Source: Armatimonadetes bacterium Uphvl-Ar1
GTDB lineage: Bacteria > Armatimonadota > Fimbriimonadia > Fimbriimonadales > Fimbriimonadaceae
Length of the DNA stretch: 64,000 nt
Assembly (NCBI GenBank): GCA_002162075.1
Contig: CP021423.1
Coordinates: 248,001-312,000 of the forward strand
Reading direction: 5' to 3'
The notes below the pieces were generated by a model. That model did no database searches. It was not told where the DNA came from and worked only from the letters and a program-made list of their open reading frames with translations. The number at the start of each line of letters is the position of its first letter. The first letter of the stretch is position 1. This document shows positions 1-64,000 of this stretch, one piece after another. A program made the position numbers and the translations under genes.

Positions 1-1
1 A

Positions 2-367
2 GATGTTGAGCAGAAGAAGCGGGAAGAGTTTGGAGCCAAGATTACGGCGGTTGATCGGCGGATTCAGGATTTGAAAATTGTGTTTAGGAGTCTGGAAGAT
101 GAACAGCGGAGTCTCGTGGATAGTCCGGTTGTCCGGCGAATTCGAGATAAGCGGTTTAATATTGCATTGGAAGCGGAATTGATGCGGGTGAAGTTGATTC
201 GTGAGGCGGTTGTGAGTGGGGAAGGGTTGGCGAAAGCGGGATATCGTCCAAGTGCATGGTGGTTCCCATTGGTTTGTCCGGATGGGACTTGGTTCCGGTC
301 GACGATGATGAAGACGGAATGCCGTTTGGAGCCTTTGGTTGTGCGGTCGGAGGTTGAGGCTTCGTGA
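2..367 (+). CDS. Hypothetical protein, C-terminal part only
   Basis: The frame is open to the left edge of the window, so the N-terminus is missing; 121 residues are visible. The visible part is rich in Glu, Lys and Arg and looks largely helical, ending in a short segment with Trp and Phe (residues about 80-100). I recognise no family motif. A TTG at position 71 could be read as a start, but the frame continues upstream of it with the same charged composition, so a partial gene is more likely. Its stop codon overlaps the GTG start of dapF by four bases (GTGA), which suggests translational coupling and a shared transcript. Confidence 0.6.
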   Translation, partial: DVEQKKREEFGAKITAVDRRIQDLKIVFRSLEDEQRSLVDSPVVRRIRDKRFNIALEAELMRVKLIREAVVSGEGLAKAGYRPSAWWFPLVCPDGTWFRSTMMKTECRLEPLVVRSEVEAS

Positions 368-1221
368 GCCGGTTGTGCGAAGTACCATTCACGAAACTGG
401 AAACGGTGGGGAACGACTTTGTTTTGGTTGACCGGGCGGTGGTGAGGGAATGCAACTGGGAGCAGCTTGCGCTAGAGGTTTGTGAGCGGCGTTATTCCGT
501 GGGGTCGGATGGATTGTGTGTGATTTGGCGAGAGGGTGAGGAGATTCTTTTACGGTTTTTTAATCCAGATGGAACCGAGGATTTTTGTGGCAATGGATTA
601 AGATGCGCGGCTTGGTATGCGTACCGCCAAGGTTGGACGGACTTAGAATTCCCCATTTTTCAGCTTGGAAAAGTGGTGCATATGATTGTTAATCCGGCTG
701 GCCGAGTTCGAGCGGTGATGCCTCCGGCGAGTTATGACCCAGGAGTGATCCCGACGAAGTTTGATGGAGAAATGCTGGATGTTACGGTGCAAGGTGTTGT
801 CGGAACAGCAGTGACGACCGGTAGTGCGCATTTTGTGACGTTTACTGATGAATTGCCGGGTGACGAGGAGTTTTTGCGCCTCGGGCCGGTGATTGAAACG
901 GATCCGGTTTTTCCAGAACGAGTGAGCGTGATGTGGATTCAGCCGGTGAGCGAACGAGAATTGCGTATGCGGATTTGGGAGCGGGGGGTTGGGGAAACGT
1001 TGGGTTGTGGAACGGGGGCGACCGCGAGTGCGAGCGTTTGGTTTAGGAAAATGGGATTAATAGGGAAGGTCAATCTGGTGAGTAAGGGGGGTGTTTTGGA
1101 GATTGAAATGGATGGTTGGGATCAGCCGATTAGTGTAGAGTGCGATCCGGAAGAAATGTTCACGGGAACGGCATTGGTGAGCGAGGAAGCTATGGGGTCT
1201 CGTTCTTTGGCTTGTGGATGA
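364..1221 (+). CDS. dapF: Diaminopimelate epimerase
   Basis: Interconverts LL- and meso-diaminopimelate in the cytoplasm, supplying meso-DAP for peptidoglycan and the last step to lysine. Both catalytic cysteine motifs are visible: NPDGTEDFCGNGLRC with Cys at about residue 75, and ERGVGETLGCGTGA with Cys at about residue 215. The N-terminal GNDF motif (residues 16-19) is also present. The length of 285 residues is normal for the family. The GTG start overlaps the upstream stop by four bases. The 3' end overlaps the convergent mntR by about 30 bp. The presence of dapF implies DAP-type peptidoglycan. Confidence 0.96.
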   Translation: MSRLCEVPFTKLETVGNDFVLVDRAVVRECNWEQLALEVCERRYSVGSDGLCVIWREGEEILLRFFNPDGTEDFCGNGLRCAAWYAYRQGWTDLEFPIFQLGKVVHMIVNPAGRVRAVMPPASYDPGVIPTKFDGEMLDVTVQGVVGTAVTTGSAHFVTFTDELPGDEEFLRLGPVIETDPVFPERVSVMWIQPVSERELRMRIWERGVGETLGCGTGATASASVWFRKMGLIGKVNLVSKGGVLEIEMDGWDQPISVECDPEEMFTGTALVSEEAMGSRSLACG

Positions 1222-1606
1222 AATTCGCCATTGCGGCCAGGGTTTCGGTGCTGACGTGGTGTTCAATTCCTTCGGCGTCAATTTCGGCGGTTTGATCTGA
1301 GATACCAAGGGCCTTGAGAAACTCGACGACGGTTTGGTGCCGGGCTTGAGATTCGGCGGCGACTTTTTGACCTTCGGGGGTGAGGAAAATGCTTCTGTAC
1401 GGTTCTGAGGTGACTAGGCCCTCCTTGGCGAGTTTCTGGATTGTTTTGCTGACGTTGACTTTGCTGACACCGAGCCGGTCGGCGAGGTCGGTGGTGCGGG
1501 CTTCACCCTCGGTTTCGATGAGATGGGCGATGAGTTCGCAATAGTCTTCCGCAATTTCCCGGCTGTGATCTTGGCGGGTGCGGTGGAATCGTTTTGGGTC
1601 AGCGAT
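1190..1606 (-). CDS. mntR: Manganese-dependent transcriptional regulator MntR (DtxR family), apparent ATC start
   Basis: A DtxR/MntR-type metalloregulator that represses Mn(II) uptake genes when Mn is bound. The frame encodes about 138 residues: an N-terminal winged helix (ADRLGVSKVNVSKTIQKL) and a dimerisation helix with the metal-ligand pattern RHQ...DAEGIEHHVS typical of MntR. The frame is open from the stop of the upstream kinase gene (TAA at 1616-1618), yet contains no ATG, GTG or TTG until near its C-terminus. Alignment by eye with E. coli-type MntR puts the start at ATC 1604-1606, reading (M)ADPKRFHRTRQDHSREIAED. A TAAAAT hexamer lies six bases upstream, the spacing seen at other leaderless genes here. 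Standard ORF calling misses this gene. The family call is secure; the start is inferred. Confidence 0.85.
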   Translation of the reverse strand: MADPKRFHRTRQDHSREIAEDYCELIAHLIETEGEARTTDLADRLGVSKVNVSKTIQKLAKEGLVTSEPYRSIFLTPEGQKVAAESQARHQTVVEFLKALGISDQTAEIDAEGIEHHVSTETLAAMANFIHKPKNETP

Positions 1607-1612
1607 GGGTGT

Positions 1613-1618
1613 ATTTTA
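1613..1618 (-). promoter_or_regulatory. -10 hexamer TAAAAT, 6 nt before mntR
   Basis: TAAAAT on the minus strand overlaps the TAA stop of the kinase gene and sits six bases before the ATC proposed as the mntR start. It matches the TANNNT-N6-8-start arrangement at other genes in this window. Because it overlaps a stop codon it could be coincidence. Confidence 0.4.
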
Positions 1619-2539
1619 ACCGAGTTGTCGGTAAGTGAGAAGGGTTTGGGGTTGGGATTGTATGAGGTTTTGGACTTCTTGGACGGAGGGGATACTTGTG
1701 GTTGCGCCGAGGCCCTGGCAGGCAAGGGATGCGGCGGCGGCAGCGAACGCGAGGGCTTCGGGAATTGGTGCGCCAGAGTCAAGTTGATGGAGCATTCCCG
1801 CGCGGAAGCAGTCCCCGGCGCCAGTTGAGTCGATTTGGTTTTCTGCGCGGAAAGGGGGATAGTGGGTGGCCGGTTGTTCTGAACCGCAGACAACAAAGCC
1901 ATTTTTTCCATCGGTGAGGATGCAGAAACAGTTAGTTTGCTGATGGGCTTCTTCGATAAGGGTGAGGTTGGCTTGGAGGTCGCCTTTGGTTCCAAATTGA
2001 TCGGTTGAGGATTGCCAGATATCCGTTGGCTGGTAGTTGGGCTTGGATTGACCATTCAGAGGAAAATCCATGAAATAGCGGCGGAGTCCGCGCTGAAGAG
2101 CGGCTTCGGCGAATCGAAGACTTGAGGTTCCCAGGTTGGGATCGGCGGTGAACCAGTCGCCTGAGATGAGCTCGATGTCTTGGGGATTGGAGTATTCGCC
2201 AAGGGTGGCGAAACCGATGCCGAACATTGTTCGTTCGCCGTCGGGGGTTACATAGATGTCGCAAATGGGAGTGGTTTGATCGGGGGCAAAATTGAGAGGG
2301 AGGGAGAAGTTGAGTTGGTGGAGGAGGGTGTTGATGGTTGTGGCTTCGGGAGATGTACCGATGCTGTTGGGGATGAACTTGGTGGGGTGGTTCCAGTTGT
2401 GGAGGGAGAAGTAGGTATTGAATGCCTCTCCGCCAAGTGTGAGTTCCGTTTGGGCGATTTCGACGTATCCTCCGGGTCGGGGAAGCTTGGGGACTTGGTG
2501 GAGTCGGTCGAGGCAGAGGGTTCCGTAGACGGTGATCAC
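1616..2539 (-). CDS. PfkB-family carbohydrate kinase
   Basis: A ribokinase/PfkB-fold sugar kinase, cytoplasmic. Diagnostic is the C-terminal ATP-binding and catalytic motif DSTGAGDCFRAG at residues about 237-248, where the Asp of GAGD is the catalytic base. The N-terminus reads as the usual substrate lid strand (VYGTLCLDRL) followed by a GGEAFNT segment in place of the family's GG-N motif. The 307-residue length is typical. The substrate cannot be told from sequence. The start is a GTG at 2537-2539. It lies directly upstream of mntR in the same frame with 9 nt between its stop and the proposed mntR start, so the two may be co-transcribed. Confidence 0.85.
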   Translation of the reverse strand: MITVYGTLCLDRLHQVPKLPRPGGYVEIAQTELTLGGEAFNTYFSLHNWNHPTKFIPNSIGTSPEATTINTLLHQLNFSLPLNFAPDQTTPICDIYVTPDGERTMFGIGFATLGEYSNPQDIELISGDWFTADPNLGTSSLRFAEAALQRGLRRYFMDFPLNGQSKPNYQPTDIWQSSTDQFGTKGDLQANLTLIEEAHQQTNCFCILTDGKNGFVVCGSEQPATHYPPFRAENQIDSTGAGDCFRAGMLHQLDSGAPIPEALAFAAAAASLACQGLGATTSIPSVQEVQNLIQSQPQTLLTYRQLG

Positions 2540-2585
2540 TTTGGGGGGGAGTTTATCCGGCGGGCGGGGTAGATTGGAGGGCAGA

Positions 2586-2921
2586 ATGCTTTGGGCTCAG
2601 GCATCGGTTTGTTTGATCTTGTGGGTGGGGTTTGGGATTTGGGCTTCGCGTCGAGCGATGGGGATGAACTTGGCCAAGAAGCCGTGGGCGGGAATTTTGA
2701 TGATGGTGGGGGGAGCGGCGGTGATGTTTGGCGGGTTGGCGATGATGGCCATGAATGGTGGGATTCAGAACGGAAAATTGACGGGATTGGGTTGGGCAGG
2801 GGTTGGGGTTTTGGGAATGATCTTCACAGGTGCGCAGAGTTATGGAGCAGTTTGGGTTTTGAGGAGCGTGGTTGGAGAGGAAACCACTCGGAGTGCGGGT
2901 GCGTCGGAAAGTAAGGATTGA
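2586..2921 (+). CDS. Small membrane protein
   Basis: A 111-residue protein with three hydrophobic stretches (residues about 5-20, 35-60 and 68-92), consistent with a small integral membrane protein. No recognised family. ATG 2586 is chosen over an in-frame start further upstream because GGAGGG lies five bases before it. It ends with a polar tail. Its stop overlaps the region just before the next gene (start 2926), so the two are probably an operon. Confidence 0.65.
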   Translation: MLWAQASVCLILWVGFGIWASRRAMGMNLAKKPWAGILMMVGGAAVMFGGLAMMAMNGGIQNGKLTGLGWAGVGVLGMIFTGAQSYGAVWVLRSVVGEETTRSAGASESKD

Positions 2922-2925
2922 TGAA

Positions 2926-3516
2926 ATGTTGAAAGTGCTGGCAATGGCGATGGCGATGATGGTTTTTGGAACCACGATTGCGGGGGCTCCGGTTTTGCAG
3001 AAGAAGCCAAATCCGGAAGCGGATCGGATTCTTTTGAAGGTCCGGCAGTTGCAGATAGTTGACCAGATGTTGCCGGTGCTGTTGACTAAGGATCAGATTA
3101 AGAAGTTGCTTCCGATCATTGAAAAGTGGCGCCAGAAAGAGCTTGATCTCGAGAAAAAAGAGCTTGAGAAGCTCAAAGAATTTGAACCCAAGCTGGATAA
3201 GGCTTTGAAGGATGCGATCGGAGGAGAGCAGAAGACGCCGAGAACGGAATTCACTGAAGAGTGGCTTCGTATGCAGAATGCATTTGTTTTAGGGAGACAG
3301 GTGCTGCGGGGGAGTTCTTCGCACGAGATGTACGAAAAGCTGAAGGAAATTTGTAACGAGGGGCAGTTGAAATCGGTTGAGAATGCGATTGATCCCAGGC
3401 TTTTTGGTAAGACCGATCCGGAGTCATTGACTGCAGAAGCGAAGTCGAAGATGTGGATTCAGGAAGTCTTGCTCGACCGGGCGAGTTATGACATTTTGGT
3501 TGATATGAGCCGGTGA
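2926..3516 (+). CDS. Exported helical protein of unknown function
   Basis: About 196 residues starting with a signal peptide (Met/Ala-rich hydrophobic core MLKVLAMAMAMMVFGTTIAGA). The mature part is charged and predicted helical, with a segment (LTKDQIKKLLPIIEKWRQKE, residues about 48-67) resembling the LTxxQ-type helices of Spy/CpxP-like periplasmic chaperones. That resemblance is weak and I do not assign the family. AAGGA lies eight bases before the ATG. It overlaps the next gene by four bases. Confidence 0.65.
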   Translation: MLKVLAMAMAMMVFGTTIAGAPVLQKKPNPEADRILLKVRQLQIVDQMLPVLLTKDQIKKLLPIIEKWRQKELDLEKKELEKLKEFEPKLDKALKDAIGGEQKTPRTEFTEEWLRMQNAFVLGRQVLRGSSSHEMYEKLKEICNEGQLKSVENAIDPRLFGKTDPESLTAEAKSKMWIQEVLLDRASYDILVDMSR

Positions 3517-4325
3517 TGTTCGGCGAAAAATTTGGGGAAGCATGGCGGCTACGCTATGGGAGCGAGTCGCCCCTTTCGGGCGATGAAGCGGATCAGTTGG
3601 CTCGATTCTTAACTCATCGGAGCGTCCGTTCCTATTCTGATCGTGAAATCTCGAGGGACGTGATTGCGGGATTAGTTGCGGCGGCGCAGAGTGCGGCGAC
3701 GAGCTCAAATTTGCAAATGTGGAGTGTGGTTTCGGTGCAAGATTATGCTCGGAGGAAAGAGATTGCGAAGTTATGTGCGGATCAGAATCAAATTCACGAC
3801 GCGTCATGGTTTTTTGCGTTTTGTGTCGATTTAGAGCGAATTGCGCGGGCCGCGGATGCGGTTGGGGAGAATCCGACTGCACTGGATTCGGCGGAATTTT
3901 ATACAATGGGAGTTGTTGATGCGGCTTTGGCGGCTGAGCGTATGGTTTGTGCGGCTGAGTCGATGGGGATCGCTGGCTGTTACATCGGGGCTTTGCGCAA
4001 TGATGTTTATGCGGTGAAAGAGCTATTGGGTTTGCCGAAGCGAACAATTGGGATTTTTGGATTGTGTTTGGGCTATCCGGCCGAGGGTGTCGGAGCGGAA
4101 ATTAAGCCGCGATTGAATCAGGATTCGGTTTGGTTTGAGGAGGTTTATGATTTGGAGCGGGGTCTGGGGGATTACGATGAGCGGATGGTCGAGTTCTATG
4201 AATCGCAGGGGATGAATCCGGGGGTGAATTGGAGTCAGCGGAGCGGGCGTCGGGTTTCAGGTGAATTGGGGGGCCGGAAGGCGATTCGGGGATTCTTGGC
4301 GGAGCAGGGTTTGGATTTGCGGTGA
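3513..4325 (+). CDS. NfsA/FRP-type flavin nitroreductase (NADPH-dependent oxidoreductase)
   Basis: Belongs to the FMN-dependent nitroreductase superfamily, NfsA-like branch, which reduces nitro compounds or quinones with NAD(P)H. Visible features: RSVRSYSDREI near residue 36 (the family's RS-R-F/Y FMN-phosphate segment), SSNLQMWSVV near residue 63, and the glycine-rich GIFGLCLGYPAE near residue 180, followed by the KPRL segment that typifies NfsA. The 270-residue length is slightly longer than the family average because of a basic C-terminal tail. The start is GTG 3513 or the adjacent ATG 3516; both are coupled to the upstream stop. Confidence 0.85.
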   Translation: MMFGEKFGEAWRLRYGSESPLSGDEADQLARFLTHRSVRSYSDREISRDVIAGLVAAAQSAATSSNLQMWSVVSVQDYARRKEIAKLCADQNQIHDASWFFAFCVDLERIARAADAVGENPTALDSAEFYTMGVVDAALAAERMVCAAESMGIAGCYIGALRNDVYAVKELLGLPKRTIGIFGLCLGYPAEGVGAEIKPRLNQDSVWFEEVYDLERGLGDYDERMVEFYESQGMNPGVNWSQRSGRRVSGELGGRKAIRGFLAEQGLDLR

Positions 4326-4388
4326 ATTGTCGCGGGCTTTACGGGTTAAGCCATTTCCATGATTGTCTGGTTCATCGGATGCACAATT

Positions 4389-4417
4389 TAACCCCTCCTC
4401 AAACTTGGGGAGGGAAT
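4389..4417. repeat. C-rich/G-rich palindromic repeat variant
   Basis: Reads ACCCCTCC, a short loop, then GGGGAGGG. It resembles the palindromic elements at 9694, 9812, 47150 and 48153. It could also serve as a terminator for the nitroreductase gene because AATTTTC follows. Confidence 0.5.
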
Positions 4418-4573
4418 TTTCTGATAGTCGAATTGTTGTTGGAGCCGGGTTTTGTATGTGGGTGAAGATTTTTGGTTTTGCAATCCCGCCGCAGCCGCTC
4501 TGCTCAAGTTTTAGGCAGGTTCAGTTCAAACTTTGATGTTTTGGTGGGTTTTTCACTCGGGGCACAGGCTGAG

Positions 4574-4594
4574 ATTCCGGGTCACGCCCGGAAT
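4574..4594. repeat. Perfect inverted repeat ATTCCGGG/CCCGGAAT
   Basis: Eight-base perfect arms around TCACG, flanked by GAG and GACG. The shape resembles the dispersed REP-like elements (ATTCC...GGAAT) seen in many bacteria. Only one copy was noticed in this window. Confidence 0.5.
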
Positions 4595-4602
4595 GACGAA
4601 AA

Positions 4603-4638
4603 GAAAAAATGCCCGGCTCCTTGGGGGAACCGGGCCAT
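4603..4638 (-). terminator. Rho-independent terminator of ftsZ
   Basis: On the minus strand GCCCGG-N-CCGGGC forms a strong stem with extra pairs on both sides, followed by ATTTTTTCTTTT. It lies about 40 bp past the corrected ftsZ stop codon. Confidence 0.85.
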
Positions 4639-4675
4639 TCGTTGGACCAGTACGTTGCTCGTATAAGCTTGGTAC

Positions 4676-5799
4676 TTATTTTTTTTGTCTTCTTAGAAAA
4701 CTGGGGATGTCGAGATCGATTTCGGCGAGCTCGATGGGTTTGTTGAGTTGGGTTGCCCGGGGGTAACGAGTTCTGGTTGAGGTTCAACTGTTCTCGTGAC
4801 GGTTGGTTGGGCTTGGAAGACAGTGGCTTCAGGGGCTCGGCGGGCGGTTTGATCCATCCCAGCGGCGAGTAGGGTGATCGTGACTTCATCGCCGACTGAG
4901 TCGTCGGTGACTTGACCAAAGAAGATTTCGGCGTCTTCGGAGTCAGCGAGTTGGTTGATGTATTCCATCGCTTCGCGGACTTCACCGATGCTGAAGCTGG
5001 AATTCGCGGTGATGTTGACCAGGAGCTTCTTGGCACCTTGGACTTTTGTTTCGAGCAGTGGTGAATTCGCGGCGGCTTCGGCGGCGAGTCGGGCTCGGGA
5101 ATCGCCTACGGCTGTGCCCATCCCCATGAGGGCGATGCCTGCGTCTTTCATGACGGACTTGACATCGGCGAAGTCAACGTTGATCATTCCCGGCTTGGTG
5201 ATAATGTCGCTGATACCCTGGACGCCTTGTCGGAGAATATCGTCGGCGGCACGGAAGGCGGCAGACATCGGGGCGTTCTTGTCAACAACTTCGAGAATTT
5301 TGTCATTGGGGACGAGGATGAGTGTGTCGACCTGAGCTTTGAGATTCTCGGCACCAGCATTCGCGAGTGACTTTCGCTTCGGGCCTTCAAACACGAAAGG
5401 CTTTGTGATGACACCGACGGTCAAGATTCCGAGTCGACGGGCAATTTCCGCGACGACGGGTGCGGCACCGGTTCCCGTTCCTCCGCCCATTCCCGCGGTG
5501 ATGAAGACCATGTCGCATCCATCGAGGATGTCCGAGATGGCTCTTTCTGATTCCCGAGCGGCTTCGGCGCCTTTGGTGGGATCGCCACCGGTTCCGAGTC
5601 CTCGAGTTGAGATTTCACCGATGGCCATTCGGACGTCCGCAAGACTGTTGCGAAGGGCTTGGGTGTCGGTATTGAGGGCGACGAATTGGACTCCGGAGAC
5701 TCCGGCTTCAATCATGCGGTTGACGGCATTGCATCCGCCTCCGCCAACGCCGATGACCTTGATCACGGCTTGTGATTCAAAAAGATTGATTGGCGTCAT
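4676..5799 (-). CDS. ftsZ: Cell division GTPase FtsZ (one-base frame break near the C-terminus)
   Basis: Tubulin-like GTPase that polymerises into the Z-ring. Visible: [11 protein letters not shown] at residues 19-29, the tubulin signature GGGTGTG at 105-111, and the T7-loop region with [11 protein letters not shown]. As given, the frame runs to a stop at 4693, ending [11 protein letters not shown]. In the -1 frame the same DNA encodes [18 protein letters not shown] and stops at 4676. This is the conserved FtsZ C-terminal peptide (DIPxFLR) that binds FtsA and other partners. Adding one base to the five-base G/C run at 4759-4763 joins the frames, so I read the break as a sequencing deletion. 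The start is taken at ATG 5799 (AGGGA upstream); ATG 5820 is an alternative. Not in a dcw cluster here; divergent from purE. Confidence 0.95.
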
Positions 5800-5918
5800 A
5801 TCGTCGTTCCCTAGATCCATGAGTTTTGCTTTGAGACCATTTGGTCTTGTGGAGAGGACGGAGGGTTTTCGGGAAAAGTATCGGGGTTGTTGGAATTCGG
5901 GGATAATTTTTGACTGAG

Positions 5919-5927
5919 TTATCCACA
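5919..5927 (+). promoter_or_regulatory. Consensus DnaA box TTATCCACA
   Basis: A perfect nine-base match to the bacterial DnaA-box consensus (TTATNCACA) in the short divergent region between ftsZ and purE. A single box, so not an origin. It could allow DnaA control of ftsZ, or be a chance match. Confidence 0.4.
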
Positions 5928-5949
5928 TTAAGATTTTGTGGACGGAGAG

Positions 5950-5955
5950 TAGACT
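5950..5955 (+). promoter_or_regulatory. -10 hexamer TAGACT, 6 nt before purE
   Basis: TAGACT followed by six bases and the purE ATG, with no Shine-Dalgarno sequence possible in between. Fits a leaderless transcript. Confidence 0.55.
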
Positions 5956-5961
5956 GCGGTA

Positions 5962-6459
5962 ATGGCAAGCGTTGATGTTGGGATCATCATGGGGTCAGAT
6001 AGTGATTTGCCGACGATGGAGGCGGCGGAGGGGGTGATGCATGAGTTTGGAGTCAGTTACGAGTTGCATGTTGTGAGTGCGCATCGGACTCCGGAACGAA
6101 TGGTGGAGTACGCAAAATCGGCCCGAGATCGGGGGTTGAAAGTGATTATTGCGGGGGCGGGGGGAGCGGCGCATTTGCCGGGAATGGTGGCGAGCCTGAC
6201 GACGTTGCCGGTGATCGGGGTACCAGTAGTGAGCGGGGGACTCGATGGAATGGACAGTTTACTGAGCATTGTTCAGATGCCGAAAGGGGTTCCGGTGGCG
6301 ACGGTTGCGATTGGGAATGCACGGAATGCCGGGTTGCTTGCGGTCCAGATATTGGCGATTTCGGACAGTGATTTAGCGGAACGGTTATTGATGTTTCGGG
6401 AGGATCAGGTGACCCAGGTGTTGGAAAAGGATCGGCGGGTATCGCGTCGGTCGGATTAG
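5962..6459 (+). CDS. purE: N5-carboxyaminoimidazole ribonucleotide mutase (class I PurE)
   Basis: Converts N5-CAIR to CAIR in de novo purine synthesis. The family motifs are complete: GSDSDLPTM near residue 10, SAHRTPERM near residue 39, [12 protein letters not shown] near residue 60 and [11 protein letters not shown] near residue 112. The 165-residue length is typical. The SAHRTP segment with its catalytic His marks it as a bacterial class I enzyme, which would need PurK; purK is not in this window. First gene of a compact plus-strand run (purE, folD, hydrolase, comEA, methyltransferase), several of which overlap. Confidence 0.96.
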
Positions 6460-6462
6460 AAT
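6457..6462 (+). promoter_or_regulatory. -10-like TAGAAT, 6 nt before folD
   Basis: TAGAAT overlaps the TAG stop of purE and lies six bases before GTG 6469. It fits the leaderless pattern but may be coincidental, because a G-rich Shine-Dalgarno-like stretch also lies here. Confidence 0.35.
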
Positions 6463-6468
6463 GAGGGG

Positions 6469-7332
6469 GTGATGGTGGAAACTCCGGTGATTTTGGACGG
6501 TCGGGCTTTGGCGAGGGAGGTTCGTGAGGGGTTGAAAGTTCGTGTGGACGCTTTGAATGCGCGGGGGGTCACGCCACGGTTGGAGGCAGTCGTAGCGGCT
6601 CAAGATCCGGCGAGTTTGGCTTATGTTGAAATGAAAAAGAAGTGGGCGGGATGGGTGGGGATTGAAAGTGGGACGTTTATGGTGGACGATTTTGTGAGTG
6701 AATCGGCGGTGATGGAGCAAGTTGCGAAGTTGAATGCCGACTCGGCGGTTCATGGGGTTTTGATTCAGCATCCGCTTCCGGGGCATATTGATGAGGATCG
6801 GGTTTTGGAGTCGCTCGGCCACGCCAAGGATGTGGACGGGATTACGAGTGCGAGTTTGGGACGGCTGACGGCGGGACTGCCCGGTTTTCGGTGTGCTACT
6901 CCGCTGGGCATCACGAAGTTGCTGGATCGGTATGGGGTTCAGTGTGAAGGCAAAAACGCCCTTGTGATCGGTCGGTCAAATATCTTGGGTAAGCCGATGG
7001 CCTTGATGCTTTTGGAACGTAACGCGACGGTCACCGTAGCTCATTCGAGGACGAAAGATTTGCCTGAGCTTTGTCGGACGATGGACATCGTGGTGGCAGC
7101 GGTGGGCCGTGCAGAGATGGTCAAGGGCGATTGGCTGAAGCCAGGAGCGGTGGTCATTGATGCGGGCTATAACAAAGTCGAGGGTCGGGCACATGATGTC
7201 GGAGATTGCGACTATGAAGGTTGCTCTGAGGTAGCGAGTGCAATTACCCCCGTGCCGGGGGGAGTTGGGCCGATGACGGTGGCAAGTCTTTTGATGAATA
7301 CAGTTGATGCGGCAGAAGCGACGTTGGTCTAG
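6469..7332 (+). CDS. folD: Methylenetetrahydrofolate dehydrogenase/cyclohydrolase FolD
   Basis: Bifunctional enzyme that interconverts 5,10-methylene-, methenyl- and 10-formyl-THF, feeding purine synthesis with one-carbon units. Visible: AYVEMKKKW (catalytic Tyr and Lys, residues about 46-54), HPLPGHID (near 98), the substrate loop ATPLGI (near 138) and the NADP-binding VIGRSNILGKPM (near 160). It ends in the usual PVPGGVGPMT segment. 287 residues, normal length. The start is GTG 6469 or ATG 6472. Placed nine bases after purE, consistent with a shared purine/one-carbon transcript. It overlaps the next gene by 26 bp. Confidence 0.96.
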   Translation: MMVETPVILDGRALAREVREGLKVRVDALNARGVTPRLEAVVAAQDPASLAYVEMKKKWAGWVGIESGTFMVDDFVSESAVMEQVAKLNADSAVHGVLIQHPLPGHIDEDRVLESLGHAKDVDGITSASLGRLTAGLPGFRCATPLGITKLLDRYGVQCEGKNALVIGRSNILGKPMALMLLERNATVTVAHSRTKDLPELCRTMDIVVAAVGRAEMVKGDWLKPGAVVIDAGYNKVEGRAHDVGDCDYEGCSEVASAITPVPGGVGPMTVASLLMNTVDAAEATLV

Positions 7333-8149
7333 AGTGATTTGGCTCGTTCTTGGTGGTTTGATCGGGCTCTATTTGGGGGGGTGCTTTGTCATGGCGAAGG
7401 GTTATGTTTCGCCAGTTCGGTTGAATGCTGGTGAGCGGCTGGCGGGAGTTCGAGAAGTTGCATTTGAGACTGATGGGTATGAAATACCGGCTTGGCGTGG
7501 AGGAGAAGGGGATGATGTTTTCTTGTTGGTTCATGGATACGGGGGACGACAGGGTTATTGGAATGAACTGGCGACGGAATTGATGCCTCATGGTGAAGTT
7601 GTTGCGATTGCGACGATGGGTCAGACAGTGAGTCCGGTGGGGGAGGTCGGATTTGGAGCAGGGGAAGCGGGTGAAGTTTTGGCGGTGGCCCGAGCTTTGC
7701 GAGCGGAGGGCAAGAGAGTTCATGTTGTTGGGGTGAGCATGGGAGGAGCGGCGGCTTGGCTAGCGGCGGGCGAGGAACCGGAGCTATTTTCGAGTGTGAC
7801 AACAGAGGCCGCCTTTGCTCGACTCGATTGGGGGAGCGACGATTTTTTGAGTGTCAGTGTTCCGGGTGGAGCCCGGTTTTTTAGACCGATTGTTCTTTTA
7901 GCTGAAAAGAAGAAAGGTGTAAACGGAGCGGAAATTCGACCAGTGGATGCGGCGAAGAAGTATGAGGGGCCAGCTTTGATATTGCATAGTCGAGGTGATG
8001 GAATGTTTGGGGAGCGCCATGCGGAGGCATTGGCCAATGCGGCGGGGGTTGAGATTACGTGGTTTGAGGGGTGGAAGCATGCGGAGATTTTTCAGAATGA
8101 GGCGCGGAAGGTTGGGGAAATGATTCGGGAGGTTGGCGGTGTGGAATGA
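7307..8149 (+). CDS. Membrane-anchored alpha/beta hydrolase
   Basis: About 280 residues with an N-terminal hydrophobic anchor (residues about 8-26) and an alpha/beta-hydrolase domain. LLVHGYGGRQGYW is the oxyanion-loop region, GVSMGGAAAW carries the nucleophilic Ser, SRGDGMFGE carries the probable Asp, and WKHAE carries the catalytic His. The arrangement resembles YqkD/FrsA-like serine hydrolases; the substrate is unknown. It starts inside the end of folD (ATG 7307) and its own end overlaps comEA, so it is co-transcribed. The active site probably faces the periplasm if the N-terminal helix is an uncleaved signal anchor. Confidence 0.8.
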   Translation: MRQKRRWSRVIWLVLGGLIGLYLGGCFVMAKGYVSPVRLNAGERLAGVREVAFETDGYEIPAWRGGEGDDVFLLVHGYGGRQGYWNELATELMPHGEVVAIATMGQTVSPVGEVGFGAGEAGEVLAVARALRAEGKRVHVVGVSMGGAAAWLAAGEEPELFSSVTTEAAFARLDWGSDDFLSVSVPGGARFFRPIVLLAEKKKGVNGAEIRPVDAAKKYEGPALILHSRGDGMFGERHAEALANAAGVEITWFEGWKHAEIFQNEARKVGEMIREVGGVE

Positions 8150-8714
8150 ACTGAGCGGGAAACAGAAGGGCGGCTTGGTTGGTCTTGCGGTTGTTGTGGC
8201 TCTCGTCGCAGGATATTGGCTGGGGCGTGGAGACCAACCAGTCAAAAAAACAGTAGTGCGAGAACCGATTGAAAATCGTGAGAGATTGAAAGAGAGCGAG
8301 CCAGCTCAAGTTGAGATGGTGCTGGTAGATGTGAAAGGAGCGGTCGTTGAGCCTGGCGTTTACGAGTTTGAAAAGGGGGCGCGAGTTCAGGATGCGATCG
8401 AACGAGCGGGTGGCTTTGACTTATCAGCTGATGTGGAGAGTGTGAACTTGGCGGAGATATTGAGGGATGGGGACGAGGTTGATGTGAAATATCAGAAAAA
8501 TACGCCTTTAGATGCGGTTTTTCCGATCGGCATCAATACGGCTCCGTTGGAGATTATTGAGCAGTTACCGGGGATTGGCCCGGGCTTAGCCACAGAAATT
8601 ATCCGCTGGAGGAGTGAAGTTGCGCCTTTTGAAACAGCGGCGGATTTGGAGCGGGTCCCGGGAATTGGGCCAGAGACGGTGCGTCAGATTCTTCCGTATG
8701 TTAAATTCGATTGA
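8139..8714 (+). CDS. comEA: ComEA-like DNA-binding competence protein
   Basis: A membrane-anchored dsDNA-binding protein of the natural transformation machinery. Domain order: a short cytoplasmic stretch, one membrane helix (residues about 10-25), a linker, an SLBB domain (VDVKGAVVEPGVYEFEKGARVQDAIERAGG split over residues about 60-90) and a C-terminal helix-hairpin-helix pair (INTAPLEIIEQLPGIGP and FETAADLERVPGIGPETVRQI). The order matches ComEA of Gram-positive type. GTG 8139 is preferred over TTG 8133 because GGGAGG lies six bases before it. No comEC is seen nearby. It implies that the organism may be naturally competent. Confidence 0.85.
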   Translation: MWNELSGKQKGGLVGLAVVVALVAGYWLGRGDQPVKKTVVREPIENRERLKESEPAQVEMVLVDVKGAVVEPGVYEFEKGARVQDAIERAGGFDLSADVESVNLAEILRDGDEVDVKYQKNTPLDAVFPIGINTAPLEIIEQLPGIGPGLATEIIRWRSEVAPFETAADLERVPGIGPETVRQILPYVKFD

Positions 8715-8716
8715 TT

Positions 8717-9280
8717 ATGGACTGGTCGGACTATTTCAATGCAGCAAAGGAGTTGGGGCCGAATCCGTTCTATTCGATCTTAGAGCGATATGTAGGAGAT
8801 GAGCCGGGAAGAGTTGTAGAATTAGGGTTTGGTGCGGGGGCGGGGATTGGATGGTGGTTAGATCGGGGCTGGGAAGTTTTGGGAGTTGACGCGGATCAGG
8901 GAATGTGTGACCATGCACGGTCGATATATGGGGATCGAGTGGAGGTTATCCAGGCAGGATATAGTGATGTTGACTGGGGGGAAGTTGATGTTGTTGCGGC
9001 AGTATTCGCTTTGTTTTTTGCGGGAGAGACTGAATTTTGGGCAACTTGGTCAAAAATTAGAGAGCATGTATTGAGTGGAGCATTATTTGGTGGACAGTTG
9101 ATTGGGCCAGGTGATGATTGGGCGGTTGATCATATATCGGTAACGCGAGAGCAGGTTGAGGAGATGTGTTTGGGACTGAACGTTCTTTATTTTGAGGACG
9201 TTCGTCGCCGGGGGAAGACCGTTTTTGGAGCAGAGAAGGAGTGGCATGTTTTCCACTTGGTTTTGGGGCCAGGACGTTAG
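8717..9280 (+). CDS. Class I SAM-dependent methyltransferase
   Basis: About 187 residues with motif I VVELGFGAGAGIGWW near residue 33 and the acidic end of strand 2 GVDADQGM near residue 56, the SAM-binding hallmarks of Rossmann-fold methyltransferases. Residues 85-110 hold the motif IV region (VDVVAAVFALFF). The substrate is unknown; the compact size and sequence recall TehB/UbiE-like small-molecule methyltransferases. Start ATG 8717 lies just after the comEA stop. Last gene of the purE-folD run. Confidence 0.8.
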   Translation: MDWSDYFNAAKELGPNPFYSILERYVGDEPGRVVELGFGAGAGIGWWLDRGWEVLGVDADQGMCDHARSIYGDRVEVIQAGYSDVDWGEVDVVAAVFALFFAGETEFWATWSKIREHVLSGALFGGQLIGPGDDWAVDHISVTREQVEEMCLGLNVLYFEDVRRRGKTVFGAEKEWHVFHLVLGPGR

Positions 9281-10883
9281 TTTTCTCCGGTGATCAGTCC
9301 GGAATAGCGGCCTTTGAGAATGAGTTCGACCTGGGGATTGCTCTTATATTGATCAAAGGTGTGATCGCGTCCGATGATGAGGGCGTTTGAGGGGAGTTCG
9401 TTCTCGTAGGGGAGGATGGGTTTTCGGTAGTAGAAGCCAAGGGAGGGGTGGCCGGAATCGTCGAGTTGGAATTTGATTTCCGGGTCTGAGCCAGCGGGGC
9501 GCCCGAGATTGGCTTCGTAGAGTTGGAGATTTTTTTCGCGGGCCATGATCGCGAACGATTGGACGTCTCGGAAGCGGTCGTTCCAGTATTTTGAGAAGGC
9601 GAATTGGGCGAGGGCGAGGGTTGTGATGGAGGTGATGGCGGCGATTTTCAGGGCCCTGTCGAAGCCGGGTTCATTGCCAATTGAACTAAACCGGCCCCCT
9701 CCTAAGTCCTCCCCCTGAGGGGGAGGGGGGACGACATTTTGACTAGCACTTTTTTGATTTTCAGATACTGACCCCTCCCCATCCAAGTTTGCAGATTCTG
9801 TAGACAAGTTGACCTCACCCCCTAACCCCTCTCCATTGAAACGGAGAGGGGGAACTCCTTTCCAAATGAAAATTTGGGGTGGCGGGTGAGGAGAGCGTGG
9901 GCGATGAGGATTGCGAGAGGTGGGATCGAAGGGAGGATGTAATGAACGAGTTTGGTGCCAGAGATTGTAAAAAATGCGAGGGGAACGATAAACCAAATGA
10001 GTGTGTATGTTGCGGCAGAGTTGGGGGACTGGTTATGGTTTTTGGTCTGCCAGAACTTGGCGCGAATTGCACCACCGATCCAAGGAGCAGTGGCTAGGAG
10101 GAGAACGGCGGGAAAATAGATGGGGTGGACCCATGCAGGGACGGTATGGGCTTTATCGCCGCCGGCAAAGCGACCGATGTTTTGTTCGATCAGGAATTTA
10201 TCGATAAAAAACTGTCCGTTGACGAGATAGGCAGGAACGTACCAAGTGCTGACGACGGCAACGAGGAGGGCAGTTCCAACAATCCAGTATTTTCTGAATT
10301 CGGGTCGGAACTGGGGTAGGCGAGCGAAGGTGAAGATGCCGATGAGGCCAAAAAGGACGAGAGCGACCGGGCCCTTGGCTAGAACGGCGAACCCGAGCGC
10401 AGTGGCGGTTATGAGTCGGAGCTTTTGGTTGCCTTGGAGACTTTCGTAGAAAGTGGTGATGGCGATGACGAGGCAGAGATTGAGGGCGGCATCGGTCATC
10501 ATCATTCGACCAATCGCGACGACGAGGAGGCTGGAGGAATAGACGAGGCAACTGACAATGGCGGTTGATTCGCTGAATTGGCGTTTGGCGAAACGGTAGA
10601 TCAGCCAGATGGTGACCATCGTGCAAAGAAATGAGGGGAGCCGTGCACCGAACTCGTTGGGCAATAGGGCAACGGTTGGCATTGCGAGCCAGTAACTGAG
10701 GATGGGCTTTTCAAACCACGGAATCCCGTTGAGGGTGGGGGTGAGCCAGTCGCCTCGGCGGAGCATATCCATGGTGACGGCTCCGTAGAACCCTTCGTCG
10801 AGATCGGAGAGGCCGTAAGTCCAGAATCCGAGGTAGGGGAGGATGCAGAGGACGTACCAGTACTGGCGAAGAATTTTCTGCAT
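9277..10883 (-). CDS. ArnT/PMT-like membrane glycosyltransferase, with a frame break and two translated palindromic repeats
   Basis: A GT-C fold polyprenyl-phosphate-sugar transferase (PMT/ArnT family). The N-terminal part has LSDLDEGFYGAVTMDMLRRGDW (residues about 24-45), where the DE pair is the catalytic acidic motif, and PWFEKPILSYWL, followed by many membrane helices. The first frame stops at 9822; the C-terminal soluble part (DRFRDVQSFAIMAREKN... to 9277) is in the -1 frame. Adding one base to GGGG at 9876-9879 joins them to a protein of about 535 residues. The joined frame then reads straight through two palindromic DNA repeats (9812-9853 and 9694-9732), giving Gly/Pro-rich insertions such as PPLRFNGEGLGGEV and PPPPQGEDLGGG between the last membrane helices and the C-terminal domain. 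It starts six bases after the Ppx/GppA gene. Confidence 0.8.
9694..9732. repeat. Palindromic repeat inside the arnT-like gene (type CCTCCCCCTGAGGGGGAGG)
   Basis: CCTCCCCC-TGA-GGGGGAGG with flanking C- and G-rich arms. It is read in frame within the glycosyltransferase once the upstream one-base break is corrected. Confidence 0.75.
9812..9853. repeat. Palindromic repeat inside the arnT-like gene (type ACCTCACCCC...CTCTCC...GGAGAG)
   Basis: Contains ACCTCACCCCCTAACCCCT and CTCTCCATTGAAACGGAGAG. Near-identical copies lie at 47150-47188 and 48153-48197, where they sit between genes. Confidence 0.85.
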
Positions 10884-10888
10884 TGATT

Positions 10889-11833
10889 TTAGGCTTTGAC
10901 GGTTTGGGGGGAGTTGAGGATTTCCGGGTGGTCGAGCAGGGCATGTCGCCAGCCGCGGACGGATACTCGGCATTCGAGGGCGTGGGTGGCCTGCATGAAT
11001 CGTTCGAGGATGAGGGCACCGATGTGAATTGTTTTTTCTCGACCGGGTTCGAGGCCTGGAGTGGATTTTCTCTCGGCTTCGGTCATATCGCACATCCAGC
11101 CAACGGCGCGCGAAACCTCTTCAAAGTCGAGAGTAGTGCCGTGGACAAGCTCTGGTTGCCAGTGCGTGAGTTTTTCACGGATCGAAATGAGGTTGGTGCC
11201 GGTTGCTCCGAGGGCGACGGTGTTGCCGACTTGGTGGGGAAGGTATTCCAGGCCGATGATGTCATCGATGGCGGAGACGGCGGCGAGACGCTCGGCGAAG
11301 TTGGGGGTTTCGGTTGGAAAGTGGGTTTCGATGAGCCCGAGGGCGCCGACAGGGAAGGACTTTTTGAGAAGAATTTTCCAGTTGTCCCCATTTTTTTGAG
11401 CGGTGAGAAGTTCGGTACTGTGTCCGCCAGGATCGATGATTGTGATGCGGTCGGAGAGGTTGAGATTTTGGTCTTCGGCTACCGCGAGGAATCCGAGGAG
11501 GGCTTCATTTTCCCCGGAGAGGATTTGGACGGGGGTGTTTTGGTCTTGTGCCTGATCGAGGAAATCTTGGGAGTTGGTTGCGATTCGGAGGGCCATGGTT
11601 CCGGCGGCGGTTATGGATTCGGCGGAGAGGTCTTTGGCTTCAGAGAATGCGGTTCGAAGGGCGGCGAGGGTTTCGGCGGCGCCGTGAGGCTGGATGAGGC
11701 CGGTTCTTTTGGTGCCGGTGCCAAGTCCGGTGACGGCGGAAGTTTCGTGGACGATTTGCCATCCGTTGGGGGTGTGATCGGCGACGGTGAGGAGGACGGA
11801 GTTTGACCCGACGTCGATGATGGCTTTTCTCAT
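10889..11833 (-). CDS. Ppx/GppA-family exopolyphosphatase
   Basis: An ASKHA-fold phosphatase acting on polyphosphate or pppGpp. Motifs: DVGSNSVLLTVAD (phosphate-1, residues about 7-19), GTMALRIATNS near residue 87, SGENEALLGFLAV near residue 113, and IDPGGHSTELL (phosphate-2, residues about 138-148), where the family usually reads DIGGGSTEL. The 314-residue length corresponds to the short, catalytic-core-only members without the C-terminal HD domain. It heads a minus-strand pair with the arnT-like gene and is divergent from rpsA. Confidence 0.88.
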   Translation of the reverse strand: MRKAIIDVGSNSVLLTVADHTPNGWQIVHETSAVTGLGTGTKRTGLIQPHGAAETLAALRTAFSEAKDLSAESITAAGTMALRIATNSQDFLDQAQDQNTPVQILSGENEALLGFLAVAEDQNLNLSDRITIIDPGGHSTELLTAQKNGDNWKILLKKSFPVGALGLIETHFPTETPNFAERLAAVSAIDDIIGLEYLPHQVGNTVALGATGTNLISIREKLTHWQPELVHGTTLDFEEVSRAVGWMCDMTEAERKSTPGLEPGREKTIHIGALILERFMQATHALECRVSVRGWRHALLDHPEILNSPQTVKA

Positions 11834-11914
11834 TGGCTCCTAGAGTTTACTGGTGATGAGTGGAGTTGGTGTTTTTGAGTTGGGAAACGTCCTGATCGGT
11901 TGCTTTCTCTGCGC

Positions 11915-11920
11915 TACAAT
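11915..11920 (+). promoter_or_regulatory. Possible -10 element TACAAT for rpsA
   Basis: TACAAT within TGCGCTACAATAGG, about 88 bases before the rpsA start. It would give a leadered transcript, unlike the leaderless genes elsewhere in the window. No clear -35. Confidence 0.4.
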
Positions 11921-12007
11921 AGGCTTCGACAAATTACGCCCTTTTTTTCACGCGCCTTGTTAATTGGAAGTTGTGATGGGATTGGGGGCAAACGACTTGG
12001 GAACCCT

Positions 12008-13656
12008 ATGATGATGGAAGACAAACAGGCTTCAGAGGAAGCAACTCCGGTGGAAGCGACAGCAGTGGAAGAAGCTGCGGTTGTAACCGAGGAAGTTGTG
12101 GCTGAGGTCGCGCCGAGTGAGCCGGAAACGGCTGAGACGACTCCTGTGGTGGAAGCGGAAGCTCCTGCCCCCGTTGAAACTGCTGAGGTAGTTGCTGAGG
12201 CTCCGGTTGAGGAAGCTCCGGTTGCCGAAGCAGAAGCACCGGTAGTGGTAGAGACTCCGGCGGTTGAGGCCGTCGCGGTTGAAGCGGAGGTTGTGGCGGA
12301 GCCGGCCAAGGTTGATGCCAGTGGCAAGACCGCCGATGAATTGCTTTTTGAGCAAGCGATGGCGGACTTGGGCGGGATGACCAGGAAGTTGGATCACGAC
12401 TCACGAAAGGTGAGCGGATTGAGGCGAAAGTTATCCAGGTTGAGAATGACCGGGTTTTTGTTGACCTTGGGACGAAGGCAGAAGGGATTATTCCGATTGC
12501 GGAGTTGGCGAATGAGCGACTTGAGACGGCAATTGGTCACGTTCAGCCGGGCGACACATTCCAAGTTATCGTTTTGAAGACGAACAGCGCTGAAGGCAAC
12601 GCGGTTGTCAGTAAGCGAAAGGCCGACTTTGATGTGATTTGGCAACGGATTCTTGATTCGTTCGAGAGCGGCGAGATTTTCCAAGCGAACGTTATCGACC
12701 GAGTCAAGGGTGGCTTGGTGGTTGACATTGGAGTTCGGGGCTTTGTTCCGGCGACTCATGTGGGTAGCGGCAAGCTGCGCAACATCGAGAAGTACGTCGG
12801 TCAAGTTCTGGCGGTCAAGATCATTGAGGTTGACAAGGAGCGCAAGAAGGTTGTCTTGAGCAACAAGTCGGCGGAAGATGAGCGACGCGACGAAGCGCGG
12901 GGTGAGTTGTTCGACAAGACCAAGCCGGGCGAAGTTTTGGAAGGAACGGTTCGTCGGATCACGGATTATGGTGCGTTCATTGATTTGGGCGGCGTTGATG
13001 GTTTGCTTCACATCAGTGAAATGAGCTGGATGCGCATTGACCACCCGAAAGAGGTTTTGAAGGAAGGCGAGGACATTAAGGTTATGGTTTTGCGGCTTGA
13101 TGAAAGCGGCGGACGAATCAGCCTTGGCTTGCGCCAGGTGTTGCCTGATCCTTGGAATTTGATTAAGGAGAATTACAAGCAGGGTGACAAGATCACGGTC
13201 AAGATTGGCCGGATGGTTCAGGCGGGCGCGTTTGTCCGGTTGCCGGAAGGCGCGGAAGCGTTCTTGCCGGTGGGCGAGATTAACGATGAGCGCGTGGGCA
13301 AGCCTTCGGACGTTTTGGAAGAAGGTCAGGACGCGGAAGTTACGATTATTGATCTTCGACCGGATGAGCGCCGCATGGTTCTGAGTATGCGAGCGAACCC
13401 GACGATTGGCGGTTACCGCATGGATCCGAGCGTTGGTGCGCAGATGCGCCAGGGCGGCGGTGGTCATGGTGGCCACGGCGGCGGTCAGGGCCAGGGTCAA
13501 GGCCAGGGCGGCAAGCGCCGCGGCGGTACGAAGTTCCGCCAGCCGGCCGAGGATACGGCACCATCGCAGCGCGTGGCTACGGGCGGTGCGACGATTGGCG
13601 AGCGACTTGGCCTGCTGAAAGGCTTGGTCAAGCAAGACGACTCGAAGTCCGAGTAA
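12008..13656 (+). CDS. rpsA: Ribosomal protein S1-like protein with an acidic N-terminal extension (one-base frame break)
   Basis: Four S1 RNA-binding domains, as in bacterial S1 proteins that deliver mRNA to the ribosome. The first 110 or so residues are low-complexity Ala/Glu/Val/Pro, then DELLFEQAMADLGG. At this point the frame breaks: the S1 domains lie in the -1 frame, beginning DDQEVGSRLTKGERIEAKV. Adding one G in 12370-12376 joins them. Domain 1 has VFVDLGTKAEGIIP, domain 2 GLVVDIGVRGFVP, domain 3 DYGAFIDLGGVDGLLHISEMSW, domain 4 GAFVRLPEGAEAFLPVGEI. The C-terminus is rich in Gly, His and Gln. The acidic head and Gly-rich tail are unusual for S1. Start is one of three consecutive ATG codons at 12008-12016. 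Confidence 0.93.
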
Positions 13657-13673
13657 TTCGGGATTTGGGTTTG

Positions 13674-13710
13674 GCCCCCTGGAACGGAAGTTCCGGGGGC
13701 TTTTCTTTTT
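13674..13710 (+). terminator. Rho-independent terminator of rpsA
   Basis: GCCCCC-T-GGAAC, loop GGAA, GTTCC-GGGGGC, then TTTTCTTTTT. It starts 18 bases after the rpsA stop. Confidence 0.9.
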
Positions 13711-13756
13711 AGGGGATTGGTGTTTTGGGCCGGGGCGTTGTAGAATGGGATACGGA

Positions 13757-13985
13757 ATATGGTTGCGACTCTGAGCAAGAACACTGCTGGGACATCGTGG
13801 TCGCTCGGTAATGAGCGGAGCTATGATGTTTGGGGTTCGGTGCGTTCGGGAGCTGCTACGGGCGGGCCGAAGGGTCGTTATGTTGCGAATCTGGGTCATG
13901 TTCAGGATGATGAGAGCGGCTTGATTTATATGCGGGCGAGATATTACGAGCCGGAGACAGGGCGGTTTGTGAGTGAGGATAGAGT
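13757..13985 (+). repeat. RHS-core direct repeat, copy A
   Basis: About 230 bp, nearly identical to 15058-15287 (copy B) from the NMVATLSK codons through RYYEPE-GRFVSED. A degenerate piece, copy C, lies at about 16138-16210. The similarity ends where the variable tips begin. Confidence 0.85.
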
Positions 13986-14439
13986 AATGGACGGTTCTAA
14001 TTGGTATGTGTATTGCAAAAATGCGCCAACTTTATTTGTAGACGAAAGTGGAAACAGTCCGACCGTTTACATTAACATGATACTCTTCACAGCCGGGTTC
14101 ATTATTGGGCATATTGTTGGAGTTACTATTGCTGTTCTCCTTCTGATGAGAAACAATCCTGATTATGTTGTCCAGAACACTGTTGTCAGGAACTTGTTCT
14201 TCATTGGTTTGGAGATACTAACCTTTCTTTCAGCCCTAACAATTCCAGGTGCTAAGGGAGAATTTGGATTCGCAGATAAAAGTTTAAAAGAGATAACAAA
14301 GACAATAGTAAACTCAGTTCGACAAACTGGTTGGGGTCGACACGGTCTTGCCGCCGGTCTCGGATTCATGTTCGGAGTTATGTTTGGTGTCCTCAATGCG
14401 ATGTATGATGCATTCTTGTGGGAGATGGAGAACGAATAG
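13759..14439 (+). CDS. Orphan RHS C-terminal fragment with membrane-type tip (cassette 1)
   Basis: Residues 1-75 are the end of an RHS/YD core: NERSYDVWGSVRSG, then ESGLIYMRARYYEPETGRFVSED, the strongly conserved hyper-variable-tip boundary of RHS proteins. After this boundary comes a 150-residue variable tip with at least three membrane-like segments (about 93-118, 135-152 and 195-215). There is no RHS core upstream: the similarity begins abruptly and rpsA ends 100 bp before. In complete RHS proteins this position carries a polymorphic toxin. Here the fragment is either a displaced orphan toxin module or a relic used as donor for recombination. A small membrane gene follows within 6 bp, the position expected for an immunity gene. 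Toxin function is inference. Confidence 0.75.
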   Translation: MVATLSKNTAGTSWSLGNERSYDVWGSVRSGAATGGPKGRYVANLGHVQDDESGLIYMRARYYEPETGRFVSEDRVMDGSNWYVYCKNAPTLFVDESGNSPTVYINMILFTAGFIIGHIVGVTIAVLLLMRNNPDYVVQNTVVRNLFFIGLEILTFLSALTIPGAKGEFGFADKSLKEITKTIVNSVRQTGWGRHGLAAGLGFMFGVMFGVLNAMYDAFLWEMENE

Positions 14440-14444
14440 TGGAA

Positions 14445-14696
14445 ATGGATACATTTTCCCAATTGCTTGTGCCGACCCTCATAGCTGCGACTGCTACAGC
14501 TCACTTGTTTATAAGAGGCAGCAGGCTCCGTTCAAATCCAGTCATCGCTCTATCGCTATTAATGAGTGCCATCCTGTGTGCTCTTGGAATCTACACGAAT
14601 AGTCAATTATGTCTTGTCGGCTCTGTTGCTGTTTTGTACGCATCATTTTTACTGTTGCTCAGTAAGGCATCATTTATATCAGAGCGTGAACTATGA
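14445..14696 (+). CDS. Small membrane protein, candidate immunity partner of cassette 1
   Basis: 83 residues with about three hydrophobic segments (LLVPTLIAATATAHLF, ALSLLMSAILCALGIY and LVGSVAVLYASFLLLL). No recognised family. It begins 5 bp after the RHS tip gene stops (GTG 14439 is an alternative start) and is more A+T-rich than the housekeeping genes. Position and size suggest an immunity protein against a membrane-acting tip; that is inferred from location only. Confidence 0.55.
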   Translation: MDTFSQLLVPTLIAATATAHLFIRGSRLRSNPVIALSLLMSAILCALGIYTNSQLCLVGSVAVLYASFLLLLSKASFISEREL

Positions 14697-14811
14697 GCAC
14701 TGTCCAAATTATTAGACTAAGATTATACAAGTGAGAAGAGGAAAGTTGTTGTGAAAGCCGTAGCATGTGGCTATTGTGTTGCAACACTAAATCACTGACC
14801 GGGCGGATGGG

Positions 14812-15750
14812 ATGCGTGTTTCGAAGCGGGACAAGACTTGGCTTGCTTCTGCTGGCACTTTGGGGATGAGTTTTACAGGTGTGACAAAGGAGCGGACATA
14901 TTACGATGGTCAGATGCCTGTTGAGGAGACAGTTCACTTGGATTCGACCTTGCAGAAGCTCACTCGGAATTTTGTGGGTGCTCGGGGGATTGAGATGATG
15001 GAAACGACTCAGAATTCTGCTACAACTCAGGCGTATCCGTTGTATGATACTCATGGGAATATGGTTGCGACTCTGAGCAAGAACTCGGCGGGGACATCGT
15101 GGTCGCTTGGTAATGAGCGGAGCTATGATGTTTGGGGTTCGGTTCGTTCGGGAGCGGCTGTGGGCGGGCCGAAGGGACGTTACGTTGCGAACCTTGGTCA
15201 TGTTCAGGATGATGAGAGTGGTTTGATTTATATGCGGGCGAGGTACTACGAGCCGGAGAGCGGTCGGTTTGTGAGCGAGGATCCTGCGAGAGACAAAGGA
15301 AACTGGTACATGTATTCGAGCAATGACCCAGTAAACAAGTTTGACTACTCGGGTAAGTCCGAAGTAACCGGACGGGATATTGCACAATTATTTGCGTTTA
15401 TGTTCAGTGCGGGTGGTTTGCTTGCCCTTGGAGCTTTTGTGTTTGAGGCAGGTCTAGCAGCTAAGCTGCTTGCAGTTGTAATTGTATCAGCAATTGCATT
15501 CGCATATAAGTATATCTCGGATAGCCCAAGTGCTGCTCTGGACACGCTTTCTGGATTTGGCATTATTGGCGATGGGTATTTTGCATATTTGGCTTTGAAG
15601 GATGATTTGGCTATGAAAGCACTCGCAAATGGCGCACAGAACAGCCAAAATCCAAGCAAGGCGATGAGCATTTCCAGAAATGCCATGTATTTCTATACCG
15701 GGTATGCAATGCTTTTGCTCGGCATTATGTTCGCAGATGCCGCAAGCTAA
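14812..15750 (+). CDS. Orphan RHS C-terminal fragment with membrane-type tip (cassette 2)
   Basis: Longer RHS piece than cassette 1. The frame is open from about 14790 (TDRADGMRVSKRDKTW, a YD-repeat motif) and the first usable start is ATG 14812. The core ends with NERSYDVWGSVRSG and SGLIYMRARYYEPESGRFVSEDP at about residue 160. The remaining 150 residues form a different tip from cassette 1, with hydrophobic stretches at about 190-215, 218-235 and 290-308. No promoter or ribosome site is obvious, so expression is uncertain. A small membrane gene follows 13 bp downstream. The nearly identical core parts of cassettes 1 and 2 joined to unrelated tips fit the known exchange mechanism of RHS toxins. 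Confidence 0.75.
   Translation: MRVSKRDKTWLASAGTLGMSFTGVTKERTYYDGQMPVEETVHLDSTLQKLTRNFVGARGIEMMETTQNSATTQAYPLYDTHGNMVATLSKNSAGTSWSLGNERSYDVWGSVRSGAAVGGPKGRYVANLGHVQDDESGLIYMRARYYEPESGRFVSEDPARDKGNWYMYSSNDPVNKFDYSGKSEVTGRDIAQLFAFMFSAGGLLALGAFVFEAGLAAKLLAVVIVSAIAFAYKYISDSPSAALDTLSGFGIIGDGYFAYLALKDDLAMKALANGAQNSQNPSKAMSISRNAMYFYTGYAMLLLGIMFADAAS
15058..15287 (+). repeat. RHS-core direct repeat, copy B
   Basis: Second copy of the unit at 13757-13985; differences are mostly single bases at third codon positions. Confidence 0.85.
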
Positions 15751-15763
15751 ATGGAGAGATGAA

Positions 15764-15985
15764 ATGGAGATTTTAAAGATCATTTTAGTGGCAACGGGAT
15801 TTGTATTTCTTGTCGGCTCATTACTCCGAACAGATAGCTTGCGTTCCCGTTTTGCGTTGCCATTTTTCATGTGCTTTGGACTCATGATCTTGTCACCAGT
15901 CGGCACTAGCGTTCCTCTTGACATTGTGTTCCTGGTAGCAACACTCTGCGCAATCATATGTGGTGCAGTTTGGAGAATAAAATGA
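15764..15985 (+). CDS. Small membrane protein, candidate immunity partner of cassette 2
   Basis: 73 residues, largely hydrophobic, with about three membrane segments (IILVATGFVFLVGSLL, LPFFMCFGLMILSPVG and DIVFLVATLCAIICGAVW). ATG 15764 is chosen because GGAG lies seven bases before it. No family recognised, and no evident sequence similarity to the small membrane protein of cassette 1. Its location right after the tip gene suggests an immunity role; this is inference. Confidence 0.5.
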   Translation: MEILKIILVATGFVFLVGSLLRTDSLRSRFALPFFMCFGLMILSPVGTSVPLDIVFLVATLCAIICGAVWRIK

Positions 15986-16129
15986 GTCTCGAGCCCTTTG
16001 TTTGCGAGATAAGTTAATGGAATTGATTAGAGATAAAAGGGCCTCTTGGATTGTTGAATTGTATCCACAGAACTGGGCTGAAGTTAAACCCGACTCGCAT
16101 TCGGCTCATTGTGCTTGCGGTGGGATCTT

Positions 16130-16229
16130 CGATATGCTCACGACCTCGAGTAAGAACTTGGTGGAGCAACTGTGGTCGCTTGGTAATGAGCGGAGTTTTG
16201 ATGTTTGTTTGTCGCGGTGCTTATACTGA
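16130..16229 (+). pseudogene. Degenerate RHS-core fragment (copy C)
   Basis: The stretch encoding TTSSKNLVEQLWSLGNERSFDV matches the RHS core of copies A and B (VATLSKN...WSLGNERSYDV) and then diverges and stops. It is too short and diverged to be functional, and marks the right edge of the array. Confidence 0.65.
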
Positions 16230-16265
16230 GGATGGGAGAGCTTAGCCCAAGTTTGGATCATCCCG

Positions 16266-16664
16266 TTAAAGGGCTTGCAGTTTTTTGGTGCTTTGAACAA
16301 GTTCGGCCCGGGAGAAACCGAGGCAGTTACGCAGTGAGTTGCGGAATGAAAAAGCACTGTTGAACCCGGTTTGCTCCATGATCTCTCTTGTTGAGAGCCC
16401 TGAGTTGCAGAGGAGGTTTGCGGCGTGGCGGATGCGGCATTCGGTGACAAATTCCCGGAATCCCATTTGGAATTCTGACCGGAACAGCCGGGAGAAATGG
16501 AACTGGGAGTAGTGGGCGGTGCGGGCGCACTCTACCAGGTTCCAGTCTTGCCTGGGGTTTTGCCGGATATCTTGGAGGAGGCCATGGAATTGCCGGAGGG
16601 TGGGCGGGATTTTGGGAGCGAATGTGGCTTGGGTTGATGCGGCGGGTGAAGTTGCGCGGAGACT
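16266..16664 (-). CDS. AraC-family DNA-binding domain, no canonical start codon
   Basis: The frame is open from TAA 16665-16667 and encodes an AraC/XylS-type double helix-turn-helix: WNLVECARTAHYSQFHFSRLF, then FREFVTECRIRHAANLL, STREIMEQTGFNSAFSF and a modified LGFS segment in place of the usual GxxPxxyR. There is no N-terminal effector domain, and the first ATG (codon 67) would remove the first helix-turn-helix. So this is either a truncated relic, a gene with a non-canonical start, or a gene with an unseen frame break. TATAGT and TATAAA hexamers lie just upstream of the open frame. It ends beside the RHS array, pointing toward it. Confidence 0.6.
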   Translation of the reverse strand, partial: SLRATSPAASTQATFAPKIPPTLRQFHGLLQDIRQNPRQDWNLVECARTAHYSQFHFSRLFRSEFQMGFREFVTECRIRHAANLLCNSGLSTREIMEQTGFNSAFSFRNSLRNCLGFSRAELVQSTKKLQAL

Positions 16665-16710
16665 TTATACTATACAGTGCAATTTCAGGTGATTTTGGAT
16701 ATGGGTGACG

Positions 16711-16725
16711 CCTCTATAATAGAGG
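16711..16725 (+). promoter_or_regulatory. -10 TATAAT within a perfect palindrome, 6 nt before coaE
   Basis: CCTCTATAATAGAGG is a perfect 7+1+7 palindrome. TATAAT (16715-16720) is followed by six bases and GTG 16727, the leaderless arrangement. The palindrome centred on the -10 element is a good candidate operator. Confidence 0.6.
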
Positions 16726-16726
16726 T

Positions 16727-17262
16727 GTGAATCGGCCGGTGGTTGTGACGGGGGGATTGCGAGTGGGAAGAGTACGGTTTGTGGGATGTTTGGGGAGTTG
16801 GGGTTGCGGGTGGGGAGTGCGGACGCGGTGGCGGGTGAGGTTTTTGGTGAGGATGTGGTGCAGGAATTTTTGCGTAATGAGCTGGGGGAGGGTGATTTGC
16901 GGGAATTGGCGCGGGGGCGGATGGGGGATGGTGAATTTCGGCGGCGATTGAATGGGGTGATGCATCCATTGATTTGGTTGCGGTTACGGGATTTGGATGT
17001 TGATGTGCTTGAGGTGCCTTTGTTGGTGGAGGCGGGTTTGGTGAGTGCGTTTGGTCGGGTTTTGGTTTGTGAATGTCCGGTGGACGTTGTTTTGGAGCGG
17101 CTTGAGGCTCGGTTGGGCGAACGTGAGGTTGCTTTGCGTTTGTTGGGTTCTCAGGTGGGGATTGGGGTGCGTCGGGTTTTTGGTGATGAAGTTATCCGAA
17201 CCGATAAGGGGATGGATTCCGTCCGTACTGTGGTTCGAACTCTTGCGAATCTCTGGTTTTGA
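16727..17262 (+). CDS. coaE: Dephospho-CoA kinase (one-base frame break in the P-loop)
   Basis: Phosphorylates dephospho-CoA in the last step of coenzyme A synthesis. From GTG 16727 the frame reads NRPVVVTGG and then goes out of phase. In the -1 frame the DNA gives GGIASGKSTVCGMFGELG, the CoaE P-loop, followed by ADAVAGEVF, LRELARGRMGD, HPLIW, DVLEVPLLVEAGL, the lid segment and IRTDKGMDSVRTVV, a diverged form of the usual I-N-G segment. Adding one G to the six-base run at 16750-16755 restores a protein of about 178 residues, normal for a short CoaE. Leaderless promoter upstream. No coupling to neighbours. Confidence 0.88.
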
Positions 17263-17516
17263 TGGAAATTTTACGATTCCCTGACGAATTGGTGGATTTT
17301 TTGCAGGGTAAGCCGTGCTATACTCGCCGGGAGTTGATGCATTGACTGGTTGCATTGCCGCTAATTTTGCGTGTTTGTTCGCGCAAATGAGTTGCGTTGT
17401 GGTGGTTGCATCGGCTAAGATTGGGCTATGGCCCACGAAAGCGGACTCATGGGACGAGCCGGTTTTGGGAACGTGAACATGCGAAAGACGAAGTTGAACG
17501 AGGAGGACGCGTCACA
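17263..17516 (+). promoter_or_regulatory. Long 5' region of the CsgG-like surface protein gene
   Basis: About 250 bp without a gene. TATACT at 17319-17324 is a plausible -10 element, implying an untranslated leader near 190 nt. The leader contains small inverted repeats (for example TTGCG...CGCAA at about 17365-17384, and GGGC...GCCC at about 17423-17433) and GAGGAGG shortly before GTG 17517. I cannot match it to a known riboswitch class. Confidence 0.35.
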
Positions 17517-19448
17517 GTGAAACTGTTAACGAAGTCTCGATTGGGCGGGCGCATTGCCCGCATGGGTGCCCTTTTGGTGGCAGCCGCGACCTTTGGATTA
17601 GTCGTTCCGGCGACGGCCCAGATTCAGCAAACGGATCGCTATGCGGTGACCGATTTTGCGGTGAAGGTGCCGAATGCGGACGTTGATCTTGGAGTGGAGG
17701 CTCGCGACAAGGTTCGCGATTCCTTATCTCAAGTTTTTGGACGGAATCGTGAGACGGTTCCGACGGATCAAGTCACTCGTGCGATGCGCGATTTGGGTTT
17801 GATGCCGCCTGTGACTCGCGCTGCAGATTTGTTGCGTTTGGGTGATGCGGTTGATGCTCAGTATGTTGTGACGGGTGAAGTTGCTAACTGGCGGATCGTT
17901 GAGGTCAGCGGTGGGCGACAGGCACAAGTTTTGATGGTTGTTCAAGTCCGCAACGTATCCGGCGGTGTTCCGGTGAATGCGGCGGTTGCAACGGGTAAAT
18001 CTGCTCCTCGAGCGGGCGACACAAGCGACGCGACGTTGCTTGCTGATGCTTTGACGGATGGTGCTTTCCAAGTCGTTAACGACATGGAAGGGAAGATTTT
18101 GCCGAAAGCGACAGTTTTGAATACGACCGATTCACGAATTCTGTTGAACCAAGGAGCTCGATCGGGCATGAAAGAAGGGATGAAAGTCATCTTCTTGCGC
18201 GGTGCTGAGCAGGTTGCAGAAGGGGTTGTGAACAGTGTTGACGCAGATTCTGCTTGGGTTCGAGTTACTCGACAGGTGAAGGGTGTTCGACCTGGTGATT
18301 CCACGCAAACCATTGTTGATGTTCCGGTTTTGGCCGCGAATCCATGGGGTGGTGACGGTGCGCCGAAAACACGTGCTTCACGATCTTCCGGTGGGAATCA
18401 GGCACTGTTCTCCTTGTTGCTCCTCTTGGTTATCTTGGGCTTCTTGTTCCTTGGCGGACGTGGAAGCAGTAACGAAGTGGTCGGCAATGTCAAGGCGGAG
18501 GCGACAACGCCTTCGATTTCACCGGGTGTCCGGGTGAGCTGGACTCTCGACGCATTTGCACGAGGGAATAACGAAGGTCCTTATCGCTGGCAGGTTTGGC
18601 GACAGGGTGTGAATACGAACCCGGTTGCGGTTGCTTTGGCTCCGGCAAGCTTTGTGATCGACGATACTCTGGGAACATTTGCTCCGGCGAGTGGCAGTCA
18701 GTGGGATGACTTTGGTGGCATCTCGGGTGGAAACAGCTGTATCAATGAAGCACCTCCGGGTGGCGACGATCCGGCAGCGGCTCCGCTTGCTATTGGTGTT
18801 CCACAGCGATACAGTGTCGAAATGGTTTACCGAGTTGATCCGAACTCTTTGCCGTTCCCGCCTAATGGCGGCGGTGGCGGCGGTGGAACCACGGGTACGA
18901 CAGGTACGACTGGTACGACTGGTGGTACGGGTACGACGGGTGGTACCGGCACGACCGGGACAACTGGTGGTACTGGTACGACTGGTACGACTGGTGGCAC
19001 AGGCACGACCGGGACAACTGGTGGCGGTGGAGCGCAGTATTGCTACTTCGTTTCCGTTCGAGTTCCGGCTTCTGGTCAGGCAACTCCGTTGAACCGACCT
19101 CAGCTCACGGCTCCGACTGACGGTGCTAACGACACGGGTAACACTGTGTTCTCCTTCCAATCGGTTCGAGGGCTTGATCCTTCAGTACCGCTGGAATACG
19201 CAGTTCAACTGTCTCCTGATCCGGTCTTTGGTGGTCAATCTGTGACTCTTGGTGAGTTCATTGATACGGCGACTCCGAATGCGCAGGCTTTGGCGACACA
19301 GCCGGTTGCAACGGGTACGTTGTTCCCGACTTCAACGACTGTGTATTGGCGCATCGGTGTCCGCAACGTCCAAGACGTTCCGGGTCCGGTTGCTGATAGT
19401 TCCGGCAAGCGCTACATTTGGAGTGGTGCGCGCCGCATCACGCGATAA
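17517..19448 (+). CDS. Exported CsgG-like protein with Gly-Thr tandem repeats
   Basis: About 643 residues from GTG 17517 (GAGGAGG ten bases upstream). A signal peptide (residues about 1-34, ending PATAQ) is followed by a domain reading YAVTDFAVKVPN, VRDSLSQVFGRN and YVVTGEVANWRIV, like the CsgG/FlgT-type lipoprotein fold used in curli export. Next come a region that could bind a substrate (MKEGMKVIFLRG), a hydrophobic helix (SLLLLLVILGFLFLGG, near residue 300), an Ig/FN3-like region (GVRVSWTLDAF), a block of about 48 residues of GT/GTT repeats, and a final beta-rich domain with VYWRIGVRN. The fold assignment is by motif only. First of four exported proteins in a row. Confidence 0.7.
   Translation: MKLLTKSRLGGRIARMGALLVAAATFGLVVPATAQIQQTDRYAVTDFAVKVPNADVDLGVEARDKVRDSLSQVFGRNRETVPTDQVTRAMRDLGLMPPVTRAADLLRLGDAVDAQYVVTGEVANWRIVEVSGGRQAQVLMVVQVRNVSGGVPVNAAVATGKSAPRAGDTSDATLLADALTDGAFQVVNDMEGKILPKATVLNTTDSRILLNQGARSGMKEGMKVIFLRGAEQVAEGVVNSVDADSAWVRVTRQVKGVRPGDSTQTIVDVPVLAANPWGGDGAPKTRASRSSGGNQALFSLLLLLVILGFLFLGGRGSSNEVVGNVKAEATTPSISPGVRVSWTLDAFARGNNEGPYRWQVWRQGVNTNPVAVALAPASFVIDDTLGTFAPASGSQWDDFGGISGGNSCINEAPPGGDDPAAAPLAIGVPQRYSVEMVYRVDPNSLPFPPNGGGGGGGTTGTTGTTGTTGGTGTTGGTGTTGTTGGTGTTGTTGGTGTTGTTGGGGAQYCYFVSVRVPASGQATPLNRPQLTAPTDGANDTGNTVFSFQSVRGLDPSVPLEYAVQLSPDPVFGGQSVTLGEFIDTATPNAQALATQPVATGTLFPTSTTVYWRIGVRNVQDVPGPVADSSGKRYIWSGARRITR
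18886..19028 (+). repeat. Tandem GGTACGACT-type repeat encoding Gly-Thr-Thr units
   Basis: Irregular tandem 9-base units with ACG/ACT/ACA third-base changes, encoding (G)GTTGTT. Such tracts change length easily and may act as a flexible linker of variable length. Confidence 0.85.
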
Positions 19449-19538
19449 AGGGAACGAAACACGTTCCTCCTTACGTCCCACATGTGGGCTGGACTGGTGA
19501 AGTCTGGCCCACACCCTGAAAGAGAAAAGAAATTTGCC

Positions 19539-22346
19539 ATGAAGAAGAATTTTCGAAGCGCACTGACACTCGGTTTAGCCGCCTTTTCTGCGGCTGCCAT
19601 GGCCCAGGGGTCATGGTCATTTGAGTGCATCGACCCTGCGAATACGACCCCGTTTTCAACGGATTGGGGTCAAAGCGCGTTTGGGACAGATTTGATTGGA
19701 GTTGCATGCGGCGTTACGGGGACGGTCGCACACGGCATTAGCCCTGGATTACTTTGCCGTCCGCAAGCAACGTTGGATGCCGCTGGTCGATTCGCTTTTG
19801 GGGTTTTCGGCGGAGGATCGGTTCAAACAACTTTTGATGACGGGATGGCGTACACAATGGGTTGGGATCCGACTCCGGCGCCGTTTAATGCTTCTGAACC
19901 TGCGGGTGACTACAACTATGCGTTGATCACCGGGCCTGATGGTGATATTGGGACAGCTGAGTTGTTCGGTGAAGGTGGTGTTGGCTTTTTCAGTCAAGCG
20001 TCTGACCGGAAAGCTCTCATTACTTCAGCGGTTACCAACGGGCAAGTGCAAGTCGAAGTCCGAGTAGCTGCGGATGCTGTCCGCATGCGCTGGAGATTTG
20101 TTGACACTGGGGGTGTCGGCGGATTTGGTCTTGTATGGGTCATGGCCCCCTGGATGCGGATCGGTGGAGTGGACTATCAAGGATTTAATCAGTCGAACTC
20201 TGCTGGAATTCCATCGTTGTCAGGTAACGCTCGTTTTGTTGATCGTTACACTGGCTTCATCGCGTTTGCCGAGGGTCGTCCTTTGCGAACCGAAAAGAAA
20301 CGCGAAATCACTGATCAGACTTTTCCGGCCTACCTGAGGGTCATGTTTGGTCAAACGGATCCGTACGGAATGCGACTGGATAACACGGCTAACTCAAGCA
20401 CTCCCGATGCTTCATCGGCGAACTTCGTCAAGGTGGGGAACTTCGTTTTCACTTCAATTGGCAACACAGTGCAGGCGAACTTGACGGGTGATCCGACAGG
20501 TCAGGTTGATGACAACGACATTTTGCTGACATCGCCAACAATTGTTCAACGGTTTGCTCCTACGCAATCGCTCAATGGTCAGGCTCAGATCATCCACTAC
20601 GTTCGGTCTAACTGGAGTACTGGGTTCTACTTTGATCCTTACACTGCGATTCTAGATGCGCCTCGAGCGGTGCACTACAACGGCGCAGGTGGTGGACAGA
20701 CACCAGACCCGATGATTTTCCGGATTTGGATTGATAACCAGTATGCAACGATTGATAAGGAAGTTGACTTGGTCAATGTTTCTGCGCAGATCAATTTGCC
20801 AGCTGGCTTGAGCCTTGCACCAGGTGAACCTCAAACGAAGAACATCGCACGAATTGCAACAAATGCTATTGACAGTTTGGAATGGAGGGTTGTATCGGAT
20901 GGTGAGACATTTGGCGATTTGCCAGTCTCGGTATCGATCTCAACGGTTCCTGGTCCGACACGAACTCTTTCTCAGACGGTGCGCATTGCAGCTAACCCTG
21001 TGATTTCCTTTAATCAAGGGCCTAACATGATCTCACTGCCATACAGCTTCGGAGATTCAAGTTTTGACGGAATCCTTGGATTGACGACGGGTGTTGACTA
21101 CGTTGCTTACCTTTGGGATGCGGCTCTTCGGGCATATGTACCGACAACGAGTGCCCAGCGCGGCATTGGGTACTGGGTTATCCCCAATTCAGCCCAAGCA
21201 TCGCTGGCCCTTCAAAATGCACAGCTTCCTTCGGATCAGGGTTCTGGAGGAATCCTTGTTAACCTCAAGCCAGGTTGGAACATGATCGGGAATCCGTATA
21301 ACTACGCTGTTCCTATCCGTCAACTGTTGGGTGTTCCGGAAGATAACAACACCGAGGCCCTTACCTGGGATGAGTTGGTTGTCCAACGGTTCGTGTCCAG
21401 TACTTTGACGTTCTTCCAGCCGAACAGCTCACTTCCGGGTGGTGGAAGCTACGTACTTCAACCGGATTCAGGTCAACTTGAGCCTCATCGCGCCTATTGG
21501 ATTTTTGTCAATGCGGCAAAAGATGTTCGATTGGTTTGGCCGCCGCTCTTCCAAGAAGGTCTGCCCAACTCAGGTCGTAGCGTCGACAGCCAGTTTGATC
21601 AATCCGATCGAGAGTGGCGACTGCAACTCTCAGCTCGATCCAACTCTGGTGTTGACAGCGAGAACTTCGTTGGTGTGATTTCAGATCGACGCAAGGCTGA
21701 ACTGGCCAACGTCCGCAAGGCACCGGAAGCTCCGGGGTCCAAATTGGAGATGGCAGTCATCGCATCAGTTGATGGACAGCCCACGCGGATGGCGCAAGCA
21801 GTTGCTGACCGTGCTGGTCGCCAAGAGTACAAACTTGTCGTAAATGCGAAGGAAGCAGGCGATGTGACAATCACGTGGCCGAACTTGCCGAGCATTCCCC
21901 GAAACATGCGAGTGAAGCTTGACGATCCGGCGACGGGTACGAAGCGTGACTTGCGAGCTTCAAGCGGCTACACGTTCCGAATGGATCAGCCAGGAACGCG
22001 AGAGTTCACCTTGACGGTTGAGAAGAGCGGTTCTTCCAGACCGACGATTGGCAACGTGATTGTTGGAGCCGCAGGTCGGGATGCATCCAACAGCCCAATC
22101 ACGATTAGCTACTCACTCTCAACGGACGCACTGGTTACAGTTCGCATCCTTTCGGGAACTGGTAAAGAAGTCTATACCGTGACTCGAAGCCGAAGCGATA
22201 GCGCAGGCGAGAACACGGCGACTTGGACTCTGAAGGATAATGCCAACCGATCGGTTGCACCGGGAACTTACTCGGTCGAAATCCTTGCTGAAACCCCGAA
22301 CGGTGAGCGCGTGCGCAAGATCGTTCCGGTAAACGTCATCCGATAA
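19539..22346 (+). CDS. Large exported protein with C-terminal FlgD-like Ig domain
   Basis: 935 residues from ATG 19539, with a signal peptide (LTLGLAAFSAAAMAQ). The first half is beta-rich with aromatic and Gly/Asn-rich motifs. The middle has two copies of a motif like NMISLPYSF and NMIGNPYNYAVP, common in secreted proteins that carry a C-terminal anchoring domain. The C-terminal 80 residues (SYSLSTDALVTVRILSGTGK, then a TWTLKDNANRSVAPGTYSV segment) match the FlgD Ig-like/T9SS-type fold. No catalytic motif recognised. Probably a surface or secreted structural protein; the sorting system cannot be seen here. Confidence 0.65.
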   Translation: MKKNFRSALTLGLAAFSAAAMAQGSWSFECIDPANTTPFSTDWGQSAFGTDLIGVACGVTGTVAHGISPGLLCRPQATLDAAGRFAFGVFGGGSVQTTFDDGMAYTMGWDPTPAPFNASEPAGDYNYALITGPDGDIGTAELFGEGGVGFFSQASDRKALITSAVTNGQVQVEVRVAADAVRMRWRFVDTGGVGGFGLVWVMAPWMRIGGVDYQGFNQSNSAGIPSLSGNARFVDRYTGFIAFAEGRPLRTEKKREITDQTFPAYLRVMFGQTDPYGMRLDNTANSSTPDASSANFVKVGNFVFTSIGNTVQANLTGDPTGQVDDNDILLTSPTIVQRFAPTQSLNGQAQIIHYVRSNWSTGFYFDPYTAILDAPRAVHYNGAGGGQTPDPMIFRIWIDNQYATIDKEVDLVNVSAQINLPAGLSLAPGEPQTKNIARIATNAIDSLEWRVVSDGETFGDLPVSVSISTVPGPTRTLSQTVRIAANPVISFNQGPNMISLPYSFGDSSFDGILGLTTGVDYVAYLWDAALRAYVPTTSAQRGIGYWVIPNSAQASLALQNAQLPSDQGSGGILVNLKPGWNMIGNPYNYAVPIRQLLGVPEDNNTEALTWDELVVQRFVSSTLTFFQPNSSLPGGGSYVLQPDSGQLEPHRAYWIFVNAAKDVRLVWPPLFQEGLPNSGRSVDSQFDQSDREWRLQLSARSNSGVDSENFVGVISDRRKAELANVRKAPEAPGSKLEMAVIASVDGQPTRMAQAVADRAGRQEYKLVVNAKEAGDVTITWPNLPSIPRNMRVKLDDPATGTKRDLRASSGYTFRMDQPGTREFTLTVEKSGSSRPTIGNVIVGAAGRDASNSPITISYSLSTDALVTVRILSGTGKEVYTVTRSRSDSAGENTATWTLKDNANRSVAPGTYSVEILAETPNGERVRKIVPVNVIR

Positions 22347-22369
22347 TCCGGAGAAAAAGAGAAAATGGA

Positions 22370-22408
22370 GCGGAAGTCAGTTCATAATGAGCTGACTTCC
22401 GCATTTTT
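22370..22408 (+). terminator. Rho-independent terminator after the FlgD-Ig protein gene
   Basis: Perfect 11-bp stem GCGGAAGTCAG/CTGACTTCCGC with an 11-base loop, followed by ATTTTTAT. It starts 24 bases past the stop codon and ends 32 bases before the next start. Confidence 0.9.
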
Positions 22409-22439
22409 ATGCGGTTTGGATCGTCTGTTCAGTGAGGGT

Positions 22440-24479
22440 ATGAAACGACTTGTGAACTCGGGTGGGGTGATGCGGTTTGTTCTTGTGGGCATACTCTTGA
22501 TCCTTGGTGCCATGGGCTTTGGGCAAAATGGGACAATTCAGTTGGAGTCCTATCCCTCGATGGTAGTGGCGGACGGACGAAGTACGGTTACGATTACGGC
22601 GCAGATTCGGGATAGTTCGGGGAATTTTGTGCCGGATGGAACGCAGGTTGTATTTGATACCAATCTAGGTTCCTTCCGTGAGAAAATTGTCGAGACGGCT
22701 AACGGGTTTGCTCGGGCGATTCTTGTTGCGGGGGATATTCCTGGTGGGGCAAGGATCAGAGCATCAGCTTTAAGATTTAGTGCAGGGGCGGACATTGATG
22801 TTGAGTTCGTTGCAGATCGATCGCTGCTGAGTTCGGCTCAGGATTATATTGAAGTTGTGGGGAGTGAGACACTCTGGTATAGCGTTCAAGATCGGGTTTT
22901 GGAAGCTACGGGGGCATTGCGGGGGGGAGTGGTTCGTTTCCAGAACATTGAGATTTCGGCGAACGACTTGCAGGTTCAGGTTCAGACGTATGAGGTGAGG
23001 GCTCGGGGGGCGAAGCTCAAGATTGGGGATTGGGAACAAGAATTTGAATCGCTTTTCTTCCGGCTGAACAAAAAGGATGGTTACGGTACGGCCACGGTTT
23101 GGTTGGGGGAAGATGGTGAGACGGTTTACGGCGGGGCAACGCAGGGAAATGTGATTGACCCGGAGACGGGATCTGCGATTGCGACGCGACCTTATTTTGG
23201 GATGATCGAAGTTGGTAACCGCCGACTCAGTTTGCCCAAGGCGTATGTTGATCCACGGAGCCTACGGTTTACGACGATTTCAGATTCTGTTTCTATGATT
23301 TCGGCGAAAAAAGCGGTTGCATATCCTCGGAAGGAAGTTCAATTCCACAAGGCTGATGTTCGTATGGCGGGTCAGACGATCATGCAAGTTCCGCTTTTCA
23401 GCGTGAGTGTGAACACGGCATCACCGGTGATCACGGAACAGTGGGTGAATGTTTCAAACAACAACTTCGCATTGAATTACCCTTATTATTTGTCTTTGAA
23501 GCCGGGGGAAACGAGTGCTCTCCGGTTCCGCTATGGTGCGAATTATGGGACGGGAACTGGGGCCGGGGGCGGAACCTTTGTTGACTACGAACTCAATTGG
23601 AATAAGGGACGGAATTTTGATGGCGGTTTGAATATCGGGGGCATTGGCCGGGATGACTGGGGGGCTTCGCTCCGGCAGACTTGGCGGAATGACGACTCGA
23701 CCACGTTGTCGATGGCGGTCGATTTCCCTGCGCACAAGAGTATGTTTGCGACGGGGAGTTTGAGTCGACAGTTCGACGGTTTTTCGGCGAACGTTCAGAG
23801 TACGTACGGTCAGTCCTTGCAGGATACGGATTACCGAACGGATTCCACTCAATTTGTGATTGAGAAGGATCCGATTAAGTCGCTGCTGTTGCCGGGCCGG
23901 ATTTATCTCGGGGTTACGGCGCGGGGATCATCGCTTGAGACGGCCACTACGCGCAATTATCAACAGAGCGCGGGGGTTAGGATGCGCTTTGTCGGACAAC
24001 CGTATCGTATGGGAACCAGCTTGTTCAACTATTCCTATTCGCTGGAGCAGGTGTCTGGTCACAATGTGCGGCAGGGATTGGTTCAGGTGGGGACCTTGAA
24101 CTTGGGAATGAATCCGGCTCCGGGGGCTTATTTGAATTTGGGGTACGAGTATTTGGACGATGGGTTTGCTTCTGATTTGATCGGAAGACACAAGTTGACG
24201 CTTGACGGATTTTGGAACACGGGGAATTTTGGGATCAACGCATATTTATTGCAGAGTTTGGATGCAGATCGTATGAGTGCGAACGCCCGTTTGAGGTACA
24301 AATTGGGTCCGTTGTGGCGCGTTCAGTACGGTTATTACTTCGATCAATTCGGAGTTGATTCGTTCTTGGATCAGTCGTATATCTTGAGTTACCGGCTTGG
24401 TTTCCGCGAGATTGGCCTGAGCTATTCGCACCGCACGAAGAGATTGGGCATTGAGATTTTGGGCACGAGTATCGATTAG
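22440..24479 (+). CDS. Outer-membrane beta-barrel protein with Big_1 and OstA/LptD-like domains
   Basis: 679 residues from ATG 22440. A signal peptide (FVLVGILLILGAMGFGQ) is followed by an invasin-type Big_1 domain (IQLESYPSMVVADGRSTVTI, VPDGTQVVFDTNLGSF; residues about 30-125). Next is a segment like the OstA/LptA periplasmic fold (VLEATGALRGGVVRFQNIEISA, residues about 150-200). The last 330 residues have the alternating polar/aromatic pattern of a large beta-barrel with strands such as ALRFRYGANYGTGTG and GLSYSHRTKRLGIEILG. The arrangement resembles LptD, which inserts LPS, but the N-terminal Big_1 domain is not usual. An LptD-like function is inferred. Confidence 0.65.
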   Translation: MKRLVNSGGVMRFVLVGILLILGAMGFGQNGTIQLESYPSMVVADGRSTVTITAQIRDSSGNFVPDGTQVVFDTNLGSFREKIVETANGFARAILVAGDIPGGARIRASALRFSAGADIDVEFVADRSLLSSAQDYIEVVGSETLWYSVQDRVLEATGALRGGVVRFQNIEISANDLQVQVQTYEVRARGAKLKIGDWEQEFESLFFRLNKKDGYGTATVWLGEDGETVYGGATQGNVIDPETGSAIATRPYFGMIEVGNRRLSLPKAYVDPRSLRFTTISDSVSMISAKKAVAYPRKEVQFHKADVRMAGQTIMQVPLFSVSVNTASPVITEQWVNVSNNNFALNYPYYLSLKPGETSALRFRYGANYGTGTGAGGGTFVDYELNWNKGRNFDGGLNIGGIGRDDWGASLRQTWRNDDSTTLSMAVDFPAHKSMFATGSLSRQFDGFSANVQSTYGQSLQDTDYRTDSTQFVIEKDPIKSLLLPGRIYLGVTARGSSLETATTRNYQQSAGVRMRFVGQPYRMGTSLFNYSYSLEQVSGHNVRQGLVQVGTLNLGMNPAPGAYLNLGYEYLDDGFASDLIGRHKLTLDGFWNTGNFGINAYLLQSLDADRMSANARLRYKLGPLWRVQYGYYFDQFGVDSFLDQSYILSYRLGFREIGLSYSHRTKRLGIEILGTSID

Positions 24480-26223
24480 TGCGTTGATGATGGCACTGGT
24501 GGGGGTGAGCTATGGCTCGCTGGGCCGCTTCATGTTCGCATCAATTCCTCAAGTGCCGGGAATTCAGCTAATGCCGGACGGGGTTAGGGTGGCCCATACG
24601 ACGGCAGATACGTTGTTTTTTTCTTCTCCGGTTCGAGACTTGCGGGCCAAGCGGATTGAGAATGGCGAGGCCGTTTTTCAGGGATTAGACTATGTTTTTT
24701 CGCCGGGGGCGGTTCGGTATTCGCCGTGGCGGCCGGGAGTCGAACTCTATTTTCCATTGGGGTTACGTTTCACGATGCGGACTGATTTGGGGCCATTCTT
24801 GACGTGGGGAGAGGGGAGCGTGGGAGTGGATGTTCCGACGGCACCGAGCCGCTGGCACCTTTTGAATTTTCGAGATGGTCAGGCTCCGTTGATGCTTATT
24901 TTTGACGAACCAGAGCAATTGATGATCACGGGTGAGAGTGGTGGTTGGGTGCTTTCGACAGGGCGTTCGTTCAAGGGGTGGGTTCGGATTTTGGCACCAG
25001 TTGGTCCAAAGCGGGTTGCAGCGAATGTTTCTTCCCTGGGGATGCTTGCCAAGGAGATTAGCCCCCTTGCCGAAGAATTGACGCGTCCGATGCCGACATT
25101 TGTGAATTTTGAGACACGGAGCGATTCTGGATTCTTGACGGCGATTTGGAATTTTGATGGTGTGGGGGCGGCGATTCCTTCGGCCTTGATGCTTTGCCGG
25201 GCGGGAGGCTACGATGCCAAGATCCAGACGGGCGTGACGCGTTCACTCCTTGATTTGGTCGAGGGGCCGATTGCATTTAGTCGGGAGCCTCGGATTGTGG
25301 TTCGGTTTCCGGTAAGACGCATTCCGATTGGGGATGCGCTTATGGTTGGGAAGTTTGAAAATCGGATCAGTTCGGCGAGCGGATTTGATACGCCGAGTGT
25401 GGTGGAACTGGCTTTGAGTCGGCTGATGGGCGGTCGGGATGCATTGACATTGGATGCGGTGGCTACTTCGTTGGGTGAATTCCGGCGCGCATTGCCTTCT
25501 TATCCTGATGCGGTTACGGGTAAGAGTTCTGCATTGCCTGGGAATGGGAATGGGGCAGATTTGTTGGCGGCGCAGGCTCTCCTGCAATTGAGTTCCGGCC
25601 AGGGGAGCGAATATCTGGGGCAGTTGAACGATCGCTGGGATCCGTGGACTTGGCAGATATTGGCGGAGAGGCCGGATGTGCGAAGCAGGGCAACGGGTCT
25701 GTATGCGGTGGGGGCTGCGTTGGCCGGTGATACGACGATGCGGGCGCGCGGGGCGATGGCCCATGCGGCTTCATCGGCAGAATTTGTGCGTCAGGACTAC
25801 TTGAAGCGACGTGGTCTGGCGGCGGGGGATGAAAGGGTTATTCAGCCGCTTAGGGAGTTGCGTCAGAGTTTGTTTGGCGATGTGACGATTGCTCCGAACC
25901 GGGCTGATTTTGTTACGGCATTGACTAGTCCGGTGCGGGTTGTTGGTGGTCTTAACGTTTCTGTTGAGCAAGCGGGGGATGTCTATCTTCTTAGTTGGGA
26001 GCATCGCGACGGTGACCAGGCGAGTTTGAGCTTGGTGACGGAGTTTCCTATTGAAGTTGAAGCGCGGGACAATGTGAGTTCAATTGTCCCGGATGTTTTT
26101 TTGGCGGAGACTCGGTTGAAAGTGGTTCCGAAGGGGCCGGGTGTTTGCCGAGTTGCTTTGAGATTGCCGGGGTGGGCTCGGGGTTTGCCAGAAGCGGTTG
26201 AGGCTCCGCGGTACAGTGAGTGA
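24451..26223 (+). CDS. Exported protein of unknown function
   Basis: 590 residues from TTG 24451, overlapping the previous gene by 29 bp. The N-terminus is a signal peptide (FWARVSISALMMALVGVSYG). The middle resembles the layout of large carbohydrate-active proteins (beta-sandwich then helices: GFLTAIWNFDGVG, then helical runs from residue about 310 such as LLAAQALLQLSSGQGSEYL). It ends with a beta-domain. I cannot assign a glycoside hydrolase family or catalytic pair. Overlap with the barrel gene suggests co-expression and possibly a shared envelope pathway. Confidence 0.6.
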   Translation: MRFWARVSISALMMALVGVSYGSLGRFMFASIPQVPGIQLMPDGVRVAHTTADTLFFSSPVRDLRAKRIENGEAVFQGLDYVFSPGAVRYSPWRPGVELYFPLGLRFTMRTDLGPFLTWGEGSVGVDVPTAPSRWHLLNFRDGQAPLMLIFDEPEQLMITGESGGWVLSTGRSFKGWVRILAPVGPKRVAANVSSLGMLAKEISPLAEELTRPMPTFVNFETRSDSGFLTAIWNFDGVGAAIPSALMLCRAGGYDAKIQTGVTRSLLDLVEGPIAFSREPRIVVRFPVRRIPIGDALMVGKFENRISSASGFDTPSVVELALSRLMGGRDALTLDAVATSLGEFRRALPSYPDAVTGKSSALPGNGNGADLLAAQALLQLSSGQGSEYLGQLNDRWDPWTWQILAERPDVRSRATGLYAVGAALAGDTTMRARGAMAHAASSAEFVRQDYLKRRGLAAGDERVIQPLRELRQSLFGDVTIAPNRADFVTALTSPVRVVGGLNVSVEQAGDVYLLSWEHRDGDQASLSLVTEFPIEVEARDNVSSIVPDVFLAETRLKVVPKGPGVCRVALRLPGWARGLPEAVEAPRYSE

Positions 26224-26224
26224 C

Positions 26225-27721
26225 TCACGGGTTATCGGCGTTGAAATGAAGGCCGATGTTTTCTTTGCGATCTAAGGCACCTGAGACAATATAATCGGCG
26301 GTCGTGAGGAGGTTGCGGGCTTCGGCGGAATAGGCACTGAAGGGAGCAGAGGGTGGATTATCGTAGGCGATTGATGTTTCGTTGATGAACGACTTGAGTT
26401 TCTGAAGTCCTTCGTTAGTGCGGAAAATCCCCGCGTGCAGGGCCATTTCTTTTTGGAGGGCGTGGCGGATGTGGATGGCTTCGTTCTCCGGGATGACGTG
26501 AGGCTGGGTGAATTCGGGAGTCGGGGGGAGGCCAGCAGATTCTTGAGTGACTGCATCGGCAGCGGCGAAACTGAAGACGATAGCTTCGAGGAGGGAGTTG
26601 CTCGCGAGGCGATTGGCACCGTGGACGCCGGTGGAGGTGACTTCACCACTCGCATAGAGGCGGGGGATCGAGGTTTTTGCTTGAAGATCGGTGACTACGC
26701 CGCCGCAGGAATAGTGTTGAGCGGGGACTACGGGGATCCATTCTCGATCGAATTCGAGTCCGATTTCGAGGAGGCGCTGGTGGATCGTGGGGAATTCGTG
26801 TTTAAGTTCTTCAGAACTGAGGTGAGTGGCATCGAGATAGACGCACCAGGTTTTGAGTTTTTGGATTTCTCGTTCGATTGATCGGGCAACGACGTCGCGG
26901 GGGGCGAGTTCGAGGCGGTCATCGTAGTCGTACATGAATCGGCGGCCATTGTGATTGCGGAGAGTTGCTCCGGCTCCGCGCATTGCTTCGGTAATCAGGA
27001 ATCCAGCGAGCTGTGAGTGTTTCAGAGTGGTGGGGTGGAATTGCTGGAATTCCATGTTTTCGATTTTTGCACCGATGCGGTGGGCGAGGCCGATTCCGTC
27101 TCCGGTGGCAACTCTTGGGTTCGTTGTGTTGTCGTAGACTTTTCCGCATCCTCCGGTGGCGAGGAGGGTGGCGCGAGCAGTGAATTGAGCGGGGCCAAGA
27201 TCTGAGATGATGGCGTTGGCACCGATACATTCGCCTTCCGAGAGAATGAGGTCGGTGACGAAGCAGTTTTCGTAGACTTGGATAGCGGGGTTTTGGCGCA
27301 CGGCTTCGGAGACAGCGCGTTCGACTTCCCAGCCGGTTTTGTCGGCATGGTGGACGATCCGGTGTCGAGAGTGTCCGCCTTCGCGCCCGAGATCGAGGTT
27401 ATTGGAGGCGGAAAGATCAAATCGGGTGCCTTGCTCGGCGAGCCATTCGATTGCGGCGGGAGCTTGTTGGACGAGCATCCGGACGGCTTCGGGGTTGCAG
27501 AGTCCGGCACCGGCGATGAGGGTGTCTTCTTCGTGGAGTCGCCAGGAATCGGTTTCCCCGACAGCGGCAGCAATTCCTCCTTGCGCCCAGGAAGTGTTGG
27601 ATTCTTTGATTTCGGCTTTGGTGAGGACGGTGACTTGACCGAGATCGGCGGCTTTGAGAGCAAATGTGAGTCCGGCAAGTCCGCTGCCGATGACGAGGAA
27701 ATCTGACTTTTGGTTTTTCAC
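26225..27721 (-). CDS. nadB: L-aspartate oxidase
   Basis: FAD enzyme that oxidises L-aspartate to iminoaspartate, first step of de novo NAD synthesis. The FAD-binding motif VIGSGLAGLTFAL lies at residues about 10-22, SNTSWAQGGIAAA near residue 41, the succinate-dehydrogenase/fumarate-reductase-type active region REGGHSRHRIVHHAD near residue 113, and the C-terminal GEVTSTGVHGANRLASNSLLEA near residue 345. 498 residues, normal length. Its product is used by NadA, encoded 7 kb away on the other strand; nadC is not in the window. Convergent with the preceding exported-protein gene, divergent from the next. Confidence 0.96.
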   Translation of the reverse strand: MKNQKSDFLVIGSGLAGLTFALKAADLGQVTVLTKAEIKESNTSWAQGGIAAAVGETDSWRLHEEDTLIAGAGLCNPEAVRMLVQQAPAAIEWLAEQGTRFDLSASNNLDLGREGGHSRHRIVHHADKTGWEVERAVSEAVRQNPAIQVYENCFVTDLILSEGECIGANAIISDLGPAQFTARATLLATGGCGKVYDNTTNPRVATGDGIGLAHRIGAKIENMEFQQFHPTTLKHSQLAGFLITEAMRGAGATLRNHNGRRFMYDYDDRLELAPRDVVARSIEREIQKLKTWCVYLDATHLSSEELKHEFPTIHQRLLEIGLEFDREWIPVVPAQHYSCGGVVTDLQAKTSIPRLYASGEVTSTGVHGANRLASNSLLEAIVFSFAAADAVTQESAGLPPTPEFTQPHVIPENEAIHIRHALQKEMALHAGIFRTNEGLQKLKSFINETSIAYDNPPSAPFSAYSAEARNLLTTADYIVSGALDRKENIGLHFNADNP

Positions 27722-27785
27722 TCGGGGGTGATGGCTCCTGGGGCTTGAGTTTAGTCGATTGGTCTCGGAGAAGGGAGGGATGATT

Positions 27786-27791
27786 TATACT
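27786..27791 (+). promoter_or_regulatory. -10 hexamer TATACT, 6 nt before GTG 27798
   Basis: TATACT followed by AGGGAT and GTG, in the divergent region after nadB. The spacing leaves no room for a leader. Confidence 0.6.
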
Positions 27792-27797
27792 AGGGAT

Positions 27798-28445
27798 GTG
27801 GCGGAACAGTTATCCAGCGACCAAATGGCACCGAAGAAGCGAGGTGTGCATTGGGCGATTAAGGTCTGGCTTGTTTTACATTGTTTGGTTGTGATTTCGA
27901 GGACATTGCCGGTTCCTTCGGATGTTGATGTGAAGGTGGCGACGGAGGCGGGATTTTCTCCAGCGAAAGTGGCGGCTCAGGTCAAGAAGACTAATTTTGA
28001 TACTTTGAGGCAACGGGAGTGGTTGCTGCCTTATTACACCGAGAGTTTGGGGATTTGGCAGTACTGGGATATGTTTGCGCCGAATCCGGCTCAGGAAGAC
28101 ATTTGGGCAGACGCCGTCGTGGAGTTCGCAGATGGTTCGACGGAAGTCGTGGAGTATCCGCGGATGTATGAGATGGGGATTGCGGAAAAATATGTGAAGG
28201 AGCGTTACCGGAAGTATCGGGAGCGGTTTACTTCGGACGCTTATGCATGGAAGTGGCCGCATACTGCGCACTGGTTTGCGGCTCGAGCATGGAAAGGCGA
28301 AGGGAACATACCGGTGCGGGTGACGCTGAGGCGGCACTTTTATTTGGTGGGCAAGCCACCGACACCGCCGGACAAGACCTATCAGACGATGGAGTATTAC
28401 AGTTGCTTGGTTGATCAGCAGGTTTTGCGGAGTCTGATTCGATGA
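27798..28445 (+). CDS. Partner protein of HTTM-domain membrane protein
   Basis: About 215 residues with one N-terminal membrane helix (VWLVLHCLVVISRTLP). The following domain has a conserved-looking WQYWDMFAPNP and a YRERFTSDAYAWKW segment. Proteins of this type with a WxMFAPNP motif are commonly encoded beside HTTM (gamma-carboxylase-like) membrane proteins; I know of no proven function. GTG 27798 is chosen over upstream ATG/GTG codons because TATACT lies exactly six bases before it. Its stop overlaps the next ATG (ATGA). Confidence 0.7.
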   Translation: MAEQLSSDQMAPKKRGVHWAIKVWLVLHCLVVISRTLPVPSDVDVKVATEAGFSPAKVAAQVKKTNFDTLRQREWLLPYYTESLGIWQYWDMFAPNPAQEDIWADAVVEFADGSTEVVEYPRMYEMGIAEKYVKERYRKYRERFTSDAYAWKWPHTAHWFAARAWKGEGNIPVRVTLRRHFYLVGKPPTPPDKTYQTMEYYSCLVDQQVLRSLIR

Positions 28446-29386
28446 AGTGGTTGAAAGATTGGGATGAGGCGATTTTTGGGTACGGATCGGTTTTGCCGAT
28501 GGCGGTCTTTCGTGCGTTCGTTGGGTTCCTGAGTTTCTTGAATGTATTGATTTATGCGGGTGTGTTCGCGGATTTCTTTACTGAGAAGGGATTATTTCCG
28601 GTGTGGATGAGTGAGCGGTATGCAGAAGGGATTCCCCGATTGAATCTGTTGGCGGGAGTGACAGATGACCGGGTGACGTGGGTGATGTTGGGGTTGACGG
28701 GTTTGGCGTCGCTACTCGTGATGGTGGGGTTTGCAACTCGAATTTCGACGATTGGGCTGTTCGTTTTGCTATTGACTTTGCATCACCGGAGTGGCGATGT
28801 TTTACACGCGGGAGACTGGTTGCTCCGGTTGTGGATTTTTTCGCTGGCGGTCAGTTCATGCGGAGCAGTTTTTTCAGTTGATCGGTGGTTAGCGGTGCGG
28901 AAGGGGGCGGGACCAGTTGAAGAGGTTTCTTTGTGGCCGCAGAAGTTGGTTCAGTTCCAGTTGGCGATTGTTTATTTTATGACGGTATGGCTGAAATGGG
29001 GGGGTGATTTGTGGCGGAACGGTACGGCGACGTGGTACGCGGAGAATTTGAATGAGTTTGTTCGCTTTCCGGTTCCTGGATTCATGCACTCTCTTCCCGC
29101 GATCAAGTTGGCGACTTACGGGACACTTTTGGTCGAGCTGGCGATGGCGACACTTGTGTTCCATAAGCCGATTCGGAAGTGGGTGATGTTGGCGGCGTTG
29201 GCGATGCATGCGTATATTGAGTATTCGATGAACATACCGCTCTTTGAATGGGTGATTGTGGCGGCATTTGTTTGTCATTTTTCTGGGGAAGAGATTTTGA
29301 GTTGGGCGCGGCGGGTGTCTCATCGTCCGGGTTTTCGGGCCTTGGCATCGCGCGGATTGTGGCCAGCGGAGGTTGTTCATGCGTAA
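28442..29386 (+). CDS. HTTM-domain (vitamin K gamma-carboxylase-like) membrane protein
   Basis: 314 residues with many membrane helices. Motifs typical of the HTTM superfamily are visible: LPMAVFRAFVGFLSF at the start, LLTLHHRSGDVLHAGDWLLRLWIF (two parts, residues about 112-137), and QLAIVYFMTVWLKWGGDLWRNGTATWY near residue 175. Eukaryotic relatives carboxylate glutamates; bacterial members are mostly uncharacterised. ATGA overlap with the upstream gene and a small overlap with the next suggest a three-gene operon. Confidence 0.8.
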   Translation: MKWLKDWDEAIFGYGSVLPMAVFRAFVGFLSFLNVLIYAGVFADFFTEKGLFPVWMSERYAEGIPRLNLLAGVTDDRVTWVMLGLTGLASLLVMVGFATRISTIGLFVLLLTLHHRSGDVLHAGDWLLRLWIFSLAVSSCGAVFSVDRWLAVRKGAGPVEEVSLWPQKLVQFQLAIVYFMTVWLKWGGDLWRNGTATWYAENLNEFVRFPVPGFMHSLPAIKLATYGTLLVELAMATLVFHKPIRKWVMLAALAMHAYIEYSMNIPLFEWVIVAAFVCHFSGEEILSWARRVSHRPGFRALASRGLWPAEVVHA

Positions 29387-30275
29387 GACAAAGTTTTCGG
29401 AGTTGTTGAAGTTCAAGGGGGATAAGGGGCCGGGATATGACATTTCGCCGCAGTTCTATTTGAGTGTTATGGCGGCTCAGATGCCTTTGCCGAGCATCCG
29501 GTCGGTGGTGAATCCAAAGGGAGAAGGCGGTGCGGTTCTGGGATTTGGGGTGCCAATGGCGGGAGATAAGGAAGACTTAGATCGGCCCATGGAGCGGGGC
29601 ACTTATGCGATTGCCAGTTTGGATCGAAAGACGGTGATTCGGGGGCTAGTGATCAGTAAGGAAGAGGCAGGTTTTGACCCGCGGGGGTTCTTGCAAAGTG
29701 ACTTAGCTCTCACTCTCAGCGAGGAGGCTCGGGCGCGGATGTCGGCGACTTGGACTCTGATTCAGTTGACGTTTGAAAGTTACGATCCAAAGGTTCATCC
29801 GGCAGTGCGGATGATGTATGAAGTTGGAGCCCGAGTGGCGGAATTGACGGGCGGATTGGTGGCTGACCCGGTGAGTCAGGTTTATTTGTTGCCGGATCAG
29901 GTTTTGAGTCCGATTGGGCCAGAGGGGTTTGCGATTCAGGATTTTGTGAAGGTGCAGTCGGTGGCGAAGGGCGAACAGTGGGGGATGTATACACTGGGAA
30001 TGCAAAAATTTGGGTTGCCGGAATTCGAGGTTATGGGGGTTGAAGAAGAGCTTGCGCAAGCAGCAGCGCGGTTGATGTTGGGATTAGGGCAAGGAGTTTT
30101 GAAGGGGAAGCGGCTGAGTGCAGGTGATTCGGTTGGGTCGAAGACGGCGGCGTTTCGGATTGCCGAAGGTGGGTTTGACCGAGCGCGTTGGGAAGGGGTC
30201 CAGGTGCTTGAGGTCATCCCAGAGCAGAATGAGGAGATCAATGCGGTTTTGGCGCGTTGGGAAGGAGAGAATTAG
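29379..30275 (+). CDS. Conserved-looking protein of unknown function
   Basis: 298 residues, no signal peptide, no membrane helix. The N-terminal part has GYDISPQFYLSVMAAQMPLP near residue 20, the middle a VADPVSQVYLLPDQV segment, and the C-terminus a helical acidic region. I recognise no family. ATG 29379 lies within the end of the HTTM gene. The next gene starts right at its stop codon, so it is part of the same operon as the HTTM pair and the GAF protein. Start chosen at the ATG rather than at TTG 29373. Confidence 0.6.
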   Translation: MRKTKFSELLKFKGDKGPGYDISPQFYLSVMAAQMPLPSIRSVVNPKGEGGAVLGFGVPMAGDKEDLDRPMERGTYAIASLDRKTVIRGLVISKEEAGFDPRGFLQSDLALTLSEEARARMSATWTLIQLTFESYDPKVHPAVRMMYEVGARVAELTGGLVADPVSQVYLLPDQVLSPIGPEGFAIQDFVKVQSVAKGEQWGMYTLGMQKFGLPEFEVMGVEEELAQAAARLMLGLGQGVLKGKRLSAGDSVGSKTAAFRIAEGGFDRARWEGVQVLEVIPEQNEEINAVLARWEGEN

Positions 30276-30725
30276 ATGAACAAACAGCCGGCGTTTGATG
30301 AGATTTTGGAATTGGTAAAAGAGAGTGAACTTACGGGTCGGGAGTTACGGGAGTTTGCGATGGCGCAATTGGATACCTTGCCGACCTATGATTGGAGCGG
30401 GATTTACATTTTGCGCGGGGAGATGCTTCACCTTGACGCTTATGTTGGGGCGGCGACTGATCACACGGAGATTCCGGTGGGCAGGGGAGTTTGTGGTACT
30501 GCGGTGGCGGAGAACAAAAATCAGGTGATTGTGGACGTGCGGGAGTTGTCGAATTACTTGAGTTGTTCGGCATTTACTCGGAGTGAGTTGGTGGTTTTGA
30601 TTCGGAATGGGGAGACAATTTTGGGTCAGATTGATATTGATGGGCACGAGATAGGCGCATTTGACGCACAAGATGAACGATTTTTGGAAGATTTGGCGGC
30701 CCTTTTGGCGTATCGTTGGGAGTGA
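30276..30725 (+). CDS. GAF-domain protein resembling free methionine-(R)-sulfoxide reductase
   Basis: 149 residues forming one GAF domain. GRGVCGTAVAENKNQVIVDV and NYLSCSAFTRSELVVLI match the fRMsr family, which reduces free Met-(R)-O and uses three cysteines. Two of them are present (residues about 74 and 92); the first, usually in ...ACTRIPFGRG, is replaced (DHTEIPVGRG). It may have lost or changed the catalysis, or act as a small-ligand sensor. Stop overlaps the start region of dxs. Confidence 0.7.
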   Translation: MNKQPAFDEILELVKESELTGRELREFAMAQLDTLPTYDWSGIYILRGEMLHLDAYVGAATDHTEIPVGRGVCGTAVAENKNQVIVDVRELSNYLSCSAFTRSELVVLIRNGETILGQIDIDGHEIGAFDAQDERFLEDLAALLAYRWE

Positions 30726-30754
30726 AAGTTCCGTATGGAACGTTAGAGGATGAT

Positions 30755-32677
30755 ATGGAATCGGCTTACCCTTACCTGAGCAAGATCATTAGCCCGCAAG
30801 ACGTCCGCAAATTGTCGGACAAGGAGTTGGCTGAACTCGCGAAGGAGGTGCGGCAAGCGATTTTGGATAATGTGAGCCGTACGGGTGGTCACTTTAGTTC
30901 GAATTTGGGGACAGTGGAGTTAACGGTGGCGATGTATGCGGCCTACAACATTCCGCCGGACAAGGTGATTTGGGACACTGGGCACCAGGCTTACCCGCAT
31001 AAGTTGTTGACGGGTCGGTTGCCTCGTTTTGATACATTGCGGATGCACAAGGGTTTGAGTGGCTTTTTGAAGCGAGATGAGCACGAACTGGACGTTTTTG
31101 GGGCGGGCCATGCGGGGACGGCGATCAGTGCGGCATTGGGTTTTGCGGCAGCGCGAGACCAGGCGAAAGGATCGGAGAAAGTTGTAGCGATTGCAGGGGA
31201 TGCGGCGATTTGCGCGGGAATGAGTTGGGAGGCTTTGAACCACGCGGGCGAATTACAGACCGATTTGTGCGTGGTTTTGAACGATAACCGAATGAGCATT
31301 GCACCGAATGTTGGTGCTTTGACGAATTACTTTAACCGGCTCCGGTCACGTCCGCAGGTGCAGGGTTTGGCCCGGCAGGCAAAGAAAGTGATCGAGAAGA
31401 TTCCGGGGCCAGCACCGAGAATCGCGGCGGGATTGCGGCACGGGGTGACCCACTACTTTGCGCCGGAGGAGACGGGGACGATTTTTGAGGAAATGGGATT
31501 TGAATACATTGGGCCAGTGGATGGGCATGATTTGCCGACTTTGCTGGAGATATTCCGGAACATCCAGGAAGTTCGGTATCCAGTGTTCATCCACGCTTTG
31601 ACGGTGAAGGGGAAAGGTTATAACGTTGCGGAAGAGGATGCAACGAAGTGGCACGGAGTTGTTCCTTTTGATTTGGAGCAGTGTGAGATGCCGAGCAAGG
31701 CAGCGGCTCCGACCTATACGAGTGTTTTTGGTGATGCGATCACGGAATTGGGGGAGAGCGATGAGAAGGTCATTGCGATTACGGCGGCGATGCCGGACGG
31801 AACAGGGCTGAACGGTTTTCGGGCGCAGTTACCGGGTCAATATTACGACGTTGGGATTGCGGAGCAACACGGTGTAACCTTCGCGGCGGGGATGGCGGCA
31901 GGGGGATATAAGCCATTTACGGTGATCTATTCGACCTTCTTGCAGCGAGGATATGACCAGGTTTTGCATGACGTTTGCATCCAAAATTTGCCCGTTCGTT
32001 TTGCGATGGATCGGGCGGGATTGGTGGGAGATGATGGCCCGACGCACCACGGGACATTTGATATATCGTTTTTGACTCATATCCCGAACATGTCGCTTTG
32101 TGCGCCAAGAGATGCAACGGAGTTACGGGAGATGTTGAAGTTTATGGCGGAATACGAGGCTGGTCCGAGTGCGATTCGGTATCCCCGGGGGAATGTGCCG
32201 GATAATCTGCCGGAAGGGCGCACGCCGATTGAGTTTGGAAAAGCTGAAGTATTGGGCGTGCCGGGTGTTCGACGCGGGGATGAAGGACGAGTTGACGCGG
32301 TGATTGTTGCCGTGGGATCGATGGTCACGGAGGCATGGGATGCGGCATCTCAATTGGGAGATGCGGGGGTTCAAGCTCTTGTCATTAATGCGCGGTGGTG
32401 CAAGCCAATCGATTGGGAAACAGTTGCGGCACGATTGAGCCCGGGCACGCTCCTAGTGACAGTTGAAGAGAATGTGCGGACGGGTGGTTTTGGTCAGCAA
32501 CTCATTGACCTTTTGGTGGAGAGTCAGCAATTACCTCAGCGGGTTAAGGTAATGGCTTTGCCTGATGCGTGGGTGACGCATGGGAAACAGCCGATTATTC
32601 GGGGTGAGGTTGGATTGGACGCGGCAGGGATCGTGGAGACTGTACGAACCTCGGTTTTAGGTCGCGGACTTGCCTAG
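30755..32677 (+). CDS. dxs: 1-deoxy-D-xylulose-5-phosphate synthase
   Basis: TPP enzyme that condenses pyruvate and glyceraldehyde-3-phosphate in the first step of the MEP isoprenoid pathway. Visible: GGHFSSNLGTVELTVAM near residue 45, DTGHQAYPHK near residue 75, the TPP-Mg motif GDAAICAGMSWEALN near residue 150 (GD...N), GPVDGHD near residue 250, GIAEQHGVTFAAG near residue 365 with the catalytic Glu, and DRAGLVGDDGPTHHG near residue 420. 640 residues, normal size. ATG 30755 is preferred (GAGG five bases before) to the upstream in-frame GTG. Overlap context links it to the GAF gene. Confidence 0.96.
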   Translation: MESAYPYLSKIISPQDVRKLSDKELAELAKEVRQAILDNVSRTGGHFSSNLGTVELTVAMYAAYNIPPDKVIWDTGHQAYPHKLLTGRLPRFDTLRMHKGLSGFLKRDEHELDVFGAGHAGTAISAALGFAAARDQAKGSEKVVAIAGDAAICAGMSWEALNHAGELQTDLCVVLNDNRMSIAPNVGALTNYFNRLRSRPQVQGLARQAKKVIEKIPGPAPRIAAGLRHGVTHYFAPEETGTIFEEMGFEYIGPVDGHDLPTLLEIFRNIQEVRYPVFIHALTVKGKGYNVAEEDATKWHGVVPFDLEQCEMPSKAAAPTYTSVFGDAITELGESDEKVIAITAAMPDGTGLNGFRAQLPGQYYDVGIAEQHGVTFAAGMAAGGYKPFTVIYSTFLQRGYDQVLHDVCIQNLPVRFAMDRAGLVGDDGPTHHGTFDISFLTHIPNMSLCAPRDATELREMLKFMAEYEAGPSAIRYPRGNVPDNLPEGRTPIEFGKAEVLGVPGVRRGDEGRVDAVIVAVGSMVTEAWDAASQLGDAGVQALVINARWCKPIDWETVAARLSPGTLLVTVEENVRTGGFGQQLIDLLVESQQLPQRVKVMALPDAWVTHGKQPIIRGEVGLDAAGIVETVRTSVLGRGLA

Positions 32678-33051
32678 ATTGGTCTTTGGAGGCTGTCGGG
32701 ATGCTCTCCGGCTTTCAGGCCAAGAATTGCGCCTTCTTGTCCACGCCCGAGGCACTCAAAGAGATTTCGTATGGATTGACCGATTCGATCATTGCCGCAG
32801 CCTTCGAGTTCGATGAGAGTCACGAGATGACGAGCAAGATCCAGCACATGTGCGGAGACGATCATTTGTTCGGCGGCTGGTGGATCGATTGAATCGAGAT
32901 GATAGGGGAAGAGCTCGGCGAAAATGTATTGAGCTTGTTCGAGGGATTCGGAGTCGCGGTAGGGAGGCACAGTTTGGGCAATGCGGCTTGTAAGTCGCTT
33001 AGCGATGGTTGCGGCGTGAACCAGGTTGACGGGGATTTCGAAGTGGGGCAT
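32674..33051 (-). CDS. Hypothetical helical protein
   Basis: 125 residues, helical, with ESLEQAQYIFAELFPYHLD near residue 35 and several His/Asp/Glu residues (AEQMIVSAHVLDLARHLVTLIELEGCGND) that could suggest a small HD-like or helical bundle fold, but I recognise no family. Convergent with dxs (4-bp overlap) and divergent from nadA. Confidence 0.55.
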   Translation of the reverse strand: MPHFEIPVNLVHAATIAKRLTSRIAQTVPPYRDSESLEQAQYIFAELFPYHLDSIDPPAAEQMIVSAHVLDLARHLVTLIELEGCGNDRIGQSIRNLFECLGRGQEGAILGLKAGEHPDSLQRPI

Positions 33052-33128
33052 CGTTGCCTTAGTTTTTGTACTACGTAAGTGTTCGGGCCATTATTCCAAG
33101 TTTTTCAAGGTTAAGTTGCGGGGAAACG

Positions 33129-33134
33129 TATAAT
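33129..33134 (+). promoter_or_regulatory. -10 hexamer TATAAT, 8 nt before nadA
   Basis: TATAAT, then GAATTGGG, then ATG 33143. Leaderless arrangement. Confidence 0.6.
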
Positions 33135-33142
33135 GAATTGGG

Positions 33143-34246
33143 ATGTATCAGGCACCATTGCCCGTTGAGTATACGGCGGCTTCGGAAGGGGAACTTCGGT
33201 CACGCATTTTGGCGGCCAAGTCGGCTTTGGGAGATCGGTTAGTGATTTTGGGTCATCATTATCAGCGAGATCAGATTATTGAATTTGCAGATTTTCGGGG
33301 AGATAGTTATAAGTTGGCGCAGAATGCCCGGGCTCATCCGGAAGCGGAGTTTATTGTGTTTTGCGGCGTTCACTTTATGGCGGAATCAGCGGACATTTTG
33401 ACCAGTGCTGACCAAAAGGTTATTTTGCCGAATATGGCGGCGGGGTGTTCGATGGCGGACATGGCGGGATTGTTTCAGGTTCGAAGTTGCTGGAAGCAGT
33501 TGAACGAATTGGGAATTGAAGGGGTTGTTCCGGTGACATATATTAATTCAGCGGCGAACTTAAAGGGATTTGTTGGGGAGCACGGGGGAATTGTATGTAC
33601 TAGTACGAACGCGCCGGGGGCGGTTGAATGGGCATTGGAACAGGGGGAAAAGGTGCTGTTCTTCCCTGACCAGCATTTGGGGCGAAATACAGGAGTACGA
33701 TTGGGATTTGACCATGAGGTTGATATGGTGGTTTGGGATCCTTTTAAGCCTCTGGGTGGGAATTCTGCGGAAGATTTGCGACGGGCGAAGTTCATTTTGT
33801 GGAAGGGGCACTGTTCGGTGCATAAGCGGTTTACGGTCGAACAGATTGAGGAGGCTAGGGCTGCGCATCCGGGAGTGACCGTTGTGGTTCACCCAGAGTG
33901 TCCTTTGGAAGTTGTTAAGGCTTCGGACATGAACGGTTCTACGGAGTTCATCCTAAAGGTGGTGACGGAGGCTCCGGCAGGCTCGGTTTGGGCGGTAGGA
34001 ACGGAGATCAATTTGGTGAAGCGGTTGGCAAGCGAGAATCCGGACAAGACGGTCTTTTGTTTGGATCCGGAAATTTGTCCCTGCTCAACGATGTACCGGA
34101 TTCATCCGAGTTTCTTGTGTTGGGTTTTGGAGCGGTTGGTAGCGGGTGAAGTTGTCAACCAAGTGATTGTTCCGGAGAAGACGGCGGAATGGGCGAGGGT
34201 GGCGTTGGAGCGGATGTTGACGATTGGGGAGCGGGTTCGGGATTAA
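33143..34246 (+). CDS. nadA: Quinolinate synthase A
   Basis: [4Fe-4S] enzyme that condenses iminoaspartate (from NadB) with dihydroxyacetone phosphate to quinolinate. Visible: LGHHYQRDQIIEFADFRGDS near residue 36, FCGVHFMAESA near residue 73, PNMAAGCSMADM near residue 98 with the first cluster Cys, VHPECP near residue 250 with the second, and CLDPEICPCSTMYR near residue 310 with the third. 367 residues, typical for the long form. Its own leaderless promoter separates it from dxs. Confidence 0.96.
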   Translation: MYQAPLPVEYTAASEGELRSRILAAKSALGDRLVILGHHYQRDQIIEFADFRGDSYKLAQNARAHPEAEFIVFCGVHFMAESADILTSADQKVILPNMAAGCSMADMAGLFQVRSCWKQLNELGIEGVVPVTYINSAANLKGFVGEHGGIVCTSTNAPGAVEWALEQGEKVLFFPDQHLGRNTGVRLGFDHEVDMVVWDPFKPLGGNSAEDLRRAKFILWKGHCSVHKRFTVEQIEEARAAHPGVTVVVHPECPLEVVKASDMNGSTEFILKVVTEAPAGSVWAVGTEINLVKRLASENPDKTVFCLDPEICPCSTMYRIHPSFLCWVLERLVAGEVVNQVIVPEKTAEWARVALERMLTIGERVRD

Positions 34247-35385
34247 GGGACATTGGCCTGATTCTGATCGGCCATTACCTGTGTCATGGAAGAAAACCGT
34301 CTTGAAAGGGAAGGGTGACTCGGCATATCGAGTTCCATGAGTCTCGGAAAGGCTGAGTTCACCACCACTCTTGACAAACTGGACTTGGCTGCACTGAGAT
34401 CGTTCAAGGACCGGATCGCTTCTGCATCTGCCTCAAACTCTTGTTGTGGGAATATCTTTTTGGCGTAGAGAACATATCCTGTTGCACTGAGAATAATTCC
34501 ACAGGCCAGAACTAGAATCTTTCCAGGAAACTGATCCCCGAGGGTTAAGGTAATTGATGCAATTACTGCTACCGCAAGAACATAAGCGAGAAGTGCCCGT
34601 TGCCGTACCTTTATGTGTCCAAGTTTAATATGCGCTAGCTCGTGAAGAATAATAAATCTCCGTTCTGTTGGTGAAAAATCCTGCAACATAAGATCGGAAA
34701 TGTATAAACCCTTAGGATGGGCAAAGCAGTTGTACGGTACCGTTGTCATTGAGGGCATAACATAGGCTTTTGGCACGGGTAATCCCAGTGTCTCCGAGCA
34801 GTCCTTTACTTCTTGTGTCAGCATGTCAAGATGTTCCGAACTTGGGTCTGCTTTTAAGCGAAACATGGTGATTCGATATGTTATGATCAGGCCCACTAAG
34901 GATAATAACGGTGGGCCCAGAAGGAATGTCAGACTCAATCTAGGCTGAGACTGGAACAGCCAAATCGATGTTGAAACAAAAGCTAGTGTTAGGAAGAAAA
35001 GTATCCAGTTGAGCTTTGCGATTTTCCGGATGATGGTGTTAATTCGATTTGGTAAGTTTAGATGCTGAGGTGAGTTTGCAAGCTCGGCAGCGGTGGGTCC
35101 GAGAACGGAAAAATCTGACCGGTAGGCTCGAAATATAGACTGAGTAAGAATAGGGAAGATGGCTGAAGTCAGCGAAAAAAATATAAAATAAAGGGTGTCG
35201 AAGTTATCATCTGCGAGACTTATCGAAAAAAGAAAGGAGGCTACCCATACTATGAGTGCTACTGGAATGAACTTCATTGACCTCCAGTAGGTTTTTGCGC
35301 CAACTCCCTTTTGAGCTAGAAGCTGGGGCACAGTCAACACAGACACCGCGAGGAAAATTTGGATGAAGATTAAGATCAGAATCAT
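34243..35385 (-). CDS. M48-family membrane zinc metalloprotease
   Basis: 380 residues with four or more membrane helices in the N-terminal half (about 1-25, 38-60, 64-85, 120-180) and a catalytic HELAH motif (ILHELAHIKLGH) near residue 250, followed by two more helices and EFEADAEA near residue 320, which supplies the third zinc ligand. This is the HtpX/Ste24 arrangement; such proteases clear misfolded membrane proteins or release peptides. It overlaps the lon stop by four bases, so the two quality-control proteases appear translationally coupled. The DNA is clearly more A+T-rich than lon, which hints at a separate origin. Confidence 0.85.
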   Translation of the reverse strand: MILILIFIQIFLAVSVLTVPQLLAQKGVGAKTYWRSMKFIPVALIVWVASFLFSISLADDNFDTLYFIFFSLTSAIFPILTQSIFRAYRSDFSVLGPTAAELANSPQHLNLPNRINTIIRKIAKLNWILFFLTLAFVSTSIWLFQSQPRLSLTFLLGPPLLSLVGLIITYRITMFRLKADPSSEHLDMLTQEVKDCSETLGLPVPKAYVMPSMTTVPYNCFAHPKGLYISDLMLQDFSPTERRFIILHELAHIKLGHIKVRQRALLAYVLAVAVIASITLTLGDQFPGKILVLACGIILSATGYVLYAKKIFPQQEFEADAEAIRSLNDLSAAKSSLSRVVVNSAFPRLMELDMPSHPSLSRRFSSMTQVMADQNQANVP

Positions 35386-37720
35386 AAGCCAATTGCCAAT
35401 TGCAGTACCTCTTGTGCGTCGCTGACGAAGGTGAATTCAATTTGCTTTTGGACGGTTTCGGGGATGTCGTCGAGATCGCGTTCGTTGTCGGCAGGGAGGA
35501 TGATTTTGCGGAAGCCAGCGCGGTGAGCGGCGAGGACTTTTTCACGGATTCCACCAACAGGTAGAACTTTTCCTCGTAATGTAATTTCGCCAGTCATGGT
35601 GATGTCGGATCGGATGGGGCGGTTAGTGTAGGCACTGGTGAGGGCGGTGAGGATGGTGATGCCCGCGGAAGGGCCATCTTTGGGGACGGCACCTTCGGGA
35701 ACATGGAGATGAATATCGTATCGGAAGTCTTTGTCGCTCAGTTCGGTTTGATGCTGGCGGAGGTATGACATCGCGGCATGGGCTGATTCTTTCATCACAT
35801 CGCCGAGTGACCCAGTTAACCGAATGGTGGGTTGTTCGGCGTAAGGTTCGGAGAGAGCAACTTCAATGCTGATAATGTCGCCACCGTATTCGCTGTATAC
35901 GAGACCAGTGGCGATGCCGATTTCGTTAGTTCTGCCTTTGAGGCCGTATCGGAATTTGGGTCGTCCGAGAAATTCGGACAGGTTATCGGGAGTGACAGTG
36001 ATGGTTTTGGCGTTGTGCTCGGCAATTTGACGCGCGGTTTTCCGACAGACGGTTGCGATTTCGCGGTTGAGGGAGCGGACGCCGGATTCACGGGTGTATT
36101 CGCGGACAATTGTCTCGAACGATTTAGGATCAACCTTAAGGTGGGTTTTGTTGAGCCCGTGTTCACGCAATTTTTCTGGGAGGAGATACTTTTTGGCGAT
36201 TTCGATTTTTTCTTTCTCGGTGTAACTGGGGAATCGGATGATTTCCATACGGTCTCGGAGGGGGGCGGGGATATTTTCGAGAAGGTTGGCGGTGCAGATG
36301 AACATCACGGCACTGAGATCGAACGGCGCTTCGATGTAGTGGTCAGAGAAAGTGCTGTTTTGCTCGGGATCCAGGGCTTCGAGGAGGGCGGATGTGGGGT
36401 CACCGCGAAAGTCAGACGTCATTTTGTCAATTTCGTCGAGCTGGAAGACGGGGTTTTTGGTGCCGCATTGTTTGAGCGCTTGGATGAGACGTCCGGGCAT
36501 TGAGCCGATGTAGGTTCGGCGGTGGCCTCGGATTTCGGCCTCGTCACGGACACCCCCGAGGGAGATGCGTTGGAATTTGCGGCCAAGGGCTTCGGCGATG
36601 GATCTTCCTAGGGAAGTTTTTCCGACCCCGGGAGGTCCGACGAAGCAGAGGATGGGGCCACGGAGAGAATTACTGACTTGGCGAACGGCAAGGAAATCGG
36701 CGATTCTGTCTTTAACGGTGGTGAGGCCGTAGTGGTCTCGGTCAAGAATTTGGACGGCTTTTTTGACGTCGATCGAATCTTCGGTGAGGGTTTGCCAGGG
36801 GAGGGAGAGGAGCCAGTCGATGTAATTGCGGATGACCATGCCTTCGGGGGAGCTTGTGGGGGCGCGTTCGAGGCGTTTGACTTCTTGCATGGCTCGTTCG
36901 AGGGTTTCTTCGGGCATTCCTACTTGGATGAACTGCTGGCGGTAGTTTTCTCCTTCCTCGGAGAGGTGATCGCCTCCGCCGAGTTCGGCTTGGATGGCCC
37001 GGAGTTGTTCGCGGAGATAGTATTCGCGTTGGGTTTGACCGACTTCGCGTTCGACTTTTGTTCTGAGTTGGGATTGGAGCTCGAGGACTTGGAGTTCACG
37101 GGTCAGGATTTGGACGAGCTCGGTCATCCGGGTTTCGGTGTTGAGCTGGGCGAGGAGGGATTGTTTGGTTTGGGCAGTGGTGGGCAGGTGGTGGGCGATG
37201 GTGTCGGCGAGTTGACCAGGGTCGGTGATTGCGGTTATGGTTTCGCTGACTTCGGGGGGATATTGATGCCGAGGTTGGCGGCTTGTTGGAAAACGGCAAC
37301 GGCTTCTCTGATGAGGGCTTCGGTGTTGGGGGTTTTGACTTCTTGCTCTTGGGCGAGGGAGTATTCGGTTGAGAACGACCGAGCTCGGAAGCTGAGTTTG
37401 TGGAGGTGGGCACGAGCCATGCCCCGGAGGACAACGCGCATTGTTCCATCGGGGAGGGGGAGGACGTGGAGTACTTCGGAGAGGGTGCCGATAGGGTAGA
37501 GATCGGAGCCTTTTGGTTCTTCGATGAGCTGATCTTTTTGACCGACGACGATGACTTCTCGGTCTTTATTGAGGGCGATTTGGAGGGCACGCACGGACAT
37601 ATCTCGTCCGACGAGCAGGGTTTGGATCACACCGGGAAAGTGGACAGTATCCCGTACGGGGAGGACGGGGAGTTTGGCTCGGATATTTTGGGGATTAACA
37701 AGTCGGGCCGATTTCGGCAT
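35382..37720 (-). CDS. lon: ATP-dependent Lon protease (one-base frame break)
   Basis: AAA+ serine protease degrading misfolded and regulatory proteins. The N-terminal substrate domain starts [20 protein letters not shown] near residue 17. The first frame runs into a stop at 37235, after NLGINIPP. The -1 frame continues [19 protein letters not shown] and on through the AAA+ module: [15 protein letters not shown] (Walker A), FQLDEIDKM (Walker B). The protease domain has [10 protein letters not shown] (catalytic Ser) and [21 protein letters not shown] (catalytic Lys). Adding one base to the six-base C/G run at 37254-37259 restores about 779 residues, normal for bacterial Lon. Start GTG/ATG at 37720. 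Confidence 0.96.
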
Positions 37721-37775
37721 AGGGTTACGTTACCGCAGGATTTGCGGAAATGCACCAGTTGAGTTTGCGAGAGTT

Positions 37776-38333
37776 TTAAGAATTTGAATTTGATTCTGGC
37801 GTGGGTGATTTTTGGAGGGTGAGGGTATCCATTGCATGTCGGACTGATTCTTCGGATCGGAAGAGTTCTTCAAAGACTCGGTCGATGATATCGAAGACTT
37901 CGAGGAGGACGGCGAGTCTTTGGCGGACGATATTGGCGGCTTCGGATTGATCGGAATCGGGAATGATTTCGAGGCAATCGCGGATAGCGGAGACGGTGGG
38001 GTCAATTTCTCGGCGTTTTCGCTCTCGAACGACGCGGGTGAACATCTGGACGATGTCGTCATCGGAGCGGTAGATATCTTTGCGGTCTCCGGGGCGGCGG
38101 TAGCGTTGGATGACTCCCCATTCGGTGAGGTCGCGGAGATTCATGGATGCATTGCCACGAGAGATGTGGAGTTGCTCAATCATTTCATCCATCGTGAGGT
38201 CTTTGCCGGTGATGAGGAGAAGGGCGTGAAGCTGGGCCATGGTGCGATTGATGCCCCAACTTGAGGACATTCGACCCCATTCCATGATGAATTGCTCTTG
38301 GGCTTGGCGGGTTGCGTTGGATATCTCGCTCAC
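37776..38333 (-). CDS. GbsR/MarR-type transcriptional regulator
   Basis: 185 residues with an N-terminal winged helix: MAQLHALLLITGKDLTMDEM, then EQLHISRGNASMNLRDLTEWGVIQRY, and a wing with GDRKDIY. The pattern MEWGRMSSSWGINRTMAQLHALL is typical of the GbsR family (regulators of osmoprotectant genes in Gram-positives and related factors). A long C-terminal helical region probably dimerises. The target is unknown; it is divergent from the PilZ pair and may control it or itself. Confidence 0.85.
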   Translation of the reverse strand: MSEISNATRQAQEQFIMEWGRMSSSWGINRTMAQLHALLLITGKDLTMDEMIEQLHISRGNASMNLRDLTEWGVIQRYRRPGDRKDIYRSDDDIVQMFTRVVRERKRREIDPTVSAIRDCLEIIPDSDQSEAANIVRQRLAVLLEVFDIIDRVFEELFRSEESVRHAMDTLTLQKSPTPESNSNS

Positions 38334-38419
38334 GGGTGTCTTAGTTTACGGTTTTTTATTGCGGCGAATCGCCAGATACAGTGGTGGAAGGTAATGATTG
38401 AGCCGATAATTTGAGAGCT

Positions 38420-39076
38420 TTGGGAAAGATATCGCCTCAGGATTTTATTGGCACCCGCACTCGTTTTCAGCGATTACGGGATGCAAAGCTGTTTACGGGG
38501 TGGATTGAAGATTTTTTTGGGACGAAGGTAGTTGTTTCATCGAACACGAATTTTGCGGTTCAGGTGGGGGATGAATTCCGCTTTGAGGGTTTTGGACATC
38601 ATATCTCAGTGGTTTTCACGGCGGAACTGGATTCTGTAGGACAGTTGAGTTTGGTGGATGCGGGCCGAGTGACGACGATTGAGGGAACGAACGCTCGGAT
38701 CGTTGAGGCAAAGCGAGTTTCTTTTCATTTGACTCTGGTAGGTCCGGTTCGATTTTCGGCTTCGCATGAGAATTTGAGGATGCGTGCAAGTGATTTGTTT
38801 GCGGTCGTGACTGATTCGGCTGGGGAGCACGAGATGATTGTTGTCGATGTTTCGCAAGGAGGGATTGGATTGATTTCGGGAACTCCTTTGAAAGCGAAGG
38901 ATTATGTGAAGATACGGATTGAGACTCGGTTGGGACCGGTGGATGCTACGGGGAATGTTCGGTATTGCCGGCTGGATCGAGATCGGGATGGAATGTACCG
39001 GGTGGGGATTCAGTTTATGGATATGGATCGAGTGAACCGTCCGCGCTGGGAGCGGTATTTGGAGAAGGCGGCTTAA
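38420..39076 (+). CDS. PilZ-domain protein, copy 1
   Basis: About 218 residues. The C-terminal half is PilZ-like: MIVVDVSQGGIGLIS (the DxSxxG part of the c-di-GMP site) and GNVRYCRLDRDRDGMYRVGIQFM. The N-terminal half (ISPQDFIGTRTRFQRLRDAKLFTGWI, a YcgR-like beta-domain) is shared with the next gene. The RxxxR motif usually preceding the PilZ DxSxxG motif is not obvious, so c-di-GMP binding is uncertain. TTG 38420 is chosen because it aligns with the ATG of copy 2; TTG 38411 is an alternative. Confidence 0.7.
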   Translation: MGKISPQDFIGTRTRFQRLRDAKLFTGWIEDFFGTKVVVSSNTNFAVQVGDEFRFEGFGHHISVVFTAELDSVGQLSLVDAGRVTTIEGTNARIVEAKRVSFHLTLVGPVRFSASHENLRMRASDLFAVVTDSAGEHEMIVVDVSQGGIGLISGTPLKAKDYVKIRIETRLGPVDATGNVRYCRLDRDRDGMYRVGIQFMDMDRVNRPRWERYLEKAA

Positions 39077-39158
39077 GTCGTCTCAACAGGTGATTTTACG
39101 GGGAATTTTCCTCCAATTTATCCGAACATTTATATGGCATTCAGCCAAACCTGAATTT

Positions 39159-39815
39159 ATGGCCACGATCTCTGCAGCCAGCTTTGTTGGAACTCGCACT
39201 CGTTTTCAACGATTGCGTGATGCGAAGATTTTTTCCGGTTGGATTGAGAGTTGTGATGGTGACTTAATTACGCTTTCGACCAATACACAGGCGGCGATTC
39301 AGATTGGAGATGTTTTTAGGATTGAGGGTTATGGACACAAGGTTTCGATGATTGTCAATGCCCAGATTTTGCGGGTTGGGCAACTTGACTTGATGTCAGA
39401 TGGGATTGTGGCGGGGATCTCGGGTACGAAAAGCTCAGTTATTGAAGCGAAGCGGGTGACATTTCAGATGAGGATGTCCGGTCCGTCGAGATTTTCATCT
39501 TCGAATGAGAATGTCCGAATAAAGACTCCACTCTTGCCGGTGATGGTGAAATCTTCCCAGGGTGAGATCCAGGGTTTTAGTCTTGATGTGAGTATGCAGG
39601 GTATTGGGTTCACGACTGCTGCGGTTTTGGTTGCCGATGAAGATATCGAGGCAGCGATTCAGACTAAGTATGGGATGCTGAGCTTTCGGGGAAACGTCCG
39701 GTACTGCACGAGCGACCGCGACCGAGACGGCATGTACCGATGCGGAATTCACTTGGATCCGCTTGACCGTACTGTCAGCCCGAAGTGGGAAATGTTGGTT
39801 GAGAATCCGGCGTAA
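39159..39815 (+). CDS. PilZ-domain protein, copy 2
   Basis: 218 residues, tandem paralogue of the preceding gene with the same layout: FVGTRTRFQRLRDAKIFSGWIES at the start, IEAKRVTFQMRMSGPSRFSS in the middle and FSLDVSMQGIGFTTAAVLV plus GNVRYCTSDRDRDGMYRCGIHL at the end. The gene copies differ most in the PilZ loop (DVSQGG versus DVSMQG), so they may have different ligand affinity. An HD-GYP phosphodiesterase-like and a GGDEF-EAL protein in this window would supply the c-di-GMP context. Confidence 0.7.
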   Translation: MATISAASFVGTRTRFQRLRDAKIFSGWIESCDGDLITLSTNTQAAIQIGDVFRIEGYGHKVSMIVNAQILRVGQLDLMSDGIVAGISGTKSSVIEAKRVTFQMRMSGPSRFSSSNENVRIKTPLLPVMVKSSQGEIQGFSLDVSMQGIGFTTAAVLVADEDIEAAIQTKYGMLSFRGNVRYCTSDRDRDGMYRCGIHLDPLDRTVSPKWEMLVENPA

Positions 39816-39818
39816 AGT

Positions 39819-40064
39819 CTAGCCAGCGAGTTCGCGACCGCGCTCGGCATTCTTTTCGATAAAGTCTCGCCAGTTATCGGGAACATCGGTATCAACAAAG
39901 ATGGCTGAGACCGGGCATTCGGGTTCGCAGAGTCCGCAGTCGATGCACTCGTCGGGGTTGATGACCACCATATCTCCATCTTCATAGATGCAGTCCACGG
40001 GGCAGACGGTCATACAAGACTTGTCTTTCACACCGATGCAGGGTTCTGTCACGACGTAGGGCAT
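39819..40064 (-). CDS. 7Fe/8Fe bacterial ferredoxin
   Basis: 81 residues. The N-terminal cluster motif is CIGVKDKSCMTVCPVDCI and the second CIDCGLCEPECPVSAI, as in the [3Fe-4S][4Fe-4S] ferredoxins of the FdxA type. A small soluble electron carrier; the partner is unknown. GGGGAG lies just before the ATG. Convergent with PilZ copy 2 (3 bp apart). Confidence 0.92.
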   Translation of the reverse strand: MPYVVTEPCIGVKDKSCMTVCPVDCIYEDGDMVVINPDECIDCGLCEPECPVSAIFVDTDVPDNWRDFIEKNAERGRELAG

Positions 40065-40120
40065 ATCTCCCCTTGATTATGCAGGATTCGGGCCAGTTTT
40101 TCGGGCTTTTGGTGCTTTGC

Positions 40121-40672
40121 TCACCGAGAATTTTTGTTTGCGAGCCACGTTGCCATTCTTCCGTTGATTCTTGTGCCTTTTCTCATACTTGCATAGATCG
40201 GGTGTCCGTACATTGCAGCGTGGAGGAGGAACGATGCTTCTTCGATGAGTTCGTCTTCGGTGATCTCTGGGTGCAATCTTTTGATGAGGGCGGTTGCGGG
40301 GCCAATGAGGTTGAGTTGGATGGACTCTCTGATTTCATCCCGATTAACTTGGTCGGTGAGGTCGCGCAGATCTCGGTTGATTTGAAGGTAGTCCACACGG
40401 GCACCATCGAGGAGAACTTTGATAAATTGCTCGATTGACGTGACGGATTTGAGGTCGGCTCCGAGTTCGGCCAGGGTTTGGGTGGCCCAGGAAACATAGA
40501 GACCTTCCTTATCTTGGAAGTGGTGATAGAGACTGGGAGCTTTGACACCACTGTGTTCAAGGATTTGGGCCACGCTGACGCCCTGTAGACTCCCGTTGGC
40601 GAAAAGGGTTGAAGCGGCGGACATGAGCTTGCGCTTGCCGTCGCGGGTATTGGGTCGTAGGCGGATTTCCAC
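40121..40672 (-). CDS. TetR/AcrR-family transcriptional regulator
   Basis: 183 residues with the N-terminal TetR helix-turn-helix: LMSAASTLFANGSLQGVSVAQILEHSGVKAPSLYHHFQDKEGLYVSW spans residues about 17-63. The C-terminal ligand-binding part is diverged as usual. GTG start at 40672. Upstream (40690-40730, minus strand) a TATACT hexamer could be its -10. Target unknown; the divergent neighbour is the Fe-S carrier. Confidence 0.88.
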   Translation of the reverse strand: MEIRLRPNTRDGKRKLMSAASTLFANGSLQGVSVAQILEHSGVKAPSLYHHFQDKEGLYVSWATQTLAELGADLKSVTSIEQFIKVLLDGARVDYLQINRDLRDLTDQVNRDEIRESIQLNLIGPATALIKRLHPEITEDELIEEASFLLHAAMYGHPIYASMRKGTRINGRMATWLANKNSR

Positions 40673-40840
40673 ATCTTGTCTTCGTCGTGGGGTTTATGAA
40701 AGTGCCCAAAAAAGTATAGATTGTGATATAGGTTCGGGACATTGGTCGCATTCCGGCTAGGTTCGGGATGGGTATTGGGGGGATTGGCAAACAGTTTGGC
40801 TAGATTTGGCCTAAAATATGTTCAGGAGTTATCTGAATTA

Positions 40841-41224
40841 ATGGCAATCACACTCTCGGATCGCGCTGTCACTGAGTTGAAAGAGCTCATGGTCAGCCAG
40901 GAGAAGCAGGAATCAGCCTTGCGCGTTTGGGTCGCAGGGGGCGGTTGTTCCGGTTTGACTTATGGCATGGCGCTAGATGACGGGGAAGCTGAGGAAGGCG
41001 ACAACACTTTTGAATACAGTGGTATTCGGGTTGTGATTGATGGTCTGAGTCTCCAGTACATGGAAGGGGCAACGGTGGATTACGTAGACGACATGATGGG
41101 CGGTGGGTTCAAGATTGAGAATCCGAATGCGACCTCTAGCTGTGGCTGTGGAAGTAGCTTTAAGACCGAAGGCAGCGAAGGCGCGTCGGCGGGCGGTTGC
41201 GGTAGCTGCGGCTGCGCAAGCTAA
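40841..41224 (+). CDS. A-type iron-sulfur carrier (IscA/ErpA/HesB family)
   Basis: 127 residues. MAITLSDRAVTELKELM at the start, then WVAGGGCSGLTYGM with the first conserved Cys near residue 40, and NATSSCGCGSSF with the C-terminal CGCG pair near residue 105: the three ligands of A-type carriers. A 20-residue extension rich in Gly, Cys and Ser (ending GGCGSCGCAS) follows and adds three more cysteines, which is unusual. With sufE and a rhodanese 9 kb away it belongs to Fe-S/sulfur handling. Confidence 0.9.
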   Translation: MAITLSDRAVTELKELMVSQEKQESALRVWVAGGGCSGLTYGMALDDGEAEEGDNTFEYSGIRVVIDGLSLQYMEGATVDYVDDMMGGGFKIENPNATSSCGCGSSFKTEGSEGASAGGCGSCGCAS

Positions 41225-41253
41225 GGTAGTCGGACGTGACGGAGGGCGTGAGC

Positions 41254-41525
41254 ATGCGGGAACGTGTTGCTCGCGCCCTTTTGATTTTTGCGGCGACGGA
41301 ACTTAGTAGTCTTTCTCTTACGCTTTGCATTGATTTGCTTTTGAGTTCGTTTTACATTCCGATCCAAGTTTTGAGTACGATAAAAAGTTTTTTTTAGCCG
41401 GAGTAGTAGCGGGGTTTATCAGCTTGTTTGCTTCAGGCTTTAGTGAGGATAACAAATCTCTGAAAAGAGTTGCAGTGGTAGCGGGACTGTTTTATGTACT
41501 CATGCCTTTATATACACAGGGATAG
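41254..41525 (+). CDS. Small three-helix membrane protein (one-base frame break)
   Basis: From ATG 41254 (GGAGGG seven bases upstream) the frame reads RERVARALLIFAATELSSLS, LTLCIDLLLSSFYIPIQVLS and stops after a run of eight T at 41388-41395. The -1 frame continues LAGVVAGFISLFASGFSED, then VAVVAGLFYVLMPLYTQG, to TAG 41525. Adding one T joins them into about 90 residues with about three membrane helices. I recognise no family. It was not visible as a single frame because of the break. It follows the Fe-S carrier by 29 bp. Confidence 0.6.
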
Positions 41526-41537
41526 TTCTGAGAAAAG

Positions 41538-41572
41538 AATTGCCCTCAACTTTGAAGGGTTGAGGGCAATTC
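41538..41572. terminator. Bidirectional terminator-like hairpin
   Basis: GAATTGCCCTCAAC...GTTGAGGGCAATTC, a 14-bp stem with a short loop. On the minus strand it is followed by TTTTCT, so it terminates the PilZ gene; on the plus strand it closes the small membrane gene. Confidence 0.85.
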
Positions 41573-41598
41573 ACCGGGTATTTGATTTTAATCTCTGA

Positions 41599-41970
41599 CT
41601 AGCCGGTCAGCATTTCGCCTTGGGCTTTGAAGACGCAATGGACGTATTCGACCCACTCAATGCGCTCAAGAGCGGTTGTTGGGGTGAGCCGGAAGCCCGT
41701 GCTGTACAGGTCTGATTCTTCGATTGCTTTGGAGTGCAGAGATTCTGCGTGGATTGATACGGGTGTAGCGTTGCCGCGTCCGATTTCAAGTTTGTATTTT
41801 GCTCCGTCTTGGAACGGCACTTTGGATCGGACTTGGAGTCCGCCGAGGCTGATATCGACGATGACGGATCGGGTGGTGTTTGTGTCGCCATCTTTTGTGA
41901 TGATGGCGTAGTCCATGAGTTCAAATCGCGCGTGCTTGCGTCGATCGGAGAGGTTGTGTTCCATGTTCAT
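41599..41970 (-). CDS. Single-domain PilZ protein
   Basis: 123 residues, a complete PilZ domain: DRRKHARFELMDYAII (RxxxR motif, residues about 9-15), and VIVDISLGGLQVRSKVPF (DxSxxG motif near residue 40). Both c-di-GMP-binding motifs are intact, unlike the tandem pair at 38420-39815. It probably acts as a c-di-GMP receptor on motility or surface functions. Directly downstream of the HD-GYP gene on the same strand, a likely functional pair. Confidence 0.88.
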   Translation of the reverse strand: MNMEHNLSDRRKHARFELMDYAIITKDGDTNTTRSVIVDISLGGLQVRSKVPFQDGAKYKLEIGRGNATPVSIHAESLHSKAIEESDLYSTGFRLTPTTALERIEWVEYVHCVFKAQGEMLTG

Positions 41971-42044
41971 GTTGTTTCCCGGTTTTTTCGACAGGTCTGT
42001 CTATAGATGATTTTTGGTTGTTTTCTTGCGAATCCTTAGAGTGA

Positions 42045-44285
42045 TTAGGCGGCTTTCCACGGTTCTTGTTGGACAGCTTGCGGAATGATTCCGCGCTTGT
42101 GAATGACTTGGCAGAACGTGGCGAAGAGTTCTGCATCAATTTCTCCTCGCTCGGAGATTTCGTTCATGATGTTGAGAACTTTGTCGAGTTCCATTCCAGT
42201 GCGGTAGGCACGGGTTGAAGTCATTGCGTCAAAGATATCGGCGATGGCGGAAATGCGGACAAGCACAGGGATTTCTTCGCCTTTGAGTTGATCTGGATAT
42301 CCTCGACCATCGAGTCGTTCGTGGTGCCAGCGCACGATGGGGAGACATTCCCGGAACATCTCGATGTTGCCGATGATGTTAACGCCGTACTCGGGGTGTT
42401 TTTTGATGATGTCGTATTCGGCGTCGGTGAGGCGATCTGGTTTGGTAAGGATTGCGTCGGGAATTCCGATTTTGCCTACGTCGTGAACGAGGGTGCCGAG
42501 TTCGAGGATTCGGCGCTCGTATGGACCGAGTCCAATTGCTTCGCCGAGCCAGAGGCTGTATTGCATGACGCGTTCGGAGTGACCTGCCGTATACGGATCC
42601 TTGGCTTCAACAGCTTTGACGAGTGATTTGACGACACTTTCGAGGTTCTTCTCGAGTTCGGCGAGGGCGTCGGCGAGGAGTTTGTTTTTGTGATTGACTT
42701 CGCCGTAGGCGGTTTCGACTTCCCGCTTTGCGATGACGGTTGCGGTGAGGTCAACGGTGAAGGCGAGCATTTGCCGGCAAACTCCATCAGTATCGTAGAC
42801 GGGAACGGCTCGAGTTTCAACGTGGAGGGCGGGTTCGCCGGGCTTTGCGATTCGATATTGAACTTGGAACGGTTTTGCCTGTTTGACGGCTTCTGTGATC
42901 TTCTCGACGGTGGCTTCTCGTTCATCGGGGTGTATGGCATCCGCAAGGAGGTCGGGATGGAAGTCAGTTTGAGTGGGCAGAATTCCGATCTGCTTTTTCC
43001 ATTCAGCGTTTGCGAAGGTGATTTTTCCGTTTTCGATGACGAAGAGACCGATGGGAAGGTTTTCGATCAGACTGGACAGTTGGGCTTGGATTGAGCCAGT
43101 GTTCTCGAGGTTTTGGGAGATACGAATTTCTTGATTGGCTGTATATCGCACCAGGACGATTGTTGAAATGCTCAGGAGAAAGATTCCGATAAAGAGGCGA
43201 AGATTTGCTGATGACTGACCTTCTTGGAGTCCATTCATCCGCTCGATGCTGGCGGATTGGAGCCTTGCGAGGGATTCAACTGATTTCTCGGCTTTTGAGA
43301 TTGAAGATGACGTTGGGTTTGCGATCGCTTCTTTGAAAGTATCTGCGATTTGTCCGTAATTGTTGCTCGTGAGCTTGTGTTCGAGATCGCTCTGAACGGT
43401 CACATTGGGGATTCCTCCGCTTTGTATCGTGTTGAGGACTTTGGTGGTGAGGGAAGTGAGAGCTTGATTGGCGGTGACTTTGTTATGGGTTTGGACTAAT
43501 TCAATGTTTCTGAGATGGGATTGCCCCATTTCAAAGGCGATTCCGAGAACGACGGCTACGAGGAAGATTTCAGCGACAATTCTGCGATGGGGTGAGCTTT
43601 TCCAGACTTCGCCTTGGCGAACGCTTTGTGTGATCGGTCCTGACGCAAGCCAGGCCATTCCGATGCAGACGGCAATGACGATTGCGAGTGTGACTTGAAA
43701 TTTTTGGAGGAGTTCGAGATCGCCGAGGTTGATTTTATTGGCGTCTGAATCGACGGCAACGACTCCGACCAATTGGGAGTGGTTATTGAATATAGGAGCA
43801 TAAGCAGAGAACCAGGTGCCCCAACGATCGGAATGCGAGGAGTCCGTAAAAATGCTCGTCCGAGCGGTTACGGCTTGGGTAAGTTCGGTTGGGATTTCAT
43901 CGGCGGGATCGAGGAGATTTGACTTGGATTGTTCAGACCCTTGTGAGCTGGCATCGACGATGAAATGATATTGGGGTCCAACTTGCTTGAGAATTGAAAT
44001 GTGGGTGACGTTCTTTGTGGCAGTTACGATTTTCTCAAGTCGATCGGTTTCGGTTTGAAATTGGGGGGTGTTGGTTTGTGTCGGCTCGTTGAGGCTGGCG
44101 ATGTTTTCCGGATCTACTTGCAGGGCGGCTAGCTCGGCTACGGTTTGAAGATAGGAATTGATCTGGCGGAAATAGTTTTCCCGGGCACCGGTGTAGAGGA
44201 TATATGAGCAACTGAGGCCAAGGACGAGAAAGCCAGCAGCGAGTGAGAGAAAGACGGTGATTCGGGAGGTGCCTTTTGGGTGCAA
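42045..44285 (-). CDS. HD-GYP signalling protein with periplasmic sensor and PAS domain
   Basis: 746 residues. Layout: membrane helix (about 10-30), periplasmic sensor region (to about 200, with the dCACHE-like DRWGTWFSAYAPIFNNHSQLVGVVAVD), membrane helix, further extracytoplasmic region (to about 360), another helix, PAS domain (about 400-510), then an HD-GYP domain: AGHSERVMQYSLWLGEAIGLG, LVHDVGKIGIPD, HPEYGVNII, RWHHERLDGRGYP. The catalytic HD and the GYP signature are intact, so c-di-GMP hydrolysis is expected. Start TTG at 44285. The adjacent PilZ protein is the likely readout. Confidence 0.92.
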   Translation of the reverse strand: MHPKGTSRITVFLSLAAGFLVLGLSCSYILYTGARENYFRQINSYLQTVAELAALQVDPENIASLNEPTQTNTPQFQTETDRLEKIVTATKNVTHISILKQVGPQYHFIVDASSQGSEQSKSNLLDPADEIPTELTQAVTARTSIFTDSSHSDRWGTWFSAYAPIFNNHSQLVGVVAVDSDANKINLGDLELLQKFQVTLAIVIAVCIGMAWLASGPITQSVRQGEVWKSSPHRRIVAEIFLVAVVLGIAFEMGQSHLRNIELVQTHNKVTANQALTSLTTKVLNTIQSGGIPNVTVQSDLEHKLTSNNYGQIADTFKEAIANPTSSSISKAEKSVESLARLQSASIERMNGLQEGQSSANLRLFIGIFLLSISTIVLVRYTANQEIRISQNLENTGSIQAQLSSLIENLPIGLFVIENGKITFANAEWKKQIGILPTQTDFHPDLLADAIHPDEREATVEKITEAVKQAKPFQVQYRIAKPGEPALHVETRAVPVYDTDGVCRQMLAFTVDLTATVIAKREVETAYGEVNHKNKLLADALAELEKNLESVVKSLVKAVEAKDPYTAGHSERVMQYSLWLGEAIGLGPYERRILELGTLVHDVGKIGIPDAILTKPDRLTDAEYDIIKKHPEYGVNIIGNIEMFRECLPIVRWHHERLDGRGYPDQLKGEEIPVLVRISAIADIFDAMTSTRAYRTGMELDKVLNIMNEISERGEIDAELFATFCQVIHKRGIIPQAVQQEPWKAA

Positions 44286-44369
44286 AGTTGTGAGGTGTCC
44301 TTGATCCTAGTAGATGTATTGGCATAAATTGAGGATTCCCTAAGGGATGAGATTTTGAAGGAAGAAAAT

Positions 44370-44406
44370 TAAAGTGGGCCGAGAGGTTTTCTCTCGGCCC
44401 ACTTTG
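44370..44406 (-). terminator. Rho-independent terminator of the copper-amine-oxidase-N-like gene
   Basis: AAAGTGGGCCGAGAG, loop GTTTT, CTCTCGGCCCACTTT: a perfect 15-bp stem. On the minus strand it is followed by AATTTTCTTCC. Confidence 0.9.
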
Positions 44407-44428
44407 GGATTTTGGAATGGTGCTCGGC

Positions 44429-45793
44429 TTATTTCCGGGCAGTGGATTGGATGAGTACGTGTCCGGTGTTGGGATCGTATTGGATATCCAGGTTGAGGGC
44501 TTGGGTCATGAAACTCAAAGGAATCATTGATCGGCCCTTTTCAATGAACGGAGCGACTTCAAGGAAGACGCTTTGCCCATTGACCTTGGCATTGGGATCA
44601 CCGATTCGGAACCAGATTTGCTGACCATCGGCGAGGCTGTCCACTTCTTTGGTTGCGTGAGTCCACTTGACGTCACCACCAAACCCTTCCATCAGATGGC
44701 GGAATGGACTAAGCGGAATCCCGTTGGTGATTCGCGGAGAGACATCGAAGTTGATTTTTTCTCCGCCAACGAAGAGGTCGAAGTGATTCGTGTCCGGAAG
44801 TCGTCGACCGGGAGCGATTGCTAGCGGCTTCAGCTTGGCTTCTGGTTCGACTTTTGTGTCTTCGGGTTTCGTGTTGAGGACGACTAAGTCGTTTGGCTTG
44901 GCTGGGTCGTTCGTGATGACCACGTTCGCAGGTTTGGAAGCGTTTGTGTTTGCTTTTTCACCGGCATTGGGGTCAATCGCTTTTTGACCAGTGGCGGTAC
45001 CAGTTCCAGAATTTGCCTTCGTGGGGTTGCCGCTCTTGGTGACATTGGCGTTCATGGGAACCGAGACCTTGGTGCCTTCGACCTTTGGGGTTTCGGCGGG
45101 CTTTTCGGTTGGTTCGGTTGGTTTGGTACCGAGAGCGTCGGGATTTCGTCGCTTGGTGCGTCCGCCGGGGTTGTCCACGAAAATGCGGAGCTTTTCGGTT
45201 CGGAAGCTTGCGTTGGCGTCATCGACGACCCATGCTTGAACTTCGTGCCATCCGTTGGTGACGTTCATGGTGTCCCATCGGTAGGTGTAGGGCGGGAAGT
45301 TCTTAAGGATTTTGAATTCGTCGTTGACGAAGAAGCTGACGTAGACGTTTTTGAGTTTGCTTCGGAATCCGACTTCGATGTTGACGATGCCTTGGCTTCG
45401 GCTATCGGGTTTTGGGGAAACGAAATACGCTGGCCCATCGCCGGATCGGTCAATTTTGAATTCAGAGTTTTCGGTACCGAGAAGCTTTCCGGAGGCATCA
45501 AACAGTCGGATTTCGACTTTGTTGTTGCCTGATTCGAGGGCAGCTACGTCGATGTCGAAGGCGGTTTCTCCGGAATCGAATTGATCGGAGACGGCCTTCG
45601 ACGCGATGGAGACGCCGTTGATCCGAAGTTCGACAACAGCGGCCCGAGCCTTGTCGTACTTGACGGTGATGGTCTTGTTGTTGGCGGCGCGGTCGATCAT
45701 GATCGAGGCGTCGACAAAGCTGGCTTGTGCTGCGATTGCGCTCATTACGAGTGCGGCGCAGATCAAGAGTTTGGATTTCATTCCTTTCCTCAT
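44429..45793 (-). CDS. Exported protein with copper amine oxidase N-terminal-like domain
   Basis: 454 residues with a signal peptide (LLICAALVMSAIAAQA). A central Ig-like region (GPAYFVSPKPDSRSQGIVNIEV, YRWDTMNVTNGWHEVQAWVVDD) is followed by a Pro/Thr/Lys-rich linker of about 100 residues. The C-terminal 110 residues match the copper amine oxidase N1 stalk domain (FDVSPRITNGIPLSPFRHLMEGFGGDVKW, then RSMIPLSFMTQALNLDIQYD), a domain used for cell-surface binding. No copper catalytic domain is present, so it is a surface-binding protein, not an oxidase. Confidence 0.75.
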   Translation of the reverse strand: MRKGMKSKLLICAALVMSAIAAQASFVDASIMIDRAANNKTITVKYDKARAAVVELRINGVSIASKAVSDQFDSGETAFDIDVAALESGNNKVEIRLFDASGKLLGTENSEFKIDRSGDGPAYFVSPKPDSRSQGIVNIEVGFRSKLKNVYVSFFVNDEFKILKNFPPYTYRWDTMNVTNGWHEVQAWVVDDANASFRTEKLRIFVDNPGGRTKRRNPDALGTKPTEPTEKPAETPKVEGTKVSVPMNANVTKSGNPTKANSGTGTATGQKAIDPNAGEKANTNASKPANVVITNDPAKPNDLVVLNTKPEDTKVEPEAKLKPLAIAPGRRLPDTNHFDLFVGGEKINFDVSPRITNGIPLSPFRHLMEGFGGDVKWTHATKEVDSLADGQQIWFRIGDPNAKVNGQSVFLEVAPFIEKGRSMIPLSFMTQALNLDIQYDPNTGHVLIQSTARK

Positions 45794-45952
45794 CCCAATT
45801 TCCTTTTGGATGGGCTGGTTGTTTTTTAGTTCAACGAGCGCATCCGGTTGACATACGCTATCCCAGTGAAGCGCATATCTTCTCTACTATATCCGGTCCT
45901 TTTCGTGGGTTGCTCAGGTTTTTTGTTGTCTTTTGCTTAAAAGCGCAATAAT

Positions 45953-47147
45953 ATGGGGACACAACGGCTCATGGAACATCGATTTACGGACGTAGCTTTG
46001 GACTTTGAGCGGTTAAATGAATGGCGCGCGGAGGGGAACGTCTGTCGTTTTTCGGGACATCGTTGGAAGAATGGGGTTTGGGATCATGAGGTCCGGATGT
46101 ATCGTCCGGCAAGCGGAGAGATTGTTTCTCAGGACACATATTATTTGGAGGTCACAGGGGACGATGCGGGCGCACCGGATGATGCTTACGGGCAGGCCCT
46201 AGCGGACGCTTTAAGATTGCCGGTCGCGCTCCTTTTTGGGATTCCGAATCAGTCGATTTGGAATATGCGTGAGGACGATCTTATTGCTCACTCATTTGAA
46301 CAATATGTGGAGCATGGTGACCCAGAGTGGCCTTTGCTGGTGCCAATGGTTCGGAGTGTGAGTTGCGCAATTGATGTGATTGCGGAGTGGAGTTTTGAGC
46401 GATTTCGGAAAGTTATTGTGGGGGGGGCGAGCAAGCGGGGTTGGACGAGTTGGCTTATCGCTCAATTAGATGATCCACGGGTAGTGGGCATTGTTCCGGT
46501 TGTTTTTGACAATTTGAATATGACGGCTCAGCTAGAAAACCAGAATCGAGTTTGGGGGGCGTTGAGCCCGATGTTGGAGGATTACACACGTCGGCGGTTG
46601 CATGAGTTGGCGTCAACTCCGGGTGGCGAGGCGCTGGTGCGGTTTGTTGATCCTTGGACGGGTTTGGGGGTTCAGCGCGTTCCGGCTTTAGTTGTGAGCG
46701 GGAGTAATGATCCGTTTTGGACGGTTGATGCGGGGCGAGTTTTTTATCGCGGATTGCCTGCGGGGTCGGCAATGCAAGTTGTGGGGAACATGGGGCATTC
46801 GATTGGGGGTTGGGAGTATCGGCTCTCGACGGTGGGGGCGTTTTGTGCACGGTGTGCGGGGGTGGGGTTTTCCCACGGGCAGAATTTGAGTTGGTGGATG
46901 AGGCGGACGGTTTGCGCATTCGGGACGGTCGGACTTGGTGCCTCGGGCGATCCGGGTTTGGGGCGGGGTGAGTGAGACGAAGATTTTTACGCAGAGCGAG
47001 TTTTTTGTGGATTTGCTGAGTGAGCCGGAGGTGTTTATTCGGCGTCGGGAGGGGTATGCGCAGGCGGTATGGATGGAGATGGAGTTTGAGGGGGATGTGG
47101 GGGCGGTTCGGGTGACGAGTCCGGCGGGGATTGTTCAGGGGTTGTAG
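45953..47147 (+). CDS. PhoPQ-activated pathogenicity-related (PqaA) family protein (two one-base frame breaks)
   Basis: An alpha/beta-hydrolase-fold protein. VIVGGASKRGWTSWL (residues about 165-179) and the ELENQNRVWG region are the family signature. The first frame is sound to about LSTVGAF. Then the frame slips: GGVFPRAEFELVDEADGLRIRDGR in the -1 frame, and again later: AGVSETKIFTQSEFFVDLLSEPEVFI in the next -1 frame, ending at TAG 47147. Adding one base in 46835-46874 and one in 46960-46968 gives about 398 residues. Function is unproven; the original member was PhoPQ-activated. Start ATG 45953 or 45971. Confidence 0.8.
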
Positions 47148-47149
47148 AT

Positions 47150-47188
47150 GACCTCACCCCCTCTCCATTAAAGCGGGGAGGGGGGAGA
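47150..47188. repeat. Palindromic repeat, copy between PqaA-like gene and queF
   Basis: ACCTCACCCCCTCTCCATTAAAGCGGGGAGGGGGGAG. A shorter version of 48153-48197, lacking the CTAACCCC segment. It lies just past the stop codon of the upstream gene and may also act as a transcript terminator. Confidence 0.8.
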
Positions 47189-47217
47189 AGACAATCCATT
47201 TCCGCGTCAGGTTTTGA

Positions 47218-47564
47218 CTATTTGGTACCGGTTTCGGCGGTGATGATGCTGGAGATGCCGCCGCGGACGGCGAATTTTCCGGTGATGCGCATCCAGCGGG
47301 GGTTGCAGGCGGCGGAGAGTTCGTCGAGAAGTCGGTTGGTGACGGCTTCGTAGAAAATGCCTTGATCGCGGAAGGAGTGGTAGTAATACTTGAGAGATTT
47401 CAGCTCGATACACGATTGGTCGGGGATGTATTCGAGTTCGATGGTTGCGAAATCGGGAAGTCCGGTCTTGGGGCAGACAGATGTGAATTCGGGGCACGAG
47501 TGGTGGATGATGAAATCGCGTTGGGGGCGGGGTTGGGGAAGGTTTCCAGGATTTCTTGGCTCAT
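47218..47564 (-). CDS. queF: NADPH-dependent 7-cyano-7-deazaguanine reductase QueF (one-base frame break)
   Basis: Reduces preQ0 to preQ1 in queuosine synthesis. ATG 47564 begins [14 protein letters not shown], then the frame slips at the five-base G/C run 47523-47527; adding one base gives [25 protein letters not shown], where [12 protein letters not shown] holds the catalytic Cys (first Cys), and [15 protein letters not shown] follows. About 115 residues, the short YkvM-like form. The ESKSLK motif of the family appears as [16 protein letters not shown]. Other queuosine genes are not in this window. Confidence 0.92.
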
Positions 47565-47607
47565 GCAATGAGTTTACTTTTTGAGTTGGTTTGGGTTCGG
47601 GAATGAA

Positions 47608-47645
47608 AAGCCCCCCGTCGGATCAGAGGTCGAACGGGGGGCTGA
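47608..47645 (-). terminator. Rho-independent terminator of the OsmC-type gene
   Basis: AGCCCCCCGT...ACGGGGGGCT stem; on the minus strand it is followed by TTTTC. It starts 10 bases past the stop codon of the OsmC-type gene. Confidence 0.8.
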
Positions 47646-47654
47646 ATCAATGAA

Positions 47655-48079
47655 TTAGCTGTTCAAGGTTGCTTCGAGGGTGATTTCTGCATTCAGAACT
47701 TTGCTGACGGGGCAGTTAGCCTTTGCTTCAGCGGCAGCGGCTTGGAATTGCTCTTCGGTCGCGCCGGGGATGGTGGCGTTGAGGGTGAGGTGGATTTGCG
47801 TGATCGCGAATCCTGCCTCTTGCTTGACGACCGTGACTTGAGCGGACGTTTCGATTTTGTCAGCGGTGAGGTTGTGTCCACCGAGAACGGCGGAGAGCGC
47901 CATGCTAAAACATCCGGCATGGGCGGCGCCGATGAGTTCTTCGGGTTGGTGCCATGTCCTTCTTCGAACCGCGAGGTGAAGGAGTAGGGGGCGTTGTTGA
48001 GGGTGTTTGTTTCGGTGGAGACGGTTCCTTTTCCGTCGAGAATTCCGCCTTGCCAGATTGCGCTACCGGTGCGTACCAT
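47655..48079 (-). CDS. OsmC/Ohr-family peroxiredoxin-like protein (one-base frame break)
   Basis: A thiol peroxidase or hydroperoxide-resistance protein. MVRTGSAIWQGGILDGKGTVS opens the frame and NPEELIGAAHAGCFSMALSAVLG follows after adding one base at 47943-47945; the AAHAGCFSMALS motif carries the first catalytic Cys (near residue 57), and NCPVSKVLNAEI near residue 125 the second. About 142 residues, normal. The LEEGHGTNPEELI segment fits the OsmC subfamily. It sits upstream of queF on the same strand. Confidence 0.88.
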
Positions 48080-48152
48080 AGTTTTGCTAGGTTACCGGGT
48101 GGTGATGTTAAGGCTTGGGCGGAAAGCAAGAGTTTTAGAGCAAATAGACAAT

Positions 48153-48197
48153 AACCTCACCCCCTAACCCCCTCTCCATTAAAACGGAGAGGGGGAG
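48153..48197. repeat. Palindromic repeat, copy beside the GHL10 gene stop
   Basis: ACCTCACCCCCTAACCCCCTCTCCATTAAAACGGAGAGGGGG. Same element as 9812-9853, here in its longest and most symmetric form. It lies immediately next to the GHL10 stop codon. Confidence 0.85.
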
Positions 48198-48198
48198 A

Positions 48199-49964
48199 CT
48201 AGAATCCTGTGCCGGGGGCGCCTTCAAATGTTGGGAATGGGGGTTCTCTGAATCCTCGGCGGTCGAAATCGGCGCGTTGGGCGCGGACGGTTTCGAGGAG
48301 GCCAGGGATTTGGTAGGGGGCCCTCTTTTTGGTTCGGAAGGCTTGGGCGAAAGTTGGCCAGAAGTCATCGATGTTATGAGAGAGATCGAAGACCATGACG
48401 CCTTGGGTAGTGGCGGTGGCGGCTTGGAGAGCGGGTTGGATTTTGGCGGGTTCCGGGAAGAAGTCGGAGATCATGATTCCGGCGACGGTCCAGGATTGGT
48501 CTCGGGCGACGCGGTTGGAGAGGATTCCGCCGGCTTCGACGGTTCGTCCGGGAGCGGCACCATTGGCGATGGCTTCGATGACAGTGCCGTTGGGGTAGTA
48601 GCAGCCAGTGATGAGCAAGTCAAGGTTGGCGCCCATGCCCGTTTTTCGGTATGCGTTGGTGAGAAAGGGGAATCCGGCGTTGAGGTCGGGACTGGCGTAG
48701 TTGTTGCCGTATCGCTGGTAATCGCCGTACCAAGAACCGGCATAGATGCCAAAGAGGGCGTCGGGGCGATGATTTTTGACATGGCGGCGGGCTTCGGCGG
48801 TCCAGTTGGTGAGGGTTTGGGCGCGGAAGGTGAGCCAAGCGTCGTAGAGGCGTCCGGGTTGAAGGCGGGGTGTGAGGGATGGAGTATAGGAATAGGTGAA
48901 GACGTCGTCGGGCCAGTTCACTTTTTGATTGACGGCTTTTTCGAAAAGGGATTTTGTGAGATCGGAGAAGTCGGTATCGAGCCCACCATAGCGGAGGCGG
49001 TCGTCGTAGAGGAGGCCGTCTATGTCGTAGTTACCGGCGATTTCATCAATAAAGTCGTAGGTGCGTTGCTGAACCCGCTCGTCGTGGGGGTTCATCATCA
49101 GGGGAACTTGATTTTGGGAGTCCGCGATGCGGACATAGGTGGGTCTGGAGTTGACATTGATTCGGGCGGGATTGAGTCTGATCAGATCATCGGCGGCTTG
49201 ACCAGTGAAAACGAAGAGAGCGAGGCCGTTGAGGTCTTCGGGTTTGGTGTAAGTGAGTTCTCGGATAGCCCTGATTTTTCGACGGTGACGTAGAGGGCAT
49301 TTTCGGGAGCTTTTTCTGGACTCGTGTAGATGGCGATGGGTTTGCTTTCGGTGTTGGCGTCGAGGGTTGGAGAAATTTCGTGGTTCTGCCAGACGGGGAC
49401 AGGGATGTAGCGCACGGTTTGGAGGTCGGGGTTTTCGTACCCCCAGCCGGGCTTGAAGAATTGGTTGTCGGGTTTGCCGAAGTCGCGTTTACCGAAGGAG
49501 TGGCCCTCGGAAAAGGCATTGAGGGCGACAAAGAGGGACAGGTTGTGTTTTTTGGATTCGGTGACGAAGTGCTTGAGGGGGTCGAATCCGGCGGTCATTG
49601 AGGTGGCGCGCCAGGCGGTGATTTGCTCGGTGAGTTTGGAGGGATACATGGTGTATCCGTTGATCGGCTTGACGTCGAAGACGATTGTGTTGAACCCGAC
49701 TTCGGCGGCTTTGGCGCAGAGGGCGGCGATTTTCTCTTCGCTGTTCACGCGACCGAGGTTTGCGGTGGCGTCAACCCAAAGGATACGGGCTTGGAGATCC
49801 ATTCGGGCGGTGGTGGATTGGGCGATACCGTATTTGGCGAGTTGGTGATGGATTTGAACCGGAGGAAGGGCGAGAGGCGCGACGTACTCGAATCGCGATT
49901 CGGTGGAGATTTGGGTAGGGGTGACGTTTTGGGAAAGGAGTAGGGCGGCGATGCCAGTAAGCAT
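48199..49964 (-). CDS. GHL10-type putative glycoside hydrolase, exported (one-base frame break)
   Basis: A (beta/alpha)8-type family (DUF187/GHL10) of predicted glycosidases. From ATG 49964: signal peptide (MLTGIAALLLS), then ILWVDATANLGRVNSEEKIAALC and TIVFDVKPINGYTMYPSKL. The frame breaks at the five-base A/T run 49275-49279: VTVEK plus one base, then IRAIRELTYTKPEDLNGLALFV. The -1 frame carries MNPHDERVQQRTYDFIDEIAGNYDIDGLLYDDRLRYGG (active-region Asp residues near DIDGLLYDD) down to the stop at 48199. About 588 residues. CATAAT lies six bases before ATG 49964, matching the leaderless pattern. The substrate is unknown; probably cell-wall or exopolysaccharide. Confidence 0.82.
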
Positions 49965-49970
49965 CCTGTG

Positions 49971-49976
49971 ATTATG
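49971..49976 (-). promoter_or_regulatory. -10-like CATAAT, 6 nt before the GHL10 gene
   Basis: CATAAT, then six bases, then ATG on the minus strand, at the end of sufE. One mismatch from TATAAT. Confidence 0.4.
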
Positions 49977-50394
49977 CCAGCTTGAGGGCTTGGGCCTTGA
50001 TTTGTCGGACAAGGTTGGTGAGTCCGAGGGATTTGCCCATGCTGAGTTCGGGGCCGAAGGTTTTGGCGACGAGGTCTTCGTCGATCAGGTTGGCGAGGGC
50101 GGGGGGGTGGTTTTGAAGCCCTTCGAGCAGGAGTTGGGCCATCGCCATGGCAGAGAGCCCTTGGGGGTTATCCACGACGATTTGGATATCGAGGGTTGAC
50201 TGGGTGTTGAGGTTGACCCAGGTGTAGACCTCGGATTCACAACCGGGAACGCGGTTTTCGGCGGGGTAGGGTTTTTCGATGGCTGGGGGTTGGAACGATT
50301 TGCCCATATCGATAAGGACTTGCACTCGTTCGGCTCGGTCGTCGATGAGAGCGATGTTTTCGATAAATTCTTGGATGGGTTCTGGGTAGGGCAT
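49972..50394 (-). CDS. sufE: SufE-family cysteine desulfurase activator
   Basis: 140 residues. Carries persulfide sulfur from cysteine desulfurase SufS to the SufBCD scaffold. VPGCESEVYTWV near residue 49 holds the acceptor Cys; DNPQGLSAMAMAQLLLEGL and GPELSMGKSLGLTNLVRQIK complete the family pattern. It lies nine bases downstream of the rhodanese gene on the same strand, an operon of two sulfur-transfer proteins. Confidence 0.93.
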   Translation of the reverse strand: MPYPEPIQEFIENIALIDDRAERVQVLIDMGKSFQPPAIEKPYPAENRVPGCESEVYTWVNLNTQSTLDIQIVVDNPQGLSAMAMAQLLLEGLQNHPPALANLIDEDLVAKTFGPELSMGKSLGLTNLVRQIKAQALKLA

Positions 50395-50402
50395 TGAAGT
50401 AG

Positions 50403-51278
50403 TTACGGTTTTTCAATGGGGAGGCCGACGGAGTTGCCCCATTCTGTCCATGAGCCGTCGTAGTTTTTGACGTTTTCAAATCCGAGGAGATACTTGAGGG
50501 CGAACCAGGTGTGGGCGGAGCGTTCGCCGATGCGGCAGTAGGCAATTGTAGGCTCGGATGGGTTGAGATTTTGGGTGGTTTGGTAAAGCTCAGCGAGTTC
50601 GGAGAACGATTTGAACGTACCGTCTTCGGGGTTCACGGCTTTGGCCCAGGGGACGGACTTTGCGCCGGGGATGTGTCCGCTACGGAGGGCCCCTTCGTTG
50701 GGATAGTCGGCCATGTGGGTGCGGGCACCAGAGAATTCTTCGGGCGAGCGGACGTCAACGAGTTGGCCCTGCTTCTTGACATGTGCGATGACTTCATCGC
50801 GGAAAGCGCGAATGTGGGAATCATCACGTTCAGGAGCGGTGTAGGTGGAGTGGTTGGCGAAGGGGGCATCGGTAGAGAGGGGACGTTGCTCGTTGATCCA
50901 CTTGAGACGTCCACCATCCATGATGCTGCAGTTGGTATGCCCGAAGAGGTGGAACACCCAGAAGGCGTAGCAAGCCCACCAGTTGTTTTTGTCGCCGTAA
51001 AAGACAATGTGTGAGTCGGTTGTGGCACCGAGTCGGGACATAAGTTTTTCGAAGCCAGTTCGGTCAAGGTAGTCGCGGATGAGAGGGTCGTTGAGATCGA
51101 GTGTCCAATCGACTTCGAATGCGCCGGGGATGTGTCCGGAAGAATATAAAAGTGGATCTTCGTTTGACTCAACGATGATGACATTGGAGTTATCGAGATT
51201 TGCGGCAACCCAACCGGTTGAAACCAGCGCTTGGGGGTGGGCATAACCTTTGGGATTGTTGTCGTTGGACATATTCAA
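50403..51278 (-). CDS. Two-domain thiosulfate sulfurtransferase (rhodanese)
   Basis: 291 residues, tandem rhodanese domains as in SseA/TST. The active-site loop is [16 protein letters not shown] near residue 240 with the persulfide Cys. The N-terminal domain has [21 protein letters not shown] and lacks the Cys, as usual. The linker motif [28 protein letters not shown] is typical. Upstream of sufE, suggesting sulfur relay for Fe-S assembly. Start ATG at about 51272-51278. Confidence 0.92.
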
Positions 51279-51341
51279 TATAGTGGCTGAAATTTGAGGA
51301 GTGGTATGGGAATGTGAGGATTTTTCGAAGGCAGGTTCGTC

Positions 51342-52280
51342 TTGACTGATGTGAATCGATTATGGATTTTGCTGGCGTGGGTTGTTCTTGGAGGTCTGTT
51401 GGGTGGCTGTAGTCAGGTGGAGAATCGAACTTCGGTGGGGGCAGACGGGGTGGTGAAGAAGTCGATTACGATTTCGGAAAATATGGCGGGGGCGATGGGC
51501 GGCGTTGAAATGACGGCGGAGTCGTTGCGGGCCAAATTGAAATTGCCGGGCGATGATTGGGAGTTTGACGATTTGAGTGACGAAGATGAGGTGAAGATTC
51601 GGGTTTCTAAGGTTTTTGACAGCTTGGAGTCGGCGGCGGTTGATTTTGAGTTAGCAGTATCAGAGGATCAGTCCGTTTTGGGTCGGTCTGAGTTTTTGGT
51701 GGGAGATGATGGAGCGGAATTTGTGGAGCGATATGCGATGAAGGTGCCGCTGCCAGCTGACGAGGTCGAAGCGGAAATTGTAGAGGGTGCGGCGAAGTTA
51801 CGCGAGGCGTGGACGATTGGTGAATTGACTGATGCGGAGTCGAGAAGATTGTCCGTTGCGGGTCGTGAAATTTTGATGAATGCGGTTTTTGGGCCGAGCG
51901 AGCCTTTGTTTCCGATTTTGGTAAGTTCTCCGGGGCGATTTGAGCGTGAGGTTCGATTGCGGTGTTTTGAGCCAATGACGGAGCTATTTTTGTCAGTTGA
52001 TGGGGTGAGTGAAGAGGAGACTCGGGGGATGGTGTTGAGTTTTTTCAAGGTTTTGGACACGGAGGAGGAGTTTGGTGGTACGGCTCCGAAGATTGAAATG
52101 GGTAACGAGGAAGAGGAAAAAACTGAGACAACTTACTCGATACAGGTTGTTTTTTCCTCGCCGAATTTGGTGGAAGGTAATGGACGTTTCGACGTATTTC
52201 AGGGCGAATACTTTTGGGATTTCTATTCGATGCGGTTGGAGACGAGCCCGATTGAGATGCGGGTGAAGTTTCGGCGTTGA
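51342..52280 (+). CDS. Putative lipoprotein of unknown function
   Basis: 312 residues with a lipoprotein signal peptide ending [11 protein letters not shown] (lipobox Cys near residue 23). The mature part is rich in Glu and Val with no recognised domain; alternating strands suggest beta structure. TTG 51342 or GTG 51351 as start. Divergent from the rhodanese gene; a possible operon with the downstream MarR gene is doubtful because that gene has its own promoter. Confidence 0.6.
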
Positions 52281-52324
52281 GAAGGACGATTCCAGTCGAT
52301 TTAACATTGAATGGATTGATGGCG

Positions 52325-52330
52325 TACAAT
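52325..52330 (+). promoter_or_regulatory. -10 hexamer TACAAT, 7 nt before MarR gene start
   Basis: TACAAT, then GGGAGGA, then GTG 52338. The spacer also resembles a Shine-Dalgarno sequence, so a short-leadered message is possible. Confidence 0.5.
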
Positions 52331-52337
52331 GGGAGGA

Positions 52338-52826
52338 GTGAGTCAGGATCCTAACGGTAGTTACAGTGCGCGGGTTGAGGCGTATGTCTGGCTTGTTCGA
52401 TCGGCCGAGCATTTGCATGGGCTCGTCAGTCGGGGACTGGCGCCACATGGATTGACGCCGAGTCAGTATTCGACGTTGAAGGTTCTGGTTCAGCGCGGGG
52501 AGATGATGCAGAAGGATATTGCCAATTATTTGCTCAAGACGGGAGGGAATATCACTATGGTGGTTGATAATTTGGAGAGAATGGGTTTGGTGGGTCGATT
52601 CAAGTCGGAAGTGGATCGGAGGCAAACGATTGTTCGGGTTACGGCAAAAGGGCGAATGGTTTTTGAAGAAGTTTATCCGGGGCATTTGGATGAGATTGAG
52701 AGCGTGTTATCGGGTTTAACGGAAGCAGAGTGCCGGATTTTGAGTGGGCTCTTGGAAAAGGTAGGGCCGGATCGAAATTTGGTGTGCCCCTCGGTTCAGA
52801 AGGATGCTGAATCTGAGTTGGTTTGA
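52338..52826 (+). CDS. MarR-family transcriptional regulator
   Basis: About 162 residues with a winged helix: LTPSQYSTLKVLVQRGEMMQKDIANYLLKTGGNITMVVDNLERMGLVGRFKSEVDRRQTIVRVTAKG spans residues about 40-107, including the DRR wing. GTG 52338 is chosen over ATG 52329 because of the -10 hexamer TACAAT that would contain the earlier ATG. Target unknown; such proteins usually regulate a neighbouring stress or efflux gene and respond to phenolic ligands or oxidation. Confidence 0.88.
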   Translation: MSQDPNGSYSARVEAYVWLVRSAEHLHGLVSRGLAPHGLTPSQYSTLKVLVQRGEMMQKDIANYLLKTGGNITMVVDNLERMGLVGRFKSEVDRRQTIVRVTAKGRMVFEEVYPGHLDEIESVLSGLTEAECRILSGLLEKVGPDRNLVCPSVQKDAESELV

Positions 52827-52956
52827 TGGGATTTGTACAAGAAGCGTGTAAATCTTGCGGTTTTTGTAACAGGTGGTATTGTTTTCAGTTGCAATTATCC
52901 GACTGATAAATATGACGCGCTGGGATGCTCTTCTTCGTTTGAAGGGGTGGCACAAG

Positions 52957-55018
52957 ATGGACAACCGCTTGCTCTCATTGTTTGTGAGCGGGGTTTTTCT
53001 GGCGGCATTACTTGGTTTAGGTGTTGTTGTGGGGGTGAAGTTTGAGTCTGATCAGAAGAATCGGGTTCGTAGCGACCTTCAGAAATTGGCGACTACAGCG
53101 GCGGAGTTGATTGACCCGGAGAGTCATGCGTTCATTCGTCAATCGGGTGGACTGAACCGGGAAATGGAAAGTCAGCTCTATGATGAAGGTAATGCTGTTT
53201 TGCAGAAGTTTCTTACTTTTCATCCGGAGCTTCGGTACATCTACACACTTTATAGTGACGGCGAAGAGGTTCGATTTGGACTTGACCCGGCAGAGCCGGG
53301 TGATCAGGACGGCGACGGTCGAGATGACAAGGCCTATTGGGGTGAATTATATGATGAGACTACTCCCGCACTTCTATCGAGTTTGAAGCGTGGGATTCCT
53401 AATGTTGAGGATGAACCACACACTGATGAATGGGGACCTTTATGAGTGCTTACGCGCCATTCGTTGACGAAAAGGGCGAGATTGTGGGTGTAGTTGGGAT
53501 CGATGTTACGGCTGATTCTTACTTAAATGCGGTTTCTGTTGGACGCAGGTTCTATGCGGGCTGGTTGATTGTGTCTTTGCTTTTGGCAGGTTGCCTTGGG
53601 CTTTGGAGTATGCGGCTGACTCAGAGAGTTCATCGAGACTTTTTGGGGATGCTTGAAGCAAATCGAATTCTTGAACAATCGAACGAAGAGCTTGCGAATT
53701 TGAATGCACAATTGGATCAACTCGCTCGAACTGACAAGCTCACCGGTGTTTTTAACCGGATGGGATTTTGTTCGGAATTGGAATTGTGTTTAGATGATTT
53801 GGCAGACGGTCAAGAGATTGATTGTGCATTAGCGGTGATGGATCTTGATGGGTTCAAACGTTCTAATGACCATTATGGTCATGCGTTTGGGGATCGTATG
53901 CTGGTGTCGTTTTTGGAGGAGGTGCAATCGCACCTCGGGGATGCCGTAATTGGTCGAATGGGGGGAGATGAGTTTATTGTTCTGATGAAAGGGGAGAATG
54001 CTCTTTATCGGCTTAACTCGGGTTTGGAATCTTTGAGAGAGCGGCTATCCCAGTATCCGGTGATGGTCAGCTTTATGGCCCAGTTTTGTTCGGCAAGTGT
54101 GGGTGTGGTGGGATATTTTGATCGAGCAACTGGGATTGATTTGATGCGTCGGGCGGATATTGCGATGTACGCTGCGAAGGCGAAGGGTCCGGGAAATATT
54201 GTTCAGTATGAGCCTGAAATGGGTGAGGCTTTGGAACGCCGGGTTGAGATGGAGCATGAGCTTCGGATTGCATGGGAGCGGAAACAGTTTTGGATGGCGG
54301 TTCAGCCAATTGTTGATTTGGAACGTGGTCGGGTGATTGCGGGAGAAATGTTGATCCGCTGGACTCGAGAGGATGGGAAGAATGTTTCACCAGCGGAGTT
54401 TATTCCGGTGGCGGAAAGCATGGGGTTGGTGGAAGATATGGGATTGTTTGCGGTGGAGGAAGCGTGTCGGAATTTGGAGCGTTTAGGTCGTGAGTTTCCG
54501 GGTCGGGATATCCATTTGAGTGTGAACATTTCACCGAGGCAGGTGAATAAACCCGACTTTGTTGAGCGCATTGAGGCGATTGTTGATCAGTATTCCATCG
54601 AGTATGGAAGTTTGTGGCTCGAACTTACGGAATCGTCGTTGATTCAAGAGGGGGCGGATGTTTTGGAGAAGCTGACTCGACTTCGGAATATGGGAATCAG
54701 GATTGCTTTGGATGATTTTGGAACGGGTTACTCCTCACTCAGTATGTTGATGGATATTCCACTTGATTGCTTGAAATTGATCGGTCTTTTGTGATGCGGA
54801 TGACAGGAGACAAGCAGAGTGTCGAATTGGTACGGATGATTTTGGAGTTGTCGCGACTGTTGAATTTGGATGTCGTTGCAGAGGGGATTGAGTCGGAGAA
54901 TGAAGTTCGGATTTTGCGCGACATGGGTTGTGAGTGGGGGCAAGGTTTCCATTATTCGAGACCGATTCCGATGGATGAGTTTGTTGATGGTTGTGGGGAT
55001 TACAAAAAAGCTGCATAG
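52957..55018 (+). CDS. Membrane GGDEF-EAL protein with periplasmic sensor (two one-base frame breaks)
   Basis: A cyclic di-GMP turnover protein. From ATG 52957 (AAGGGG upstream; ATG 52912 alternative): membrane helix, periplasmic sensor, then DEWG at 53445, where the frame slips. Adding one G at 53432-53435 gives DEWGTFMSAYAPFVDEKGEIVGVVGIDV, the same sensor end as in the HD-GYP protein. A second helix follows, then GGDEF domain with a GRMGGDEFIVLM active site, then EAL domain with AGEMLIRWTREDG in place of EALLRW. The second break, at 54774-54776, is repaired by one A: CLKIDRSFVMRM. The EVL/EAL Glu is replaced by EML, which leaves Glu, and VNISPRQ, ELTES and DDFGTGYSSL are intact. About 687 residues. 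Confidence 0.88.
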
Positions 55019-55081
55019 TTAAGGGAGTTCGAGTCCTGGGTTAAGTAGATATATTTCTACATTAATTTTGAATGGTCGGCG

Positions 55082-55087
55082 TATAAT
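55082..55087 (+). promoter_or_regulatory. -10 hexamer TATAAT, 8 nt before uvrB
   Basis: TATAAT, then AGATTGAG, then ATG 55096. Leaderless arrangement. Confidence 0.6.
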
Positions 55088-55095
55088 AGATTGAG

Positions 55096-57189
55096 ATGAG
55101 TTCGACCATCGTTCGCTTTGACACTCCTTTGCAGTTGACGCAAGATTTTTCTCCGAAAGGGGATCAGGCGACGGCAATTGCGGGATTGGTAGAGGGTTTG
55201 GACAGTGGTATTCGGTTCCAGACTTTGCTCGGGGCAACGGGGACGGGGAAGACTTATACAATGGCGAGCGTGATTGCTGAGAGTCAACGTCCGGCATTGA
55301 TCATTGCTCATAACAAGACATTGGCGGCTCAGTTGTGCCAGGAGTTTCGAGCGTTTTTCCCCGACAATGCAGTTCATTTTTTCATTAGCTATTACGACTA
55401 CTATCAGCCCGAAGCTTATGTACCGGGAGCGGATCTCTATATTGAAAAGGATTCGAGTTCAAATGATGAGATTGAGCGGTTGCGGCACGCGGCAACTCAG
55501 GCGATGCTTGAGCGGCGAGACGTGATCGTGATTGCGAGTGTGAGTTGTATCTATGGATTGGGGAGTCCAGATGTTTATGCGGACAGTGTGATTACGTTCG
55601 AGTCGGGGGTTGATTTCCCGATGGATGAGGCGATGAAAAAGCTTGTCCAGATGCAGTTCACGCGGAACGATTTTGCGTTAGATCGGGGGACTTTTAAGGT
55701 GAAAGGGGATATTTTGGACATTCAACCGAAGGATGAAGAGATCGTGACTCGGGTGGAATATTTCGGCGATACGGTAGAGCGTATTCGGTTGATTGACCCT
55801 CTGACTCAGCATGTTCTGGATGAGCCGAAACGGTGTTCGGTTTTTCCGGCGACGCACTATGTGACTCCGTTTGATCGGATCGATGAGGTTTTGGGATACA
55901 TCCAGTCGGAGGCGAATCAGCAAGTGGCGCGATTTGAGAGTGAGGGGAAATTGATTGAGGCTCAGCGAATTCGTCAGCGGACGGAATTTGACATGGAGAT
56001 GATCCGTGAGGTGGGGTTCTGCAACGGAATTGAGAATTACTCCCGGTATTTTGATGGGCGAAAGCCGGGTGATCCTCCTTATACTTTGCTGGACTTTTTG
56101 CCGAAAGACGCGATTGTTTTTGTGGATGAGAGCCACCAGACTTTGCCTCAGGTTCGGGCGATGTTTAATGGGGATCGCCAGCGGAAGTCGGTATTGGTGG
56201 ATTACGGTTTTCGGTTGCCGAGCGCTTTGGACAATCGTCCGTTGAAGTTCGAGGAGTTTTTGGAGAGGGTTCCGCAGGTGATTAACGTGAGTGCGACACC
56301 GGGTCCATTTGAATTGGAAAAAGAGGGGAATCGGGTGGAGCAGATTATTCGCCCGACTTATGTGATTGATCCGGAAATTGAAATTCGGCCGACGGGGAAT
56401 CAGGTTGATGATTTGATCGGAGAAATTCAGAAGCGGGTTGAGAAGAAAGAGCGGGTTTTGGTGACGACTCTAACGAAGAAAATGTCGGAAGACTTGACTC
56501 ACTATTTGGAGGATTTGGGAGTGAAGGTGAATTATATTCACTCCGAAGTGCACTCGATGGATCGGCCGGAAATATTGAAGGATTTACGGCTCGGGGTTTA
56601 TGATGTTGTGGTTGGGGTGAACTTGTTGCGCGAAGGGCTTGACCTGCCGGAGGTGACTTTGGTGGCGATATTGGATGCAGACAAAGAAGGCTTTTTGCGC
56701 TCGGAGACCTCGCTGATTCAGACGGTTGGTCGGGCGGCTCGGAATGCGGGCGGGAAAGTGATTATGTATGCGGACAAGATCACTCGGAGTATGCAGGCGA
56801 CTTTGGACGAGACGGATCGGCGGCGGGAGATTCAGCGGGCGTACAACGAGAAGAACGGGACAAAACCTTCAACGGTTATGAAAGAGGTTCGGGAGACAGT
56901 GCGAAGTTACGATATGGTAGCGGAGACCCCTGCAGGTTATACGGATGAGAAGGCTTCGGCTCTGATGCGCGATGGAGCAACCGTGCCGATTGAGGATATT
57001 CCGGTTTTGATCTCGGGTTTGGAGAAGAAAATGAAGGAGCTGGCGAAGGCGATGGAGTTTGAGAAGGCGGCGGAGGTTCGGGATGAAATTGGGTCTTTGC
57101 GGAAGATGATGGGGGTGAGCGACGGGAAGATCGGGATGGAAAAACGAAAATTGCCGAGTGCGCGGGGCAAATCTCGTTATAACCATTAG
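55096..57189 (+). CDS. uvrB: UvrABC system protein B (excinuclease)
   Basis: DNA helicase-like damage-verifying subunit of nucleotide excision repair. Walker A GATGTGKTYTM near residue 47, the beta-hairpin YYDYYQPEAYVPGADLYI near residue 98, DESHQTLPQVRAMFNGDRQRK near residue 342 (motif II), SATPGPFE, GVNLLREGLDLPEV near residue 510, QTVGRAARN near residue 545 and a C-terminal UVR domain (LEKKMKELAKAMEFEKAAEVRDEI split, near residue 640). 697 residues, normal. The intact long frame shows that not all genes here carry frame breaks. Overlap-free next gene is the photolyase, a DNA-repair pair. Confidence 0.97.
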   Translation: MSSTIVRFDTPLQLTQDFSPKGDQATAIAGLVEGLDSGIRFQTLLGATGTGKTYTMASVIAESQRPALIIAHNKTLAAQLCQEFRAFFPDNAVHFFISYYDYYQPEAYVPGADLYIEKDSSSNDEIERLRHAATQAMLERRDVIVIASVSCIYGLGSPDVYADSVITFESGVDFPMDEAMKKLVQMQFTRNDFALDRGTFKVKGDILDIQPKDEEIVTRVEYFGDTVERIRLIDPLTQHVLDEPKRCSVFPATHYVTPFDRIDEVLGYIQSEANQQVARFESEGKLIEAQRIRQRTEFDMEMIREVGFCNGIENYSRYFDGRKPGDPPYTLLDFLPKDAIVFVDESHQTLPQVRAMFNGDRQRKSVLVDYGFRLPSALDNRPLKFEEFLERVPQVINVSATPGPFELEKEGNRVEQIIRPTYVIDPEIEIRPTGNQVDDLIGEIQKRVEKKERVLVTTLTKKMSEDLTHYLEDLGVKVNYIHSEVHSMDRPEILKDLRLGVYDVVVGVNLLREGLDLPEVTLVAILDADKEGFLRSETSLIQTVGRAARNAGGKVIMYADKITRSMQATLDETDRRREIQRAYNEKNGTKPSTVMKEVRETVRSYDMVAETPAGYTDEKASALMRDGATVPIEDIPVLISGLEKKMKELAKAMEFEKAAEVRDEIGSLRKMMGVSDGKIGMEKRKLPSARGKSRYNH

Positions 57190-57193
57190 GTTG

Positions 57194-58492
57194 ATGGAAA
57201 AGATTGTTTACTGGTTCCGGCGTGATTTGCGAGTGAGGGACAATTGGGGATTGATTCGGGCGGCTTCTCTTGGGGCGGTGGTTGGAGTGTTTGTTTGGGA
57301 TTCGGCGGTGGTGGGTCGGTCGGGGCGATTTGCGCGGGCGTTTCTTGTTGATTCTTTGGTGCAATTGCGCGACGAAATGCGACGATTGGGGAGTGATCTG
57401 GTGGTGGTGCGAGATTTAGCGGAGTTTGAGGGTCGCCAGGTGGTGGGTTCGGATGAGGTTGGGGTTTTTGAGTCAACGGAGGCGGGTCAAGTCGGGGCGG
57501 AGTTGGTCCGGCAGGATTTTTTAGTGGATTATGACTGGAGAGCGTTGCCGGGGATTTTCACAAAGTTTCGGAAGGAAGTAGAGCCGGTTGGGGATGTTCG
57601 GGTTTTGGATGAGCCGTCATTGCGGGGATGGGTGTGGAATGGTGAGCGTTGTTCTTTGGATGAGCTAATGGATGAATTCTGTGGGGTGGAGCGGCGATTT
57701 TCGGAATCTGCAAGTGAACGAATGCGGGAGTTCATCTGGGAGAGTCGGTGTTTGCAGAATTATAAGCAGACTCGGAACGGCTTTTGGGGGGAAGGGGATT
57801 CGAGTTGTTTGAGTCCATATTTGGCTTGGGGGTGTTTGAGCCCACGGGAAGTGTTTGTTGAGATCAAGAAGTTTGAAATCGAAGTCGTCGCTAATGCTTC
57901 GACCTATTGGTTGATATTTGAACTATTGAGGAGAGATTACTTTCATTATCTGGCGCGACAGCAGGGAGCGAGGATGTTTTTGCAAGAGGGAATTCAAGGT
58001 TTGGCGTTAGATTGGAGTGGGGGTAATGATCTCTACGAGGCATGGTTTGAAGGGCGAACGGGTTATCCGATTGTGGACGCTTGCATGAGGCAGTTGTTGG
58101 CGACGGGATGGATGAGCAACCGGGGGAGGCAAATCACGGCGAACTTTTTGACCAAAGTGTTGAACGTTGATTGGCGGATGGGGGCGGATTGGTTTGAGCG
58201 AAATTTGATTGACTACGATGTGGCGAGTAACTGGGGGAATTGGCAATACCAGGCGGGGGTGGGGACGGATGGGCGGGAGTTTCGGGTTTTTCACCCGGTG
58301 AAACAGGCGGCGGAGCATGACCCCGAGTCTGAGTTTATTCGGAAGTGGTTGCCGGAATTGGCGGGGATCTCGGCGAACGAGGCAAGGATGCCGGGGGCTC
58401 ATTGTGATGTGGTCGTTGATTTTGATGAAGCGGTTGGGGCGAATCGGTCGAAGTATTTGTCCCAGATCAGAAAAGTCAATTCGGGCTTCTGA
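57194..58492 (+). CDS. Cryptochrome/photolyase family protein (DASH-like)
   Basis: FAD flavoprotein repairing UV lesions in DNA or sensing blue light. 432 residues. VYWFRRDLRVRDNWGL near residue 4 is the N-terminal photolyase motif; ALPGIFTKFRKEVE near residue 118, YKQTRNGFWGEGDSSCLSPYLAWGCLSP near residue 195 and STYWLIFELLRRDYFHYL near residue 245 fit the CRY-DASH group, as do VASNWGNWQYQAGVGTDGRE and FHPVKQAAEHDPESEFIRKWLPEL. CRY-DASH enzymes mainly repair ssDNA pyrimidine dimers. ATG 57194 lies five bases after uvrB, forming a repair operon. Confidence 0.88.
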   Translation: MEKIVYWFRRDLRVRDNWGLIRAASLGAVVGVFVWDSAVVGRSGRFARAFLVDSLVQLRDEMRRLGSDLVVVRDLAEFEGRQVVGSDEVGVFESTEAGQVGAELVRQDFLVDYDWRALPGIFTKFRKEVEPVGDVRVLDEPSLRGWVWNGERCSLDELMDEFCGVERRFSESASERMREFIWESRCLQNYKQTRNGFWGEGDSSCLSPYLAWGCLSPREVFVEIKKFEIEVVANASTYWLIFELLRRDYFHYLARQQGARMFLQEGIQGLALDWSGGNDLYEAWFEGRTGYPIVDACMRQLLATGWMSNRGRQITANFLTKVLNVDWRMGADWFERNLIDYDVASNWGNWQYQAGVGTDGREFRVFHPVKQAAEHDPESEFIRKWLPELAGISANEARMPGAHCDVVVDFDEAVGANRSKYLSQIRKVNSGF

Positions 58493-58519
58493 GCCTGTGG
58501 TTGATTGTTGTGGAGTTGG

Positions 58520-58525
58520 TAGGAT
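58520..58525 (+). promoter_or_regulatory. -10 hexamer TAGGAT, 6 nt before GTG 58532
   Basis: TAGGAT, then GGAGGG, then GTG 58532. The spacer is also Shine-Dalgarno-like. Confidence 0.45.
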
Positions 58526-58531
58526 GGAGGG

Positions 58532-59371
58532 GTGGAGTCGTTGGATGTGATTCGGGTGCCGGAGTCGATGTTGGAGATTCGGCGGGGGATGGACCGGGTG
58601 CCGACTCCGGCTGAGGCTTTGCGGATGTTTGCGACGCCAGTGCGGGTGCCGATGGCCCGGAAGGAAGCCCAGGTCGCGGACAAGGGACGGCGATTCGAGT
58701 TTGAGAGTGGAGGTGTTGATCTCGTTGGGTGGGAATGGGGAAGTGGGGAGAAGTCGGTTCTATTGATGCACGGTTGGAATGGGCGGGCGACCAATTTGAG
58801 TTCATTTGTTGAGCCGCTGGTCGAAGCGGGCTTTCGAGTGGTGGCGTTTGATGCGCATGGGCACGGGGACAGTGGAGGTGACCACTGCTATGCGCCGCTT
58901 TATGCTGGAGCGGCGAGAAAATTGGCGGGGGAGATGGGCGACTTTTTTGGAGTGGTGGCGCATTCTTTTGGCACTTGTTCGGCGACGATTGCGATGAAAG
59001 ATGGGTTGCGGGTTAAGCGAGTGGTTTATTTGAGCACTATGTGTTGGATCAAGATGCGTTTTTATGAATTTGCGGCGGCGGTGGGGTTGGATCGGGCGGG
59101 GCAGGACGAGATGTGGCGGATCAGCGAGGAGTATTTTGGGCGCGGGTTGATTGAGAGTTATCATGGGGATGTGGCAGGGCGGGAATTTACAGCTCGGGGC
59201 CTTATGGTTCATGATGAAGATGACCAGGAGATATTGGTGGCACAGAGTCGGGCGATGCAGTCGGTGTGGCAGGGATCGGAGCTTTGGGAGACGAAGGGAT
59301 TGGGTCACTTCCGGATTATTCGGAGTGGGGCGGTGGTGGCGCGAGCGGCGGAGTTTTTGAATGAAGTTTGA
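58532..59371 (+). CDS. Alpha/beta hydrolase
   Basis: 279 residues. LLMHGWNGRATNLSSF near residue 77 is the oxyanion-hole segment, FDAHGHGDS near residue 105 follows, VVAHSFGTCSATI near residue 142 carries the nucleophilic Ser, and KGLGHFRIIRSGAV near residue 253 the catalytic His. It resembles cytosolic esterase/lipase-like hydrolases; the substrate is unknown. Its end overlaps the Rieske gene by 11 bp, suggesting a shared pathway. Confidence 0.82.
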   Translation: MESLDVIRVPESMLEIRRGMDRVPTPAEALRMFATPVRVPMARKEAQVADKGRRFEFESGGVDLVGWEWGSGEKSVLLMHGWNGRATNLSSFVEPLVEAGFRVVAFDAHGHGDSGGDHCYAPLYAGAARKLAGEMGDFFGVVAHSFGTCSATIAMKDGLRVKRVVYLSTMCWIKMRFYEFAAAVGLDRAGQDEMWRISEEYFGRGLIESYHGDVAGREFTARGLMVHDEDDQEILVAQSRAMQSVWQGSELWETKGLGHFRIIRSGAVVARAAEFLNEV

Positions 59372-60449
59372 GATGAATCCTAAGATTGAGGAAGCTTGGA
59401 CGATTCCGAGTGCTTTTTATACGGATGAGGGGGTTTATGAGCTGGGGAAGGAGCGGATTTTTGGGCGGAGTTGGCAGTTTGTGACTTGGGAGGATTCGGT
59501 GCGGGTGCCGGGGAGTGTCTATCCGTTTGCTTTGCTACCAGGGTGTCTGGATGAGCCGTTGCTGCTGACGAGGAGTCGGGAAGATGAGGTTTTTTGTCTG
59601 AGCAATGTGTGTACGCATCGAGGGAATCTGGTTTGCGAGGGGGCGGGGGTTGAGAATAGTCTGCGGTGTCGGTACCACGGGCGGAAGTTTGGTTTGGATG
59701 GACGGTTTCAGTCGATGCCGGAATTTGAGGGGGTGTGCGGGTTCCCGGCGGAATCGGACAATTTGCCTCGGGTTGATTTGGGTCGGTGGCGTCAGTTTTT
59801 CTTTGCCCGAATTGGCGATGAAGATAAGGAGTTGGCGGAGATTTTTGCAGAACTCGAGGCGCGGGTGGGGTGGCTGCCAGTGGAGGAGTTTGAGTTTGAT
59901 GAGTCAGGGCGGCGGGATTATTTGGTGAATGCGCATTGGGGGCTTTATGTGGAGAATTATTTGGAGGGTTTTCATATTCCCTATGTTCATGCGGCATTGA
60001 ATGCGACGCTGGATTATGGGAGTTATCGGACGGAGTTATTGCAGCATGGAAATTTACAGTTGGGGGTGGCGGGGGGCGGAGAGCCAGCGTTTGATTTGCC
60101 AGAATCGAGTCCGGATTTTGGGCAGAGAATTGGTGCTTATTACTATTGGTTTTTCCCGAATTTGATGCTGAATTTTTATCCGTGGGGGTTGAGCGTGAAT
60201 TTAATCCAGCCGCTGGGGGTGGGGCGGACGAAGGTGACGTTTTTGCCATTTGTTTGGCGGCCGGAGTTGCGGGGTGCGGGGGCGGGGGGTGATTTGGATC
60301 GGGTTGAGCGGGAGGACGAGGCGATCGTGGAGGCGGTTCAGCGGGGGTTGCGGTCGCGGTTCTATGACCGGGGGCGGTATTCGGTTAAGCGGGAGGCAGG
60401 GGTTCACCAGTTTCATTGCATGGCGGCGGAGGCGTTGGGGCGTGAATAA
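59361..60449 (+). CDS. Rieske-type aromatic ring-hydroxylating oxygenase, alpha subunit
   Basis: 362 residues. The Rieske [2Fe-2S] motif is CTHRGNLV...CRYHGRKF (C-x-H at residues about 88-90, C-x2-H near 108-111). The catalytic domain holds ENYLEGFHIPYVHAALN near residue 195, matching the mononuclear-iron motif (E/D-N-x-x-E-x-x-H-x4-H) with the two iron His. PWGLSVNLIQPLGVGRTKV follows. No ferredoxin, reductase or small subunit is adjacent. Related proteins act on choline/betaine derivatives, aromatic acids or chlorophyll intermediates; the substrate is open. Confidence 0.88.
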   Translation: MKFEMNPKIEEAWTIPSAFYTDEGVYELGKERIFGRSWQFVTWEDSVRVPGSVYPFALLPGCLDEPLLLTRSREDEVFCLSNVCTHRGNLVCEGAGVENSLRCRYHGRKFGLDGRFQSMPEFEGVCGFPAESDNLPRVDLGRWRQFFFARIGDEDKELAEIFAELEARVGWLPVEEFEFDESGRRDYLVNAHWGLYVENYLEGFHIPYVHAALNATLDYGSYRTELLQHGNLQLGVAGGGEPAFDLPESSPDFGQRIGAYYYWFFPNLMLNFYPWGLSVNLIQPLGVGRTKVTFLPFVWRPELRGAGAGGDLDRVEREDEAIVEAVQRGLRSRFYDRGRYSVKREAGVHQFHCMAAEALGRE

Positions 60450-60822
60450 GCGGTTGGTTTGGCCCTTGTGGAACTTAGCTTTGGCGATTGGTTTGGGGGC
60501 GTTTGGGGCGCATGCATTGGCGGGGGTTTTGGATGAGTATGGATTGGGGGTTTATGAAACGGCGCGGAATTACCATATGTGGTTGGGTTTGGCGTGGTTG
60601 ATTTTGGCGGTGGCGGGGCTGGGGGAGCGGGGCTGGCGGGTGGTGAGTTGGGTGATTCCGGTGGGTTTGGTGTTGTTTTGTGGGAGTTTGTATGGGTTGG
60701 CGGTGAGTGGAGTTCGGATTTTGGGGGCGATCACGCCTTTGGGGGGTGCTACTTGGATTTTGGGTTTGGTTTGGTTGGGGGTTTTGGCTCGGCGGGGGAG
60801 TTGGTGGGAGGAGCCTCTGTGA
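60442..60822 (+). CDS. DUF423 family small membrane protein
   Basis: 126 residues with four membrane helices. LGAFGAHALAGVLDEYGL near residue 17, YETARNYHMWLGLAWLILA near residue 38 and FCGSLYGLAVSGVRILGAITPLGG near residue 76 are the DUF423 (YgdD/YwdK) pattern. Function unknown. GTG 60442 overlaps the end of the Rieske gene by eight bases. Last gene of this operon. Confidence 0.85.
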   Translation: MNKRLVWPLWNLALAIGLGAFGAHALAGVLDEYGLGVYETARNYHMWLGLAWLILAVAGLGERGWRVVSWVIPVGLVLFCGSLYGLAVSGVRILGAITPLGGATWILGLVWLGVLARRGSWWEEPL

Positions 60823-60824
60823 TA

Positions 60825-61187
60825 TCAGAATGATTCCGAGGTGAGTTTAACTTGTCCTACAATACACGTTTCATTTTCAATGCACTCAATCACAAACCTA
60901 TATTGAGCAACGAAAATCAGGAATGTGAAACTCTCGGTGCGCACGATGTAGCTCCGATTTCCCGGATTTGAGGAGACTCCTTGAATGTAGCTTATTCTTG
61001 GAGGCAATTGACTGGTGAGATGAAGCTTGATATCGGAATGTTTACTATAGTCAGCAATCTCGTCATGAACCGATTTCAGCAGTAACCGCGAACAATCCAG
61101 ATTAGCTGTGTACTGGCTCCACATGAGTGTAGTTAGAAAAAGAACAATGCTCGCAATTATGGTCGTAACTAAGAAAAGTCGTTTCAT
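60825..61187 (-). CDS. Small exported or membrane protein in the second RHS remnant
   Basis: About 120 residues from ATG 61187: an N-terminal hydrophobic helix (LFLVTTIIASIVLFLTTLMW), then a beta-rich domain with CSRLLLKSVHDEIADY and CIENETCIVGQVKLT. No family recognised. The same frame is open upstream to about 61286 but codes for implausible basic sequence there, so the internal ATG is preferred. The DNA is A+T-rich compared with neighbouring genes. Given the RHS motifs upstream it may be an immunity-type protein. Confidence 0.5.
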   Translation of the reverse strand: MKRLFLVTTIIASIVLFLTTLMWSQYTANLDCSRLLLKSVHDEIADYSKHSDIKLHLTSQLPPRISYIQGVSSNPGNRSYIVRTESFTFLIFVAQYRFVIECIENETCIVGQVKLTSESF

Positions 61188-61194
61188 ACTGTTA

Positions 61195-61310
61195 CTAATT
61201 TTCCTTATAAGTCGGCCAATTGCGATACTCTTTACGATAAGCGCCTCCTTTTTGATATCTGCCTTCCTTTGAACCCCAGGGATCATTCGAAGACCATCTC
61301 TCTTGACGTA
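61195..61310 (-). pseudogene. Possible end of an RHS tip (third frame)
   Basis: The third minus-strand frame reads WSSNDPWGSKEGRYQKGGA and then YRKEYRNWPTYKEN before TAG at 61195-61197. The composition (Gly, Tyr, Trp, Lys) is that of real protein and resembles the ends of some RHS-associated tips. It has no start of its own and overlaps the end of the 61283-61663 gene in another frame. Confidence 0.3.
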
Positions 61311-61663
61311 TTTTTTTCAAAAAGAATGTAAGCCGTTTTATGCAGCCTATATCCTGTAATTGATGGTTTCCCATCTAGGGAATAGACAATGACTCGGAAT
61401 AAAGATACATCATTTGGGATATATTCAAAAGGCATCGATTCTCCGGTCATCTTGGTCTCTGGTTGCCACTTTGAATAACTCGTTGATGAATGTTCATAAA
61501 AGTCTAAACGATTCAGTTTTTGATCTAATTCAGACTTATCTATACCAGCCTTAACTTCATGTTGTAATTTGTTGAGGGAAACTTGGAGACCACTATTTGT
61601 GTTTCCGCGACATTCGGCCAAGGTCAATAGAAGCCCAAGCACCGCATTGTATGCAAGTTTCAT
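61283..61663 (-). CDS. Small protein fused in frame behind an RHS YD remnant
   Basis: 126 residues from ATG 61663: a hydrophobic N-terminus (NAVLGLLLTLAEC, a poor lipobox), then a mixed domain (YSKWQPETKMTGESMPFEYI, VSLFRVIVYSLDG). No family recognised. The frame is open upstream to 61831 and there encodes an RHS YD-repeat piece, so the visible protein may be either an independent gene or the tip of a truncated RHS protein. A+T-rich compared with its neighbours. Confidence 0.5.
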   Translation of the reverse strand: MKLAYNAVLGLLLTLAECRGNTNSGLQVSLNKLQHEVKAGIDKSELDQKLNRLDFYEHSSTSYSKWQPETKMTGESMPFEYIPNDVSLFRVIVYSLDGKPSITGYRLHKTAYILFEKNTSREMVFE

Positions 61664-61831
61664 ATAATCATCTCCGTATACTTTATACTCCGTTCTCCAC
61701 TGGATTGATCCGTTTTGGTAGGTGAGGGCGATTTGATCACCCCGGTGGTTATTCCAGAAGTAGAAATTCTGACCGCTGACGGCGTCGTAGTATCCGATAC
61801 CAGGAATGAACTTGGTAGAGTAGTTTGATGG
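61664..61831 (-). pseudogene. RHS YD-repeat remnant
   Basis: Minus-strand codons from after TAA (61832-61834) read YSTKFIPGIGYYDAVSGQNF, then YFWNNHRGDQIALTYQNGSI, then QWRTEYKVYGDDY. This is a clear RHS/YD motif of the HRGDVIALTD type, without any start codon upstream. It continues in frame into the 61283-61663 gene. The left end abuts the start of the amidase gene. Confidence 0.75.
61816..61821 (+). promoter_or_regulatory. -10 hexamer TAGAGT, 6 nt before ATG 61828
   Basis: TAGAGT, then AGTTTG, then ATG of the amidase gene. It lies within the RHS remnant edge. Confidence 0.4.
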
Positions 61832-62418
61832 TTACGTCGTTGATGTTGGGGGTGGTTTTGGGTGGCGAGGTACGGGAGCCGATGTTTTTGTATCGGCGGG
61901 GGGATTGGGGGGCGAAGCCGGTGGTTTTGGAGATGGAGCGGCATACGATTGACCGGATCACGATCCATCACACGGGGGTGGCTCAGGTGAAGACGCGTCC
62001 ATTTTTTGATAAGTTGCGGGGGTTGCAGGCATGGAGTCAGCGAGAGGACGAGCTGGCAGGGGGTCGGAAGAAGCCGCAGTGGGCGGACATTCCTTACCAT
62101 TACTATATTGATTGGCGGGGGGATGTAGCGGAGTGCCGCCCGATTGAGTTGCCGGGGGATACGAACACGACTTATGATGTTCGGGGTCATGCTTTGGTGG
62201 TGATTGAGGGGAGTTTTCCGACGGATGAGTTCAATCGGGATCAGCGGCGGAAGTTGGAGAAGGTGGTTTTGTGGTTGGCGGATCGGTTTGATGTTCCGGC
62301 GGATCGGATTGCGGGTCATATTGATTTTGCGCCGGGGGAGACGGATTGTCCGGGGAGTTCGGTGATGGAGTATTTGCCGGAGTTGAGGCGTGTGGTTCGG
62401 GCCAAGCGGGGAAAATAG
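61828..62418 (+). CDS. PGRP/N-acetylmuramoyl-L-alanine amidase-type protein, exported
   Basis: About 196 residues. A short signal peptide (VTSLMLGVVLGG) is followed by an Amidase_2/PGRP domain: RITIHHTGV near residue 46 (zinc His), PYHYYIDWRGDVAECRP near residue 88, GHALVVIEGSF near residue 115, and GHIDFAPGETDCPGSSV near residue 168 (zinc His and Cys). This cleaves the amide bond between MurNAc and L-Ala, or binds peptidoglycan. ATG 61828 is preferred to TTG 61825 because of the -10 spacing. Next to a possible toxin remnant, but its role in cell-wall turnover is more likely. Confidence 0.85.
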   Translation: MVTSLMLGVVLGGEVREPMFLYRRGDWGAKPVVLEMERHTIDRITIHHTGVAQVKTRPFFDKLRGLQAWSQREDELAGGRKKPQWADIPYHYYIDWRGDVAECRPIELPGDTNTTYDVRGHALVVIEGSFPTDEFNRDQRRKLEKVVLWLADRFDVPADRIAGHIDFAPGETDCPGSSVMEYLPELRRVVRAKRGK

Positions 62419-62446
62419 GGATAATTGGTCGTAGAACAGAACGGCG

Positions 62447-63361
62447 ATGATTTTGAGTTTGGTGGCGGGGTTCTTGATGATGCCGACTCCGGTTTTGGGC
62501 CGGGGGGAGTGGCTGACGGATTGGGAGACAGCGAAGCGGTATGCGGCGGCTTTGGGTCGTCCTATTTTGGCGAATTTCACGGGGTCTGATTGGTGTCCTT
62601 ATTGTTTGCGGCTGCGGGAAGGGGTTTTTGAGAAGCCGTTATTTTTGGATTGGGCGGATGATGAGGTGGTTTTGTTTGAAGCAGATTTTCCGAGGGGGAA
62701 GGAGTTGCCGGAGCAGTTGGTGGCTCAGAACGAGGCGTTGCAGACGGAGTTTGGGGCATCGGCATTTCCGACGGTGGTTTTTGTGACGGCGGGGGGTGAT
62801 TTGTTGGGTCGGTCAGGCTTTTTGGGGAATGGCGGTGCTCGGTATTGGCTGGAGCATGCGGAGGCGCAGATGGATGCGGGTTGGGAGAAGTTAGCTGAGA
62901 GTGGGGGGCGGTTGGAAATTGTGGGTAAGCCGATGGGGGCAACGGATTTTCGGGGGAAAGCGGCACCGGAGTTGGACTGGGGAACTCGGGTTTGGGGGCC
63001 GGAACCGATTCGGGACGGCAAGCCAGTGTTGATTGATTTTTGGGCGACCTGGTGCGGGCCTTGTGTAAAGGAGATGCCGAAATTGAATCGGTGGGCGGAG
63101 AAGTTTGGGGATGAGCTTTTGGTGGTGGGGGTGACGGATGAGGAGGCGGACAAAGTTGAACGGTTTGCGAGTCGGTACGAGATTGGTTACAGTTTGACGA
63201 GTGACCCGGAGCGGAAGTTGGGGAATGCGTTTGGGGTGAAGCAGATTCCTTATATGGTTTTGGTAGGTCGGGATGGGACGGTTTTGTGGCAGGGGACGGT
63301 GAACGATGGTGATCCTTTGACGGAAGCGATGATCCGGCGGGTTATTGATTCGGGACAGTGA
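62447..63361 (+). CDS. Exported protein with two thioredoxin-like domains
   Basis: 304 residues. Signal peptide (MILSLVAGFLMMPTPVLG), then a thioredoxin_7-type domain with FTGSDWCPYCLRL near residue 45 and ASAFPTVVFVTAGGDLLGR near residue 103, then a TlpA/ResA-type domain with DFWATWCGPCVKEMPKLNRW near residue 195 and KQIPYMVLVGRDG near residue 265. Two CxxC motifs (CPYC and CGPC). Probably reduces disulfides in the periplasm; two fused domains in one chain are uncommon. No cytochrome c maturation genes nearby. Confidence 0.85.
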   Translation: MILSLVAGFLMMPTPVLGRGEWLTDWETAKRYAAALGRPILANFTGSDWCPYCLRLREGVFEKPLFLDWADDEVVLFEADFPRGKELPEQLVAQNEALQTEFGASAFPTVVFVTAGGDLLGRSGFLGNGGARYWLEHAEAQMDAGWEKLAESGGRLEIVGKPMGATDFRGKAAPELDWGTRVWGPEPIRDGKPVLIDFWATWCGPCVKEMPKLNRWAEKFGDELLVVGVTDEEADKVERFASRYEIGYSLTSDPERKLGNAFGVKQIPYMVLVGRDGTVLWQGTVNDGDPLTEAMIRRVIDSGQ

Positions 63362-63391
63362 TTTTTCGCATTGTTTGACGAGGGGTTGTTG

Positions 63392-63397
63392 TAGACT
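63392..63397 (+). promoter_or_regulatory. -10 hexamer TAGACT, 7 nt before ATG 63405
   Basis: TAGACT, then TGGATTT, then ATG. Same hexamer and almost the same spacing as at purE. Confidence 0.5.
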
Positions 63398-63404
63398 TGG
63401 ATTT

Positions 63405-64000
63405 ATGATTGCGGCGGTTGTTCTTGGGTTGGTTTGGGTTGAGAATTCGGCGGTAGTTCCCGTTGCGCGGACGGGAGCGGATTGGGAGAACCGTCATGCG
63501 GCACAGAAGACTTTGACATCGAGCGGGGAGAAGTTCCAGTTGGCGTTGGTGGGTGATTCGATTACTCATGGATGGGGTGGTCGGCCCCAGCCGGGGGCGC
63601 AGTGGGCGGGGGGTGCTCCGGAACTTTATGATTCTTTGTTTGGGCCTTATCAGCCAGTGAATTTGGGGATCAGTGGGGATCGGACGCAGCATGTTTTATG
63701 GCGTTTGGACGATGGGGTTTTGGATGGAGTGAATCCGAAGGTGTGCATGGTGATGATTGGGACGAACAATATGGGGAGTAATTCTGAGGCGGAGATCGCG
63801 GAGGGAGTAGTCGCAGTGGTGATGAAGTTGCGGGAAAAAGCTCCGAAGACGAAGGTGTTGCTCAGTTCGATTTTGCCGCGCGAGACGGAGGTGGGGGAAG
63901 TTCGGAAGAAAGTTGACCGGACGAATGGGCTTTTGGCGAAGTATGAGTGGCCCGATTGGGTGACTTATGTTGACTGTGGGCCGGGATATTTGGAGGCAGA
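63405..64000 (+). CDS. SGNH/GDSL hydrolase, exported, truncated by window end
   Basis: About 198 residues visible; the frame continues past the window. A short hydrophobic N-terminus (IAAVVLGLVW) is a likely signal peptide. ALVGDSITHGWGG near residue 47 (block I, Ser nucleophile), NLGISGDRTQHVLWRL near residue 85 (block II Gly), and VMIGTNNMGSNS near residue 113 (block III Asn). The SGNH type resembles platelet-activating-factor acetylhydrolase-like sugar-ester or lipid hydrolases. The catalytic His (block V) lies outside the window. Leaderless promoter. Confidence 0.85.
   Translation, partial: MIAAVVLGLVWVENSAVVPVARTGADWENRHAAQKTLTSSGEKFQLALVGDSITHGWGGRPQPGAQWAGGAPELYDSLFGPYQPVNLGISGDRTQHVLWRLDDGVLDGVNPKVCMVMIGTNNMGSNSEAEIAEGVVAVVMKLREKAPKTKVLLSSILPRETEVGEVRKKVDRTNGLLAKYEWPDWVTYVDCGPGYLEA

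Follow-up and report, generated by a model that had tools for sequence, protein, structure and literature searches.

Two families of short palindromic repeats, types A and B, each about 43-47 bp long and rich in C/G runs, occur both between genes and in frame inside protein-coding genes, essential ones among them, of a genome of the Fimbriimonadaceae (Armatimonadota). Comparison of sequences and a structural model make it very probable that these are short, non-autonomous REP-like palindromes that spread through one lineage of the family and survive in genes as tolerated disordered linkers. Both families are found together in an ArnT-like gene of the window, i.e., the whole stretch of 64,000 bases that was analyzed (C1:248001-312000 of the single-contig source genome, G000, of 2,985,450 bases).

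Two palindromic repeats in an ArnT-like gene

The gene for the PMT/ArnT-like glycosyltransferase lies on the minus strand (9277..10883), with its start at about 10883, and has orthologues in 76 of 81 relatives. The nearest of these belong to Fimbriimonadaceae (MAG BC.035, reactor MAG7, ACE_ARM7 and ACE_ARM8), and Pfam recovers the PMT_2 domain in the intact protein of MAG BC.035, the sister genome, with E=1e-17. The initial annotation had placed two palindromic repeats inside this gene, and both are there. The type A copy (9811..9856, minus strand), delimited by family alignment, has the form CCCCCTCTCC-loop-GGAGAGGGG followed by TTAGGGGGTGAGGTC and is read as PLSVSMERG.LGGEV, while the type B copy (9692..9734, minus strand), one of 28 aligned copies, consists of CGTCCCCCCTCCCCCTCAGGGGGAGGACTTAGGAGGGGGC and is read as VPPPPQGEDLGGG. 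The spacer between them (9735..9810, minus strand) codes for about NLSTESANLDGEGSVSENQKSASQNV, and the GGATGGGGAGGGGTCAG within it may be left over from a third family of repeats. Rfam, searched with 9600-9950, returned no match at E up to 1.

As assembled, the gene occupies two frames that meet inside the type A repeat. The N-terminal part (9826-10883) enters the repeat and ends there at a TAG ('...SVSMERG*'), and the C-terminal part (9277 to about 9825) runs on from the remainder of A across the spacer and B. The break coincides with a C/G run (9826..9829, minus strand) that has four C in place of the five seen in the other A copies (CCCCCTNNCCCCCTCTCC). Since the missing C alone explains the shift, restoring the run to its common length yields a continuous ArnT-like frame, and the proposal that the frame crosses both repeats after correction of one base is borne out directly by the sister genome. 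In MAG BC.035 (G006), a metagenome assembly independent of the source genome, the orthologue on contig PNMZ01000009.1 (93% protein identity) is a single open frame through both repeats (...LTRHPKFSTGMELPLSVSMERGPGGEVNLSSESANLGGEGSGVENQKSPGQNVVSPPPQGEDLGGGSLRSIGNEPGLDRALK...), with 614 aa from stop to stop and a protein of 535 aa.

Insertion, selection and predicted structure

The segment carrying the repeats is not a conserved part of the protein in relatives. At the insert site, congeners further removed show TRHSKFLAQETAEPQPNTTGLDRLIK or SRHPKPRQIDSWISQ, with a linker of about 0-13 residues replacing the segment in G007 (L073) and in G003 and G005 (L074 and L075), and hence the segment is an insertion. 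Both inserts are common to the source genome and MAG BC.035 and therefore predate the split of the two species. Between window and sister, differences at the three codon positions number 18/8/99 in the N-terminal part, 10/6/10 in the insert and 9/2/29 in the C-terminal part. By this measure, the flanks are under purifying selection as protein and the insert apparently not. Taken over all positions, the insert diverges at 26 of 191 sites (13.6%), less than the third positions of its flanks do, and some constraint or gene conversion may therefore act on the repeat DNA itself.

We modeled the sister protein with AlphaFold2 together with ten homologues (mean pLDDT 75, pTM 0.78). Residues 337-402 have a pLDDT below 50, with no regular secondary structure after residue 339, and the insert, predicted to be a disordered loop, sits between helices 313-334 and 406-437. 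From the fold family, these would be the last two membrane helices ahead of the C-terminal domain. This refines the position first suggested for the insert, between the last membrane helices and the C-terminal domain, to a loop between the penultimate and the last predicted helix, just before that domain.

Repeat families in the genome and its relatives

The coding-strand consensus is CCCCCTCTCCGTTTtAATGGAGAGGGGGttAGGGGGTGAGGTc for type A and CCCCCTCCCCCTctGGGGGAGGACTTAGGAGGGGGCaa for type B, with CGTC or a variant before many B copies. As DNA, the type A consensus hairpin has an energy of -11.5 kcal/mol and is significantly more stable than shuffled sequences (z -4.6); the type B hairpin also folds, with a z of -0.9 against shuffles that is not significant. 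Pattern searches allowing three mismatches over 2.99 Mb found 19 sites for A and 22 for B against none for the reversed control of each, which excludes chance for both families. For an 18-base B pattern the reversed control is uninformative, the element being nearly the same backwards, and the zero control for B is that of a longer pattern.

The copy numbers below come from a census based on pattern searches and sequence stretches, rather than on gene-by-gene annotation of the whole genome. Type A has 22 copies in the source genome, 14 in G006, six in G003, three in G005 and none in G001, G002, G004 and G007, and its pattern is common in some genomes of the order, with 122 matches in G071. Type B has 28 copies in the source genome (30 with looser matching), ten in G006 and few elsewhere. 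A third class, CCCTCCCC-loop-GGGGAGGG, is present 48 times in the source genome, 54 times in G006, 36 in G003, 28 in G005, 20 in G004 and three in G007, and is absent from G001 and G002. The repeat classes have a common layout, a C-rich hairpin followed by a spaced second G run, and, judging from their sequences, several of them could form G-quadruplexes.

The initial annotation reported both element types again between genes at 47150 and 48153. Both sites are intergenic type A copies (47150..47188 and 48153..48199, minus strand), the first being eight bases (CCTGACCC) shorter than its sister counterpart, and type B has a single copy in the window. Elsewhere in the genome, direct type B pairs stand exactly 69 bases (23 codons) apart both in and out of genes (G000:C1:815715/815784, 816114/816183, 816887/816956 and 812389/812458), which suggests that they form a dimer moved or duplicated in one piece, with the frame kept. 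A further repeat of the source genome, TGAGATTCCGGGTCACGCCCGGAATGACGA, whose core occurs at eight places in the 200 kb searched, resembles the CGTC REPs of other bacteria. The window also has a nine-base tandem repeat at 18867-19039 that codes for a Gly/Thr-rich sequence and differs from the sister by 9-base lengths.

Host genes and choice of frame

A copy was counted as in-gene by frames that span it, alignment with orthologues and the Pfam domains of the ORF around it; codon-usage scoring of the genes around every copy was dropped in favor of these as too weak (78% per 150-nt window). Short frames through copies that had no homology support (e.g., 1505784 and 2149595) were left out of the count, as were copies just 5' of probable start codons (of HemW, DNRLRE-like and HEAT-like ORFs, named by eye). 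On this basis, 4 of the 22 type A and 12 of about 30 type B copies of the source genome lie in genes. The type A hosts are PheT, ArgS, an FHA-domain protein and the ArnT-like gene. Type B copies are found in the ArnT-like gene (one), the gene of the CCA-adding enzyme (six, of which two separate a DUF559 domain from the CCA domains), an ADP-ribosylglycohydrolase-like gene (two, one of them decayed), PxpB (two) and PxpC (one). In G006, A occurs in the ArnT-like, GNAT and PxpB genes and B in the ArnT-like, CCA and ADP-ribosylglycohydrolase genes. In both species the CCA gene and an upstream DUF559 gene make up one long frame via in-frame repeats (L175, G000:C1:815700-818000; L202, G006:C2; 750 aa in G006), which could reflect either a fusion or a stopless read-through.

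In PheT, ArgS and the CCA enzyme, the loop concerned is either free of inserts in relatives or occupied by another repeat family. The PheT loop is without insert in G003 and G005, carries type A in the source genome and a different element (LSPSLGRGGGGV) in G006; the ArgS loop before the DALR domain has A in the source genome and a phase variant of it in G003, whereas G006 has a different family there (SLPIGEGLREG) and G005 is empty. The inserts of the FHA and ADP-ribosylglycohydrolase ORFs fall between Pfam domains.

Three to five of the six frames are stop-free in the in-gene copies tested, and one frame and polarity is used. For type A this is PLSVxxERGxGGEV or a close variant in six of six genes, and for type B PPPPxGEDLGGG at seven of seven sites in five genes (for PxpC, the frame continuing into the downstream domain). 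If all open frames were equally likely, the probability of such uniformity would be about 0.001 for A (six genes) and 0.0002 for B (seven sites), or about 0.004 when B is counted per gene (five genes). The phase variants of A in the ArgS of G003 and G006 (PPLRxNGEG..GGEV) depart from this frame in the hairpin half and stand outside the frame count. That one frame is used though three to five are open suggests that selection acts on the character of the peptide, beyond the absence of stops. The suggestion that a length in multiples of three and the frame polarity permit survival agrees with the copies left intact in the sister, but a lack of stops is not enough to account for the use of one of three to five open frames at the sites tested.

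Mechanism and alternative explanations

We infer that the extended proteins are read through the repeats and, from copy number and the differing occupancy between genomes, that the repeats are mobile. They would be mobilized in trans by an enzyme and insert roughly at random, with most insertions in genes being lost and harmful ones removed by selection. Survival would require a site, orientation and phase that together yield a hydrophilic peptide, free of stops and rich in Gly/Pro/Glu, within a surface loop or linker that tolerates it; such a peptide would be near-neutral and functionless in itself, and the ArnT-like enzyme would work despite its insert. Among the RAYT-like genes examined at loci of the source genome, G003 and G017, we found no partner transposase for A or B. 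Y1_Tnp genes are present in 40 of 61 relatives, some of them no more than 0.3-1.5 kb from an A copy, and a pairing of RAYT with type A was considered; it was not supported, as the RAYT-like gene at the loci in the source genome, G003 and G017 is flanked by its own, different repeat. The other Y1_Tnp genes inspected close to A copies likewise carry repeats of another type. In the source genome, the RAYT-like Y1_Tnp gene at G000:C1:958700-959600 (L158; C1:959031) is flanked by the palindrome CATTGGTC(A/T)CAGACCAATG or close variants, and the two seem to form a REP-RAYT pair of their own.

The frame break admits two other readings. If the window gene were a real pseudogene, invaded by repeats, the one-base deletion in A would cost the enzyme its last membrane helix and C-terminal domain; the assembled frame is indeed broken, and within the repeat. 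Yet the C-terminal part shows no relaxation in its codon-position differences, and with eight synonymous and two non-synonymous changes on the source-genome branch it has not decayed and was selected until recently or still is, although a very recent break would look alike. Moreover, over the 58-kb sister contig the window has eight single-base G/C-run deletions at well-aligned places (9823, 12373, 13694, 16755, 37257, 40776, 46863 and 47942) and the sister none, the pattern expected from homopolymer under-calling. We therefore consider the break to be probably an assembly error in a G run, to which the source assembly seems prone, and a pseudogene unlikely. One more single-base deletion relative to the sister is at 53435; the set falls nearly entirely in G runs, in some cases with frames shorter than those of the sister. 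The repeats could instead be slippage switches, turning genes on and off by phase variation: runs of 5-7 G or C such as theirs are prone to slip, and the CCA, PxpB and PxpC frames of the source genome are likewise broken inside repeats. This is very improbable, given that one-base G-run deletions also occur outside repeats in the source assembly, that one of the hosts, the CCA enzyme, should not be lost without great harm, and that the ArnT, CCA and PxpB copies are in frame in the sister. In practice, homopolymer errors combined with gene callers will make repeat-bearing genes look like pseudogenes.

Other readings concern the peptides rather than the break. That they are ordinary low-complexity Gly/Pro linkers, alike to the intergenic repeats by convergence, fits their flexible-linker composition, but has next to no probability in view of the DNA-level match over about 37-47 bases, palindrome included, to many non-genic copies and the empty reversed controls. 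A lineage that recruits its repeats to supply flexible loops serving a useful function, i.e., selected domestic linkers, would account for the retention of inserts by both species in ArnT, CCA, ADP-ribosylglycohydrolase and PxpB, for the one frame used and for the several copies in some loops; against this, the ArnT insert has no bias to synonymous change, and relatives do without the insert or carry different repeat peptides at the same loop, leaving it quite improbable. Somewhat less doubtful, though still on the unlikely side, is the idea that different palindrome families land repeatedly in certain loops of housekeeping proteins, inserting independently, in one frame, in several species of the genus. 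If true, it would amount to lineage-wide, ongoing decoration of proteins by mobile DNA, via a targeting mechanism or a benefit of longer disordered linkers. We favor the account of tolerated REP-like insertions.

Comparison with known palindromic elements

The palindromic elements of Rickettsia (RPE-1 to RPE-10) and Wolbachia occur in frame in many unrelated protein genes; RPEs insert in solvent-exposed parts, and different RPE groups can be close together in orthologues (PMC3767692, PMC10969869, PMC2229807). The analogy with RPEs drawn in the initial annotation fits as one of mechanism (in-frame inserts in loops of housekeeping genes, mostly in one frame). In both cases palindromes lie in frame in genes of unrelated function, here ArnT-like, PheT, ArgS, CCA, FHA, ADP-ribosylglycohydrolase, PxpB, PxpC and GNAT. 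PheT is a host in both, that of R. japonica carrying a palindromic insert (PMC3767692), and the ArnT-like insert is likewise placed in a part predicted to be disordered. In contrast, the RPE hosts are obligate intracellular Alphaproteobacteria (Rickettsiales), and typical RPEs are 100-150 bp, as against about 43-47 bp of C/G-run-rich sequence for A and B, a comparison made by length and description.

The intragenic GTAG/CGTC REPs are hairpins of 20-40 bp that are mostly intergenic, sometimes in frame and often grouped, with hosts including tRNA synthetases and repair genes in Opitutus terrae, Xanthomonas, Thauera, Rickettsia conorii and others; the survey describing them does not mention Armatimonadota (Di Nocera et al. 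2013; PMC3733652). Types A and B resemble them in being short hairpins with a common consensus and many copies. However, REPs seldom overlap coding regions, unlike the in-gene fractions seen here; the consensus has no GTAG, type A ends with neither a GTAG nor a CGTC tag, and among the loci examined no RAYT gene is flanked by A or B. CGTC REPs are defined by a CGTC tag, an 8-9 bp stem that almost always starts with AT, and a CCA tail (PMC3733652). Many B copies are preceded by CGTC, CGTT or CGCC, but their stem is C/G-rich with no AT at its base and their tail varies. ERIC/RU-1 and the 107-bp Correia element (Delihas; PMC2229807), with about 107-127 bp, terminal inverted repeats and target-site duplication, are also small non-autonomous elements making in-frame fusions, but are larger.

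A literature search that left most subscription journals outside its coverage found no report of in-gene palindromes from Armatimonadota. Elements of this kind are thus already known, best from Rickettsia but also from Wolbachia and the intragenic REPs. What appears to be new is the phylum, the range of housekeeping hosts and the repeat families, which seem unrelated to those described before. As several congeners have been sequenced, some carrying inserts and others not, it is possible to trace gene by gene how repeats insert, which frame they take and how they are lost.
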